Origin: Pocillopora verrucosa
Lineage: Eukaryota > Cnidaria > Anthozoa > Scleractinia > Pocilloporidae
DNA length: 64,000 nucleotides
Direction of reading: 5' to 3'
Assembly (NCBI RefSeq): GCF_036669915.1
Contig: NC_089314.1
Location: forward strand, 25,417,220 to 25,481,219
The first letter of the stretch is position 1; each line of letters begins with the position of its first letter. A program made the position numbers and the translations under genes. The notes below the pieces were generated by a model. It worked only from the letters and a program-made list of their open reading frames with translations. It made no database searches and was not told the origin of the DNA. Positions 1-64,000 of this stretch are shown one piece after another.

Positions 1-2
1 GC

Positions 3-232
3 TTAAAATACTAATAAACTGAGTGGGGTCAGGCCAGAGGAGAAGATATTTGGCTCTTGCCAATAATGTACTGGAAAATCTCTATTTTGAATGTACATGG
101 CACTCATGATAGCCTGTGCAGCAAAGATGAAAAACATAGAGGACAACATCACTGCATTTAGCTCAAATGTAATCACACTGAGCCAACTCTTTTTGATAAC
201 TGCCTCTCTTGCCATGTTTTCATTTGACTAGG
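3..232 (-). other. Possible membrane-protein exon at the left edge
   Basis: An open reading frame on the minus strand encodes about 74 residues after a possible CTAG acceptor. It includes a hydrophobic stretch (residues near SSMFFIFAAQAIMSAM) and the motif PVHYWQEP, and ends at a stop at position 3. The composition looks like a transmembrane segment followed by a short tail, but I do not recognise the family. It lies where TRAPPC8 intron sequence would be expected, so it may be an unrelated nested exon or a chance frame. Confidence 0.2.
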
Positions 233-294
233 GGTCATAAATTTTCCCAAATTTTTATCTTGCACAATTTTTTTCTGAAGGAAATTGTTTTTGC

Positions 295-431
295 GGTAAA
301 GTTTCCACACAGCCCCATACTATTGTATAACAAATCTGTTTTCCCAATGGCAATGTATTGTTTTGGTCATTGTTTTCTCTATTCAAGAACTGAATACATA
401 ATGTGGTACGGGGCTGTGCGGAAATTTTACC
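295..431. mobile_element. Short inverted-repeat element (MITE-like), family A
   Basis: Two 26-bp arms, 295-320 and 406-431, are inverted copies of each other with about three mismatches. Both contain the core CACAGCCCC. The interior is about 85 bp of AT-rich DNA without coding potential. Degenerate relatives lie at 10893-11034 and 44384-44517, which shows a dispersed family and not a local hairpin. No clear target duplication is visible because both flanks are T/A runs. Confidence 0.65.
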
Positions 432-820
432 AAAAAAAAACCCGAGATTCTTATCGGTTTTACTTGTTGTGCAGTTTTGTTTTAATTGACAGATCAAACA
501 GATGTTTAGTTCGTATTTAGTTGTACGTTTAACAAGCGATTTAATTACTCCATCAAATCACTCTCTAACCGTCAAAAAATTGTTGGTTAATCATAAAAAT
601 AAGAATATTTTTCTTGTTTCTGATCAATAGAACTTTTACAGTGTAACTCTCCATATTTAAATTGCTTCCGTCTACGCTACGTAAATGTACACCCTCCTAC
701 CACAATCCTGTGTAATCTAAACTGAAAAATTTGTAATAAAATCAATCTCAAACATTTGTAATAGTTAAGTCGAACGGTAATCTGATAAGGTAGAGCATAT
801 AATTATCCTTATTTTATTAC

Positions 821-977
821 CTTCACTTGTAAGATGGCAGAATGGACGGACCATTTCCACAAAACTCAAGTTGTTCTTCTGAGAGACTTTCTCGGCATCT
901 TCACTGCACATAACGGCAACCATAGGGCAAAAAGCGCTTTGTATAAACTCAAAAGCGCTTTGCGTGCACTGTGCCAT
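821..977 (-). CDS. TRAPPC8: TRAPPC8 first coding exon (partial gene)
   Basis: This is the amino-terminal exon of trafficking protein particle complex subunit 8, a subunit of the TRAPPIII tethering complex that acts in ER-Golgi traffic and autophagy. The exon encodes 52 residues starting MAQCTQSAFEF and continuing through AVMCSEDAEK, NNLSFVEMVRPF and HLTSE. The spacing matches the vertebrate TRAPPC8 start (MAQC, CSDEAE, LSF, PF, LTSE). The exon ends in phase 1 at a GTAAT donor, reading leftwards. The rest of the gene lies to the left and no second exon could be recognised between 1 and 764, so most of the gene is outside the window. The ATG is the first in frame and agrees with the family start. 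The family call is from remembered sequence similarity. Confidence 0.85.
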
Positions 978-3440
978 CGCCAGGAGAAGAATACTGAGCT
1001 TAAAAAATAAGTTCTTCTACTAAAATCTGGAATTTACTGCATTTTGAAGGAGTCTTCGAAAGGTTGAAACCATCAAGATGACCCGTCTTCCGTCCGCCAT
1101 GTTGATATTCAATACCACCATTGCGCACGTGCAAATTATCAAGCCCATACTGCATTGCAGGGCTGGTGGAGCTGATGATGGAGAACGTCAGGCGGAAATA
1201 ATTAAAACAGTAATCTAACTTGTACTCAACTGAAATATAGTAGTCTGCAATCAGGCTATTTAGCCAACATGGCCACTCTATTACCCCAAGATTGATGATT
1301 TCTTGCCAATGCTAACACCGTATATGACGTATATACTAACGAACGAGGCATCTGTGTTTTGGACTATTTAGCACTTTCTTGTGAATTTTTTGGGCGTTTT
1401 AGATGTTTTTTCTCCCGCAACTAATTAGACGCGAGTACAGAAGTAACTATTTTTTTTTTCCGGAAAGCTTGATTCATGAGCTATTGTTCAGCCGAGGAGA
1501 CCCTAAAATGATCTTGGAAAACACAATTACTTTCTGATTGAAACCGCGTGTTGTGATCGTACGTTTGCATCATGAAAAAAGTAGATAGAACGTTTCAAAA
1601 ATTTTCGGCTACAATCACGGTCTTATGGCAGAAAGGTGGGGAAGGGGTGGACAAAGGCGTGTAATTTTTCTCCTACCATGACCTACTCTCCTGTCTCCCG
1701 CCTTGCATCACACAACGCTGCTGTGTGCTGATTAAAGGTAAACAAATTTTTGCATCTTTGAATTTATCTTCCGCCTACAGCCTTTTCGCAGCCCTGTATT
1801 CTCGATTTCCAAGATTTCTGTCCTTATAACCCCTTCCTCAAGATACTGGTATACCTTGCGGTGCGTCGTTTCTCCTTATATGTATTGCCATACCCCGCCT
1901 GTCGAACAACTTGGAATGCTTGCCTCATGCACTTAAATCAAGGACTAAAGTGTTTACACAAAAAAAAAAATTTAAAAAAATGCTCCTAGCATTTTAATTT
2001 TCTCTTATTTCCGAGCTGAGCATCGAAAGCATAATTATCCGATTATTTGACACATTGCCAACATTGTGTTGGGTAGGTTATTTGACAAATTGTTCATTTG
2101 TTTACACTGAAACATCTCATTTCGTATTATGCAAATATTTGCTAATCACACTTTATCACGATGATTCTTATAAAACTCTGCTGTCAACCTAGATTGTGGG
2201 CAATAGTACTAAATTACTTTGTTTGCAGAAAGATAAAAAGGCAAAAAATCTTGATAACAGCTGCCTACATTGATATTCTCTGGCTAAAACTTAAATTATG
2301 CACTACATATTTCGACGGCCAAAACATTGACCATAGGCGATTGGTAGGTCGTCAAATGTAAATGAAAGGTTCCCATCACAACTTAACAAAGAGCCGAGAA
2401 AATGATCAATTGATACAAGTAGCTTACAAGTACGGTAGTTTCATCAACAAAGAACACTAAGTCCTCTTTTAAAAAATTTATGCTGAAAATTTAAAACGGG
2501 AAACAATGACACAATTATTTTAGTTGTGCTATGTTAATTTTTCAGCACCATTGACAGTAAGATGTGAAATATTTATAATTTTAAATAAATCTGCCAAAGA
2601 ACTATCACTGTTTTTAGGCAGCAATCATGTCAGACACTGGATGTTCAAGATTTTAATGAAACTAAAATTTCATTTGCTTCGCGGATAGCAGTTTTAGCCT
2701 GACCGAGATACCGCGGTACGGTATTGCAATTCTACTCTACTTAAAATGTAGCTCTAAATTCATCCTTTGAACAACAACATCAGGTGATCTGCCAAAAAGA
2801 TTAGCGATGATTTGCATACTGACAGATCTTTTTAGGGCGGAAATAAAAATATGAAGAGTGAAGTAGGCGATCCGCTAAGAAATGTCGATTGTGTATCGCC
2901 CATAACCCAAAAAGAATTCAAATCAGTTTTGTCTAAAAACTGAGGCTCATCGAATTTTCTTCCAAGAACTTCCCAAGAGTGTACACCTTAGTCTTAAGTA
3001 TGCTACCTTTTATTCTGACTTGGGTGTTTTGTAGTCGCGTATGTGGTTAAATAATTCATGTTATATCTTGGCCCATTTATGCAACAGACAGAAAAGTTTC
3101 TTTCTACTTGAGTGACAGTTCTTGAAAACAAAGAATGCACGCAAACGTCTTCAGCCTTTGCTCAAAATCTTTTCTGTCGCATCGACAGACGCAATATTGT
3201 TACTTATGATTATCTGCTGGTTTACATTTGGAACATGTATACCTGTTATTTTGGCTATGCGAACTGGCATCTACAACAGTCTTATTAATTAAACTTGACA
3301 AGATCTCTCGGGATTAATAAGGATTTTTCGCTATCATTTATTTGCGTTTCCAAAGATTGGTTCCAAATGACAGATGTGCGCGTTACACAGGTGAAATTTA
3401 TGCATATTCCTAACACTTTTCGTTGGCAGGAAACCTTTTG
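978..3440. other. Intergenic region between TRAPPC8 and the calmodulin-like gene
   Basis: The part next to 977 must hold the TRAPPC8 promoter, since its first coding exon reads leftwards from there, but no TATA box stands out. The remainder is AT-rich with no convincing reading frame. Small frames such as 2161-2361 have no recognisable content. Nothing else is supported. Confidence 0.5.
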
Positions 3441-3458
3441 TTCGCACGCATAATTTGT

Positions 3459-3466
3459 TATAAAAT
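3459..3466 (+). promoter_or_regulatory. TATA box of the calmodulin-like gene
   Basis: TATAAAAT lies about 135 bp upstream of the ATG at 3601, followed by a GC-richer stretch that would hold the start site about 30 bp downstream. It is the only strong TATA match in the immediate 5' region. Confidence 0.5.
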
Positions 3467-3600
3467 ACCCAGCTAGGCCGAGATTATTTATTCGGGGCTG
3501 TCTTTTACTGCGGAGTGCATCAAAATCGAAGCAAAGAATATCCGATCAATTTCCTACCCATCTCCTTTCATCAAGAACAGGTTTACACTCTCCTGTCAAA

Positions 3601-6600
3601 ATGGTAAGTCGCCTTAAAGGAAAGAAATTGTATAGATAGATGTCATTTTTTAAATGTACGCTATTTATGCTTCCTATAAATCTACTAACTCCGGATCCAG
3701 GCTAAGTTCACCATCGGCGGCCTCGATGATGTTCCACTCACTTACGTTCAAGTTTAAAATATAATACCGCTGCGTCTTCGCTTGTTTGCGCTTCATACAG
3801 CAGTCGCTGATTACATGAAACAAAAAGACAAGGATAAGAAAACGAATATTCGCAGTATGTCATCGTGAAATTGAAAACACTCAATAATATAACTTCATCT
3901 GTGGCTATTAGGCATCGCTGATGCTCGCTCGAGTGGGAGTGTCTGTTTCAAATCGTCTAGTTGTGGGAAAACCACCAACAAACATCCAAAAAATATTTCA
4001 AGTTCAAAATCGTGATCGCGACTACAGCGCGCTGAATTAAATCGTAGTTATACCTATTAAATGTCTTGGAAACTGGCAAATTTTGCATTAGGGAGCGGTG
4101 TAAGATATGTTACTTCTTAAATTTTAGATCACGCCCACTTCGTTTACCTTGTATGATTTTATCGGTGGATTGAGTCTATACAACGAAAAAACAAACCCGT
4201 CTTGACATATGAATCAAAGAGACCGTCCATAATACCTGTATCCTTTTCCATAATTCATTGTTAAAAACAGAAAGCGTAAGAGATGGCGGCCATGTATTTA
4301 TCGCCAAAATTGTCCGAAAATTGTATCACACAATTGGCTTTACATCTTCAGTTGGTATTGAAGCATGACGAATTAGGCTAGAAACCCATAAAACATAATT
4401 TTCAAAGTAAATTTACCCCAGAATAATCTAGTGTTTTAACTTAAAAGAGGCTTAATTTTTTTAATTTCAAATTTTTAAAATACTGGCGGACGCGGAAGTC
4501 CATTTCCGGTGATTCGCGCTGTTTTGGGCTCCACAGCATTTTCATCGAGCCGAGATGAAAAGGAATTAAAAAAAACATGGAAAACATATTTCGCTATACC
4601 CTTGGTTAATAATTAAAGTTGGTGACCATATTGTATTTCCCGCAGGCCCGGGGAAACAAATTAAATCTTCTTCATTATCACTCGTTTTTCAGCGCCTTGC
4701 CTTTTTTTAAGTAAATCATTAAAAATATTCAAAACCAATACACAGAAAAAGATTTTCAGACTTCAAGTTAAAATGTCGTTCTTAGGGCATAAAAAAAGTT
4801 TCAAGGTCATAACAAAACACTTTTCACTTGAGAAAACCTGGCGAAACATTTTCTAAAATATATTTTCATCTCTTAATAACAAAGTAGTTGAATTCAAATG
4901 CGACAAAAAGGCCTAGGTGGTCTTGAAAGGACGCAGGTTGAGTCATCAAACTAAACAAATACATATTTTGATACCTTAATTCAGCTTTATTCAGGCTCAC
5001 AGCGGAGACGGAACAAAATACAAATGGCTTTCTCGAACGAAACGCGAAGAATTCATTTAACGATGCAATATCAAGGCACTGGTGGAGTCATTTCCATCAA
5101 ACAGATCAATTACCAGCTGCTGTGTCTAAATTGTTCCAGAATGAAGTAGCTAAAGTTGTTGAAAACCTTTTAATATTGTAGTACCCCCAATAGCAGGTGG
5201 TCGGATTCTCTATAATTAATAGCCGCTTTAGTGAGAGAGATTCTCTGAAAAAACATGTGAAAGTGAAAAACTGAAATCTGCTTCTTTTAAATGACAGGCT
5301 CAACGATTGACTGAAGCCCAGCGTGAAGGTAAGAGTTGCAGAAATGTAATAATAAGGAAAAGAGAGATTTAGAATCACTCACAATTTACAATTTAGAGCC
5401 CGCGGTTAGTCAGTGGAGAAGCCTGAGAGATGCTCTACCCGGCATTCTTTTAGCTTAAGGGCTTATCTATGGTGACCCTAACGCCTACGCCACTATTACA
5501 TTTATTCCCGAAAAATATTTGTAAACTGTAACAACAAAGGTGCGGTTAAAAGCTTTAAGTAGGCCCAAACCTCAACTCAACCCAGGATTAGTGTTTTTAT
5601 GTCCTTCCTATTAGTCTACAATACACTCTTTTCCACAACCTATATCTCCTAGCTAATTTCGTGATATTCATTAGCCTTTCTTTCTTTCAAGAAATAGAGG
5701 CAGCTTTCAAGCTGTTCGACAAAAACAATGACGGGCATATCTCGGTGGAAGAGTTAGGCGAAGCCATGAAGCAAGCTGGACAGGAGATGTCAGTCGAGGA
5801 AATTAAAGACATGATCAAAGCAGTGGATCGCAATGGTACAAAAACTACTCTCTTCCTAGTTTTTAAAAGGAAGAAGGAAGAAACGTGTATAAATGTCTAA
5901 AACCTGGGATAAAACAAGTGTGCTATTCGAGAATATTACGATCTCAGTTGTAATCTGAATCCTAAACTTTTTTTGAGGCAAATGTTAAAGTCGGATGGCA
6001 AGTTGTTAGGGAAGCCTGATGAAATACTGAGGGTAATCTTACGATGGACTAGCATCCAGGGGGGAGTAGTAACACTCCTAGTCGCTTCATGCCAAGGAAA
6101 CCGGGATAAGCTCCGATTGGGTGGGCTAAGCTTGAACACAGACTTTGCCTTTGACCGCGGTATGATCTGATTTGTAATGTTCTTATCTTTGTTTTCTATT
6201 TCTCCTTTAGGCAATGGTAAAGTAGAATATAGTGAGTTTGAGGACATGATGGCCAGCCAAATTGGAGAACCGATGACTGGTGACGACCTCAAGTATTACT
6301 TCAAGAAGTTTGACACAAATGGAGATGGCTTCATAACAAGTGACGAGCTGGGACTGGTGATGAAAACGTTTGGCGGCAAAACCTACTCAAAGAAAGAAAT
6401 CGATGACATGATCAAGGAGGCTGATACGGATAGCGATGGAAAAGTCAGTTATGCAGGTACTTCTTGAATGAGAGCGGGACTTGGGCCGAACTTTTAGTCA
6501 ACCCCTTTCCCAGGTCTCTACCTTTTCTATTACTTCCCGCGCTTTTAAAGCAATTTTTTAACATAATCTTGAATTTAAACTAGGATTCCTCGTTCTTGCT

Positions 6601-7052
6601 GTACCCCACCCCATGGTTGGTCCATGAGACTATCGCCAGCCACCTGAACAATATGATATAACACTGAAAAACATCGTGACTTCGTCTCATCCTTTTTCTC
6701 GCGTTTCAGCCAGTTTCCTAGTTTTTACCTGCGTCTCTCAGGGTATCATTCTTCATTCGATTGGCCGTTTTGATTGCTTTGGTGTTGGAATTACCAAACT
6801 CAGTCGAAACACACCCTGGAGGATTCAAGTGATCTTTCCCTTTCGTTATCAAATGCCGCTCTAGCATTAGCAGTGTACATCACCGACGCTTATTATCTTT
6901 TGTTTCGCGGAAAACTTGTAAACTAAATTTACGACTTAGCGTTTCGTCCATGTGAAATAACCTGATCTATCTATTCTGTCTATGCTAAAAACGATCTTTC
7001 TTTTTTTTGACACGCAGAATTTGTTGTCATGGTTACACAGAAAGGGCAATGA
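3601..7052 (+). CDS. Calmodulin-like protein, four EF hands
   Basis: Joined coding exons are 3601-3603, 5298-5328, 5692-5835, 6211-6456 and 7018-7052. They total 459 bases and give 152 residues. The first intron directly follows the ATG, a gene structure typical of animal calmodulins. All four calcium loops are intact: DKNNDGHISVEE, DRNGNGKVEYSE, DTNGDGFITSDE and DTDSDGKVSYAE, each with acidic or Asn ligands at positions 1, 3 and 5 and Glu at 12. The protein begins MAQRLTEAQREEIEAAFKLF and ends FVVMVTQKGQ. It is three residues longer than calmodulin and clearly diverged, for example in the linker MASQIGEPMTGDD. It is therefore a calmodulin-like calcium sensor and probably not the canonical calmodulin. 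All introns are GT-AG and phases close exactly. Targets cannot be inferred. Confidence 0.9.
3701..3757 (+). other. Candidate alternative (poison) exon in calmodulin-like intron 1
   Basis: A CCAG acceptor at 3697-3700 is followed by sequence in the same phase as the normal second exon (both begin GCT). Joined to the ATG it reads MAKFTIGGLDDVPLTYVQV and then stops at 3755-3757. The stretch is richer in G and C than its surroundings. It could be a terminal alternative exon, a poison exon that lowers expression, or chance. Confidence 0.3.
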
Positions 7053-7666
7053 TGCAAAGTAATGACAATGGAAGTGGTTCGCTTTACTTTAAGTGGTGGG
7101 CTTCAAGAGGATTGCCTTTGTCACACTGCTGTTTAACAGATTCACGTTTCTTGAGCTGGCACAAGTAGTGTGGTATACTAAACGAACGACAGGGAATTTG
7201 TGTGTTCTGTCGATAGAGACTGAACTCTAGAAGCATAAGAATATGTGTAGCTATATTTACTAGGTGATACTGAGGGATTAAACTTTTGTCTTTCTCCAAA
7301 ACGTTTCTGTTTTTTAAACTATTTTCGACCCTCAACTTAATATGTACCTATTGACTGAGTGGGAGAGCCGGTTCTGGAAACCTCCGTTTTTTTCGGGGAC
7401 CGAAAACTCTACGGAAATAGCGGATGTGATTTCATATCCATCTGCCTTAGTGCACAAGGGATTTCCTCCGTCCAGGTCAAGGGATCACATTTTATGTGTT
7501 TTGCCGAAAGCCTCTTCTCGACACGATCTCAACAGGACCAACTTCCTGTCTCGGCTAACAGACTCCGATTGTGGAGGGCTAGGCTCCAACAGATCTGACC
7601 ACGTGCCTTTTGACAAATGATGATAACTTGATAACACATGCCATATTATCCCCTGTTCTAAAATTC

Positions 7667-10169
7667 TCATCTTTTGTCCTTTTTCTCCCTTAAATCATCT
7701 TTCCTTCTATCACCGTCATTGTGTTTTGATAACTTCCGGTGTTTATGTCGATGTTTTTTGCTCTCTTTCCGTTTATGTTTCACCTTGGATTTTTTAAGTC
7801 TTTTTTTTCTGTCTTCATCACCAGAACCTTTGCTGCTTTTCTCTGAATCACTCTCGCTTGTTGTTGACTCTTCAAGTAAGGCCTTGAGCTGTTGTATTCT
7901 GAAAATATTAAGATTACCAACTGAAGCTGCGATATGTTCCTTGACTGATTTGGTAAGATGAAGTGGCATCACCTGATACAGTGACATATTCTGATGTGAT
8001 ATTGTAAAGTGACACTGCAAGTCATGAAATGTTGTAAAATTCAATATGCAGAGCACCTCTCTCCACCAGGAAAACTTTCAGGGAAACCAGACAAAATGGT
8101 TGTGGGTTACATATATGTACATTTAGCATCACATCAAGCAGAGTGACCACAGTTCTGAACTGCGTCATTCTGTAGTAATATGGATAAACTTCACCAGTGA
8201 GTGTAAACAAGGTCAAAAACAATATCCCACCTGCTTTCCTTTTCTGCTCTCTTTTTATCTTGAATGAACTCATGCATTGGGTCTTCATGTGCCTGATTTG
8301 TATATCAAAAATATTTTTACATTAGGGTGCACAAAATGTACATGTTTAACAGATATTGAAAAGTCATTCAAAATTTAATTCAAAACTTAACAACGAAATA
8401 AAATTTGTGCCTGCATTTCTTTTTGTTTACAACTGTATATTGTGAAGCTATTCCCTTGTTTCACTATCTTTCAAAGAATAGAAAGTTAGTTGTGTAACCA
8501 ATCAGATTGCATCACTTATAGTGAACCCTAATAGATACTTTTATTTAATTAATATTAAGTAGTTTGTAGTTTGTTACTTTCACTAAAAGTACCTCTTATA
8601 ATATTTGGTCTGTAGTTAAGTCAACAAGATCTCACCATTCGAAACTTTTCACTGTTTTTGTTGCCACTGATAAACAAGGGACACTCCCTATCACCTGTCC
8701 TGTGGCCATAGGCTTTACATCGCCAACCTAAAGAAGAGATCATTTAAAGTTTTAAACCCAAGTAAGTGAGTCTGGAGTTTATCCAGGTTTCTGAAGTGAC
8801 TTGGACTTTGTATTTCTACTCCTGTGGATAGGATGCTAGTTCACTGCAGGTTACCCCCATCCCCTCAGCATTTGCCAGGTTCCTTTGACAATTTGTTGGT
8901 ACCCATTTACTCTCTAGGGTGGAGAGAGGCACTGTGAAAGTCAAGTTTCTTGCTGGAAAATACAACATAATGACCCTACAGCACCTCTAGACCTTGAGCC
9001 CAGCTCACTGACTGTTAAGCCACTTCTTCTCCCACAAAAGCCAAATGAAATGAAAAAAAGACTTCCAAATTTTGCCTGATTTACGCACTACATGCTGTAC
9101 CTGTTTTGGTCACACAGCCATTAGCAACAAAGGAGAGCAGGGTAAGAAAGCAAATGAAGGGCTTACACTTCCCTCACACTTCTCCCACAAAGGAGAAGTG
9201 TGAGGGATACTCTATAACACCCTTCATGAGAAGAAAACTCTTGTAATGTACACTCAAGAAGATCCAGTTTCCAATATAACTCACACTTCATAACTTTGAC
9301 CTCCTTTCCAAGTGGCATCCATAGGCCTTTAGTGGGGGCATGGGAAAGAAAATCTCTTGCACTCTGGTTTTCAGGTAAATCAGGTATACATTCTTCTGGA
9401 AGCTCTTCTTTCTCCTAGTTGAAAAGGAGCCATCAAAATCATCATGAATTTGCATTCCCAACTTACCATACAGAGACAGCAAAGGTTAACTTTTGTTAGG
9501 GTATTACTGGCAACACATACTATAGATACTTAGTCAAGTGAGCTATTCATTGTCATGGTCGTAAAAATCGGTTGGTGCGGTAATGTTGCAACATGGTTGC
9601 TGGCAGGTCTGTGCTTTTCTGCCAAGTTACTCTTCTGCAATATGGAAGCCCACGTAGAACATTCTCAAAAACTGTAAAGGACATTTCTAAAATTTCGCAA
9701 AAGGGAAACTCTGGAATAAACATAATAGGTGCAGAAATTTTACTTTCAAATCTCTCCAAAATGAGTGTTTAATTACGGAGCAACTTAACTTCCAGCGCAA
9801 GACAATTTACAAACAAAATGTTAGATACCAGTCTCTTACCTTTATGATCCCTGGGGGTGGCTGTTCATAGCTAAAAAGGCAAGCACAGTCATGATAACAC
9901 GCAAATATAAATTCCATTGGAACTGAATGTATTTCAACCTTCGCAGATGCCACAAATTCAAAATTTGCTAGCCTAACAATCTCATGGTCAAAATATTCCT
10001 TCCCGACGCTAAAAATAGTTTGAGAGAATTTTTACCCTTACAATGTTTCATAATGTTTAGCCAGTTCTATTTCTTGATTTTCACTACGTTTCCTCTTCTT
10101 TCTTTCCTCCTTTCTTTCGCCTTTTCCTCTTTTTCTATCTGTTTTCTTGTCTGACGACCTGTCCGCCAT
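7667..10169 (-). CDS. RP9: RP9 (retinitis pigmentosa 9 / PAP-1 homologue)
   Basis: Coding exons in transcript order are 10169-10042, 9870-9840, 9414-9285, 8727-8636, 8292-8231 and 7898-7667. They total 675 bases and give 224 residues. RP9 is a nuclear protein known in mammals as a PIM1 kinase and splicing-factor associated protein. Diagnostic stretches are PPPGIIKEKEELPEECIPDL, ARDFLSHAPTKGLWMPLGKE, VKVMKCWRCKAYGHRTGDRE and AHEDPMHEFIQDKKRAEK. They include a CCHC-like CWRCKAYGHRTGDREC knuckle. The carboxyl end is a Ser/Glu stretch followed by a Lys/Arg/His-rich tail (about residues 175-224), as in the family. The amino end is also highly basic. Every junction has GT-AG signals and phases close. 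The ATG is the first in frame. The gene is head to head with NDUFS6. Confidence 0.93.
8812..9035 (+). repeat. SINE-like dispersed repeat, copy 1 (RP9 intron)
   Basis: This stretch shares an ordered series of motifs with 13830-14040: GGATGCTRGTYCA, TGCAGGTTACYCCC, CAGCATTT, CAGGTT, and then a GTGGRGMRAGGC-like block. It has no coding potential and sits in an RP9 intron. A shorter degenerate relative is at 15380-15530. The class is uncertain; a SINE or a non-autonomous element would both fit. Confidence 0.45.
9171..9206. repeat. Perfect 15-bp hairpin in an RP9 intron
   Basis: The arms 9171-9185 and 9192-9206 are exact inverted copies (CCCTCACACTTCTCC and its complement) around a 6-base CACAAA loop. 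It lies in the intron between the third and fourth RP9 coding exons. Confidence 0.8.
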
Positions 10170-10257
10170 GTTGTTGTTGAGTGCAGAGGTAGACCGCTGA
10201 CTCATACCTAAGTAGATTTATACGTGCGAACAGCATTGTGGGATACCTAAAGTCAAG
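10170..10257. promoter_or_regulatory. Bidirectional promoter between RP9 and NDUFS6
   Basis: Only 88 bp separate the two divergent ATGs. No TATA box is visible, which is usual for housekeeping bidirectional promoters. Both 5' leaders must be very short or the start sites must overlap. Confidence 0.6.
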
Positions 10258-12495
10258 ATGGCGGCCTTCTTGCGAGTTGTTTCTCGACGACTGTTTGTCA
10301 GAAACAACCTCCGTGGCGTCGTGGCCCTCCACTTTTCGGCTCCAAATTCTGCTTCTCCAGATAAAGTGACTCACACTGGACAGGTGGTTAAGGATTTCGC
10401 TTAATCACGGCACAGTCAAAATTTTTAATGACTTAAATGACTTTTGTGGGCACATATATCAGACTTATAATGCTAATTAAGTTCTCTGAAATTTGTAGCA
10501 ATGGGAACCAAGCGATTACAGAATGGCCCGCTTTACAGACAGGCCAAAGGAGGTAAGGCATTTTTATTTACAAGTACGGTATTACAGGCCAGCTTTGGCG
10601 CAATAAAGAGCTGACTGGGTGGTATCATCAGTAAACATTTAAGTCATATTGCATCACATGCAGTTTATCGTGCAACTTTAAGTTCTAATTTTCGCCTACC
10701 TGTAGGTAAATGAGAAGTTTGCAATTGACCTGGTCGCAGAAGAACCACCAATTGAGATTCATGGGCGTTTTGTATGGTGTGATGGAGGTTAAGTCTTCTT
10801 CCTTGCCTTACTGCTTTGTATTGTTTGAACCTAAGAGTGATCGGTATTTGTGTAGTCTGATGGTGTGGGCAAGATTTTAAAAAAGAGTTTTGGGCAAGAT
10901 TTCCGCACAGCCCCATACTTCATTATTCATACAGTGCTAAGATAAAGAAAACAATGGTGAAAGCAATGATTGCCTGACGAACTGCTGCTTTGTTTTACTA
11001 TAGAATGGGTTTATATGGAAATCTTTCCGACCTTTGCTTTAACCCCATATAAAAAGGAAGTCTTAGGATTAACAGTAAAGAGTTTTTTTTGTCATTTTTT
11101 TTTATCTACAAACTACATGAATAGGAAAGTATGGGGTTATAAGGAAATCTTGATATCAGACTGTTTTGAAAACTTGAGTTAGAGTCATTGAGGTCTCTGT
11201 CATTCACTTTTGCCCACAACTGTCTTGGCAAGATTATCTTTACTAAGATGATCAGTCCTCAAATTCAATTTTAAAGCATCACATTACACTGAGCATGTGT
11301 TCTGTGTTAATTCAAATTAACAAATGTTTTAGAGGAAACACTTAGCCTGTTCTTAAATACTTTGTGAATCATTTCTAGCTGCACATACAAAGTCTGCATG
11401 GTTTGTTTTGTTTTTTCCTCTGTCAAATGTACCTGTTTGGCTTCTTTCAAACTTTTAATGTTTTATATATTCGGGAGGCAGAAGAAGAGATTTACTCTCA
11501 AAGTCGGAAAACTTTGGACACGTGATGTGATTTGGGACTGTAATGTTTGTTGTGTGATAACCAATCACACTGGAGATCATTACATACAAACAAACCACAA
11601 ATTGATCCACTTATCACTCTTACTCACTGATTAGTTTTCTCACATCTGATTGGCAGGTATTTTTGCCCACTTATTTCTGAGTTCACAGTGATCCTGGATA
11701 AATAAAAGTTGCCTATCATTATAAGCTGTGAAGAAAATTTGATTTGCTTGTCTCCTAATTCTTATTATCTTAGGAGGAGGACCTCTTGGACATCCTAAGG
11801 TGTACATCAACTTGGTAGGATTTACTGTATTTTGTGCAAATTGTCTGTCTGGTAAAACAAACCTCTGCATGTTTCATGTACATGTACATGTGTTGTGTCT
11901 TGATACTCCCCCCCCCCCTCCCCCTCCCCTCTTCTCTGCTTGAGGGAGTATCTGTTAATGGGATAAGAGCACTTACAGACAGATTGTAAGGTATAGAACC
12001 TGTTTTAGTTTTCAATTTTTATCACAATAACAGATCACAGTTTTCCACACCTGTTTTCAATAATTCCTTACATCAACTCTGTAACTAACAAACTGATTCA
12101 CTATTGTGGGGATTATTTCCCTTTAACTATACTAAACGTTTTTAGATGTTAGTATGGCAAGATTAAGGGATAAGGTTTGTTAGCTTATTGTACAATGCCA
12201 TGCTTATCAACTGGGTGGGAAGACCCTCCTAACAGTCAACAAGCATTTTATCACATGATGGCCCCTTTTCCTCTTCTTCTTTTCATGCACTTCTTTTTTC
12301 CCACATCCCCTGCTCACACTGTCCTATATGGTCCTCTTATCAAGATTCTAATGATGTTTATGGGTAATTGGAATTCTGTAAGAATGCACTACACAACACA
12401 AACAAATTAATGTTTATGTGCTGCAGGACCAGGAAGGACCTCACGCCTGTGGTTATTGTGGATTAAGATATGTCATGGTTGCTGATCATCATTGA
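10258..12495 (+). CDS. NDUFS6: NDUFS6, mitochondrial complex I 13 kDa zinc-binding subunit
   Basis: Coding exons are 10258-10383, 10499-10552, 10706-10787, 11774-11814 and 12427-12495. They total 372 bases and give 123 residues. The product is a peripheral subunit of the N-module of NADH:ubiquinone oxidoreductase. The amino end is rich in Arg, Val and Phe with few acidic residues, fitting a mitochondrial presequence. The family motifs follow: KVTHTGQ, DYRMARF, VNEKFAIDLVAEEPP and GGGGPLGHPKVYINL. The last exon gives the zinc site HACGYCGLRY with a terminal HH; together with the upstream His these supply the expected CxxC and His ligands. Introns are GT-AG and phases close. A polyadenylation signal AATAAA is at 12808-12813. 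Confidence 0.95.
10893..11155. mobile_element. Degenerate family A inverted-repeat element(s) in NDUFS6 intron 3
   Basis: The left arm, 10893-10918, contains the same CACAGCCCCATAC core as the element at 295-431. An opposing diverged arm (TATGGAAATC) is near 11012-11030. A second pair of similar arms (CCCCATATAAAAAGGAAG near 11042 and TATGGGGTTATAAGGAAATC near 11129) suggests a nested or tandem relative. Confidence 0.45.
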
Positions 12496-12807
12496 AGAAA
12501 GACGATGGACCTGCTGCCTAATGTTACTGTTAAGTAACTAAGAGAACTTTGAATGACAATGTAAATACAAGGAGCTGGGTGACTGTTACTGGAAATCAGT
12601 TTATATTATTTTGTCAATTTCTAACTCATGAAGACTTCTATCCTCTTATGAGAGGCAAATTAAATCATTTTTTAAGGAAACAATTTCACAGACTGAAGAA
12701 ATTTTGGAAGAGGGGTGCCAGAACAACTAATAAATGGTTTGAAATCCATATTCCTATGTACTACTCTTCTTTGTGTTTTGTATTGTGTGCTGTTATTTTA
12801 TTAAGTT

Positions 12808-12813
12808 AATAAA
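12808..12813 (+). terminator. Polyadenylation signal of NDUFS6
   Basis: AATAAA occurs 313 bp after the stop codon and is followed by a T/G-containing stretch. It is the first canonical signal downstream. Confidence 0.5.
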
Positions 12814-13078
12814 TTTGTCTTGAAAAGGAAAAAGAGTACATGTACATCCATTCTCAATTATCACAGCATTGTACTTTCTCAAAAGCCTTCATTCCCTCCT
12901 TACCAATTAGGTGTGGATCAACATGATACCATCACCAATTGACTGTACTCAACATCTGTTTACTACAGTATGCTGTAATAATCTAGAAATTTTGGACAAG
13001 ATGCTGAACCTTTGTGAGATTTCCTCTTATTAGTACTATTCAGATGTTACTCTCAATACCTTTAAGCTTCACTGGTCA

Positions 13079-13276
13079 TTAAACCTTTGACACTAAGAGT
13101 TATAAGCATCTAATTTTCCTAACAGTATCCCCCCTGAAACAGAAATAAAAATCCTGAGAATGAAGGAAATTATTGCAGACTCAAGAAGTTCTTGATTATT
13201 AAAAAATTATCCTTTTAAATACTGTAAGAAAAGTATAGAGAACATGCAAAACTGATGTTAGGGTGTAAAGGGTTAA
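13079..13276. mobile_element. TTAA-flanked short inverted-repeat element, copy 1
   Basis: The element begins TTAAACCTTTGACAC and ends with the complement of TTAACCCTTTACACC, so both ends carry TTAA and a matching terminal repeat of about 15 bp. The interior is non-coding. The TTAA plus CCC ends resemble piggyBac-type non-autonomous elements. Relatives are at 18580-18744 and 19902-20113. Confidence 0.55.
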
Positions 13277-13506
13277 TACTGTCTCCTGGCAGTCACTATG
13301 TGGTAAAACATCAAAAACGTTTTTGCCTAGTCTTAATCAACAACTGCATTCTTAAAACAAAGATCATCTTTTTAATAATTTTTGATCCAACTGAGCTGGC
13401 AGTCAACAATCTTTATAAACTAATGAAATTATTTTACACTTGAAATACCTTCAAAATAAAATTTGTACTTTTTTTATATGTTATTATATAAACCCTGAAA
13501 AGGTAT

Positions 13507-16500
13507 CTACACATTCAACAAATTCTTAGCCAAGTGTGGAGAGCGAGAATGTTTGTTTATAAAATGTTTTTGTTGTACGGTCTTGAACTGGTGTAAGAGT
13601 TCCTTGAAATTTATTCTTTGAACATGTTCACGCAATGGGAAGTCATGTGCACCATGAGTATCACTGAAATGAAAGAATGGAAAAGAAAAAAAAATAGCAT
13701 TAAGTCAATCATGCACCATAAGTCTTACAATCCTAAAAGAAAAGAAAATTTGTACACTGACCAAGTGGCCTGTCCAGGAAGAGCTTATTCTGGTTTCTGT
13801 AGCATGAAGCAACAAGAAGTGTTTCCATCCCCCCTGTATGGGATGCTGGTCCATTGCAGGTTACTCCCCCCACTCCAATCAGCATTTTGTCAGGTTTTGC
13901 TTACAGTTCACCAGGAGCCATTTAGGTTCCTGGGTGGGGCATAGTGAGGGTTGTGTCTTGCCAAAGAGCACAACACAATCATGCACCCTGCCTGTTCTCT
14001 AACGCAGACCTCTTGACTTGATTGGGCTACCTTTCAGTTACAGCATCTCTCAAATATGCAGGTGATGGTAGACATCATTGACAAAGGGTGGCCATCAAAT
14101 TTGGGGTATCAAGTACAAGGGACTTGGAAAAAAGAAAAATCTAAATAGCTGACGTCTCTAAGGGTTTATCATTTCTGCCAAAGGCAAACTTTCATAACAA
14201 ACTTAAACATGGAACAAGTATCATAATTAACTACAGTGCTTATCTGAAGAGAATTGACTTTATGGTGAACTAAAATCATCAATAGTTACTTTTAAGGTCA
14301 GTCAAAACCTTTCTTGAAACAGAATTTGTGAATTTTACCTTATGCCAGATGGCAGTGCTCTTCCATTTGGTACACAGTCTAATCTGTTTCTTAAGGTTGT
14401 AAAAGCATCACTTTGTGGAAGGAGCATCAGCAAGCCATACAAGGACTTCAAAAGAAAATGATTTTTTTGTGTGTCCAAAAGCTGGAGACGTAAATCTGTA
14501 AAAAAAAAAATACCCAACTGCATCAAATAGAGTACAAATAACCAGCAACATTGTGTGGTTAACTGGAAAGTTGTTTACTTTATACTGTAATCTGACCTAA
14601 GTTTTATACAAGAATTGTTGCAAACTGCCCCTCTGTTTGCTTTGCTTTTGTTTGTAGTTTGATGCCCGTTGCAGGCCCATCAAAATAGGGCACAACTTGT
14701 AAAAGTACTCAGCCATACTACTCACCAAAATGTCTAATGTGATTATGTCTTACTTGGAGCAATGTACTGAGTGTCAAAAGTAATGCAGGACAGCACTTGT
14801 TTAAATTAATTTTCCTTTGCAATTGGTGAAAAAAACCACCCTCTCAACTAATCAGATGCATGCTACCCACATGTAGAACTAGTCAGGACATTATACTGTT
14901 TACTCTTACTTTTATTAACAGCCAAGAGAAAATCACTGATAACATTAATGAAATTCAGTTCTACATCGTCAGCCTCCAACTCTCAAGAGAAACTTATTTT
15001 AATTTCTTAATTCAAATTGATAGCAAAGGTATGACTCACATGTGAATATTGGAGACTCTATAAGCTGAACCAACTTATCAATCTGAATAAGAAACTCAAC
15101 ATTTACCTCAAGATGTCCACTGGTAAAAATTAAGTCAAGGAAATTTCTAGAGGATGTTGGCTTTGAAGGGTTTTCAGAAAGAAATGGTTAGCTGGATGAT
15201 AGTGTAAAAGAACTGGAAAGACTATTCTAAATGAATAACTAAAAAATAGCCCAGGTCAACAAAATTCTCCAATTTCTAAAGTGCTATGAATAACCTAGCT
15301 ATCATGAAGGAAACTTATCTGATATTCATCCTAACACCCCTCACCCCAATCAAACCCATCACACTACCAATCTCAATTTCTGCTGTATGAAGTGACTAAT
15401 CCATCACAGGTAACTCCAAACCCCTTAGCCTTCAGCCCCTCCCTCCCCTCTCAATCACTCCCACCCATTTCATGTTTTCTGCATTAGACAAAGTTTGCTT
15501 GTCTGTTTCTACTCTTGAGTGGAGGGAGGCAGTGCACTGAAAAATGAATCCAGAATTAGTATCTGGGCATGACAAGGATACAAGATCATAAGCAGTTCGC
15601 AGGCATGTTGGTAGTTCTGTGTCAGTAAACACAGGGATACTGTTGCCACAGGGTTGTGACACCAAGACTGGTATAGACAACAGAAAAGAGAACAGCTCTC
15701 CTGAAAACATAAGAATAATCATGATCACAGTTAATCAACCAGTAGTTAATTATCTCCTAATCATTGAGATAAGCCAAAATGAAAAAAAAATGTAATGACT
15801 CTGCTTACTGCTGTTGCCAGCTCCCTTAGCTGATCTCTGAGGTCAAACAACTCACTGGAAGTGAGTAGAATCATATTCAAATACCGCACCATAAGAGATG
15901 CAAATTGGAAGTCACTTTCTTGAAGGAGAATTTCTGACATTGCTCTGTATATGTCCTCTGCATTTAACAAAAGACAAAGCTGTCTGTAAAAAAGAAAAAA
16001 AGACAACAACTAAGCCTAGTACAAAACTCTCAACATTCAAGAAATTGATCCAAAACAATTGCCTTAAAAGAGATAAATAGGTAACTTAAAGTGTAGCTTC
16101 AACATTTAAAATGATAACCACCAAACTTTCAACAAACCAGGAGCACATTTCTTGCAAGTCCTGGTAACTTTATGGACATAAAGCCATAATTTTAAAATCA
16201 TTATTTTAAGAACAGAGAAGTGGGTTCTGGCATCCTAACTCATCCAAATTTTGTTTCTCTCACTATAGCTATTGCTTCTCTTAGCTATTTTAAGTTTGTC
16301 TATCATAATAATTTTCAAAACTTTTGCAACCCCAACCTTAAATGAAAACAGAACTTCAAGAAAAGGATCCTAGTACAGTGCATTGTCAGCAAAGAGAAAG
16401 GAAAGGCTTTTTTTAACATACCCCATCAATGCCAAGCCAAATTTTTTACCAAATCTCACAAACAAGAAGAAGTAGAATGCTGCAAAAATTGTTACATACA

Positions 16501-19500
16501 GATACATACAGGCACTTTGTGATGTCTACATGATTTGTTAATTTTTTTTTTTGCCAATAATGTTAACAATATATCAACTACCAACTTGTGGATGATGCAT
16601 TACCTCAAAATAAAAGAGCCTCTCTCCTCTAAAAGTTTCCTATCAGTTCTAAAAAGGGACATGACATTGTTCATGAACTTATGAAAGTATTTATTCAGCT
16701 GCCTGTGAGGGGCTGCATTCTGCTCTGAGCCTGGCAAGCTACCTTCAGACATGCTTTGAGAGGGACTGTTCCTTGGAGGACCAGCTGGAGAGGCTGAGAT
16801 CTCTGCAAGTGCTTCTAGGACAAGAAGAACAACCTAAGGAGAAATGTAACCATTATAATCTAAGTTACACATTGACACAACATTAACTATTAGTCCAGAG
16901 TCAACCATGACCCCACTGGGCCTCTCTTACCTCATCTGATGGATCTGACAATGTCTTCAAAAGTTCTGGGAAAAGCTGCTCAATTTGACCAAATATCTGC
17001 AACATATTTCAAATGTTTGTGCAAATGTACAGTCACACAAATAAAGAAAAGTTCAGACTATGATTAAATGAGAATAGCACTATATACATCCTACTAGAAA
17101 AACCCTGCACAATGTGACTGTGAGACTGAAGCACTCATTTTCAAAAGAAAGGCCAACTTTCTCCCTTTCACCCTATGCCCATCAAGCCTCTCTAATTTGC
17201 CTATTTGAAAACTATTCAGAAAGTTCTGACTCTAGAATCCACCTAAATCCTTGGCTTAATTGCTATTATACTAGTTTTCTAAAAATGCTGTTAGTGCAAT
17301 CAAATGGCTGCAAAGTAAAATATGTGAAACTAAGCCTCTATCAACAGAGTTTCTTCAACATAAATATGATATTAAATAATCTACGACAGTTAGACCCACC
17401 TTGTTTGGTGTCTTCATGTGAAGCAATAACACCCATCGTAAAACAGCTATCCTGGTTTGTATAGACTTATGTGATAGCTGCACTGTTAGCACATCTACTA
17501 CAGGGCCAAGATCCAGCTGAGTTTGAGTTTGTGGCTGCACAAAATCATTGTCACAATCCATAGACACAGTGTCACTATCAACATCCTTATCATCATCCTC
17601 TGTAATTAGTCGCATTAAGCTTTGATTGACTGTCTTGGCCACCTCTTTGATATGTGGATAACTGTCAAGGACAGAACTTTGAGTCATGATTATTATCTGG
17701 CATATAGAGCAAATACATCTGCATGAGAGGCAGCTCTACTGAGAAAGCTGGAGGCTGACTTTGCAGACTCCTACCATGGCACCAGAGGAAAACTGAAGCA
17801 CAAAGGCAGAGTGCATAGGGGCAGGTGGGTTATATGAAATGGGAAAGTAAAGGGAGGCATGCACAAACATTTGCAATTCACAAGGGGACATGAAAGTCAT
17901 AGGGGCAACAGTAATGGGAGTAGGGGGGGGAGCAAAACTTTCTCCCCATCCCCCTTTTGTCTCCTTCCCACAAATAGAGTAACTTACCAAAGGACATGAG
18001 AGTTAAAGGGGCAAAAGGTCAGAAAAAACTGAAAAAAATTATTGTTAATCAAATTAGTATGGAAGAAAGAGGGTCTTTAAACAAAGTCGTGATAACAATC
18101 AAAAAAGGATATTCTGTTTATCTTGATCATATGCCATACAAGGTAATATTGCTTTTAAAATTCCTGCATTAAAGGGTAGCATAGTCCGTCCTGATAGTGT
18201 GATGAACTCCCTCAGCCAAGTGATAGCAGTAAATTGTATGACCTCATCTGCAAAAATGACAATATTTTCATTGCTATAACCATGTTCTTGTTAACATCAT
18301 CAAGACTGTCTAATAACTGAGGCTCCACAGATAGCAACTTGAAAATGACTATCATACTACCCTCTGACTGTGAGTGAATAACCAAAATATTGACCATGTC
18401 AGCAAAATTGACATTCTTGGTTTCTCTCTTGATTCCTCTCAGGAACTCACCAAGCGCTGCTTCACACCTACACAATAGGAAAATCAAAAGTGACAATCTT
18501 TCACTCCATTATTAATTCATCATACTGTTTTAGATTACTTTCAACACTCCATTGAAGATTTTCCTTACATAACAGTATTTTAACACTTTAACTCCCAAGA
18601 TCTTATTGTTAATTCTCCTTACTATCTGCCATATAGTTCTTGTGATGTTAGTTCAGAGATTTTTGTATTGGATCAACTAATTATCCCCAAATTGAAAATT
18701 TTCCTAATTCTCATCACTTATCTTGTGGGAGTTGAAGGGTTAGTGACAATATTTCAAATGAATAATAGAACCACTAACATTTTCCTTATCTCAGGATTGC
18801 GGTCCTTGAAAATGTTGAAGAGACCATCAAGGAACTCTGGAAGGTGTGTAATTAGATCCAAATCTGGTACAGCATCAAGCACCACCAACTGGACAAAGAA
18901 CAAACGCCAGGAGTCAATTTTATATCCAAATCATATTATATCTGCACATATTATATGTTAAACCTTTCAGTAAGATGTATGTATCTCCTTATAAGCAGTG
19001 CTAGGACGCATTACACTCACCCAGGAGACCAGGAATTGTTTTGCAAATGGGTTGGCTGTGTAAATTCTGTCTCTCAACAGTGGAATGAAGGAAACTAGGT
19101 CAAATGAGGAGCTTTCTGTCACAATATCCTGCAAAGGAAATTGAAAATTCCAGATTGTTAATGACGTACATAACACATATTATACATAGCAATAGTTTTC
19201 TATAACTGCTTTACACCCTGACATTATTCATATTCTCCACACCATTCTCTTTACATTTCCTATTGTATTAACAAGGAGAATTTGTTGGACAATCAGGAGC
19301 TTCTTAAATTGATGATTATTTCCATCTTTCATTCTCATGACCTTTCAATTTGATTCAAGGGTAAAACTGTGAAGAAAAAATTAGAAGCCAGTCATTGGTA
19401 GGTTGATAGCTTAACAAATTAATTTTCACCATCTTTTGAAGAACTCCATGTTAAAAAAATAGTAATCACTGTTGTTTATCTGAAGGTTAATTCAATTTAT

Positions 19501-22500
19501 CTATAAACATTTGCCTTAGTCTTATTACCCTCATACTCACAAAATGTGAGTTGGAATTTCCACACCCTGCTTTTTCACATTTCCATCAAAACTAGTTAAG
19601 AGAATTTGGTGTTTTATCAGAGGTTAAGGGATAAATTTCTCTATTCTTGCCAGACATTCTGGTTTCAGATATTTCCTTAGATCAATTCTTTTTAAATCAG
19701 TGTCATTTCCATTTCCTTTGTTCTTCAATAATTTTGTAGTTATTGTAATCTAAAAGAAATAAAAAAATCAGTTGACTGGAGTGAAAAAGTTTTCAACCAG
19801 GACAAAATTTGAACCATCAGAGGCTGAGTGTATCCTCCAACAAAGGGTTGCTAAATATTTTCTTCCAAGAGAAGTTACAGAGTTATTGAACTACATCTGG
19901 GTTAACTCTTTAACTCCTAAAAGCGACTTATATCTAATCTCTCGTTACAGTCTCATTGCGAACTCCAAACACGTAGGTAACAAGAATAAAAGAAATGGTA
20001 ACCAACCAAAGAACCTCTTGATTATCAAACTAATTCTCCAGGTCAATACCACAGGAAATGTAAGGAGAACTGTATGGAGAATATCTCTACAGATACTGGG
20101 GTGAAAAGGGTTACTCATCAGTTTTCTTAACCTACCTTGACCAATCTGTCAAGTAGCTCGGCTCCATTTTTTACATTCATATCAGGATCAGCAGCAAGCT
20201 GAAAGGAAAAAAATTGACATCTCAGTCTAATAGAAGTGCATAGATCAAGCCTTAGCTGAATGATGGACTTGTGACAGAGCATCATAAAGGTATACAGTAG
20301 TCTCAACCTTTTAACCATTTGCCCCTGGACATATATTTAGAGGTTCGTGTTATATCTCAATGCTTATAACTCTCACAACCAACTATTATTAGGAACATTT
20401 TAATTTTTAATCTCAGTTTAACTTTAATTAGATATAAACACTATGAAATAAAAACATTACAGCCTGCTTCATGACTGCTGAACACACAATCAAATTGGCT
20501 ACTTAGAGTGCAATTGATAATGGTAATCTGAACTGAAAGAGTGCAATTGATAATGGTAATCTGAACTGAAAGAGTGCAATTTATAATGGTAATAGGACTG
20601 AGTTGAGTCCAATTTGGTCTTTAATCATACGAGTGATTAACAAAATCAGACAACTGAGAAGCGGGAGTCCAATTTGTTAATTACAAGTATGATTACAGAC
20701 ACAATTGGATAACACAAAGTCCTGTTACCAATTAATCAAAATTATGACAAAATTTGTAAAAGAAACTAGACAGCAAGTCTACCTTTTCATAAAAAAAACC
20801 AACAGTTAACTTAGCAAAATGCGAGACAACAGCATGTGCACATGACACGTTCTGTCCACTTACACAAGCATGACATGTTAACTGTCCCTTTAACAGTCCT
20901 ATTACACTGTCCAATTACAAGCATGACGTGTACACTATCCTATTAGTGCTTAAATCAGGTAATTTAATGTTAACAACTGAGTTGAAAACGTAAATTAGCC
21001 ACCATAAAGGGTAAAAAAGCCAATGTTTCGAGCGTTAGCCTTTCATCAGAGCAATAGAAAATCAGACAACTTCAGTGCTTAAATCAGGCTGGTGATAACC
21101 AATCGCATTGGAGAAGTTTTTCATAGTTTTGGTTAGGTCGGAAATTGTATACCTGATTTCAAAATCAAATGAGCACACAGGGCAAGTTTGATTTGAAATC
21201 ACAAAATGATTTCTGCCAAAATTGCTTGACATAAAGCTCAAGTACCAATTCGTTACATCCATTTGGAAATCACAATATTTAATCACCCAAATGAAGAATA
21301 TTAGTCAGAACAATATTTCGTGCTTCCTACGTTGCCTCCTTGCTGCCATTGAAAACAACCATTGTGACATGTGAGAGGAAACTCCAAAATTATAAATTAT
21401 TATTATAATAATTGTAATACCTTTGACAAGGTTAACTTTGACTCACCTTGCTTAGCCCATCAAATACATCATTAAAGAATGGTAACACTGAGCCTCTTGC
21501 AACCTTGGCAATGTTATAAAGTGCCTCACAGGCATAGTAACGAACTCTACTGTCTTGATCATAGAAACAGGTTAACACTGGTGGAATAAGACTTTTCAAA
21601 TATAGACCAGCATCCTAGAAAGAACATTACAAAACACTTCACATCAGCATTATAATCAAAATACAAGGTTAACAAATGTCAAAATTAATAACCGATATGT
21701 CTTCCATCACATATCTTTGAAAATGTCTGAGTTTAAATATTTTACTTTAATGCATTGAGAAATCTTTGCAGGAGCCTTCTTAAGGGTTTTCATTACAAAG
21801 TGTTGTAGAAGGTGAATAGAAAGAAGAATGTTTTCCATAATTGGCTAAAAGTAGCTCAGATCATTGAAATTCAGGAGGAGAATTCTGGGCAGTACAAACA
21901 AGTTTCTTCTATCTTTGTTGCCTGCTGAACATCAACACAATTGTAAATATGACAATTATTCATTTAAGTGTGAGTGCTGGATACTTGCCAAGCAGCAAAG
22001 CTGTGAGGTAAATATCCACCACTTCCAACAAGGCTAATGAGATTAATTGTTTTAGAATACAACACATAAAAACCAAAATATTTGTTTGTTTCTGTCAATA
22101 TACTAAAAATTGTTGGAAATTAAATTCTTGATGTATGATTTTGTCTCTTAGGCTGTTCAGAGGTACTTGCTAATCACTTGCAAATTAGCCAAGCAACACC
22201 TGCAAAAAGGCACTATTCATTGTGTGGTGTATACCAGAAATGAATGTCATTGTTCGTGCTTGTCACTGTTCTTATTATTGTTGTAATCTCTGCTACTAAG
22301 GGGTAAAATGAGACCAGTACATTAAACTTCCTTGAACATAAACTGACTTCCAATAACAGTTACAGTAGTGTTTAAGTGCTTGACAATTAACAAACACAAA
22401 CATCAATCACACATCCGTTAGGTGAAAGCAAATATGGTCACCTTTCCCAGAGCTATAGCTGTGGCAGCGAGTCCAATAAGACCTCCTTTTCTCGAGTGAT

Positions 22501-22984
22501 TATTGTGTGAAACTGCAAATTCGTCAGCGAGCACAGCAGTCAGTCGTTTTATTTGCCTCACGTCGTTACTAGCCACAAATTCTTTTACCATTCTAAAGTA
22601 ATCAAACAGAAGATTTCACGACGAGGAAGCAAAGAAAACACAAACATTTCAACACGTGTGAATCATACTTCATTTACAAACATTTTAGTGCAGTGTCTAA
22701 TCTGATAGGCGAACTTAAGTTTGGTTTACTACGACTTTTCGCTTTGAAGAAGTATACAGCACATAAATAAACGAAAATAGAGCAGGAGATCTCCAAAAAT
22801 AATAAAGCGATTTGACGACTCGCAACAAGATCACACGTACGAGTACTTGTTCCGGAAAACAGGTCATGACTTGACATACTTACCGCTCAATTTCCAAAGC
22901 CGCTGTTTTACGTTTTTCGTAAAGCTTATCATTCAATCCACGAACAACATTCTGTGTCAACGGTAGAAAGTCCTTTTCCGCCAT
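13507..22984 (-). CDS. VAC14: VAC14, scaffold of the PIKfyve complex
   Basis: Sixteen coding exons in transcript order are 22984-22884, 22592-22442, 21614-21447, 20198-20136, 19128-19021, 18888-18779, 18467-18361, 18247-18113, 17653-17400, 16996-16931, 16833-16604, 15983-15809, 15700-15582, 15119-15040, 14495-14339 and 13663-13507. They total 2181 bases and give 726 residues, against 782 in human. VAC14 is the HEAT-repeat scaffold that holds PIKfyve and FIG4 at endolysosomal membranes for phosphatidylinositol 3,5-bisphosphate turnover. Diagnostic stretches are [103 protein letters not shown] and [15 protein letters not shown]. Acidic linkers are shorter than in vertebrates. Fourteen introns fit GT-AG. 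Intron 8 is AT-AC, and intron 13 is GT-AG with U12-type signals. The ATG is supported by the conserved AEKDFLPLT start. Confidence 0.95.
13830..14040 (+). repeat. SINE-like dispersed repeat, copy 2
   Basis: It shares ordered blocks with 8812-9035 (GGGATGCTGGTCCATTGCAG, a C-rich block, CAGCATTTTGTCAGGTT and GGTGGGGCATAGTGAGG). It lies upstream of the last VAC14 exon, inside its final intron. Confidence 0.45.
15120..15581 (-). other. U12-type GT-AG intron in VAC14 (intron 13)
   Basis: Reading on the minus strand, the donor is GTATCCTTG (15581 downwards), a full match to the minor-spliceosome consensus RTATCCTT. Near the 3' end TTCCTTGAC matches the U12 branch-site consensus, with 15 bases from the branch A to the CAG acceptor. 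Splicing here gives [15 protein letters not shown], matching the family register without gaps. Confidence 0.85.
17654..18112 (-). other. U12-type AT-AC intron in VAC14 (intron 8)
   Basis: The minus-strand donor is ATATCCTTTT, a full AT-AC U12 consensus. The 3' end reads GTCCTTGAC, eleven bases, then CAC. This is one mismatch from the branch consensus, at typical spacing. Splicing gives [20 protein letters not shown], aligning without gaps to the family sequence. No GT-AG alternative keeps the register. Confidence 0.88.
18580..18744. mobile_element. TTAA-type short inverted-repeat element, copy 2
   Basis: The left end reads TTAACACTTTAACTCCCAAG. The right end is the complement of CTAACCCTTCAACTCCCACA. 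It sits in VAC14 intron 6 and starts about 35 bp from the exon 6 donor. It has no coding content. Confidence 0.55.
19902..20113. mobile_element. TTAA-type short inverted-repeat element, copy 3
   Basis: The left end reads TTAACTCTTTAACTCC and the right end is the complement of TAACCCTTTTCACCCC. The interior shares the CTTGATTAT and AATTCTCC blocks seen in copies 1 and 2. It lies in VAC14 intron 4. More decayed pieces of the same family may lie at about 19210-19370 and 19510-19635. Confidence 0.55.
20506..20592. repeat. 33-bp tandem repeat, about 2.6 copies
   Basis: Units 20506-20538 and 20539-20571 are identical, beginning GAGTGCAATTGATAATGG. A partial third unit with one change follows to 20592. 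It is in VAC14 intron 3. Confidence 0.85.
20960..21073 (-). mobile_element. Short retroelement-like insertion with 15-bp target duplication
   Basis: The 114-bp insert is flanked by exact 15-bp direct repeats AGTGCTTAAATCAGG at 20945-20959 and 21074-21088. On the minus strand it contains CTGATGAAAGGCTAACGCTC, then GAAAC, TTTTTTACCC and ACGTTTTCAACTCAG. This sequence also forms the arms of the palindrome at 41297-41557 and a truncated copy at 58308-58402. A long target duplication and varied truncation point to target-primed retrotransposition, possibly of a Penelope-like element. Confidence 0.65.
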
Positions 22985-24900
22985 TACAGCGAGGAATCGG
23001 ACCACATCTAGGCGATTTCTCCCGCTGAGAAATTGAGATTGAAAGAGAAATTGCCCTGTGGCGAATGCTCGCCCCAGTCTTATTTTGTTTTTACGTCATT
23101 TTAACCCGCATACGGTGTCCTCGTGCATTTTCGAGCCTAAGACCTTTTCGATGTACTCGTATTTTATGATATTCGTCTTTAAGATTTCTTTTAATTCTAT
23201 TTTTTGGATATCTTCAACTAGTTTTAGAGATAAAATTAGCGTTTAATTTTGTATTCGACGTTTTTCTCCTTGCGTGACTTAGCGTCAGGTCGGTGGCAAA
23301 GCATACATGCAATGTTTTGGAGTGTTACGCCAGAAGCACAGATAAAATCCATGCCATGAAGGAACGTCAGTACGTCAGCTAGTATGCAAGTTTCCTCTCT
23401 TGAAAGAGTTAAATTTCAAGCTAATTATAGCGGGTAAAAATTACAGGAAAAAGAGTTCCGCCAAGTTGGAAGCAGCTGTTCAGGATAGGGGTGAATCCGC
23501 CTAGTTTTTGTATTCAAATGCAAAAAGGTTTGGTTTTGAAGTTTTTCTGTTTAGAATCAGTCTGGATTGATGGATTATAAACCTTACTGTCTCATACTAT
23601 CCATAAGAAAATTTTGTCCAATTCTCTCGTCTCTCTATTGCGGACGCAGTTTCTCCAAAACGTGGTATACAACGGACAAATTAAAAGTTTATAACCCTAG
23701 AGAAAATCTGGATAAGGAACCACGAAAAAATTCTTGCAACATCTGAGAAAATTTAAACAACAACAACCTCTCAGTTGCAACAAAAAACTTCAAAAGTAAC
23801 AATGTGCACGTGCAAAGACAAGAATTGAGTTGGCCAGGAAAAGCCCCTCCCCTCCCCCTCCCCCTCTCTATTCCCCTCCCTCCTTTCCACCCCCTTCTTT
23901 TTTCCTGATTTCTCAGCATTGAAATGATTGGAGGTCATTATAGGTTTTATAGTTTGTTGAAAATGTTTATTTTTAAGTACACACGGGAAGAATTAAGAGA
24001 AAGTGTGGGGTGGGGGGACTTATATTTGTAGAACGAAAGGTGACTTTCCAGGTGGGTCTATGATAAAAATTTGACTTTTTCACTTCCCCTCGACTTATTC
24101 GAAGACAAATTTAGTCGATCATCTAATATCCGCGGTAAGATCGAGTTTGTAATGGCATCTCAATGATGACCGATCGGAATACGTCGAATCAGGAAATTCA
24201 TGAATATACTAAGAATACTACATTGCTTACAGATGCGCAACGCTTGTAGTAAAAAAAAGAAAATCAATAAACAATAAAATTTTAGCTTTAAGCGGAAGAG
24301 GTTCTTTGTTCTACCGCCCACGCGCATAACCTTTTTGAAACCTCTTCTACAGAGATAGGCCGATATTCGAACTAATCATTAACCACAAACTTAGCAAGAA
24401 GACTGCGGTTTGCATGCGGCTCTTACGTTTCGCTTTGTTCTCTTTGCTCCGTTATAAAAGTTGTATCTTGTAGGGGCCACAGCGATCGAAATTCTGGGCT
24501 GCACGCACTTGGAGATATATACATATCCGAACTTGCTCAGTTCAATTTTTGCCGACGGGCTATTTCACTCCCCCCAGCTAACAGCTTCCTAGTGTAAATT
24601 TTGGACTCTAAACAACAATTTAAAAAACTCATGACAATATTGCGAGTTCACAAACATTTGTTATCCTTTCCTAGAAAAAAAACTTCTAAAAATTAGCCAC
24701 TGAGCAATTCTTCTACACAAAATTTACTTTTTCCAAGAATCAGACATGAAGTGGTTTGAATATAGAGAAATTGATCATGTTATTTTTCTTAAAACAAAAG
24801 AGCTTTGTTTTCTTTATTACAAGCTCTGCAGGTTAACCCTGGCCCCTAATTCAATTATCACCTCTTGACTAATGCTTAATTTATTGTAATTGACACTTGT
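22985..24900. other. Intergenic region upstream of VAC14
   Basis: The stretch next to 22985 must carry the VAC14 promoter; no TATA box is obvious. The rest is AT-rich with a C/T-rich tract at about 23845-23900. A TATAAAAG at 24453-24460 could serve a plus-strand transcript leading to the gene at 25134, but the distance is long and no leader exon is visible. Confidence 0.4.
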
Positions 24901-25133
24901 TGAAATTCGCAAACGTGACAATACCAAATATCCATTATTTTCGTCTGAGTGAGCCAATGGCTTCCTATTGTACACAACAGGCAAAGTAGTACGCCAATAT
25001 CATCCAGTCACGCAAACTTCTCGAGGCCAATACTGACGCGGCAGAACTTTAAGGCACCTCGTACAGCGAAACTCTTTATTTCGCGCGCAGCATTTGATTT
25101 TAAGCGAATTTTCCTCGGAAACATTGCACAGAA

Positions 25134-25631
25134 ATGGCTGACTGTCCTATCATGCAGATTGACGAAGACTCTCCTGCTGTACCGATGTCAAATTGGGAAG
25201 CCGAAGCGGTCCATGATTATGGAAAAACGTACGCGCAGAAATATTCCGACCTCAGGGATGATCAAGCCACTGTTTGGACGAGCATGTACGAGAAAAACCT
25301 TGGGAGGAAGGTCAGTCGCTTACCGCCATGGGAAGTCTCTGAGACCGGTCGAAAAGAGAGTACAGAAATGCACTTCGGTGACCCTACCAAGAAAGACTTC
25401 GCTTCGGTCATGTTAGAGAGAGCAGCAGAAGCCGGTGCACTGACCCACAAGAAACATTTCGAGACTGCGGAGCAACGGAGGGAGAGGAGAAAAGGAAAGA
25501 AAACTAAAAGCGAAAGTGAATCCAGTAGAGAAGGAGAAGAAGAGAAAAAAGACAAGGAGGAGAACGCAAGGACGTCCTCGCTTTGCCAACATGACGATGA
25601 AAACGCTGAAAACGCCACCGGAAAAGAATAA
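25134..25631 (+). CDS. Uncharacterised single-exon charged protein, 165 aa
   Basis: An uninterrupted frame starts MADCPIMQIDEDSP and ends NAENATGKE. I do not recognise the family. The amino half (about residues 18-95) looks folded, with spaced Trp and Tyr (NWEAEAVHDYGKTY, QATVWTSMYEKNLGRK, RLPPWEVSE) and then FASVMLERAAEAGALTHKKH. The carboxyl half (about 105-165) is a low-complexity Lys/Glu/Ser stretch, probably disordered or coiled. There is no signal peptide or membrane segment. The length, ATG and composition differ from chance frames nearby. A possible polyadenylation signal AATAAA is at 26020-26025. It could be a cnidarian-restricted intracellular protein. Confidence 0.65.
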   Translation: MADCPIMQIDEDSPAVPMSNWEAEAVHDYGKTYAQKYSDLRDDQATVWTSMYEKNLGRKVSRLPPWEVSETGRKESTEMHFGDPTKKDFASVMLERAAEAGALTHKKHFETAEQRRERRKGKKTKSESESSREGEEEKKDKEENARTSSLCQHDDENAENATGKE

Positions 25632-26019
25632 CATAACCTGAACCAACACAATACATACAGACCTCTAATGTTCTCTCCGCTGTCCTTGAACTCGGAAATT
25701 AAGGTATTTGAGCCTGATTAAAACTACCACAAATACTTGATCTTGGCTGCTGAATGCACATGACTGAGTTTGAATCTTCATTCCGACGACAAAGCTATTT
25801 AAAATTGGGTTAATTCACGAACGTTTCATCACAAATACTGGGCGGGAGAATCGATTTGAACTGCTGCTCGAGAAAAAGCGTATGATCGTGTTTAAATTGG
25901 CAACATGATGTCTTCATTCAATGTACATTTTTATTTGTTGCTAAAAGCTTTTGAAGGATCTAGATAGTTACTCGTTGTGAAGAAGATGTTATTCATTTCT
26001 CGATAAGTTGCTGTATTTA

Positions 26020-26025
26020 ATAAAA
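26020..26025 (+). terminator. Possible polyadenylation signal after the 165-aa gene
   Basis: AATAAA lies about 390 bp after the stop at 25631. A second AATAAA lies near 26240. Confidence 0.3.
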
Positions 26026-26927
26026 CCTGATGGATAATTTGATCCACTTCGCGTTACGTGTAAAACAGCCGAAGTGACCTTTATGTCAAAACAAAAGCTT
26101 TCAAAGTACTTAGTAAACACCTGCAGAATTTTCATATTTGAGAAAAGGAAAAAGTTTTCTTTCTTAAGTACCTCAATGCAAATACATTTGTCAATATTTC
26201 CGTAGCGTGACTGTAGTGTGTTATTTTGCCTTCAGAGCAATAAATGAGGTAGAATATGATGAGATTATTTCAATTTTCGCGATAAACCTTGTAAATGGAG
26301 AATTAGTTGTAAATTGACTAGACACATTAGTGTTGTATTAATTCGAAGCTGTACCGAGCACGTTGATTGCTTTCAAAGCTTGACGACTCCATTATCCTGC
26401 GATTGCTCTAGTTTCCATTGAAACTAAACGCTGTTTTGGAAACTCTTAGCTCAAAAGCGCTCAAATGCATTCTAATACATTATACCAGTTCACTCAATTA
26501 CAATTTCATTAAGTCTCTACTATTACAATAATTCCCGAACTTCGTTGTTGTTGCCTAAATTCAGGAAAGGGCTTGTTTAAAATGTAGCAAAAAGCTCTGT
26601 TTAACGGGAAGACTTTGCTATTATTCGTGATAGCTTCTTGAACGGAGCTTCGACGTGAGAAGACTTTTCAAAGCTTGTTTCAACACGCTTTGAATCGATG
26701 GACTGAATCAGTGGCGTACGAACCACTCAAAAAACCCTGTCATCCCCTATTTACACGTACTAAGTTTAATCAAGGGCCACTTTTCATTTCAAACAGTATT
26801 CGAAATAATATTGCCTAAGGGGTGCGTTTTGCAAACAACATGTAAGTGCCTTTCAGTTTAATTATGCAAAACCTAAATATAGGTCAAGACAGATCCAACC
26901 TTTATCAAGACGCACATAAAATCTGTT

Positions 26928-27215
26928 GAGTGCCGCTCTCGCTAAGAGCAGTCCTCTCGACTTCCCGTCGAAAAAAAGTTTTCTTTTATTTTTTGCCCAC
27001 GAAAAGGGGTTAGGACACAGGTTTCAAAAACAGTTTAGTTGTTCTCCGATTCTCCTTTTTTGCGTCGCCACAGGCCAAAAATTATATTTGGCTAGACCAC
27101 CCGTGTGGACAGCGATCGAAAAGTGTAAAATTTCACAGATTTTGTCCAGCGCCCAGCGACTGCAATGATATAGCTCACTAAAGTCAAGAGGACCGCTCTT
27201 AGCGACAGCGGCACT
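26928..27215. mobile_element. MITE-like element with about 35-bp terminal inverted repeats
   Basis: The left end 26929-26963 (AGTGCCGCTCTCGCTAAGAG onwards) and the right end 27181-27215 are inverted copies with about four mismatches. The interior of about 215 bp has no gene; frames on the two strands translate similarly only because of the inverted ends. No target duplication is certain. Confidence 0.65.
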
Positions 27216-27219
27216 AAAT

Positions 27220-29090
27220 TGCCTCAACTTCCCGTTAAAACGTGGTCTAGGTTGTCATATTTTAAATTGCGTAAACAGGATGTGGGTCGTAGTCAAGAAA
27301 GTTCGCAATTCAATAGCCATTTCATTTTTAGCCGTTCATGCGAGATCGATCGAGCAAAAGGTTAATTGACCGGGGAGACTTAACTCTTTCTGTTCATTAG
27401 CAACTCGACCAAAAGCCACCTTTGACAAAAAAATCAGAAACAATCTACAACAAACATTGCACACACCGTAATAAGACATTGGGATGGGAAGACTGTCTCT
27501 CTTGTACGTGGGAGTAACAGGCATGCGCATGCTTATCACTTTACTTTCAGCCATTATCATTGTTAGCTATCGTTTGGCGAAAGCAAAGTATGGACTTTAG
27601 ATTGCGGATCACGGATCATGTACTTTAATATGATAAAAAAAATTTAAGACTGCGCAATAGTTTAAAACGTCATAAGCTTGTTATTCAGAACCAGCTTCTG
27701 AGAAATTTATGTGACTTTATTATTTTCGTTTGGTTGATTGTGTGGTTCTTTATTTTTTTTTAGCAAAATTCTGCTATTATTAAGTCCTTATTACGAAACA
27801 ATTTGACACGAAGCCATGACTGATCGTAATTCGTGGTTGTTGAAGGTGCTGCGTCAAGGCTAGGAGATAACTCCGCGTGTACCTATTGAACTAACCAAAT
27901 TACTAACAAACACTCGACTGAGAAGCCCGTCACATAATTATCATTAAAATCGGTTACCTCTTGTATGGGCAGTCTTAACCTAAAAAAACTCAAGTTATAA
28001 TCACAGCTTATACATGATAGATGTCTTAGCACAAATATTGAAACACTAAATTGGCCATAAAATCAAGATAGAGAAAACTCCAACAGATATTTATTACAAT
28101 GTTTGAATTTGGAACGGTCAACAATGATTCTGAAGGTATTATTAATTGGTAAGTTTCTTTTTTGAAATGATAATTTTAGTATTCAGGGGGTAATTTTGAC
28201 ATGCAATAATTTTTCGTTTCACAGCGGGATGGCGTCTTGCTTTTCACTGGAACATTCAGAGATCTCCTCACTGATTTAGAGTCCAGTACAAAAAGAAGGA
28301 AGTAATTAGGCTCTTACTTGTAATTAGTCTTGGTACAAAAAATTGAAGCAAAAGTCTCACGCAGAAAATTCGAGAGGTCTGTTTGTCTTCTAATATCTTC
28401 CCGCGAAAAAGCTCTTGCTTTCATGCAAAATTTCCTCCATAGAAATTAGGAAAGTTAGAAGGTAACGAGTTCGGGTGAGTGTTCTTTCTAATACAGGCGA
28501 AATTTTATTCAAAGCTAAACAAAGGCTGTTTTATTAATTTCATTTTCGTAAAAAAATGAAAAGCAAATTAAATATTAAAAGCAAGTAGTTTTTCAACCAG
28601 TCACGTGGTCCTTTGAACACAGCCGATAGATTTCCAGCTATTGGTACGAAGCGATCTGAACCAGCGCTTCAGCATATGAAAAACTATGAATTGAAACACG
28701 TATGCTGTTATCTCAATCGATTAAAGCTCTAATCTACATTTATTCAAGTTTGAAATTCATCTTCAGGGGCGTTGACTTGTAACATTAACCTTGAGAACAG
28801 TTAGAAAGGGAAGCATTTGACACGTGCTTAAAAATCCGCCATGAAGTGACTGCTTTGCCGTCTTCTTTCATTCTGTCAATCCGAGTGCCTTCAATATCAA
28901 TATTCTTCTCTTGAGTAAGCACTCCAGCTTTTTTCATCGAGCTAACCAGTGTAACTCAGGATGACTGAAAGCTAATCAGTCCCCCTTCTGAAGTTAGAAT
29001 TGACGGTAAGCTTCAGGACATGTTCTAGTTCCAGTTACTGCATTAAGAGAAAAGAAATTACGTTTCATTATTTTTAATTTCACATTTAAA
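27220..29090. other. Intergenic, no gene recognised
   Basis: This AT-rich sequence downstream of the first PRRT-like copy has no coding frame of recognisable content and no clear repeat. Confidence 0.4.
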
Positions 29091-29095
29091 AACAT

Positions 29096-30121
29096 TTAAA
29101 CAGCAGCTACTGCGTTGGTAGCGGCGAGCTCCACTGGGACAAGCGATGGTTTTATCATTGCCGTCGACATAACTCGTCGCTCAGCCCAATTGTCGATCCT
29201 TGTTTTCCCTCTTTCTGTTTGCATTGCACTGTAAGCTATCGTACCTGCCATGGCAAGCTCTACCAAGCGAAAGCTCGACTGAAAAGCCAGCCACGGCCAG
29301 GGAGAAGGATGGACGACTTTGCTGTACATACTGTAAACACCTAACATAGAATAGAACTGCAGCCCACACACTGCAAGGCCTAGGAAACTGGTACCAAGTG
29401 TAATCTTAGCCACTTTTGTTGTGCTGGCCTTGCTTGTCGTATTTAATGAAGGACGTACACTTCTCTCCATGGCAATAAGTTGCCGCTGAACATTCTCTAC
29501 GCTGTTCATGACTCGGCATCCACTATAGATGAAGCTACCGGATAGAAACAAACCCCAGATAATGAAGAATGATTGGCACACGATCAGGAGAGGATCCAGT
29601 TCTGGTTTTATGGACGCTGATGTCTCTGCGGTGAAGACAATGATAAAATGTAGAACAATGACAGCAGATAAAAATTTCACATTCTGCAACTTGTTTGGGA
29701 CGATCTGCATTTTAGTGACTTCAAGAAAAGCCAGTTGAATTAGAGAAAATGCTGATGTTAGGCAAGGGTAAGCAACTCCAAAAAGAAGTAGTGTCAGCCA
29801 TTTTGGATCTTCGATACCATTTTGTCTCGACTCGTAAGGATCTAACAATAGATACGCAGATCTAGTAGATCCCAGACCGAACAGCAACAGGTTGATGGCA
29901 AGGAACAAAGGCTTTGAGCCAAATCCTTTTCTGCGGTTAGCGAAAGCTACAGCAATAAATGCATGAATGGCGAGGAGGCCAAATAGGATTCCAAACCCAA
30001 TCCAGTGTAGTTCCCATGCCTGACCCCAAATTTCCCGCGCAACTGGCCAATCAGGACCCGGTTCAGGCAAGGCTTCTGTGGGCAACTTACTGGGATTGTT
30101 TGTCACTGTGGAATTTGACAT
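29096..30121 (-). CDS. PRRT3/PRRT4-like seven-pass membrane protein, copy 1
   Basis: The uninterrupted frame gives 341 residues from MSNSTVTNN to TNAVAAV. The ATG follows a CTCTTAG acceptor at 30125-30126, so the leader contains an intron. A GTG triplet directly before the ATG is not the start. Seven hydrophobic segments lie at about 41-60, 71-93, 109-135, 149-167, 178-201, 240-265 and 275-300. Conserved motifs are EPGPDWPVAREIWGQAW before segment 1, YLLLDPYESRQNG after segment 2, TAETSAS-KPELDPLLIVCQ before segment 5, and SKVVHPSPWPWLAFQS before segment 7. I associate this pattern with proline-rich transmembrane proteins 3 and 4, whose function is poorly known; here the proline-rich part is only a short amino tail. 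Two paralogues follow in the same orientation. A general seven-pass protein of another family is the alternative. Confidence 0.75.
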   Translation of the reverse strand: MSNSTVTNNPSKLPTEALPEPGPDWPVAREIWGQAWELHWIGFGILFGLLAIHAFIAVAFANRRKGFGSKPLFLAINLLLFGLGSTRSAYLLLDPYESRQNGIEDPKWLTLLLFGVAYPCLTSAFSLIQLAFLEVTKMQIVPNKLQNVKFLSAVIVLHFIIVFTAETSASIKPELDPLLIVCQSFFIIWGLFLSGSFIYSGCRVMNSVENVQRQLIAMERSVRPSLNTTSKASTTKVAKITLGTSFLGLAVCGLQFYSMLGVYSMYSKVVHPSPWPWLAFQSSFRLVELAMAGTIAYSAMQTERGKTRIDNWAERRVMSTAMIKPSLVPVELAATNAVAAV

Positions 30122-33023
30122 CACCTAAGAGAATATATTATTTTTTATTGAACTTTGAAGGAGTCCACTCAAACCGAAAAAAAATAAACCAGAATCTAAT
30201 ATATCGTCTAACATATCGTAATTAAAAATCTTAACTGACTCAAGGGCAGTTGGGATAGCAAGTATTTTTGCGTGAACTTGCAGAAATTTCAAATATAACG
30301 GACGCAAAGAAGTGTCTAAAAGTAGCACAGTTTGGGCGTCTAGAAATGATTTCCTGCTTCTTCACAGCATTAAGAGTTGTTGCTGTAAGGTGCTGATTGG
30401 CATTATCTTCAACGTGAAGCCAGTCGGAAAATTCTTGTTTAATTGGGTAGAAAAACACCAAAATAGGACAGTAATACCAATACAGAAAAAGAATTCTGCG
30501 GGGATAAAAAAGATTGAGTACTCGCAAATCGGACAAACTTCAAGTGTTTGCACAAACCGCAAGACGTTGATTCCTCGATTGTTAAGAGAGCATGATGCAG
30601 CGTTTTCAAAAGGCGGATATCTTCAGCCACAAGCAGGTGAAAAAAATTCGTTATCCAATTTTCACGGCATTTTATTTAAGCAAAATAACGTCCGGATACT
30701 CCCCCAGCATGATCTTCGAGAAACGGTTCCTTAAGAAAAAAGATTTTTAATTGATTCAGAGCAGTATTTCATACTGTATGAATCATGCCGATCTTGACGC
30801 TGCATCAAAGAAATACTAATATCTTTTAACACGAATCAGACTCATGTTACAGAAAAGCTATGTTTTCTGTCAGCATTTTAATAAGTAAAAGTAAAAAATT
30901 GCAGATTTTGGGTGAAGATCCGTGATTTTCTCTCGGCAAAGAACTCGAATCTTTAAAGAGCTTTGCTCAATTGCACTTCGTTGTAATCTTAGTTACGCTT
31001 ACCTATCCTCTTTCCTTCATGTTCTAGAAATGCCTATCTTTCTTTATCTTAAAAAGTTTTTCAGAGGCTCAAAAAATGACCAATAGCAAAGTTCAGCATG
31101 ATGTTCATGGTAACAGCAAATGGCAAACCTTGAACCTCTTGCTGGCTGCTCTCAGCCGTTTGTACACTGCAGTGAGAGCTGATTTGCCTCGACTGTGAAC
31201 AAGGAGTTTTTCTCAATTTTTCCACCGTAATTCGGAGGATTACAGGAGAGGTGAGTCTAATCAGAAATATTTTTTTCTATTTACCTCAAGTGCGATTTTG
31301 TCCCCACAAGAACCGCTGTCTATGAGCAAATGAATCCGAAGAATACAGAAACTGTCTGAGTTCTCCTCTACACTTACCAACCATCAAAGTTCTGCGACTC
31401 TGACGTTTCCAAAGAGAAACCAGCTGACAGAGTGGTTGTTATTTAGGTTACTGATATCATTTACCAGGTGAGTCAGTTCCTATTTTAATCACATTTCTTC
31501 CCCAGCGGGATTTTGATGGGATGAAGCATCATGGGATGTAGGCCATGAATAAAGCATAAAGACAATGGTTTCGCATTTCAATTGAATATTTCACGGCCCA
31601 TGTAGGATATCTCTTCCAAGAAAATTCATTATTACTTTAACAATTTAGGGCGGGGAAACAAGGAAAAGAGGTGACAATGAACAAGCTAACTAGATTTTCA
31701 AGACTTTAGTCTTTGTTATGCGAAAACAAAAAGAGACACGACATTTATTTTGATATTGACCCACTGCCTTCGCCCCATTACCTATCAACTTTGTTCCCTA
31801 CTTAATCAATTCGCCTCACGTCTCACTTGACTGTCATGCAATATAACGTTTTTCAGTGGGAGAGTTACAATCATTAATTTTCGCATTGCATGTTACAATC
31901 ACATGCAATAACAAAGCTAAGAAACTACTTAAAAAATTCTTAACTGTTGTAGAATTTTCCTGAAACGACTTTTCCAATATACCTCTGAACAAGCCAAAAC
32001 GGCAGCAGCAGTTGCACTTCTGATGGCTTGAAACCTTGTTCATTTTTATTTTAAACGAGACTGAAAAATTTCAATTAAGTCAAATCTTATCTCTCAAGTC
32101 ACAGTCTGATTTCAAATCGTAGAAAGAGTCATTTTCTAGCAAAAACTCATTATCATATACAATATTCAAAAAGTCAAATTTCTTGGAACAGGTGCCATGT
32201 CAAATGTAATTTAGTAAATGAAACTTTCGTCAAATTATGACCGCTCAGTTTTGAATTGCGTCTTAAAATTAAGACGAGGAGACAAAGCTATTCTTCCAAC
32301 AGAAATTTAATGGAAGGTTCTTCTTCGTAAGGTATGCCAATTGACATATTTTGCGTTTAAAGTACACGATTAAATTGTGTCAAATAAGATGATTGACTCC
32401 CGTGTCAAAAATGATATGGCTCATCACGTACTAGCGGAATAGTCTGGAATCCCTAATTACTACACAGCAGAATCTCACAATAACCTAAACCAAATGTTCC
32501 ATTCGTATCTAAGACTCTGCAGGTTTAGTATTTTACGAGGGGCCAGTAGATTATTAAGAAATAGCTACCATGGCAATAGTTCGAGCAAAGAAACTAATTG
32601 GCCGGAATTATGCTTAAAAAGATCAGTCGTTGGTAGTTTCTGGAAAATATTTGAGATTCTATGAAATGACATACATCTTAAAGTTAAAGATGATTTCTGG
32701 ACTTAAGGTACATAAAATTATTACGCCTGGCAGGAAAGTAAGACTCAAAGAATGTTGCCAGCTTCCCCGTGGGGATTCCACCCACAACAATTTCGAATAA
32801 TCTCACGTTCGGCTAAAGTACGAAATTAGCTGCAGGAAACTCTTTCACGAGCCAGGCTTTACTAGAATCAACAACTTCAAAAGCGTTCGTGTGGGTTTAG
32901 AGTTAAAATCTTGATAGTTTCGTACATATAAAGTGTTACTTTCACTCAAACGATGATCGGTTCAGAATTTTGTGGAAAATAAATACATAATACCTGATAT
33001 AGGAGCTATTTTAACTAACCTAC

Positions 33024-33105
33024 CTGTCCTTCTCTTCGATGATGCAGATTAGAAATATTAGCGGAAGAATCCAGCGTTAAGCCTGTATTCGTATGAATGT
33101 ATTAA
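33024..33105 (-). promoter_or_regulatory. Candidate 5' leader exon and TATA box for PRRT-like copy 1
   Basis: On the minus strand a CATATAAGC element at about 33128-33136 is followed by a stretch ending GAAGGACAG, then GTAGG, a good donor with its last exonic base at 33024. The segment contains TAATCTGCATC, which also occurs in a matching donor-ended segment upstream of copy 3 near 51800. Splicing to the acceptor at 30125 would give a leader exon. Confidence 0.35.
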
Positions 33106-33234
33106 GCTGATGAATTAGTTTGTCGTGGCTTATATGCACAATTTACTTAGTTGTGGACTCAGAATTCTGTATTTGCTTTGCTTAATGTAGTTTTTGACGG
33201 CCTTTGCGGGCTAACATAAACGACCGTTACTCAG

Positions 33235-33496
33235 TGTTTCCACGGACAAACATAAGAGCCCAAAATTGATTTCGACGTCGCTTTCAACGGAAGTCTCAAC
33301 AAAATCTTCTATAGAAAAGGCAGTATTGAAGGACAGTGAGAAAAGGGATGTGGTTATAGAAGGCGGAGGCAAAGACAAGAGGGAATTTCAGGGTTTTTTC
33401 ATTACGACCGGAGAGAAATGCTTTTCAGAGGAAGAAAACACGAAAGGGCAACTTGTTGAAATGACCGATGCTGCAACGGAGGAGAAGCAACTTTAA
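33235..33496 (+). CDS. Possible orphan terminal exon (charged tail)
   Basis: After a CTCAG at 33230-33234 the frame reads about 86 residues without an early ATG (VSTDKHKSPKLISTSL, IEKAVLKDSEKRD, FQGFFITTGEKCF, and finally TEEKQL) before TAA at 33494. The composition (Ser, Lys, Glu) resembles a cytoplasmic tail. No upstream exon was recognised on this strand. It could also be chance or a decayed exon. Confidence 0.3.
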
Positions 33497-35432
33497 CACT
33501 TCAGTACGAAAAAAAGAACAGCAATGAACAATTATTATCAGAAATGAACAAATATTTTATAGATAAAACATTCATCATTCAGTGCTGTAAATTAAGAACT
33601 GGTTTCTCAAGACATTATGCTATCGTTACTTTGCTTCTTCTTTTTTGATTTAACTTAATTTATGACGGACTTCAGTTAATCGCTTGCAAACGCCATTCCT
33701 AGCTAATGGTCGATGATTAGAAGTTTTTGTTTCATCAAATAAGTCAAGTCTTACATTTCCATCGGCAGGCATTACGTTTCACCCCACAAAAATGAAGATG
33801 ACGATTTTCTTCCCTTTGAAGACTGTTTTTTTACTCTCTGTTCGTTTCTTATAACCTCAAAAATTTCAACAATGATTGTGATAATGATTCCATCTGCACG
33901 CGTCAAGGTTTGAAATTCCTTTGATCTCATGTTCTTGATCTACTTGATAACTATGGCTTTGAAATGTGTGAAATATGAGCGGAAATGGACTGATAGGGAC
34001 GAATATAGCTATCTACTAGTAATACACCATGAAACCAAAACATCATTATTTTGTGTCAGCAGAGAGTACTGTAAATGAGCTTTAAGGGTGGCCCTTTGCT
34101 TGAAACGTCTGCTTTAAATTCAACTTTAACCCCAAAGTGGAAGTCTGCGTTAAGATAGACACATTCCTTGGGGGAGTTCCTTCCGTGCAGGCCCTTCGAG
34201 GCATTACTACTCATATTAACCAGAGCTAACGTTCACCAGTATATTTCTGCACTTCACCAGTCTTTTAATAAAATATCAGATTGCTTTCCAGGTCTCGATA
34301 CAATACCACATCACTTTGGTTGGTTCGCAGCCGACCAATCGTAAGCTGAGCCTCGCAAGACATAAGTTAAGTTTACCACATGCTCAAATGCAGAGTCAAC
34401 AGTCAGTTTTAATTTAGCAATCGGTATATTTTTTTACTCAACATATGATCGCTTGTGTCAGCGCTAGCATGCGCTTCAAATTGACAGCACAATCTGCATG
34501 ACCAGTCAGCGGATACGGATCGATCTTAGGTGCCTCTAATGCGAATGGAATCCATTTCTTAGATATTCAACCCACGCATTTCTTCTTGTGTGATGTTATT
34601 CTAATAAATGAACCACTTTCCATTTGGAACAAAGAGATAATTCTGTTGTGGAAAGGTATCCCAAAGGACTGAGTGAGTAAGAGAGAGAGAGCTAGAGCTT
34701 TAGTGTTCTAGAATGTTTTTATTGAAGGCCTTAAGCGATTACTTAACTATTACAGGGTGCCCTTTCGAAAAAGCTCAGAATGTATTAGTTTTAACTTGTT
34801 TTTAGTGGTAGTTTTATTAACCTGTGCTAACCTATAAAGAGATGATCGAAAAAGCGTGTGGGAGGGGCAAAAACTAGTCGCCTGCCTTTCCCGTTGCCTC
34901 TACTTAGCTTTTAGTTACTGTCTCGGTTGACCAGTTTGCCTGCAGTTGTTGGACACGCATATAGTTCAACTAATGTTGTTAGTGTCATTGCTTACCGAAA
35001 AAGATTAACCTCCTAACGTGAGTTCAATGCAGTTACTTTGTCTTCTGAGCGTAGCTTCTATTTACGTAAAAAACAACATAACTCCAGGAGTAGAGCTACG
35101 TGAGCTTTGTACAGTGTTGGTTCATCTTCTTTTCTTTGCCAGCCTTGTAAAAACCAGTAGAAGTCTCGGTTTATCCTCACATTATTTCATTAGTTTAGGT
35201 ACCAAAGTAGAAATTTTCAGTGATATATTTCGATGCAATGTTCTGTGATTTCGAGTTATATTGTATTGCATGATTTCTCACCAAGCAATATCACAATGTC
35301 ATGTCATGTCGTGTCGTGTCATGTTTATCATGTGGAATTTCAATATGGTTCACTTGGTGCAGTATTTGGACAACCCATTTTGGGCAACAATTAATGATTG
35401 GAAACCATTTTCCATTTGAATTCATGACCCAA

Positions 35433-35602
35433 GGGCGTAGATAGGGGAGGGGGGGCCTGGGGTATCCGTGACCCACTCCCCCTCCCTCATTTGAAAGTAT
35501 TTTTTAAGTAAAACACGGGGTGAAGGTCGACATGACAATCTGGTGAGAACCCCCTGTTACACCGTGTGACCCCCCCTCCTTGAAAAATCCTAGTTACGCC
35601 CC
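35433..35602. mobile_element. G/C-rich-ended inverted-repeat element
   Basis: The left end GGGCGTAGATAGGGGAGGGG and the right end (complement of GGGGCGTAACTAGGATTTTT) are opposed and related, around a non-coding interior of about 125 bp with C-runs. This end sequence is common to short elements in many invertebrates, to my recollection. It lies about 30 bp from the end of PRRT-like copy 2. Confidence 0.5.
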
Positions 35603-35631
35603 CGTATACGCTCAAATGAGAGTACTGCATT

Positions 35632-36609
35632 CTATTGTGGTTTAATTCTTGAGGACAAATTCACTCCCTCGGTCCCACTCACAGCGTTGTCTTTCTTGTT
35701 TCCCCCTTCCCTTTGCATCACACTGTAGGCTATCGTGCCTGCCATGGCAAGCTCAACGAGGCGAAAGCCCGATTGAAAAGCTAGCCAGGGCCAAGGAGAG
35801 GGATGAACGACTTTGCTGTACAAACCGTATACGCCCACCATGGAATAGAAATTCAACGCACAAACAGCAATTCCCAGGATGCTCGTGCCAATGGTTATCT
35901 TAGCCACTTTAGTTGTGCCAGACTTTACTTTCTTGTTTCGCAGTCGCTCGTTTTTCTCAATCGAATTCAGTTGCTCGTGAACGTTTTCCACTCGCCTGAT
36001 AACTTTGCATCCGCTGTAGATGAAGCTACCAGAAAGCAGTAAGCCCCAGAGAATGAAGAAAGACTGGCACACGATCAACAGGGGGTCCAGTTCTGGCTTC
36101 ATGGAGGCGGAGGTCTCTGCGACCAATACAATGATGAAGTGGATCACAATGACAACAGAGATAAATTTCACATTCTGCAGCTTGTTTGGACCAACTTTCA
36201 GCTTAGTAACCTCCAGAAAAGCCAGATGTATCAAACAAAACGAGGAAGTTAGACATGGAAAAGCGATTCCAAAGAGAAGTAGTGTCATCCACTGTGGATC
36301 CTGCACGCCATTTTCTCTAGATTCGTACGGATCTAACAATAAATACACGGATCTGGTTAATCCGAGCACAAGGAGCATCACGTTTATGGCCACAAACAAT
36401 GGCTTGCGAGCGAATCCTCTCCTATGATTCACCATCACTATGGCAACGAAGGAATGAACGGCCACCAAGCCAAACAAGATACCGAACCCAACCCAGTGTA
36501 GCTCCCATGCCAAGCCCCAAATTTTCTTCGCAATTGGCCAATCAGGGCCCGGTTCGGCTACGGCTGCAGTTGTCGGCTGTTCAACGGATTTACTTGCAAA
36601 ATTCGACAT
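35632..36609 (-). CDS. PRRT3/PRRT4-like seven-pass membrane protein, copy 2
   Basis: The frame gives 325 residues from MSNFASKSVEQ to SRIKPQ. An upstream in-frame ATG at 36633 lies before a TTTGATTTGCAG acceptor (AG at 36623-36624), so it is intronic. The ATG at 36609 is preferred and lines up with MSNST of copy 1. The seven hydrophobic segments and motifs are as in copy 1 (EPGPDWPIAKKIWGLAW, YLLLDPYESRENG, AETSASMKPELDPLLIVC, SKVVHPSPWPWLAFQS), and it is the closest paralogue of that copy. The loop between segments 5 and 6 is more basic (KNERLRNKKVKSGTTK) and the carboxyl tail is shorter and unrelated. The close match with different tails suggests a fairly recent tandem duplication. Confidence 0.75.
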   Translation of the reverse strand: MSNFASKSVEQPTTAAVAEPGPDWPIAKKIWGLAWELHWVGFGILFGLVAVHSFVAIVMVNHRRGFARKPLFVAINVMLLVLGLTRSVYLLLDPYESRENGVQDPQWMTLLLFGIAFPCLTSSFCLIHLAFLEVTKLKVGPNKLQNVKFISVVIVIHFIIVLVAETSASMKPELDPLLIVCQSFFILWGLLLSGSFIYSGCKVIRRVENVHEQLNSIEKNERLRNKKVKSGTTKVAKITIGTSILGIAVCALNFYSMVGVYGLYSKVVHPSPWPWLAFQSGFRLVELAMAGTIAYSVMQREGGNKKDNAVSGTEGVNLSSRIKPQ

Positions 36610-36659
36610 TAGTGATAAAGGTCTGCAAATCAAACATAAGAATGCTCATTTCTTTAATG

Positions 36660-39600
36660 TGTATTTCCATCGCGGGTAAAGCACGTTCTGAATGGTGTTT
36701 GTTTCCTGAGGACGAATTTACTTTTGATAGCGATTTCCATCACGATTACTTTATGAAATGATAGACAAAACTTTGTTCTGCATTTCATTTTCTATTTAAC
36801 ATAAGTTAAAATTTCTCAATTAAAAAGGCAATCTTTCTATGATTTTTTAAATCATTCGGAGACAGTCAAGATACATGGAGAAGAAGGAGGTAAGAGATAG
36901 AAATGATAGTGGTGCTGATGGAAAATCAATAAAACTACACAAATAAGGCAATAAACACGGAAATGGACACAATTCATAATCCTAGTTTGAATATCGTCCA
37001 TTACGGGTTAATTAGTATGCATTCTATCTCAGTTTTTTGATGCGTTTCCGCTATTCTTTGATGCGCTCGTTTTTTTCAGTTAACAGGAACTATACAAACA
37101 AGACACTGGACGAGAAAGTGTTATTCTAATAATGTGAGGTTTTAAACTCGATGCAAATTGACGATAGAAATTAATTGACCATGAGCATATCTCGAATTGC
37201 TTTACATTTATGTGAACGAGGCTGGACAAATGTGAATAAGTCTTCAAATGCAGGCCTGTGTTATGCAGATAAGGAAAAATTTTCCGTATACTAATTTGGG
37301 CCTCACGAAAAGTGATAAAAATGCCAACTTAGGAAACCACCCTTAACCTTATCTATCTCACCTCCTTGTTTCCTACTGGTGTTTTCGACTTGAACGCTTT
37401 CGAAAGGTCCTCCTCATCAACGATTGATTAAAATAGCGTCTAAGAGCAATATTTATTTGCCAAAAAGGATGAATGACGTCGTGGGCGGAATACATTCACA
37501 GCGTTAAAACTTGGGAAACTGTAATTTAGAGTTTGGATTGACATTTTCATTGGTGTCCACGAGGTGAAACTGACTATGACGGAAATGACTAATGATGAAA
37601 ACGTAATTATAACACCACAGGTGTCATATATGATCGACGTTTCATGCGCTTTGCCAAAACTACATATTTAAAGTGTGGGTTCGCATTTTGAAGTTAAAAG
37701 TTACTTTGAAGAATGCAGCCCGAGAGATATCAACGCCCTTCGTCAGTGTTTGTGCCTTAAAATGTAGGCCAGCTAGAACCACGAGGAAAAGGAACTTTAC
37801 CGAGATGAACGGCACTTCATTTTTTTTTTCCTCTTCACGCTATTTGCATAAACATAAGATAAGCTCATATCACACACACACTTGGCTTATAAATCATGTT
37901 TTCATGTCTTCAGTTTTCGCTCTCAACTTCTTTCTTTTAAAATATATGAGCATCTAAAGCTTATAATTTCTTAACTTACGGCTCAGTATTGAAGATCATC
38001 CATTCAAAATTTTCAATTAATTCGTGCTTGACAAAGAACGTCAGCAACATAACTTTAATTTCCCTTAACAAACAACTCATGTTTCATTCAACAACTACCT
38101 CTAACACCGCCAAATGACTCTCGAATGACAAATTTCTGCTTTTGAGACTACCTTCTTTATTTTCAAATCTTATCTGAAAATGATGACTTAATGGAACTTT
38201 AACCAATCCCGCGTAAATTTCTAATTTTGTGATGGAATTTTCGGAGTCACTTTTTAATAAAAGAGATGACGAATGTGGAATATCAATTAAGTAGTTCTTA
38301 CGTTCTCAAGGTGGCTGTCACCGTAAGTTTTTCAATTGTCTAATCAACTTTCCAATCACTTCATAAAAATCAACCCACGCTTAGGCTTTCAATAAAGTGT
38401 GACAAAAGCTTTAAACAACAAATCCCCAAGTTCACTCTTATACCTCAAGCTAGCAAAAGTTTTATTGACAAGAAAATTGAAATTAAACTGTGTTTTAAGT
38501 TTCGAAAAAAAAAAAGAAAATTCAAATCAATTACAGATGTGATACACTTTTAATTTACTTTATTCGTTGTCAGCACGTACGTGTGCTATACTTTATGAAT
38601 ACCTTTAATAATTAATACTTGAAAACTGAGAAAAGATAGGGGTATTTTTAATTAAAAAGGGATACAAATCTAGAAACCAAACTCATCCGTTATTTCGATT
38701 CTTTAGGGAAACATTTTTGAACGAAAGAATATGACATCTAAAATGGAGAAAGACCGTCGGTCTCGTGATCGTTATCAGTGCCAAAAGAGCTATCCTGAAA
38801 AATCTGTGAAGAATATTGGCAAACAAGCTAAAAGAAGCAGGGATCATAAAAAAAGCTTCAAATTAGCTTAAACACCCACTTGAAAAGACCTCAGGGTAGT
38901 ATTCAGCAGAGTTTGTGAATTAAAAGTGAAATAGAATAAGAATTGATTGCATGAGTGTGGGCTGTCCACATAAAGCTGAATCCGTCGAAGGAAAGTGTTT
39001 TGAGATGAAGGCGCAGCGCATGAAAGAATTGACTCTAATAATCGATTAAAAGTGTTATCAGAAATCGATCTGCTTAAATCCTTTTTCTGATAACTCTCAT
39101 GATGTGTGATTTATTCTGAAAGTAAGACAAATGGTAATCAGGTATCGTTTGAAGATTCAGTTCCATATTTAGAACAAAACCGTTTTCAAAAAAATCATAT
39201 CTAATTTTCGAACTAATTGTTACTTGATATTGGTATAAAATGCGCATAAGTTCAAAAAGAATCTGGAAAATTGGATGCCTTCATTTTTAAATATTCTGGT
39301 ATGTTTCAAAACTTCAAGACTTCCTTTTTTTAGTTCAGTAGGTTGAATGAAGTTCGGCTCGGCTCTTAGGCATTGGGGTGGTGCGATCGGTTTCAATCGG
39401 CGTTCTCTCGTTAAGCTGAGGAATAAAAGGAAAATTTGATTGGCAGATTTTGTTGTTAGTTATCTGAAGTTAGTGCAACTAAATTATTGGAGTTTGAAGT
39501 CACTGCCATGCTACAGTCAAGTAACCTAAGGATCAAATTCATTTCAGTTCGGTATTGGGGTAACACAATGTTTGTAAAGGGCTCAAGACTTCAGCCGATA

Positions 39601-41285
39601 GTTCAAAGCGGTGATATTACCGTCACCGTGTCATGGTCCAAGGAATAAAGAGAGGGAATTAGGTGATAACAAGCTATAAAAAATACGATCAATACATACA
39701 CAGGTTCTCGTGTAATGGAATATTTCCGTATCGTCAGTCTAAGTTTGAAAACGTGCGCTAAATAGGACAAAAAAGGGCTCTAACACCCAAAGAATATCAC
39801 ACCGCAAAAAAGAATCGATCATTATTTAGATAAATTCTTCTTGTAGCCTTTGTTTTCACTTTATAAATGATTCAGAGATTGCTACATTAATAAAACTGTT
39901 GGAGTCGGCATTTCGTCAATTTTTGTGCATGCATGATTTCGCTAATTTGCACTCACCAGCAGTGCGGCATACCAAGTCATCTTCATGTTACACTTCTACT
40001 CACCTGTTGCAAATCGGTGCGACTGTTGCTTAATCTAAAATGAATATCCAATTGCATGGTTCATGATATAATTTAAGTCAGTTTTGACTACTTCTTTCAG
40101 GAAACGGTTTAAACAGTTTTATTGATAAATCACAGCTGCTGATAGTAACAACTATTTTTGGTGAGAGGAAGCAATCATTCGTCCTCATCATATTGGCGTG
40201 GCCGGAGCAGTAACAGATTTATGAACCCCTTATGAATAACGAGTGAGCAGCCTTCCTCAAAAATCAAGATCTTATTTCAGGCAAAATCGCCTTTTTAAAA
40301 TTAATTTGGATAACATGATGAGGAAAATGGCCAAAGATAGTCTGTTCACCACAGGAAAATGCCATCCGGTGTCGTCAAAAACCCACGCGAACAAATATAA
40401 ACTTGTCTTCATCACAATGACGCGATAAATCATGTTTGTATAAGCTTGGTTTATCGTTGAAAACTTGTCAAAAAAGGCTAATACACCTTTGATAAGTATC
40501 TTTTTTGAGATACTGATCTAAATCTGAACTGGGATTTAACACGCAAAAAAAAACCAACGTTAGGGTTCGCCAATTTTAACATAATAGTTTCTCGGCTTTG
40601 AGGTTGTCCAAATACAAAACAACTAACGTTTATTTTTCTCTCTGAAAGATGCTGACGTCTCTTTCGCATCATTGGTTCAAGCTTGAATAAAGTTCTTTTC
40701 ACCTACTCTATATTGCGTTTTAAAAACTGACGTGATCTAATCCTGCATCCTAAACTTCGTTGCGTTTTTGCTCTTACCGAGAAGAACAGGATCAGCATAG
40801 CCAAGTTGTTTTCTTTGATCCGAATTCCTTTTTTACAGTCGCACTTAATAACAGTGAACATTTAGCTTACATTTGATACAAGGACTGAACACGAGGTAAG
40901 TAATGACATCTTCCGAAGTAACTTGAAGAAATGTTATGTTATACTGATTGATAACACTTACCACCGTATTCAAGTTAGTTTCTTCAAAAGGAGCTCGTGG
41001 ATTAAAGGAAAGAAATTAGGTGGGAAAAGAGAATGTGTTCTTTGTAAAACAGAAAAGAATCGACTTAAGGATGCAAGAGCCCAAGAGAGTTCCAATCTCC
41101 ACCTCCTCTGAACTTGGCATTCGATATACTTATCGTGCGATCAATTTCTTTCTTCCGGATAAAGCCTAGTCTTCGGTGTGGTCGTGAACATCACTTAATT
41201 GCAACAGGACAACTTTCTGATATATTAGGAGATGAATCATCGAAACGAAAAAGAGATAAGAGTTTGGATAAAACTTTGTAGACTC
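36660..41285. other. Intergenic, no gene recognised
   Basis: About 4.6 kb of AT-rich DNA. Small frames (for example 37673-37957 and 40243-40428) show no family content or conserved composition. Nothing else is supported. Confidence 0.4.
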
Positions 41286-41296
41286 AGTTACGGCTG

Positions 41297-41305
41297 ATGA
41301 ATAAA

Positions 41306-41350
<45 letters not shown>

Positions 41351-41557
41351 TAAAGCAGGTAATTTAGTGTTAACAACTGGGTTGAAAACGTAAATTAGCC
41401 ACCGTAAAGGGTAAAAAAGCTGACGTTTCGAGCGTTAGCCCTTCGTCAGAGCGAAGATCATCGCTCTGACGAAGGGCTAACGCTCGAAACGTTAGCTTTT
41501 TTACCCTTTACGGTGGCTAATTTACGTTTTCAACCCAGTTGTTAACACTAAATTATT
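41297..41557. mobile_element. Palindromic retroelement-like insertion with 11-bp target duplication
   Basis: Arms 41360-41454 and 41461-41555 are inverted copies over 95 bp with one mismatch, separated by six bases. The whole insertion, with a 63-bp leader on the left, is flanked by the direct repeat AGTTACGGCTG at 41286-41296 and 41558-41568. Each arm matches the insertion at 20960-21073. The shape suggests a retroelement fragment copied twice in opposite directions during one insertion. Confidence 0.75.
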
Positions 41558-41569
41558 AGTTACGGCTGC

Positions 41570-43240
41570 TCGACGATGAAAACTAAAAACGAGTGTATTT
41601 AGTCGCTCTCACTCAAACCTCCTTTCTGAAGATCTCTATCTCCATTGTTGATTCAATTTTTTAAAAAAAAAAAAGGGAATAATTTCCCAGCTTCTGTAGT
41701 CTGTGCAACACCATTTTGCTTAATAATTTCATGATAATTTCGTATTCCAATGCACTAATTTGTTCTTGCCGAAGATAGTAACTAAAGCTTTCTTGAATTT
41801 GCAAAATATATTTCGACTGATAGATTGAAATTTTGTTTTTTTGTTTGTATTATACATATTCTAATAGTGCGAGCGATTTTAAGTGCGGCGTTACTTACCA
41901 GTGAATTCAACTTTTCTTGAAAACTTTCTCGTTCCTGAATGGACACTGTGTGATAACTAACTGATCCTTACCGCTAGTTGTAATAAAAGATGAATGATTA
42001 TGGAGAAAATTTCAGTGTTCTTGCGGACGATCCAATAATATTGTCGGGACGCGATTACAATTGGAAATTATCCAGAGCTTCTGTTTTAAATTATGTCCAA
42101 AATATGGTCCTGATTGTTCTCAAAAATGAAACATCGCCAACGAAAGGACACGTTTTTCTTGCCAGTGTAATTCAACATGCGAGGGTTCACTTGGGTGTGT
42201 TTTGTTGCCAAGAAGGGTGAAAAAAAAATAACAACGTCAGGTAAATTTGACAAAAGATTTGAGAGACTGTGCAAAGCTAACCAATGACGTTATTTGGTGG
42301 AAAATGTCAAAACAGAAGGCTTCCTGACGCATGTTAATTGGTCTGTCGCTGAAACAACAGGAACTTAAAGATATTAAATAGTAAGAATAACGTAGTCTGA
42401 ATATGATTGACACTAAGCTTCTAAAGAAGCTAAGCACTGCAATTAGAACATATACAAACGACTGAAAATGTACAGAGAAGCAATTTATGGCGGCTTAAGA
42501 TCCTCAACGTATGGCTATCAATAAGTCTGGTTAAGACGTAACTGCAAATGAAAGTACATTTAATAACTTTGATTTGCATATCTCTTAATCCTACCACTCG
42601 TGTTTGCAACTGAAGAAATTGGTTTTAACATGTACACTGCTGTCAATAAACTTAATCAGTTGGAACGTAACTGCAAATACACAATCAATCTAATTTATTA
42701 TCTTTTAATCTTTGCAGTCCGTTTTGTAATTTACCAACATCGAAATAGGAAAATGTTTTTGTAGCTGAAGAGACTTAAAACAAGCTGAAAAGAGTTTTTC
42801 AAATGCATTTGCCGTTTTGTAACAGCTCTTACTTTTACGAGGAAACTCCTTGAAGGGTTGTTGAAATATAAATGATTGACGTACAGGAATAAAACCTAAT
42901 TAATTCACAGAGTACATTATTGAAGAAAAGGGCTGGCGGTCAGAAAAAGGATTTTCACTGCCTTCAAGCAAGCAGGGAAAAGGCAGGTGGCTAATTTAAA
43001 CGCGCAGTTTCCTTGGAAAAGTCTTCCAAATAAAACAACGGCAATGGACGTTGCTTTTGCTGAAAAAAGCTTTCATCAGCACCATTTCCATTTCTCACCG
43101 CTAATAACTCAGATAAGACTGAAATTCAGAGAATGCAAGTAGTCAGAATTCACTAGGCCGAAGGCACAAACTGATGACATATACTGGGGAGGAGTTGTAA
43201 CAATCAAGTCGGAGGGAGTTGCTCAACGCTTTGCCTCGTC
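41570..43240. other. Intergenic, no gene recognised
   Basis: AT-rich DNA with small frames only (41990-42220, 42237-42437). None has recognisable motifs. Confidence 0.4.
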
Positions 43241-43246
43241 CTTCAG

Positions 43247-43656
43247 CCTGGTTCACACGTACGATGCAAATGCAAACGCATATGCGAATGCAAGGATTTT
43301 ACACGTGTGAACTACTCCAACGTAAATGAAAATGGAATGAAAAACTTTTCATTTTCCTGAGCTTGCGTTTGCGTTTGCTTCCCCTACGTATGAACCGAGC
43401 CAACGCAAATGCAATTGGGAACGCAAGGCGAAAAACACAAGTTCCATCAGTGTATGCCATCACGGCACAATTCGAAAAAAGATGACGTCGACGTCTTCAG
43501 CCATTACGGAAGAAAAACTTGGGAGAGCGTAAGAAAATTTTCTGTGTCGGTCATCCACGGCGCTGGCGCATCTCACTTTCCTTGCGTTTGCGTTGGACGC
43601 ATGAACTCGCTTAAATTTGCATTTTCGTTTGCATTTACATCGCCGTGTGAACCAGG
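43247..43656. mobile_element. MITE-like element with GGTTCACACG ends
   Basis: The left end CCTGGTTCACACG at 43247-43259 is the exact inverted copy of 43644-43656, and similarity continues inwards through ATGCAAATGCAAACG-type repeats. The interior carries further copies of the GCAAATGCAAACGC motif on both strands, giving a fold-back structure of about 410 bp. No autonomous coding sequence is present. Confidence 0.65.
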
Positions 43657-44383
43657 GGAATGGACCAAAATATTCAAATGAACGCCTTGGGTACCAGCAG
43701 GCAAGAGAAGGCTACGAAAACCACGTGAGACGTGACGAAGGATCATTAAAGGAGAGCCTTGAGAGTGGAGGCTGAGAACTTGGACTGAGGCAGCCATGGC
43801 GGCAGAAGATAGAGCAGTCAGGAGAGTGGAAGGGAGAGGCACTGTTCTCCAAAAGGGGAGTAAGGAAACATGATGATAATATGAATAATTCAGTTTGCTT
43901 ATAGAGCCTCATCAAGAAAGTCTCTTTAATTATGCTAAACATGGCAATTATCCGGGTCCTCCTTCCTTAATACGTGTAATGATAATCTGAAATTTGTAAC
44001 CAACGTATTTCAAAGGTGGCTTGAGGTATTGAAGATATTATGATACGTTAAAGCGGTATATGCAGTTATTCATACTCTTTTGAATCTTTGCTCTATGTAA
44101 TTTGATGATCGTATCATTCTAGGGACTGCCGCTCTGTCTTGTCTTCACTAGATTTGATACTTTATCTATTTTCTTTCTATAATCAGCTATACGTCGCGAT
44201 TTTGGAATATCCCGAAAGATTTGTGACTTTTAATTAAGTAGCAGTGACGAATTCTTCTTCAAATATGAACGCCGTTCCTTGAAGCATCATGGAAGATTTA
44301 CTGCTAACAATATACACCAAACCGCCCCAATAATTCGGTGTGGTAGTGTAGCCTCCTTATCGTGAGGTACTTGGTTAAAATTT

Positions 44384-44517
44384 CTGCACAGCCCCATGCT
44401 CTTGTAGAACATAGCTGCTGTCCCAACGGCAATCTTTTGTTTTCGCCTTTGTTATCTTTATCCAAGAACCACTTGAATAATGAAATATAGGACTATAGAT
44501 GAAAATCTTGCCACTTG
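44384..44517. mobile_element. Family A inverted-repeat element, degenerate copy
   Basis: The left part TTTCTGCACAGCCCCATGCT and the interior blocks (CAACGGCAATCTTTTGTTTT, TATCCAAGAACC) match the element at 295-431. The right arm is decayed. Confidence 0.5.
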
Positions 44518-44916
44518 TGCTCTCAAATACGATTATCGAAAGGGATAAAATTCAGTCTACATTTAAGTAACTGAGCAGAAGCCAAAATGCATAATTTATA
44601 CTGCATGCACGAATTTAATTTACTAAGTAAACTTAAGCAGGTTTTGCCCAAACATATAAACGGACCAGTGGTTCTCTGTAACACATTGAGATGGAGGAGA
44701 GAAAACTGTATATGATTTTTCATGTGTTTTATGCTGAATTATTTGGTCCAAAATAACTCATTAGGATCCAACTTGTGAATTCATCGACCACCAGCAGTGA
44801 TCACGCGAAGAAAGATAATTGTTTATCAAAAGAAGGCGTGATAAATTCACCCTTCGGCTAACCTCACGGAAAATGAAACATGCACCTGACAAATTAAAAC
44901 GCTTGCTTTCATAACT

Positions 44917-44992
44917 GTAACAAGCCCACAGAATAATCGTTCTTTGTATCTTTCGTAACAAGCCCACAGAATAATCGTTCTTTGTATCTTTC
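44917..44992. repeat. Perfect 38-bp tandem duplication
   Basis: Units 44917-44954 and 44955-44992 are identical, beginning GTAACAAGCCCACAGAATAA. Identity implies a recent event. Confidence 0.9.
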
Positions 44993-46764
44993 ATACTAGG
45001 CGCGGCACTTAAAAGCCGTCAAAATCTGATTACAGTTTACCTTGCAAGGTTCTAAAAATATTATTTATTAAACCTCATGGTGCTCTATTTTGGGAACTCT
45101 CCAATACATTAATAAGTAGAGTCATAGGTCTGATTATTTAAACAAAGTCTGGCTGTTTTTTGACAAAATCGCGTCCTAAAGAATCCTCGAATAAGCTGAA
45201 CCTTAAATCCGAATATTTGTTTTTAGGAACAGCGTCAAGAGCCAAAAGCCAACAGTGGAAGGACATTTATTTAATGAAATAAACCTTCTTAAAGAGAAAG
45301 CCTGAGGCCCACTGATTGCATAAAACCATGGTTTAGGTTAGTCTTCGTGTAAATAACCGCCCCATATAGCTATTTGCTCCACTCGCCAGTAAGGCAAAAT
45401 AAACCAGAGAAAATTACCTTACCTGATCGCTGTTGTATCACCAAGATTAACGAGATTTTCTATTCTCACTCTACAACATTTTGGGTAAGTTATTTTCTTG
45501 CACAAAAGAGGAAAGAAATTAAAGTAACTCACCTCCAAGTTCGCTCCTCGCTGGAACTTAACAAAAGCTTTCGTGAGAGACTCCTAGTTACTTAGACAAG
45601 GCTTCCTTTTACAGAATTTTTATTTTTATTTGAATAATAATAGACTCCATGACTGGCATTCAATGATGATAATGGGTTTGTTTGTTAGCAGCAGGTTTCC
45701 ATTAAGGTGTCCAAAAGAATTGGTTTGCGAAGAATAATTACAGCTTGTAGCCCAGCGTGCTATGCTGATCATTGTTAGTTTTTCGACAAGAGGTCCAAAA
45801 TACCTTTATTTTGAAAAGGTTGATAATTAATTAGGTTTTGAATCCAACAACACTTGGATGTGAAGAAAAAGACTTTATATATTTCCCAGGTAAATAGCTT
45901 AATTTCAATGACTGAAAGACAAGATGAAAAGGTTGGAAAGGTTTCCGTGAAGACCGGTGTAAAAATGCTTTGCTATTAACAAGTTGGACCATCTCTCAAT
46001 GGGCCATTTCAAGATCATTCACTCAGTTTCTTAATAGAAAAGCTTTCCAAAAAAAATACTGTTGATTTGCATGAGAATGACCATGAATGAAAATTAGATT
46101 TTTCGTTATAACCATGCATCTTTTCGGATCGCAAATGCAGGCTTGGTCAATTCCTTCATTTACAACTTCGTTAAACATTTTGCTATCGTGTTATGCTAAC
46201 CCTTCCAAAATAATTTTACGTTTGTTCGTTTATAGGGGGCGAATAAACGTAATAATACTCTGTTCTTATGATTGATCGTTTCCCCTATGAAGTAAATTTT
46301 ATTAATTTGATTGTCAAAAGAAATCTACTGGAAGTGTCCGTCTTTCTTTAAGTATGACTTGCAAGATGATTATGTGCTAAAGATAGCCAGTAACCGTTTG
46401 AATCTTTCTATCTTCAGCCACACCTCACGGGGTTTGTACTAGTATCTTTCGAATTAACGTCCTTCTATGTCTACGCGCGCGGGAGCCCGAAGCCATCTTC
46501 TTAGATATTCCATACTCATGACAGAGGCCCAATAAAACCGATATTGTTATCTATAGCAGCTGTCGCGGCTTATAGTCTGCTTTTTTCATTAAATAATTTG
46601 TTTATAGAAGGAAGCTGGCATCATTATTGCTTTCATCTTTGTGTACATTCCGCGGCAGCAACTTTATTTTTTTATGATTGCAAAAGCGTCATATCTTTGC
46701 ACTACACCTTGTTGCTACGACAACATTTCCCAGGACCATTTGTATCAACTGCATATTCACTGTA

Positions 46765-46814
46765 TAATCAACACGCGACTCAGATATATTAATCAACACG
46801 CGACTCAGATATAT
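46765..46814. repeat. Perfect 25-bp tandem duplication
   Basis: Units 46765-46789 and 46790-46814 are identical, beginning TAATCAACACGCGACTCAGA. Confidence 0.9.
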
Positions 46815-46955
46815 CGTTCTCTTCATGGCAGATAACCTCAAGAATATTCTCTTGGGGAATAACTGTGATCCTGGATAGATAAGATAGGTTACAATACCAC
46901 GATCGCCAGATTACGTGACATCTTATCATTGAAGTCATCTCAATTCATATATATC

Positions 46956-47154
46956 AGTAGTGTGCCCCGGCAGTATGGTGGAGAGCCAATGAGGGCGTGG
47001 CCTGAAGGTCACGCGATAAAGAGGGGGTGTGGTTAGGGGGTGTGGCCTAGGGAAGAGACATACCCTAAAACGAGAAAAGACGCACGTTCCCCTCTTTATC
47101 ACGTGACCTTTAGGTCACGCCCTAATTGGCTCCATACTGCCGGGGTATACTACT
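46956..47154. mobile_element. MITE with long inverted repeats and TATATC target duplication
   Basis: Ends AGTAGTGTGCCCCGGCAGTA and the complement of AGTAGTATACCCCGGCAGTA extend into arms of more than 60 bp. A 6-bp direct repeat TATATC lies at 46950-46955 and 47155-47160. The interior of about 60 bp is non-coding. Confidence 0.75.
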
Positions 47155-47166
47155 TATATCAAATCA

Positions 47167-47332
47167 ATATATGTTATTTGCCGGCTGGGAGGTCCGTATG
47201 GTGAAAAACTGTGACCGAGGTCTTGAAAATACTGCCCGAGGCCGTAGGCCGAGGGCAGCATTTTCAAGACCGAGGTCACAGTTTTTCACCATACGGACCG
47301 ACCCTTAGCCGGTAAATAACATATTTATTGTT
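47167..47332. mobile_element. Fold-back element next to the preceding MITE
   Basis: Arms of about 70 bp (left containing GTCCGTATGGTGAAAAACTG, right its inverted copy at about 47275-47300) flank a short GAGGCCGTAGGCCGAG centre. Outer parts GTTATTTGCCGGC and GCCGGTAAATAAC also pair. It starts only about 13 bp after the adjacent element. Confidence 0.75.
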
Positions 47333-48713
47333 TTTAAACTTGACGAAATTCTCTCCGAAAGAACCCGAATGATTTAGGGCTGTTAATACGGCAAGATCTT
47401 CCATAAACTGAACAATTGTTGAGCGAGTAAATGGTAGTTAAAATAGAGGTGAAGCAAATTAAAGAGAGATGCCTCAGCGAAACATTTTCATTTCCGTAAC
47501 GATAAAGGTGATTTAAAAGGCTTCCAAACAAACTTTGAAACATTATTTTTACAAGTATCTGTCACAATCTGACACCTGTCAATTAGAGAGCGCGTAAGAA
47601 AAAAAAAGCATAAGAGCATTTGAAAAACAACGGAACTAGTTTGGCAAGGACTGTCACGACAATGTTTTCTTCAAAATCAGTCAATAATCTAACGGAAAGT
47701 ATTATTCACTCTCATCGACGATTCATTCATGTACGAAGATTTACCTCTGTTCATTAAGTAAACGGCGAGGAAAGTAATTGTGAGTAAATTCAACTTTTTT
47801 ATTTTGAAGTTGTGAGAGTTCGCTCGTTTGTTTGCTGCAATGGCGTGTGTAAATCTGGTCTTTCCTTCACAAAAACTAAATTCGAACGGCACACTCCAAC
47901 GAGACACAAGGGAATTTAATGCGGCCTTTTCTCAAAAATTCCTTCAGTTTCTGTTGTGTAATTTACGGTACAAATGTCCAAATTGAACGGAATTGGAAAG
48001 ACTCACCGGGAGCCTATATTTGTTGTAGAACTTAAATTAAAACTTTGCTCGCTCTTTCTCTACTAACAATTTTCTCGAGAAAATTCAGATATTAAATTAA
48101 AGTTCCATCGTTCAGTTTAACTGTAATCAAATACCTCACGTTTTAACTTTCTGGGTACTTTTTGTGAACGATTAAAATTAATTGCAGACAGTTTTTAGGC
48201 CGCTTGTCAACCAACGTAATGACACTATTGTTTATACAAATTCATTCTGAAACCAATATTTTTCTGTCAACCAAAGTGATTTGAGAGAGAGAAAAGAGAG
48301 GATTCATAAGTTATTTATCGGCTTGAGGTAGTGACCGACTTGTTTGCTTTAAAATACTGCCCAGCCGGAAAACGAGGTATATTTATGAAAAATGACAACG
48401 AAAGTTGGGATGTACTCGGCGATTCACGAAAGCGTTACCGTGGCCCGTGGGCAGAGATAGGAAAATACTGACCGGGTAAAGAACCAATCAGATTGCAGGA
48501 TTCGTTACCGTGCCCTCTAAAAAAACAATAAAACTACGATATTTACCAATAAAGACGGGTTGACCTGGTATATCACTTAGCGGGTTAGTCGAAGGTTCCC
48601 TCTTTTATATTCTAGCTCATGTCAGCTCCATTTGTTTAATTGATAACATGTTTAAATGCGCGATGGCACTTTAACAAAGATTGCTCCATTCCCTGTGACT
48701 TTTTCGTTGTATC

Positions 48714-48776
48714 GACTGGAACGCTAACCACGGCTAAGGAGAAAGATGGACAGCGTTATTGTAAAAATTAGAAACG
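48714..48776 (-). pseudogene. Relic of a fourth PRRT-like copy
   Basis: About 60 bp align to the part of copy 1 at 29276-29340 that encodes the SKVVHPSPWPWLAFQS region, with roughly 70 percent of bases shared by eye (CCACGG, GAGAAGGATGGAC versus GAGAAAGATGGAC). The frame is broken and the flanking parts are not alignable. It sits 1.3 kb from copy 3 in the same orientation. Confidence 0.5.
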
Positions 48777-48789
48777 CATGCGGTTTCTT

Positions 48790-50005
48790 AAAATTTCAAA
48801 TTAAATTTGATGCAGTTTCTTTAAAATTCAGATTACTCCAAACGCCAAATGAAACATTACAACTCGAAAATAACCATTAAGCAACCTCGTTCCCTGACTC
48901 TCGCGAGGATGGGATGAAGAGAGACTCTGGTGACCAGGTTGCTCATTCGATCTCTCTTAGGCTGATCTTCTCTTTCAAAAGGGCCATCATTCATTTGGCG
49001 GATACATTGCGTAGCAACCGAATATATCTCTAAAAAAATTTGCCTTTATGTTACAAAACAGATGGATTGTCATTTGCTTAAAAGGGACGAGAGTTAAAGA
49101 AGAATTTATGAAAACGCCGACTGTGAAAAGTCCTCATGACTATGAGACATAATTCAAAAGATTGACAGGCAATAAACTGTATTCAGTATTTAGCTAAATG
49201 AAAATCACGTTGGCGCGCGCACGCTAAACTCAGGTTTCCATTTCCAACCGGAAAACTTGAGGAAAGTAAACATGCGTGAAAGTGTAAATGAAACTCAATA
49301 CAAGATATGAAAGGGCCGTCTAATGGATTTTTCTGAAAATCAATTATTTGACATGCCTTCTTAATGAACATTGATTCATTATCTTAACATTAAAAATAAA
49401 AATTTAACCCATCTACTTCACGCCGTTTGAGTTTAGCTCAAAAGATAAGAGAGATTGTACACTAAATTTGTGTCGCTCGTATTTCAAATTTAATGTCTTT
49501 TTACTTACATTTAATTCACGCAGCATAATGAGATATCTATTATTTTAATGTCCCTTAAGAGTTCCATTTTAAATTAACTATTTTGCAAATCCAAGAGTTT
49601 TCTCGATATCTGGAGGTCTCTCGCTATTGTGAGTTTGCGCTCTACTACCTCCACCCGTTCTTGACGGGTTCGCCCTCACATTTACCCGTTCGCCTCAAAG
49701 TCTTTTCTGACAATGTCATAATTTATTTGGAGGAAGTGCAAATTGATTACCAAACCCTAACCAATTTCGACCAATGTAGATATTCCTGGCTGTGTTATTA
49801 TTCAGTTAGCTCAGATGTGATAGCTCGAATGATGCAAAGCTACCATGTCAAACCGGTCCTTATGTAACTGATTTGACAGCAAATTTGAAAGACTTGTTAA
49901 TTTTCTCATTTGAAAAGCGCTGATCGACACACTTATCTGAAAACCATAGCCACTGCTGGGTTTTCCACAAGGATAACATATCGTCCGAAACGCTGTCACA
50001 GAAAG
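48790..50005. other. Intergenic downstream of PRRT-like copy 3
   Basis: AT-rich DNA with no recognised gene. A small frame at 49583-49867 has no family content. Confidence 0.4.
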
Positions 50006-50107
50006 TTCAGTACAGACTGCGTGTGCAGATGGTGACTTCTTCCCAAGTTTCTTGTTCTCTTTGCGGCCTACTCGCCTGACGGGTAATAAGTTGCAGCGCG
50101 AGCAAAC

Positions 50108-51115
50108 TTAACAGTTCCCAGGCTTGATTATATCTTTGCTGATGTCGTTGCTGTGATTGTTGGTTTTGCTTATTTCTCTTACTGAGGAGCGTTGCATAAC
50201 ACTGTAGGCTATGGTGCAAGCCATGAAGAATTCCACAAGTCTAAAACACGTTTGATATGTCCACCACGGCCAGGGAGCTGGGTTTACAACTTTGCTATAT
50301 AAGCTGTACACGCCAAAGAGGGAATATAGCTGCAGTCCACAGCATGCAAATCCTAAAATACTTGTTGCCAGGGTGATCTTTGCAACTTTAATAGTTCCTG
50401 TTGCTTGTCTTGGTCGACCCACCCCATCAGCCGTTCCGATCTGGACCATTTGGAGTTCTCTCTGAACGGTAAGATCGTGTTGAATTACTTTTAATCCGCT
50501 GTAAATAAAGCTTGTCGAGAGGAGGAAGCCCCAAAGAATGAATAACGACTGGCATACAATAATCAATGGTGTAAGCTCGGCTTTCATAGCGGTTACTGTT
50601 TCTGCCGTTACGACGATCGCAAAGTGAATTGTGATAACCATGCTTAAGAAGGACACACTTTGAAGCTTTTTGGATCCTATTTGGACCTTAGAGACTTCAA
50701 TAAATGCCAAGTGTATAAGGCAGAAGGAGGAAGTCAAACAGGGAAATGTGATACCGTACAATAAATTCGTCAGCCAAGGTGGGACCTTTAAACCATTTGT
50801 CCTTGACTCGTAAGGATCCAAAAACAAAAACAAGGCTCGTGTCACTCCTTGTGTCAGAACCAATACATTGACAGCGACGACCAAAGGCTTTCTACCAAAT
50901 CCTTCCCTCTTTCTGACTTGCGCTAGGGCGATGAAGGAGCGCAGAGCTAACATGCTGAAAATGATACCGAATCCAGCCCAGTGCACCTGCCAAGCTACTC
51001 CCCAAATCTGTGTTGCTACTTCCCAGTCAGGGCCTGGCTCAGGATGAGGGTCAGCATGTGGTTCGGCAGTGGCCTGTGAGGATGTTGTGCTCTTGGTCGA
51101 CGGAGGATTAGGCAT
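50108..51115 (-). CDS. PRRT3/PRRT4-like seven-pass membrane protein, copy 3
   Basis: The frame gives 335 residues from MPNPPSTKSTTSSQ to DIIKPGNC. The amino tail is longer and richer in Pro, Ser and Thr than in copies 1 and 2, ending ADPHPEPGPDWEVATQIWG. Seven hydrophobic segments occupy the same places. The hallmark motifs are kept with changes: FLFLDPYESRTNG, TAETVTAMKAELTPLIIVCQ and SKVVNPAPWPWWTYQT. It is the most diverged of the three. A TAGTTCAG acceptor just upstream of the ATG, near 51135, again suggests a leader intron. The 13.5 kb to copy 2 hold only repeats and the relic at 48714. Confidence 0.75.
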   Translation of the reverse strand: MPNPPSTKSTTSSQATAEPHADPHPEPGPDWEVATQIWGVAWQVHWAGFGIIFSMLALRSFIALAQVRKREGFGRKPLVVAVNVLVLTQGVTRALFLFLDPYESRTNGLKVPPWLTNLLYGITFPCLTSSFCLIHLAFIEVSKVQIGSKKLQSVSFLSMVITIHFAIVVTAETVTAMKAELTPLIIVCQSLFILWGFLLSTSFIYSGLKVIQHDLTVQRELQMVQIGTADGVGRPRQATGTIKVAKITLATSILGFACCGLQLYSLFGVYSLYSKVVNPAPWPWWTYQTCFRLVEFFMACTIAYSVMQRSSVREISKTNNHSNDISKDIIKPGNC

Positions 51116-51781
51116 AATTAAAGAAACTGTACTGAACTAGCACAGCTTACGATTGAGAGACTTAGAGATAAATGAAATAAGCTCAGTCTTAAAATCCACT
51201 TTACTCTCCTAAAAATGCTTATTACCCAAAGCTGTGTAAATGTTATACGAATTCGCAAAGACAGTATTTTACTACTTTGTTTGTTGCCTTGGAGATAAGC
51301 AAATATTAGTAACAAACGCTTGACACATCATGGACTTAACTCGATGTTGCAGATACCTTCTTGAACCACTTTAGTCTAATAAATTAGCGACTTATGTCTT
51401 AATGTGCCAGACTTCTTGAAGTCGATCGAGGAACCTTTGAGAGCTGTGGCCGTCAATATAAACCAGCTTTCTTAAGACGCAGAAACAAAATCGTCACAAA
51501 GGCACTAAACACGGATTGAATTTGGACACGCCAGTCTTCACGGAGGAAAACCGTATCCAGCCCTTTGTGCTGACCTCTTGTGCAGTCCTGAGCAGGCGCA
51601 GTCGCCCAGAATCTTTCAAAAAGCCACTTTGCATTCGCTCATCCTTTAGTTCAGAATACCGCAAAAGTGTTTTCCGGGGCCATGGCAGCCTTGAAGGCGA
51701 TAAATAAATAAAATTAATACTTTGAATACAGCTTAAAATCAAATGCAAGGTGCAGTTTTAACCGAATCACCCACTTCTTAC

Positions 51782-51840
51782 CGATATTGGCACTGAAAGA
51801 TGCAGATTAAGGAGACTTGGAGTGGTCTGTTCGAAGATAA
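51782..51840 (-). promoter_or_regulatory. Candidate 5' leader exon for PRRT-like copy 3
   Basis: On the minus strand a segment containing TAATCTGCATCTTTCAG ends at a donor GTAAG after 51782. The shared TAATCTGCATC block with the copy 1 candidate (33024-33105) and the matching position upstream support a homologous leader exon. Confidence 0.35.
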
Positions 51841-52197
51841 TTCCAATTAATCTGGTTAGTCACCGCCAAGCCATACAATTAACGACAAAACTGCTTTGCT
51901 TTGAGTTGAAAATATGCTTTTTCCATGATGGACTTGCCCACGCAAAACCAAATGCTAAAAAGAAATGAGGAACAAAAACTGTCAAAAGCTAGTTTGCACA
52001 GTTTTGTTTCTAAGTAAATATCGCATATAATTTCCAACCGGTTTCAAAACCTTTTGTAAATAGGCAAACCTTGAGTAACGACTAACTGCAAGCTGCGAAA
52101 TGACTTTGTCGTAATTGATATTTCCCACCTGCTTCTTAAATTAATACCCCTAATGGAAATAAGGTCATTATACAAAAAATTTAGGACGCGGTTTGAA

Positions 52198-52232
52198 CAA
52201 TTTCCAATGGCTTGAAGCCATTGAAAATTGTC
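52198..52232. repeat. Short imperfect hairpin
   Basis: AATGGCTT and AAGCCATT arms around one base sit within a longer inverted repeat ACAATTTCCAATGG / CCATTGAAAATTGT. No function can be assigned. Confidence 0.6.
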
Positions 52233-52239
52233 GTCAAAG

Positions 52240-55230
52240 CACGATCGGCTAAGAATTATCCGTCGACTAATGAATTACAATGACACAGGTTAATTATAAG
52301 AAAGCTAAGACTCTTGAGGAGAAAATGAGAGTTAAAGCTATGATTGACCTTAAGCCAAAAAAAAATTGTGCCTGCCTGCGACACTTTAAACTTCCGTTTC
52401 AAATTGATGAATTAAAAAAAACTAATTTAAATAGATAAGTTGAAATTATTACTTATCTAAAATGAAAAATATCCTTAAAATTAGGAAATTGATGAAGGGT
52501 CGATCACAAATATTACTTTTGCTCGTAAATTGTTTCTGAAAATGTTTTAGAAGATTCAGGATAGCTTTTAGTCGTCAAATCTCGAGTTACATCTATGTCT
52601 AATAACATAAGCCTCATCCAAGAAATTTCATTACCAGTAATAATTGGTGAGTGAAAAGATAAGGAAAACTGAAGAACTGAAAAAGAAAAACAGGAATGAT
52701 AAATAACAGTAATAAAAGGCCGAACACAACTAGAAATTATAAATTGGACTCCTTTGTGCCCTTTTAAATCAAGGAAGCTTCTTGCTGAGGCTAAATCAAT
52801 TTATTCTTGACAGACTTAAGTGATAATGACTGACCAGGATATGACTCAATCAAATCAGAGAAAATGACATTATCTATGCTAATTGTGTATTGTTCAAAAC
52901 CATACCAGGTTACTGATCCTGAATACACAAAAAAAGCCATTTTTAGAATAGTCTTTGGTGAAAAAAAGTGTGAAATAGAAAGGGTCACTCTAATTGAAAT
53001 AATCATTTTTACTTTGATAGCTGTCACAGCCTTGCAAAAGAGACAGCTGAAAACACTGACTCACAATGCTGACGCCACCCATGAGTTTAGAATTGAAAAG
53101 CAACACAAGTTAATGATATCCTTGTAAATTGGTGCAGTGTCAATGGATTCTAATTTATCTACCCACACGTTATCGTTAAAAGTTAGGCATGCGAATCAGT
53201 AATCATTGAAAAGACTTTCCTCTATGCGTTCTGTGCAATGAGAAAGTTGCATGAACCCACTCACCCACATAAGTGGGGAAGGAGAAATGGGCTGGGGGGA
53301 GGGGAGGGAGAAGAATTGACGGTCTTAGAAAATTTAGCTCTGATTTGTTCAAATTCATCGTCTCTAAGCACTTGCAAGTTCTGATAGGACAATTGACGAT
53401 TGTACATTTGTTTATTGGCTCTTCCTGGGCACTTCGGGTGAAATCTGGGCCATATCCCTCAGTTGCATTCAGCGTTGGAACGACGCATACCGATCGTGTC
53501 AATTCTTTCTGGATGCTGTTTGATCTCAAAGTTTGGGCGCCATCCTGGAATGGCTGACCACTCGCCTCGATTTCATGCGAAACCTTTGAATCTCGCTGGC
53601 AAAGTGTGATCCCGCGGGTTGGCCCGCGTCGGTCTGGACGTCATGGAAAGACACGTAGAAAAATTGCAATTTAACTTTTGATTTTGTTTACGCTCATTCA
53701 AATCTATTAATATCTAAGCTTGACCAAACGTACTCTACTAATCCATGATTATCAAAAGTCTATAACTTTCTCAATCCTCGAAAGTGTACGGAACGATTTT
53801 TTTTGGCGGAGATCTCGAATAATCCTAGCATTTTTAGGCTAATTCTGTTCTTTTTCGCCATGGCCAAACATTCTGTCAGACTGTCCCTCTCAAGAAAAGG
53901 TAAAAACAGGTGAAACATTCAGCCAAAATTTATTTAAGTTCGCCGACTGAAATCCATGTTAAGACTCTCGTACCTTGCCAAGGTAAATACCAAAGATGGC
54001 ATCCTTATTATTTTTGGTTTCTTCTTTGATATTTACCTCATTGATCTAGCGATTTATTTTCAGCTTTTAAGAGCCATTTTCCGAGAAAATCGTAAATCGC
54101 AAGACACTCGTAAAAAAATTGAATTTTTTTTCTTTTGCCAAAACATCCCTTCTAGTGACCTAATTCAAGAGAAAATAGTTTTGTGTTCAAGCGATTCATT
54201 GTACGGGAGAAATAACAAATAGTTTGAAAAATCGTTTTATTGCTGTCTTTTCGCGCTTAAAAATAACAGAATCCGACCGCAACTTCGAGGAAACGGTGAA
54301 CGCATAAGAAACAATCCCTAACATCGAAACTTCAGCCGAGTATTATTTCGTTCTTAATCTTTAAAATCCTAAAAGAAAATTTAAAGAAAGAAGTTTTTAA
54401 CATTTACAATCGACAAGTTTAAAAAGGTCGTATTTGTGTCTCTTGAAATGTTAGAAAATGAAAGCGAACTTTAACCGTTGAAAAAGCCCTCTGGTATATG
54501 CCTCTTCCTAGTAAAACCCATATAGAATAAAGCCTTGGCTATTGAAGTAAATTACAGGAACGTTTTAGCTCTGGAAATTAAATACAGCCCTGACACTGGA
54601 GTAAGCAATTTGAGAATTTAAGTTAATAAACTTTATGCAAATTAGATGGCCCGCTGAATGAATTCATACTAAATGCAAAGTTTAGTGTAAAAGGACTACT
54701 TACTGTTGCTTGTAATATGTTTTTACGGTGAAAATGTTATTTCTAGCTTTCAGCTGTGTTGGTAAGAGCTGTAAATAACTTTTTATATGACGACTGAAAA
54801 ACGTTTGTTTAGCTACTTTGCTACCAGCGAAATCATTGAGATCGCAACTTCGAACTGAAGCTGTCATCGCTTGACGAAACTCCGTTACCACAATTTTAAA
54901 ATAGTTTTCTTCAGGGAGAAAAGCAGAATTAAAATGCATTCGAGACCGTTGACTTCGATTTTGAGTTCGTTTAGTTAAGATTTCAAGCCACCACAAGGTC
55001 TTATGACCTCTACTGACCCGGAAATCGGGCTAATAATAATCTTTGAGTTAACTATGAACAATTCACGCCGCGAGCGCGAGAAAAAGAGAACCACTCCGCA
55101 GGGCTGAATACGCGATGTGGAGTGTTATAAAATTCCACATTCTCGCGCGTAACGCTTTCTCTAGAGGCCTCTAGAAGTGTTGTTTAGCGAAGATAAACAA
55201 AGTTATCTTTGGTTAACTCAAAGAACTTGC
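52240..55230. other. Intergenic, no gene recognised
   Basis: AT-rich DNA. Frames at 53273-53557, 53956-54222 and 54700-54996 are open but show no motifs. A simple G/A-rich tract lies at 53276-53315. Confidence 0.4.
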
Positions 55231-55241
55231 AGAAATACCTC

Positions 55242-55441
55242 CAGCCTGCATAAAAGGCGCTTTATGAGCCAAGCGAGGCGAAAGTGGCATTTTGCACGAA
55301 GCGCGAGAAGCGACGAGGGGAGGAGAAAAATAAAGCTTTATTTTTCTCCATCCCTCATCTCGCTTTTCGCACTCGTTTCGTGCTTCGAGCAAATGCTGCG
55401 TTCGCCTCGCTTGGCTCATAAAGCGGCTGTTATGCAGGCTA
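55242..55441. mobile_element. MITE with 9-bp target duplication
   Basis: Ends AGCCTGCATAA and TTATGCAGGCT are inverted. Arms continue through GCTTTATGAGCCAAGCGAGG and its complement. The 9-bp direct repeat AAATACCTC lies at 55233-55241 and 55442-55450. A 9-bp duplication is typical of Mutator-type elements. The centre contains a second palindrome around AAATAAAGCTTTATTT. Confidence 0.75.
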
Positions 55442-55689
55442 AAATACCTCTTCACATTTATAAGATAAGGTGTCATTGATTTGTCAGAGCGGGAAGAGAC
55501 ATTTATAACGTGCAAATAGTCACGAGCTGAAAGGTAACTGACTGATTTGTAACAAGGACTAACCCTGACAAACAAGAAATGATCTCACTTTCCGAAAAGG
55601 AACGCTCTTTTAAACATAAACAAACTTCAAAAATAAGTAAAGGAAGAAAAACAATGAACAAAATAGATTTTTTCTTGACTTAGTTATTA

Positions 55690-56080
55690 GGGACCTTACG
55701 ATCCGACAACGGCGACGGCGACGGCAACGTGAGAAGTCTGGGTCGAGCGGGGCCACGTCGTGTTGGCGTTCCCGCCAAAATTGAGATTACGAATTTTACG
55801 AGCGAGAACGTTGACGACGGTCATTGATGTTTATCGTGTTTAAGTCAACGAAAGTTTTTTAGAAAGCCATGCCAAAGTTCCGTGACACTATTCTCCTGGC
55901 TCATGCTTCCCGTTTGATTAACGCTGAAGAATTCGTGCTTCTCTACGATTTCAGGGTCGTAACGAGGTATATTTTTTCGTCGCTGATCCCGTATTTTTAC
56001 GCAAAATTTTTAATCCCTGATCCCAAAAGTGATGAAAATTTTGATCCCTGATCCCACAAAATTTTGTTGATCCCAGTGTA
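55690..56080 (+). mobile_element. GC-rich repeat and possible truncated Harbinger-type transposase start
   Basis: A GACGGCGACGGCAACG-rich block at 55700-55830 is followed by a frame at 55869 reading MPKFRDTILLAHASRLINAE and then EFVLLYDF. This resembles, from memory, the start of HARBI1-like transposases in cnidarians. The similarity ends after about 29 codons. Then come two copies of a TTTTRATCCCTGATCCCA motif at 56014-56080. It is a remnant, not a working gene. Confidence 0.35.
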
Positions 56081-56825
56081 TTTTCTATCCATAACTTTGT
56101 CTGGTAATCATTTTTTACCAATTCGCCAATGCGACATTAGGATAAAAAGAAAAATGAGCTACTTCACATTTCTTTCACTATATTATGATGGTCCAAAGTA
56201 TTAGAGTCCTACCTGAATTATCTCGGTTCCCACTTCTTTTGTTCGTTTTTATCGTTGTAGAATATTACCTTTGGCAATCATCGTTGAAGGATCCGTCACT
56301 TCGTTGACACGTGTTAACAATCTTGATTTTTCTCAAATTTAACTATCAGGTGAATTTCACTTAATTCAAAACACACTAACTAGTGCAATACTATACAAAT
56401 TCTAAACGTTTTATACGGGAAACACGAGGAAACAAATTTTTCCTAAAAATCTGATAACTTTCGAATCTATCCGCTTGAAAAAGCAGACTGCTTGAAATTG
56501 TCGTTGATATTAGCCTCATAAACTTTAATAAACTTTCTGTAACCAAAATTAGAATAAAACGTATTTATCGCAGCGACCTTCCTCGACATTCGTTTGAAAA
56601 AGAAAAACCGTTTGGTGATGCTATAAACTTTAAAATTTCATGAGCATGCGACCTAGTCAGTTTATGATACAAGTTTTTGTTATCATCTATTTGCAGTATC
56701 TGTGCTATTTGTTAATCCGTTTTCTAGACATCTGAAAAAAATCTATTGAAAAATATCTATCGAGAAAATGTACAACGTGTGTGAAAATTTGATTCCGGAA
56801 AGGCCCTGGAATTGTTCTGAGCTTG

Positions 56826-57046
56826 TTAAAGCACAAATAGTGTCACCCTCCTGCCAGATCTACTGCGTCCAGCTTCGAAACGAGTCGGTTGGTCATCATC
56901 GTCTTCACTTTTGTCGCCATCACTGTCGTCCTCACTACTGCTATCATAATCAGCCTCGTCAGAGCCCTTAGCCAAGTTTTTTAGGCGTTGCTCCTCGTTT
57001 CGGCATAGAATGAATTTCTCACCATCCTGAACCACCGTTACAATAT
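56826..57046 (-). CDS. Possible terminal exon with acidic tract
   Basis: After a TTTTAG acceptor the frame reads IVTVVQDGEKFILCRNEEQR, an acidic Ser/Asp/Glu run (about 25 residues), and TRFEAGRSRSGRRV before a stop. The biased, ordered composition suggests real or formerly real coding sequence, perhaps the tail of a transposon polyprotein. No upstream exon was identified. Confidence 0.3.
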
Positions 57047-57550
57047 CTAAAATACACTGAGGTGGGTTGTTGTTGTCTTCATTGCCTACAGTGTATAATA
57101 GTGCATCTCCGTATCAAGAAATGGCCCATTGTTCCGGGTCAACTTTTCCAAACAAAAGTCCTGAGTAATTGGTAGTCCTGAGGGACTTTGGCCGAAGGGA
57201 GGCGGAAAAGCTTGTAACTGATCGAGAAAATTATCGGAGTGGCAATTTTGCTGCACTGGGGGAGTGGGTAGTGTAAATATGAACTAGTAAAATCAATCTC
57301 CATCGGTGTACCCAGGGGTAGACTTGACCCTCGTTTAGCGCATTGAGCCAAAGGTTCGCAAATTCAGAAATAATTAAATTTATCCGTATTGCAGTGACTC
57401 ATTTAAACCACCTCTCTCTATATGTAAGTCAAGTCGCCTGGTTTTTACCAGTCAGTTTTTTCAACGTACAAATATATTTTTTGGTCTTACTACTGATGTT
57501 AAATGCAATCGAAAGTGACGGTTTTCTGTGGAGAGCCTCGTGGCGATTGA

Positions 57551-57752
57551 AGACCTTGTTTCTGGCGCACAGCTGTTTTCAAACGAGGCATTCATCGTTT
57601 TTAGAACCAGCATGTTTACCTAACACGAGGATCCTTCTTTGCAAAGGCGCCGAATTCGTGTAACTATGTTGATGATACAAGATATACTGATCAAAGCAAT
57701 GATTTCTAGTTTTTGCGAGAGCATGTATTTGAGTTATTTTCGTTTTCAATCA
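57551..57752 (+). repeat. Dispersed 200-bp repeat, copy 1
   Basis: This stretch matches 63804-64000 with only scattered changes, including TTTCTGGCGCACAGYTGTTT, CACGAGGATCCTTCTTTGCA and GATGATACAAGATATACTGA. A diverged relative is at 57955-58290. All three are in the same orientation. The class is unknown. Confidence 0.75.
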
Positions 57753-57954
57753 AACGCGTGGCAAGATGAGGGTGTGATATTTTTTTCTCTCACAAGTCTC
57801 ACAATGAAGAAGGTGCGAGTTTTTTTATTTATCATTTACAAAAAAAGCAGGTCCTGCTTAAAAGTAAGTCTCTCTCATTACATTACTACCAGTTTTACAG
57901 CGGATTTTAACAATATTTGTTAAAAGTAAGGAGCTGTCAACAGCTTCTCCAAAT

Positions 57955-58290
57955 TTTTCGCAGAGAGCAGGCGCTGGCGCACAGCTGTTTTCTAATGAGG
58001 TGCTGACTTTCTGGAACCAACAAGTCTACCTAAGAAGAGGATTCCTTCATTTAGGTACTTTGAGACTGCTTGAAGTTGGAGTGACCGTTCTACTTTTAAA
58101 AAAGGAAAAGCAGATCTTGCTCGTACAAGAATTTTCTAAAAACTGTCAAAACTGAATTCTAGAAATGTTTTTAGAATGAAATACTGCTAAAAGCAAGTTT
58201 TTCGAGGTTTTGGCAGAGCGCGTTTGTTATCACTTTTTATTTGTTCCTTTTGTCTTTTACCTTGGGCGTGGCATCCAACGAAGGTGTGAT
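57955..58290 (+). repeat. Dispersed repeat, diverged copy 2
   Basis: The blocks CTGGCGCACAGCTGTTTTCT, AAGAGGATTCCTTC and AAGGTGTGATTTTTTTC correspond in order to the unit at 57551 and its downstream DNA. This implies an old tandem duplication. Confidence 0.45.
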
Positions 58291-58307
58291 TTTTTTCATC
58301 GCTTTAA

Positions 58308-58402
58308 GATGTGGCGAAGAAGAGCTAACACTCGAAACGTCAGCTTTTTTACTCTTTACGGTGGCCAATTTCCATTTTCAACTCAGTTGTTAATACTTAA
58401 TT
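58308..58402 (+). mobile_element. Truncated copy of the palindrome-family retroelement
   Basis: The sequence from GCTAACACTCGAAACGTCAG through ACTCTTTACGGTGGCCAATT to CAACTCAGTTGTTAATACTT matches the arms at 41461-41555 at most positions. The upstream core is degenerate (GTGGCGAAG instead of CTGACGAAG). Confidence 0.6.
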
Positions 58403-58409
58403 ACCACCT

Positions 58410-61400
58410 GTTTTTAATTTTGTCTAGTATTTTCAAAGCGCCTCAACGTTAAATTATCACGATAGGATTTCAATTGAGTTTTTTCCTTTTTGCTTTAGGA
58501 AATGTTGCACTTGTTTGTGGTTTTGAAAGTTAGTTCTCTAATTTAAAAAGGACTTTCATCAACCTGTCACGTAATTTTAGTTTGAAAACTTGCTCTGGCC
58601 TCGACGAAGTCTTTGAGCAAATACTGACGATTCGTGTCGGAATTTACTATGAATATTTGTACAGCTCCACCTTGGTCGAAAGCCACGATGACCATAATTC
58701 ACGGACGTCAAGAAAACGCAATACAAACGATCTGCTCAAACCTCAAGGGCTTCAGAGCTACAATACAAATTTAAGTTGACAATGAGGACAAACAGATTAA
58801 ACAAAATGCGATGTAAATTTACGCTGATATGCCAAATACTAAAAATTTGTTGATAAATATTTTTAACATGACAGTTTTTAATGAGTCGTCGACATTGTAG
58901 TTCAAATAAATGTATGTAAATTTATGACTATTTTTTTTTTCGCCGTACACACTATCTTGAAATTTGCTTACGTCCTTTTCATATTACTCATAGTTTATTG
59001 AATTGTCGTCTGTCTTGTCTCACGCAACGTTAAATCAACACGTAATAATGGCTCGAAATTATTTGAAAAGTTGCTATTCTTGTAAAATCGTTCATTTTTC
59101 TTCCTACGGCTTTGTCACCACAAGATAGACAAAAAGCACAACGTTTTCCGTCCTCATGATAAAATCATCCCGACAATTTGTGCACGATGAAACATTTAGC
59201 CGGCTTCACGCACTCCGTAGGAGTTTTAAAACATATTTTAGGCGCACTTTTACCAGAATGAACAGTACAATTTCCCCCATTATTTAACATAGTAAATGTT
59301 TTGTTCAAGATGACAGACAAGACAGATACCAGAAGCTGTTTATGTCTTTCTATAAGACACCAAATGACTTCATCAATAAATCATCTCCTATATTTTTCCA
59401 GTTTGTCTAATTCTTCGGCGCAAGTTGCTCGAATTTTGAATTCAAGTTTCACTTGAAATTGTTTAAGTTCTCATTAGGTGTGATATGCCACTGAAAAACA
59501 GCTTAGTATAACGTCGGAAAAATTGTGTGATTCACATTTCTAGTCATTAAGTCTCTATTGCTTACATATGCAATTGTATTAGTCTTAATGCACGGATGGT
59601 TTAATTTGAAAACTGTCAAACAATCTTTAGAACTTATGCATGGACGAACTTTTTTCAACAGTCGCTACCTATTTGTTTTGTATCTGAGGCGAAGAACTGA
59701 ACATAAATTCAAGAAAAAGTTCCAGTAAAGAAGAGTGAAATTGTTTCAAAAAAAGCTTCAAGAGATGGGGTTTTGCCTAAGTTAAAGAGGCTTGCATTTT
59801 TCAGGGAACTTATTCAGCGTCGCTCTTAAGGCCCTGTTTACCATTCGAGTTGTTATCAGATAGTTGTCTTTTAACTGTCGACTGGTCTCATTCGCGTTTT
59901 CAACGATGTAGAGAGTACTTTATTTAGGCAGGCGATAAATTAAATCGTGCTATTTTTTGCAATTACGTAGAGACCAAACTGTTCGAGTAAAGCTCCTGTG
60001 GACTTATTTTCTATCGATTACGACTCATCTTTCGTTAAATGTGTTTTATTGGCGCCTTGAAACGAAGTAAGTACGTGCATATGTATAATATGGAATTAAC
60101 AATCAAGGAAATACAAGACTAGAAATACAGAATATTGTGGTGAAACTTGTCTTCATCCTGAACTTTTCATCTTACACTTAACGAAGGGTAAATTAGGATT
60201 TGCATGGTTTTTACTAAAGCATTCATGAAATAATCAGTTCGGGAAGTTAAACGCTGACAACCATAGCAATACTGCTTCCGATGAAGGAAAACAACTCAAG
60301 GCCTCTCAGAAAGTGGCATTACATCGTCGTTTTATAATCGATAACAGAATCCTTGGAATTTTTTAGCCATCACGGAAACATTACAGCATTTAGGTTTTTA
60401 AAATCATGTAGGAACATTAAGCAGCAGGCTCGTAGTACATCAAGGTGGTAAGACATCCAATAAATTTTATTCGTGCCTTGAGTTATGCATTGCCTCTGTT
60501 TCATTTTTTACGGTCTTTTTAAGGACAGGAGTCTATGAGGAAACGGTTGCTAGATCCTTTTTTCCTTATAACCTATACTTTTGGTGTGCTGTCTTGTAAA
60601 AAAAAAAAAAAGAAAAAAAAAAGAAAAATTATAATTTCCGCGTAACTTAACCAGCCCAGGGAAAATGGAGGAAAATTAATACTGCCTTCATTTGCAGATT
60701 TTTGCCTATCTGATAACAGGAATTTAGGATAATTTTATGTCTCAATTCCGCGCTCAGATATTTCCTCATGATTTCAGCTGAGATAAAGGAGGTTAACACA
60801 TAAAATGCTTGGGACAAGACAAATTTGAGTAAAGTTTTTAATTGTTTTTATTGATGTTACCGCTGTTATATTTTAAATTCCTAACTTTTTGTATAAAAAG
60901 GTCCTACATAAATAGCTCCAGCCCTCTCCCTCCCAAAAACGGTAAAAAAAAAAAAAAAAGTTGAAACAAGAACAAAAATTGGTAGCATCGAGCATCATTT
61001 GTCTTTTGTAGAGAGCATTTTCGATATTATTTTAGGGAAGAGAACAAAAGCCATTAATAAAAGCTATACGCAAATTTTTCTCAAGTTCCTTTTCTATTTC
61101 ATGATCGATAAGTCATAAAAAAAAACTTTATTCTTCTTTATAAACCTTTTTCTCTTTCTTCATTATACAAGTCCTTGGAAATTCAGATTTTCCTACTTGA
61201 GTTTACACGATCGCCTTTGGTTATTTAGACCGATTATCATAGAAAGAGGAAATTTATGCTAATTTCAATTGAGACAAGCCATCTTTTTTCTGGCATCACG
61301 CAACAGATTCATACATGGGGTGATGTATGAATAAATTCAGTATACATTGGACAATTCGACTTTTTCCCGGAAATAGTAAACTTAGATTAAAAAATGTCAA

Positions 61401-63660
61401 ACTCTATATTTCCCAAACCAGAAATATCGAAATAATCGGCAATTTAACGGTCGACAGATGCCACCTGCTATCGAGGTGAGTACCTTTAAACTAATCATTG
61501 AACATGTTTGTGCTAATAACTTTCTCTTAGACTTGCACAATACGCGATTTTAACTTTTGATAGATAAGCTTTGTTTATGGACGAATATACAACAAAAAAT
61601 TGCAACTATTCTTTGCCATATTTCAGTACTGTTCTCTTGTAAAAATAATTTTTCAGATATGATTGAGAGCGGTTAAAATGTGCTTCCGTACGATGCAGAA
61701 AGATCAAATTTTCGCCTAGTAAAACGCGGGAAAATTGAACATAACATAGTGTCATGCTTAAATGTTATTGAGAGAGGAGAGATGGGAATGTAACTATTTT
61801 AAATGAAGTAATTCGTATCTGCTGAAGTTTTCAGTCATTTTGCATCTAAAATCCAAATTTCTTATTAAGAAACGCTAAAAAAACTTTCGTTAAATACCCT
61901 TTAATTTTTCAAAAATGAGTTCCAATCATGGGTAGATGTTGAATGTCGGATTTTGACTTAGTCGTTGCTAGTTGTTGTAACTTTAATTCTTTTTGTATCA
62001 GTAAAATAGAATAGGAGAGATATATAAATGAAGTTGTACTCATAAGTGAATCGAAGGATAAAAAAATGATTCGCCGTCTGCGACTCACCTTTTCCAAAAG
62101 TGAAGTTAGTCAACAATGCAGTCCAGGTTTTCTGTTTATACCACGCGCGTATGACACAAGTTTTAAGTTGATCGCTAGCTCCAAGCAATGGATTAAGCTT
62201 CCCAAATCGACCTGTCGTTATGAACAAAACCTTTTTATGAAAATAAATTTTAAAAAAATGCTTGCAGCTGTCAGTTCCATGTGGAAATTAATGCAAATGG
62301 CGCAAATGGATGTTATCCGCTTCGCTCGATGGAGAGATGTGGGTCTCTTAGGAATATCTTCACATGTTAACATACGTATTAGACACCGAAATTAGTCCTT
62401 TGACCAACATTGTAAAAATTTCGATTAATTATTTTATGTCCAATTGACGGCGAAAAACCCTTGGAAAAGCAGATACTTAAACGTTAAGTTGTACGTTTTT
62501 AAACCAAAACCTTTTGGATTAAAAACTCCCTATTATTTAATAAAGTAAATGTTTTGTTCACGAAAATAAAATTTCAGGATAATGATCTTGTTTCTTTCAA
62601 GCAGCTGGAGATATTTTCTCGCCAAGTGTTTGTGATACCCACATTTGGAAACTCGGTAAATTTCATTTTCGTTTTATTTCAACTACACAGAAATAGGAGT
62701 TAAGGCTGAATATCAAATCTTATCATGGGGTGAAAGTCAAACTCAAGTTTATCATGCATTAAGTACAGTCATCTCCTACCTTTCAAGATCCAACGTTCTT
62801 TGGTGCCCAACACTAGACTTATTTAGCCAAACGCGTTTTCTTTTATTAGTCTGGTAGCTATGGTTACGATAGAAACTGTTGGTTTCAAGCCAAGATGAAA
62901 ATTAATATTAGAAATGAACTTCCCACTTCCTGTTTTGGGCTCTTTAATTATAAATTATAGATCGTCTTTGGTAATTCATGTCAAACAAACGCAATGCAGG
63001 TGAATTTGAGAGAAGAAACGAGAGACTTTAATAAAATTAAAGGCAAGTCCAGCGAAGATGGTTTTGAGACTCACACAAACATAGATAAAGAGGAAAATTT
63101 TGCACTTCGTACTCCTTAGCTCGATGAATTTTATTAAATTGATTACAGTGTGTATATAGTTAATCTATGTTAATGAGACTGGAAAGAAATATGTTTTCTT
63201 TCTGTCATCCATAATTTTCTGAAACGTGTTGATTTTCCTTGTATGATTCTTTATCTTATTTTCTACAATCAGTTTATAAAATAATATAAAGATAAAATAA
63301 TAAAGATTTGAACGGCTGCCCATGCACTAGAAGTGATTATCAACATTGTCTGTGTGCGTACAGCGTTTTAAGTCTGGTTAAACAGGTGTTCTTAGGCAAT
63401 ATTGCCTGATGCGTTATAGTTAAACAAACCCCTTAGAGACTGGGGCTCCACGCTGTGGTAGACCAAGCACACACCAGTGCAGGTGAGATCCAGATATAGA
63501 AACTTCTTTCCTTAGTGTAGAGGCAGTAAAATCATTGTGTTTTCGCTAAAAAATTTGGGCTGAAATGGCCGTGACCATAAGCTGCACTTGCTAGGCTTGA
63601 AATTTTGAGGACTATGTCACTCCAACCAATCTATTAATAAAGTTTTCATTGTGAGACATA
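58410..63660. other. Intergenic, no gene recognised
   Basis: About 5 kb of AT-rich DNA, with poly-A-like tracts at 60597-60628 and 60944-60959. A cysteine-rich minus-strand frame with one stop at 59110-59275 is discussed under findings. No gene can be supported. Confidence 0.4.
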
Positions 63661-63803
63661 CGTTCTAGGGTTGTTTAGTGCGATTGTAAAGGGACTGTTT
63701 GCGTCCGTCTGCGATGACGGACGTTGGGTTATTTTTTCTTTCATCAAAATGCTCCATGCAAATCTCCTTTCTTCTTTTCTTCAAAAACCTTTTTTTCATT
63801 AAA

Positions 63804-64000
63804 AACCTTATTTCTGGCGCACAGTTGTTTTCAAACGAGGCGCTCATCATTTTTAGAACCAGCATGTTTACCTGACACGAGGATCCTTCTTTGCAAAGGC
63901 GCCGAATTCATGTAACTATGTTGATGATACAAGATATACTGATCAAAGCGATGATTTCTAGTTTTTGCGAGAGCATGTATTTGAGTTATTTTCGTTTTCA
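63804..64000 (+). repeat. Dispersed 200-bp repeat, copy 3 (runs off the right edge)
   Basis: It is nearly identical to 57551-57752, about 6.25 kb away, same orientation, and continues past the window end. Confidence 0.8.

Follow-up and report, generated by a model that had tools for sequence, protein, structure and literature searches.

The VAC14 gene and its introns 8 and 13

The window, the whole stretch of 64 kb that we analysed, carries a VAC14 gene on its minus strand. The gene and the features that bear on the splicing of its introns 8 and 13 are as follows.

13507..22984, minus strand: VAC14 gene, 16 coding exons, 726 amino acids plus stop
18113..18247, minus strand: VAC14 exon 8
17654..18112, minus strand: VAC14 intron 8, probable AT-AC U12-type intron, 459 nt, phase 1
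18104..18112, minus strand: candidate U12-type 5' splice site of intron 8, ATATCCTTT, 9/9 to RTATCCTTT
17664..17672, minus strand: candidate branch site of intron 8, GTCCTTGAC, 8/9 to TTCCTTRAY
17654..17655, minus strand: terminal dinucleotide AC of intron 8 (CCAC, then ATATC)
17400..17653, minus strand: VAC14 exon 9
15120..15581, minus strand: VAC14 intron 13, probable U12-type intron with GT-AG ends, 462 nt, phase 2
15573..15581, minus strand: candidate U12-type 5' splice site of intron 13, GTATCCTTG, 8/9
15134..15142, minus strand: candidate branch site of intron 13, TTCCTTGAC, 9/9, with 15 nt from the branch A to exon 14

The 16 exons join into a single complete open reading frame. A Pfam search with the translated protein matched Vac14_Fig4_bd (PF11916) at residues 486-664 with an E value of 1.8e-78, covering profile positions 1-179 of 179, and Vac14_Fab1_bd (PF12755) at residues 67-162 with an E value of 1.8e-46, which bears out the name VAC14 given to the gene by an earlier sequence-only reading. 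When the genome was searched with the same protein, all 15 matches listed fell inside this one gene, and no second copy was found among them, nor a processed copy of the kind that could have served as proof of splicing. Human VAC14 was sought in the PDB and was absent among the 10 sequences matched, which were weak matches to HEAT proteins such as transportin-1; no relatives were found in viral contigs.

Other open frames were observed in the window. Three related uninterrupted frames of about 340 amino acids, at 29096-30124, 35632-36645, and 50108-51136 on the minus strand, have the sequence (F/L)YS(M/L)xGVY(S/G)(M/L)YSKVV(H/N)P(S/A)PWPW in common. An open frame of 175 amino acids lies upstream of VAC14 on the opposite strand (25104-25631, plus). 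Neither these three frames nor the 175-residue one gave a Pfam or NCBIfam match at E values up to 0.001.

Read on the minus strand, intron 8 runs from 18112 as its first base to 17654 as its last, starts with ATATCCTTTT, and ends with CCAC, so that its two ends read ATATCCTTTTTT...GTCCTTGACAGTTATCCAC. The branch-site consensus of U12-type introns takes the form TTCCTTRAY. The U12 donor consensus is RTATCCTTT in PMC2846911, where the branch consensus is given as UCCUUAACU. Scored against RTATCCTTT and TTCCTTRAY, introns 8 and 13 reached 9/9 and 8/9 at the donor and 8/9 and 9/9 at the branch site, respectively; the remaining 13 VAC14 introns, all GT-AG, reached 2-5/9 at the donor and at best 4-7/9 at the branch site. 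The sequence-only reading had proposed an AT-AC intron at 17654..18112 with a U12-type donor, a branch signal eleven bases before the acceptor, and an AC end. Its limits proved right, and we recovered each of the signals: the 9/9 donor, the 8/9 branch site with 11 nt between its A and exon 9, and the CCAC terminus. Intron 8 thus resembles the AT-AC subtype of U12-type introns in its donor, branch site, branch-acceptor distance, and AC end, as well as in its phase 1 and its setting among major introns, and shows no departure from that class.

Intron 13 ends with CAG. Its join, LLMIF-GHLEV, lies at residue 596 inside Vac14_Fig4_bd, the profile of which is matched from its first to its last position across this junction. 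Intron 13 is like the GT-AG subtype of U12-type introns in its GTATCCTT donor, TTCCTTGAC branch site, and AG end, but differs as a second minor intron within one gene; in the accessible part of PMC10639083, we found nothing on how frequently a gene has a second minor intron. Judged from these signals, VAC14 here appears to hold two minor introns, the first AT-AC and the second GT-AG. The sequence-only reading had mentioned neither intron 13 as a minor intron nor the placement ambiguity of intron 8 described below.

The motifs were also compared with their chance level. The intron 8 donor motif ATATCCTTT has an expected count of 1.08 in the window and was observed once. Over 30 first-order simulations of 64 kb, donor/branch pairs scoring at least 8/9 each averaged 26.9 and pairs at 17/18 averaged 2.03 (six at most); the window itself has 19 and four, respectively. 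Motif strength by itself is therefore near the chance level in 64 kb and is not remarkable. Two of the four pairs at 17/18 coincide exactly with two junctions required by the VAC14 reading frame, and the excess over chance is this coincidence of two motif pairs with the protein register.

Reading frame and alternative junctions at intron 8

The two joins, at introns 8 and 13, were both gap-free when aligned with fragments taken to be human VAC14. The gap-free join claimed earlier for intron 8 was reproduced, in phase 1; the alignment with the human fragment is to be read as a lead rather than as a database result. We then enumerated alternative junctions with donors in 18227..17700, acceptors in 18050..17420, and an intron length of at least 40, and asked of each whether it kept both conserved flanks, namely CMAYD upstream and an 11-residue stretch downstream. 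There were 693 GT-AG pairs, 12 of them in frame and open, and 723 GC-AG pairs, of which 53 were open. Among the AT-AC alternatives (985 pairs, 77 open), five kept both flanks, and a U12-type donor was present only in 18112/17654.

These counts bear directly on the idea that the major spliceosome cuts at nearby GT-AG or GC-AG sites and that some residues are lost or gained as a result. The downstream flank survived in an open frame in four GT-AG pairs, which share the donor at 18207, and in 15 GC-AG pairs. However, both flanks were kept in none of the 12 open GT-AG pairs and none of the 53 open GC-AG pairs, the upstream flank being lost. The earlier statement that no GT-AG choice saves the register accordingly held for all 693 pairs tried, rescue of the junction by GT-AG or GC-AG sites was rejected on this enumeration, and we consider splicing by the major spliceosome here very improbable. 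A subtler alternative leaves the junction identical and moves the cut two bases further in, which would make intron 8 an AT-AT intron. The sequence ATATC is present at both ends of the intron, and therefore six placements (slides 0-5) yield an identical mRNA, slide 2 being the AT-AT one; spliced reads by themselves could not separate AT-AC from AT-AT at this intron. Such introns do exist, AT-AT being given in PMC10639083 as the second commonest non-canonical terminus of minor introns in animals. The shifted donor ATCCTTTTT, however, misfits RTATCCTTT, and among slides 0-5 the U12 consensus fits in slide 0 only, where the donor scores 9/9 and the branch A lies 11 nt from the exon. We therefore allow the AT-AT placement only a slim chance, comparable to that of the major spliceosome. 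Least probable of all, and hardly worth entertaining, is a VAC14 locus that has decayed or been mis-assembled so that the junction is an artefact; one complete frame extends over 16 exons, and none of the 15 genome matches listed, all in this gene, looks processed.

Our preferred reading, to which we assign a probability of about 0.95, is that intron 8 is a genuine AT-AC intron that would be removed in the animal by the minor spliceosome, and that intron 13 belongs to the minor class as well, as a GT-AG member. U11 would recognize AUAUCCUUUU at the intron 8 donor, U12 would pair with the branch site and leave the branch A bulged, U4atac/U6atac.U5 would then take over from U11, and exons 8 and 9 would be joined in phase 1, the order of these steps being that of the established mechanism. 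The minor-spliceosome reading proposed earlier for intron 8 is supported by the three U12 signals, the failure of GT-AG sites to rescue the frame, the four minor snRNA genes described below, and the complementarity to U11 and U12. Intron 8 belongs to a known class and is ordinary within it; what is added here is intron 13 and the U6atac box. In the literature searched, with supplementary intron lists outside the search, we found nothing linking VAC14 with minor (U12) introns or the minor spliceosome.

Minor snRNA genes and the U6atac box

Minor introns were to be expected here because, according to PMC10639083, Acropora corals have an average minor-intron density higher than that of most vertebrates. 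All four minor snRNAs have also been reported from the Hydractinia genome (PMC11067881). We searched the genome (353 Mb, 52 contigs) for the corresponding genes and scored the best candidates with Rfam. Among these, one gene each was above the Rfam cut-off for U11 (91.9 bits), U12 (103.3 bits), U4atac (55.3 bits against a cut-off of 53), and U6atac (104.6 bits, a full-length match to RF00619). Matches below the cut-off were also listed, two for U12 (the best 40.2 against 53), two for U4atac, and 13 for U6atac (the best 29.6 against 33). The 5' end of U11, CAAAAGGG, is complementary to the VAC14 donors and pairs with positions +4 to +10 in intron 8, +4 as a G-U pair. U12 carries GAGTAAGGAAA, in which AAGGA pairs with the UCCUU of both VAC14 branch sites; in the lowest-energy U12 duplexes the branch A was not exactly bulged, and the bases left out were A, C, and A for intron 8 and G for intron 13. 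An snRNA promoter element, (G/C)(T/A)CCCACA(A/T)GG, was observed at about -60 in the U11, U12, and U4atac genes (among loci L005, L002, L006, L009, and L082-L085), and related sequences were observed at -66 to -71 in the U6 and U6atac genes.

The only U6atac above the cut-off has the following position.

L009, 1625..1501, minus strand: U6atac gene

It is like U6atac RF00619 in its full-length match, U4atac-pairing region, 3' stem-loop, and T-run end, and differs from it at nucleotides 12-14 (L009 1612-1614, G000:C9, minus strand), which read GCC against AAG in the Rfam consensus. The box thus reads UAUGAGCCGAGAGAAGG instead of UAUGAAAGGAGAGAAGG, and the altered part is the one that normally pairs with the 5' splice site. 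Mutants and suppressors have shown that CC5/6 of the donor pairs with GG14/15 of U6atac (PMC4980772). The intron 8 5' splice site does not pair in this way with the genome's U6atac, and the departure sits in the U6atac gene; against the Rfam consensus box, the same donor pairs at +4 to +9. Counted in register with the genome's U6atac, +4 and +5 of intron 8 pair, +6 and +7 mismatch, +8 forms a G-U pair, and +9 pairs, as it does across the minor introns wherever that base is U.

We looked for a further copy with a whole-genome pattern search able to catch the canonical box. The only match with zero mismatches was at the L009 U6atac. Three further sites matched with two mismatches each, no more than the four given by the backward control, and no U6atac was found at their loci by Rfam at E values up to 1. 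No box was seen in L010, one of the best Rfam matches below the cut-off, and none was found in viral and bacterial/archaeal contigs. In coral and Nematostella literature on U6atac, as far as its accessible parts extend, we found nothing on an altered box.

Predicted duplex energies were mixed. With U6atac nucleotides 8-24, the genome box and the consensus box gave the same value for intron 8 (-7.4 each), the duplex having slid to GAGAAGG, and -7.5 vs -9.9 for intron 13. With nucleotides 8-18, the values were -0.9 vs -7.1 for intron 8 and -4.0 vs -7.1 for intron 13. The statement on pairing accordingly rests on the register count instead. Pairing may shift onto the downstream GAGAAGG, because the free duplex prediction slides there and leaves no difference at intron 8. 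GAGAAGG would otherwise be engaged with U12.

The gene's complementarity to U4atac and its promoter spacing look intact and, with its T-run end, suggest that it is alive. The U4atac-binding part, CGATAAGGACG, is the perfect complement of CGTCCTTATCG in the genome's own U4atac, and both RNAs depart from the Rfam consensus in this stretch. The promoter element lies at -66, as it does in all but one of the four U6 genes found (there at -71), and AATAAAAA follows at about -32 to -25. With a score of 7.5, against 7.2 for one U6 gene, the promoter element fits its matrix, built from three sites, weakly, and two of 1380 background positions reach 7.5. The gene ends with TTTTT.

Probable minor introns elsewhere and the possible meaning of the altered box

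We further searched for other minor introns in the genome. A strict branch-site-plus-YAC pattern gave 80 matches genome-wide against 151 for the control, with no enrichment, and the branch motif alone therefore identifies nothing. Of the 80 matches listed, 49 were inspected, from 30 loci extended by 1.5 kb upstream together with 20 regions of which one was misplaced, and real minor introns were chosen by the joined reading frame. Exact ATATCCTT donors were present upstream at eight sites, and the joined frame was convincing at four of them.

L037: probable AT-AC minor intron, P4-ATPase, PF16212 across the join
L032: probable AT-AC minor intron, HSBP1, PF06825 across the join
L071: probable AT-AC minor intron, cation channel, PF00520 across the join
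L075: probable AT-AC minor intron, presumably of a ZDHHC17-like protein, joined frame and no Pfam match

The joined frame was unconvincing at L036, L066, L067, and L078, and the Na/H exchanger loci gave no convincing case. CC at +5/+6 and UU at +7/+8 were present in all six minor introns (two in VAC14 and four others), a sample biased to canonical donors by the search itself, which admitted at most one mismatch to the canonical sequence. It shows that canonical donors persist in this genome and is silent on the absence of others.

With CC kept at +5/+6 and GCC in the box, +6 and +7 therefore mismatch U6atac. Such a mismatch in the sole U6atac above the cut-off is not what a canonical minor spliceosome predicts. 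Either the GCC-box U6atac functions despite weaker pairing, or the assembly lacks a canonical copy. We tentatively put the former, in the specific form that follows, at somewhat less than even odds: the minor spliceosome would run on a U6atac in which AGCCGAG has replaced AAAGGAG as the box, with +4/+5 paired and +6/+7 not; U11 alone would keep CC at +5/+6 under selection; and the exchange of U11 for U6atac would depend on fewer pairs, on proteins, or on shifted pairing at GAGAAGG.

For annotation, a gene model that allows only GT-AG introns will be interrupted within VAC14 at intron 8; intron 13 is to be treated as U12-type. If a canonical U6atac copy is missing from the assembly, the case would caution that a single assembly is not a safe basis for calling snRNA gene sets. 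If G14 is absent from the sole assembled U6atac of this coral and CC5/6 is nevertheless kept in its minor introns, the animal would provide a natural test of how far the helix between CC5/6 and GG14/15 is required.
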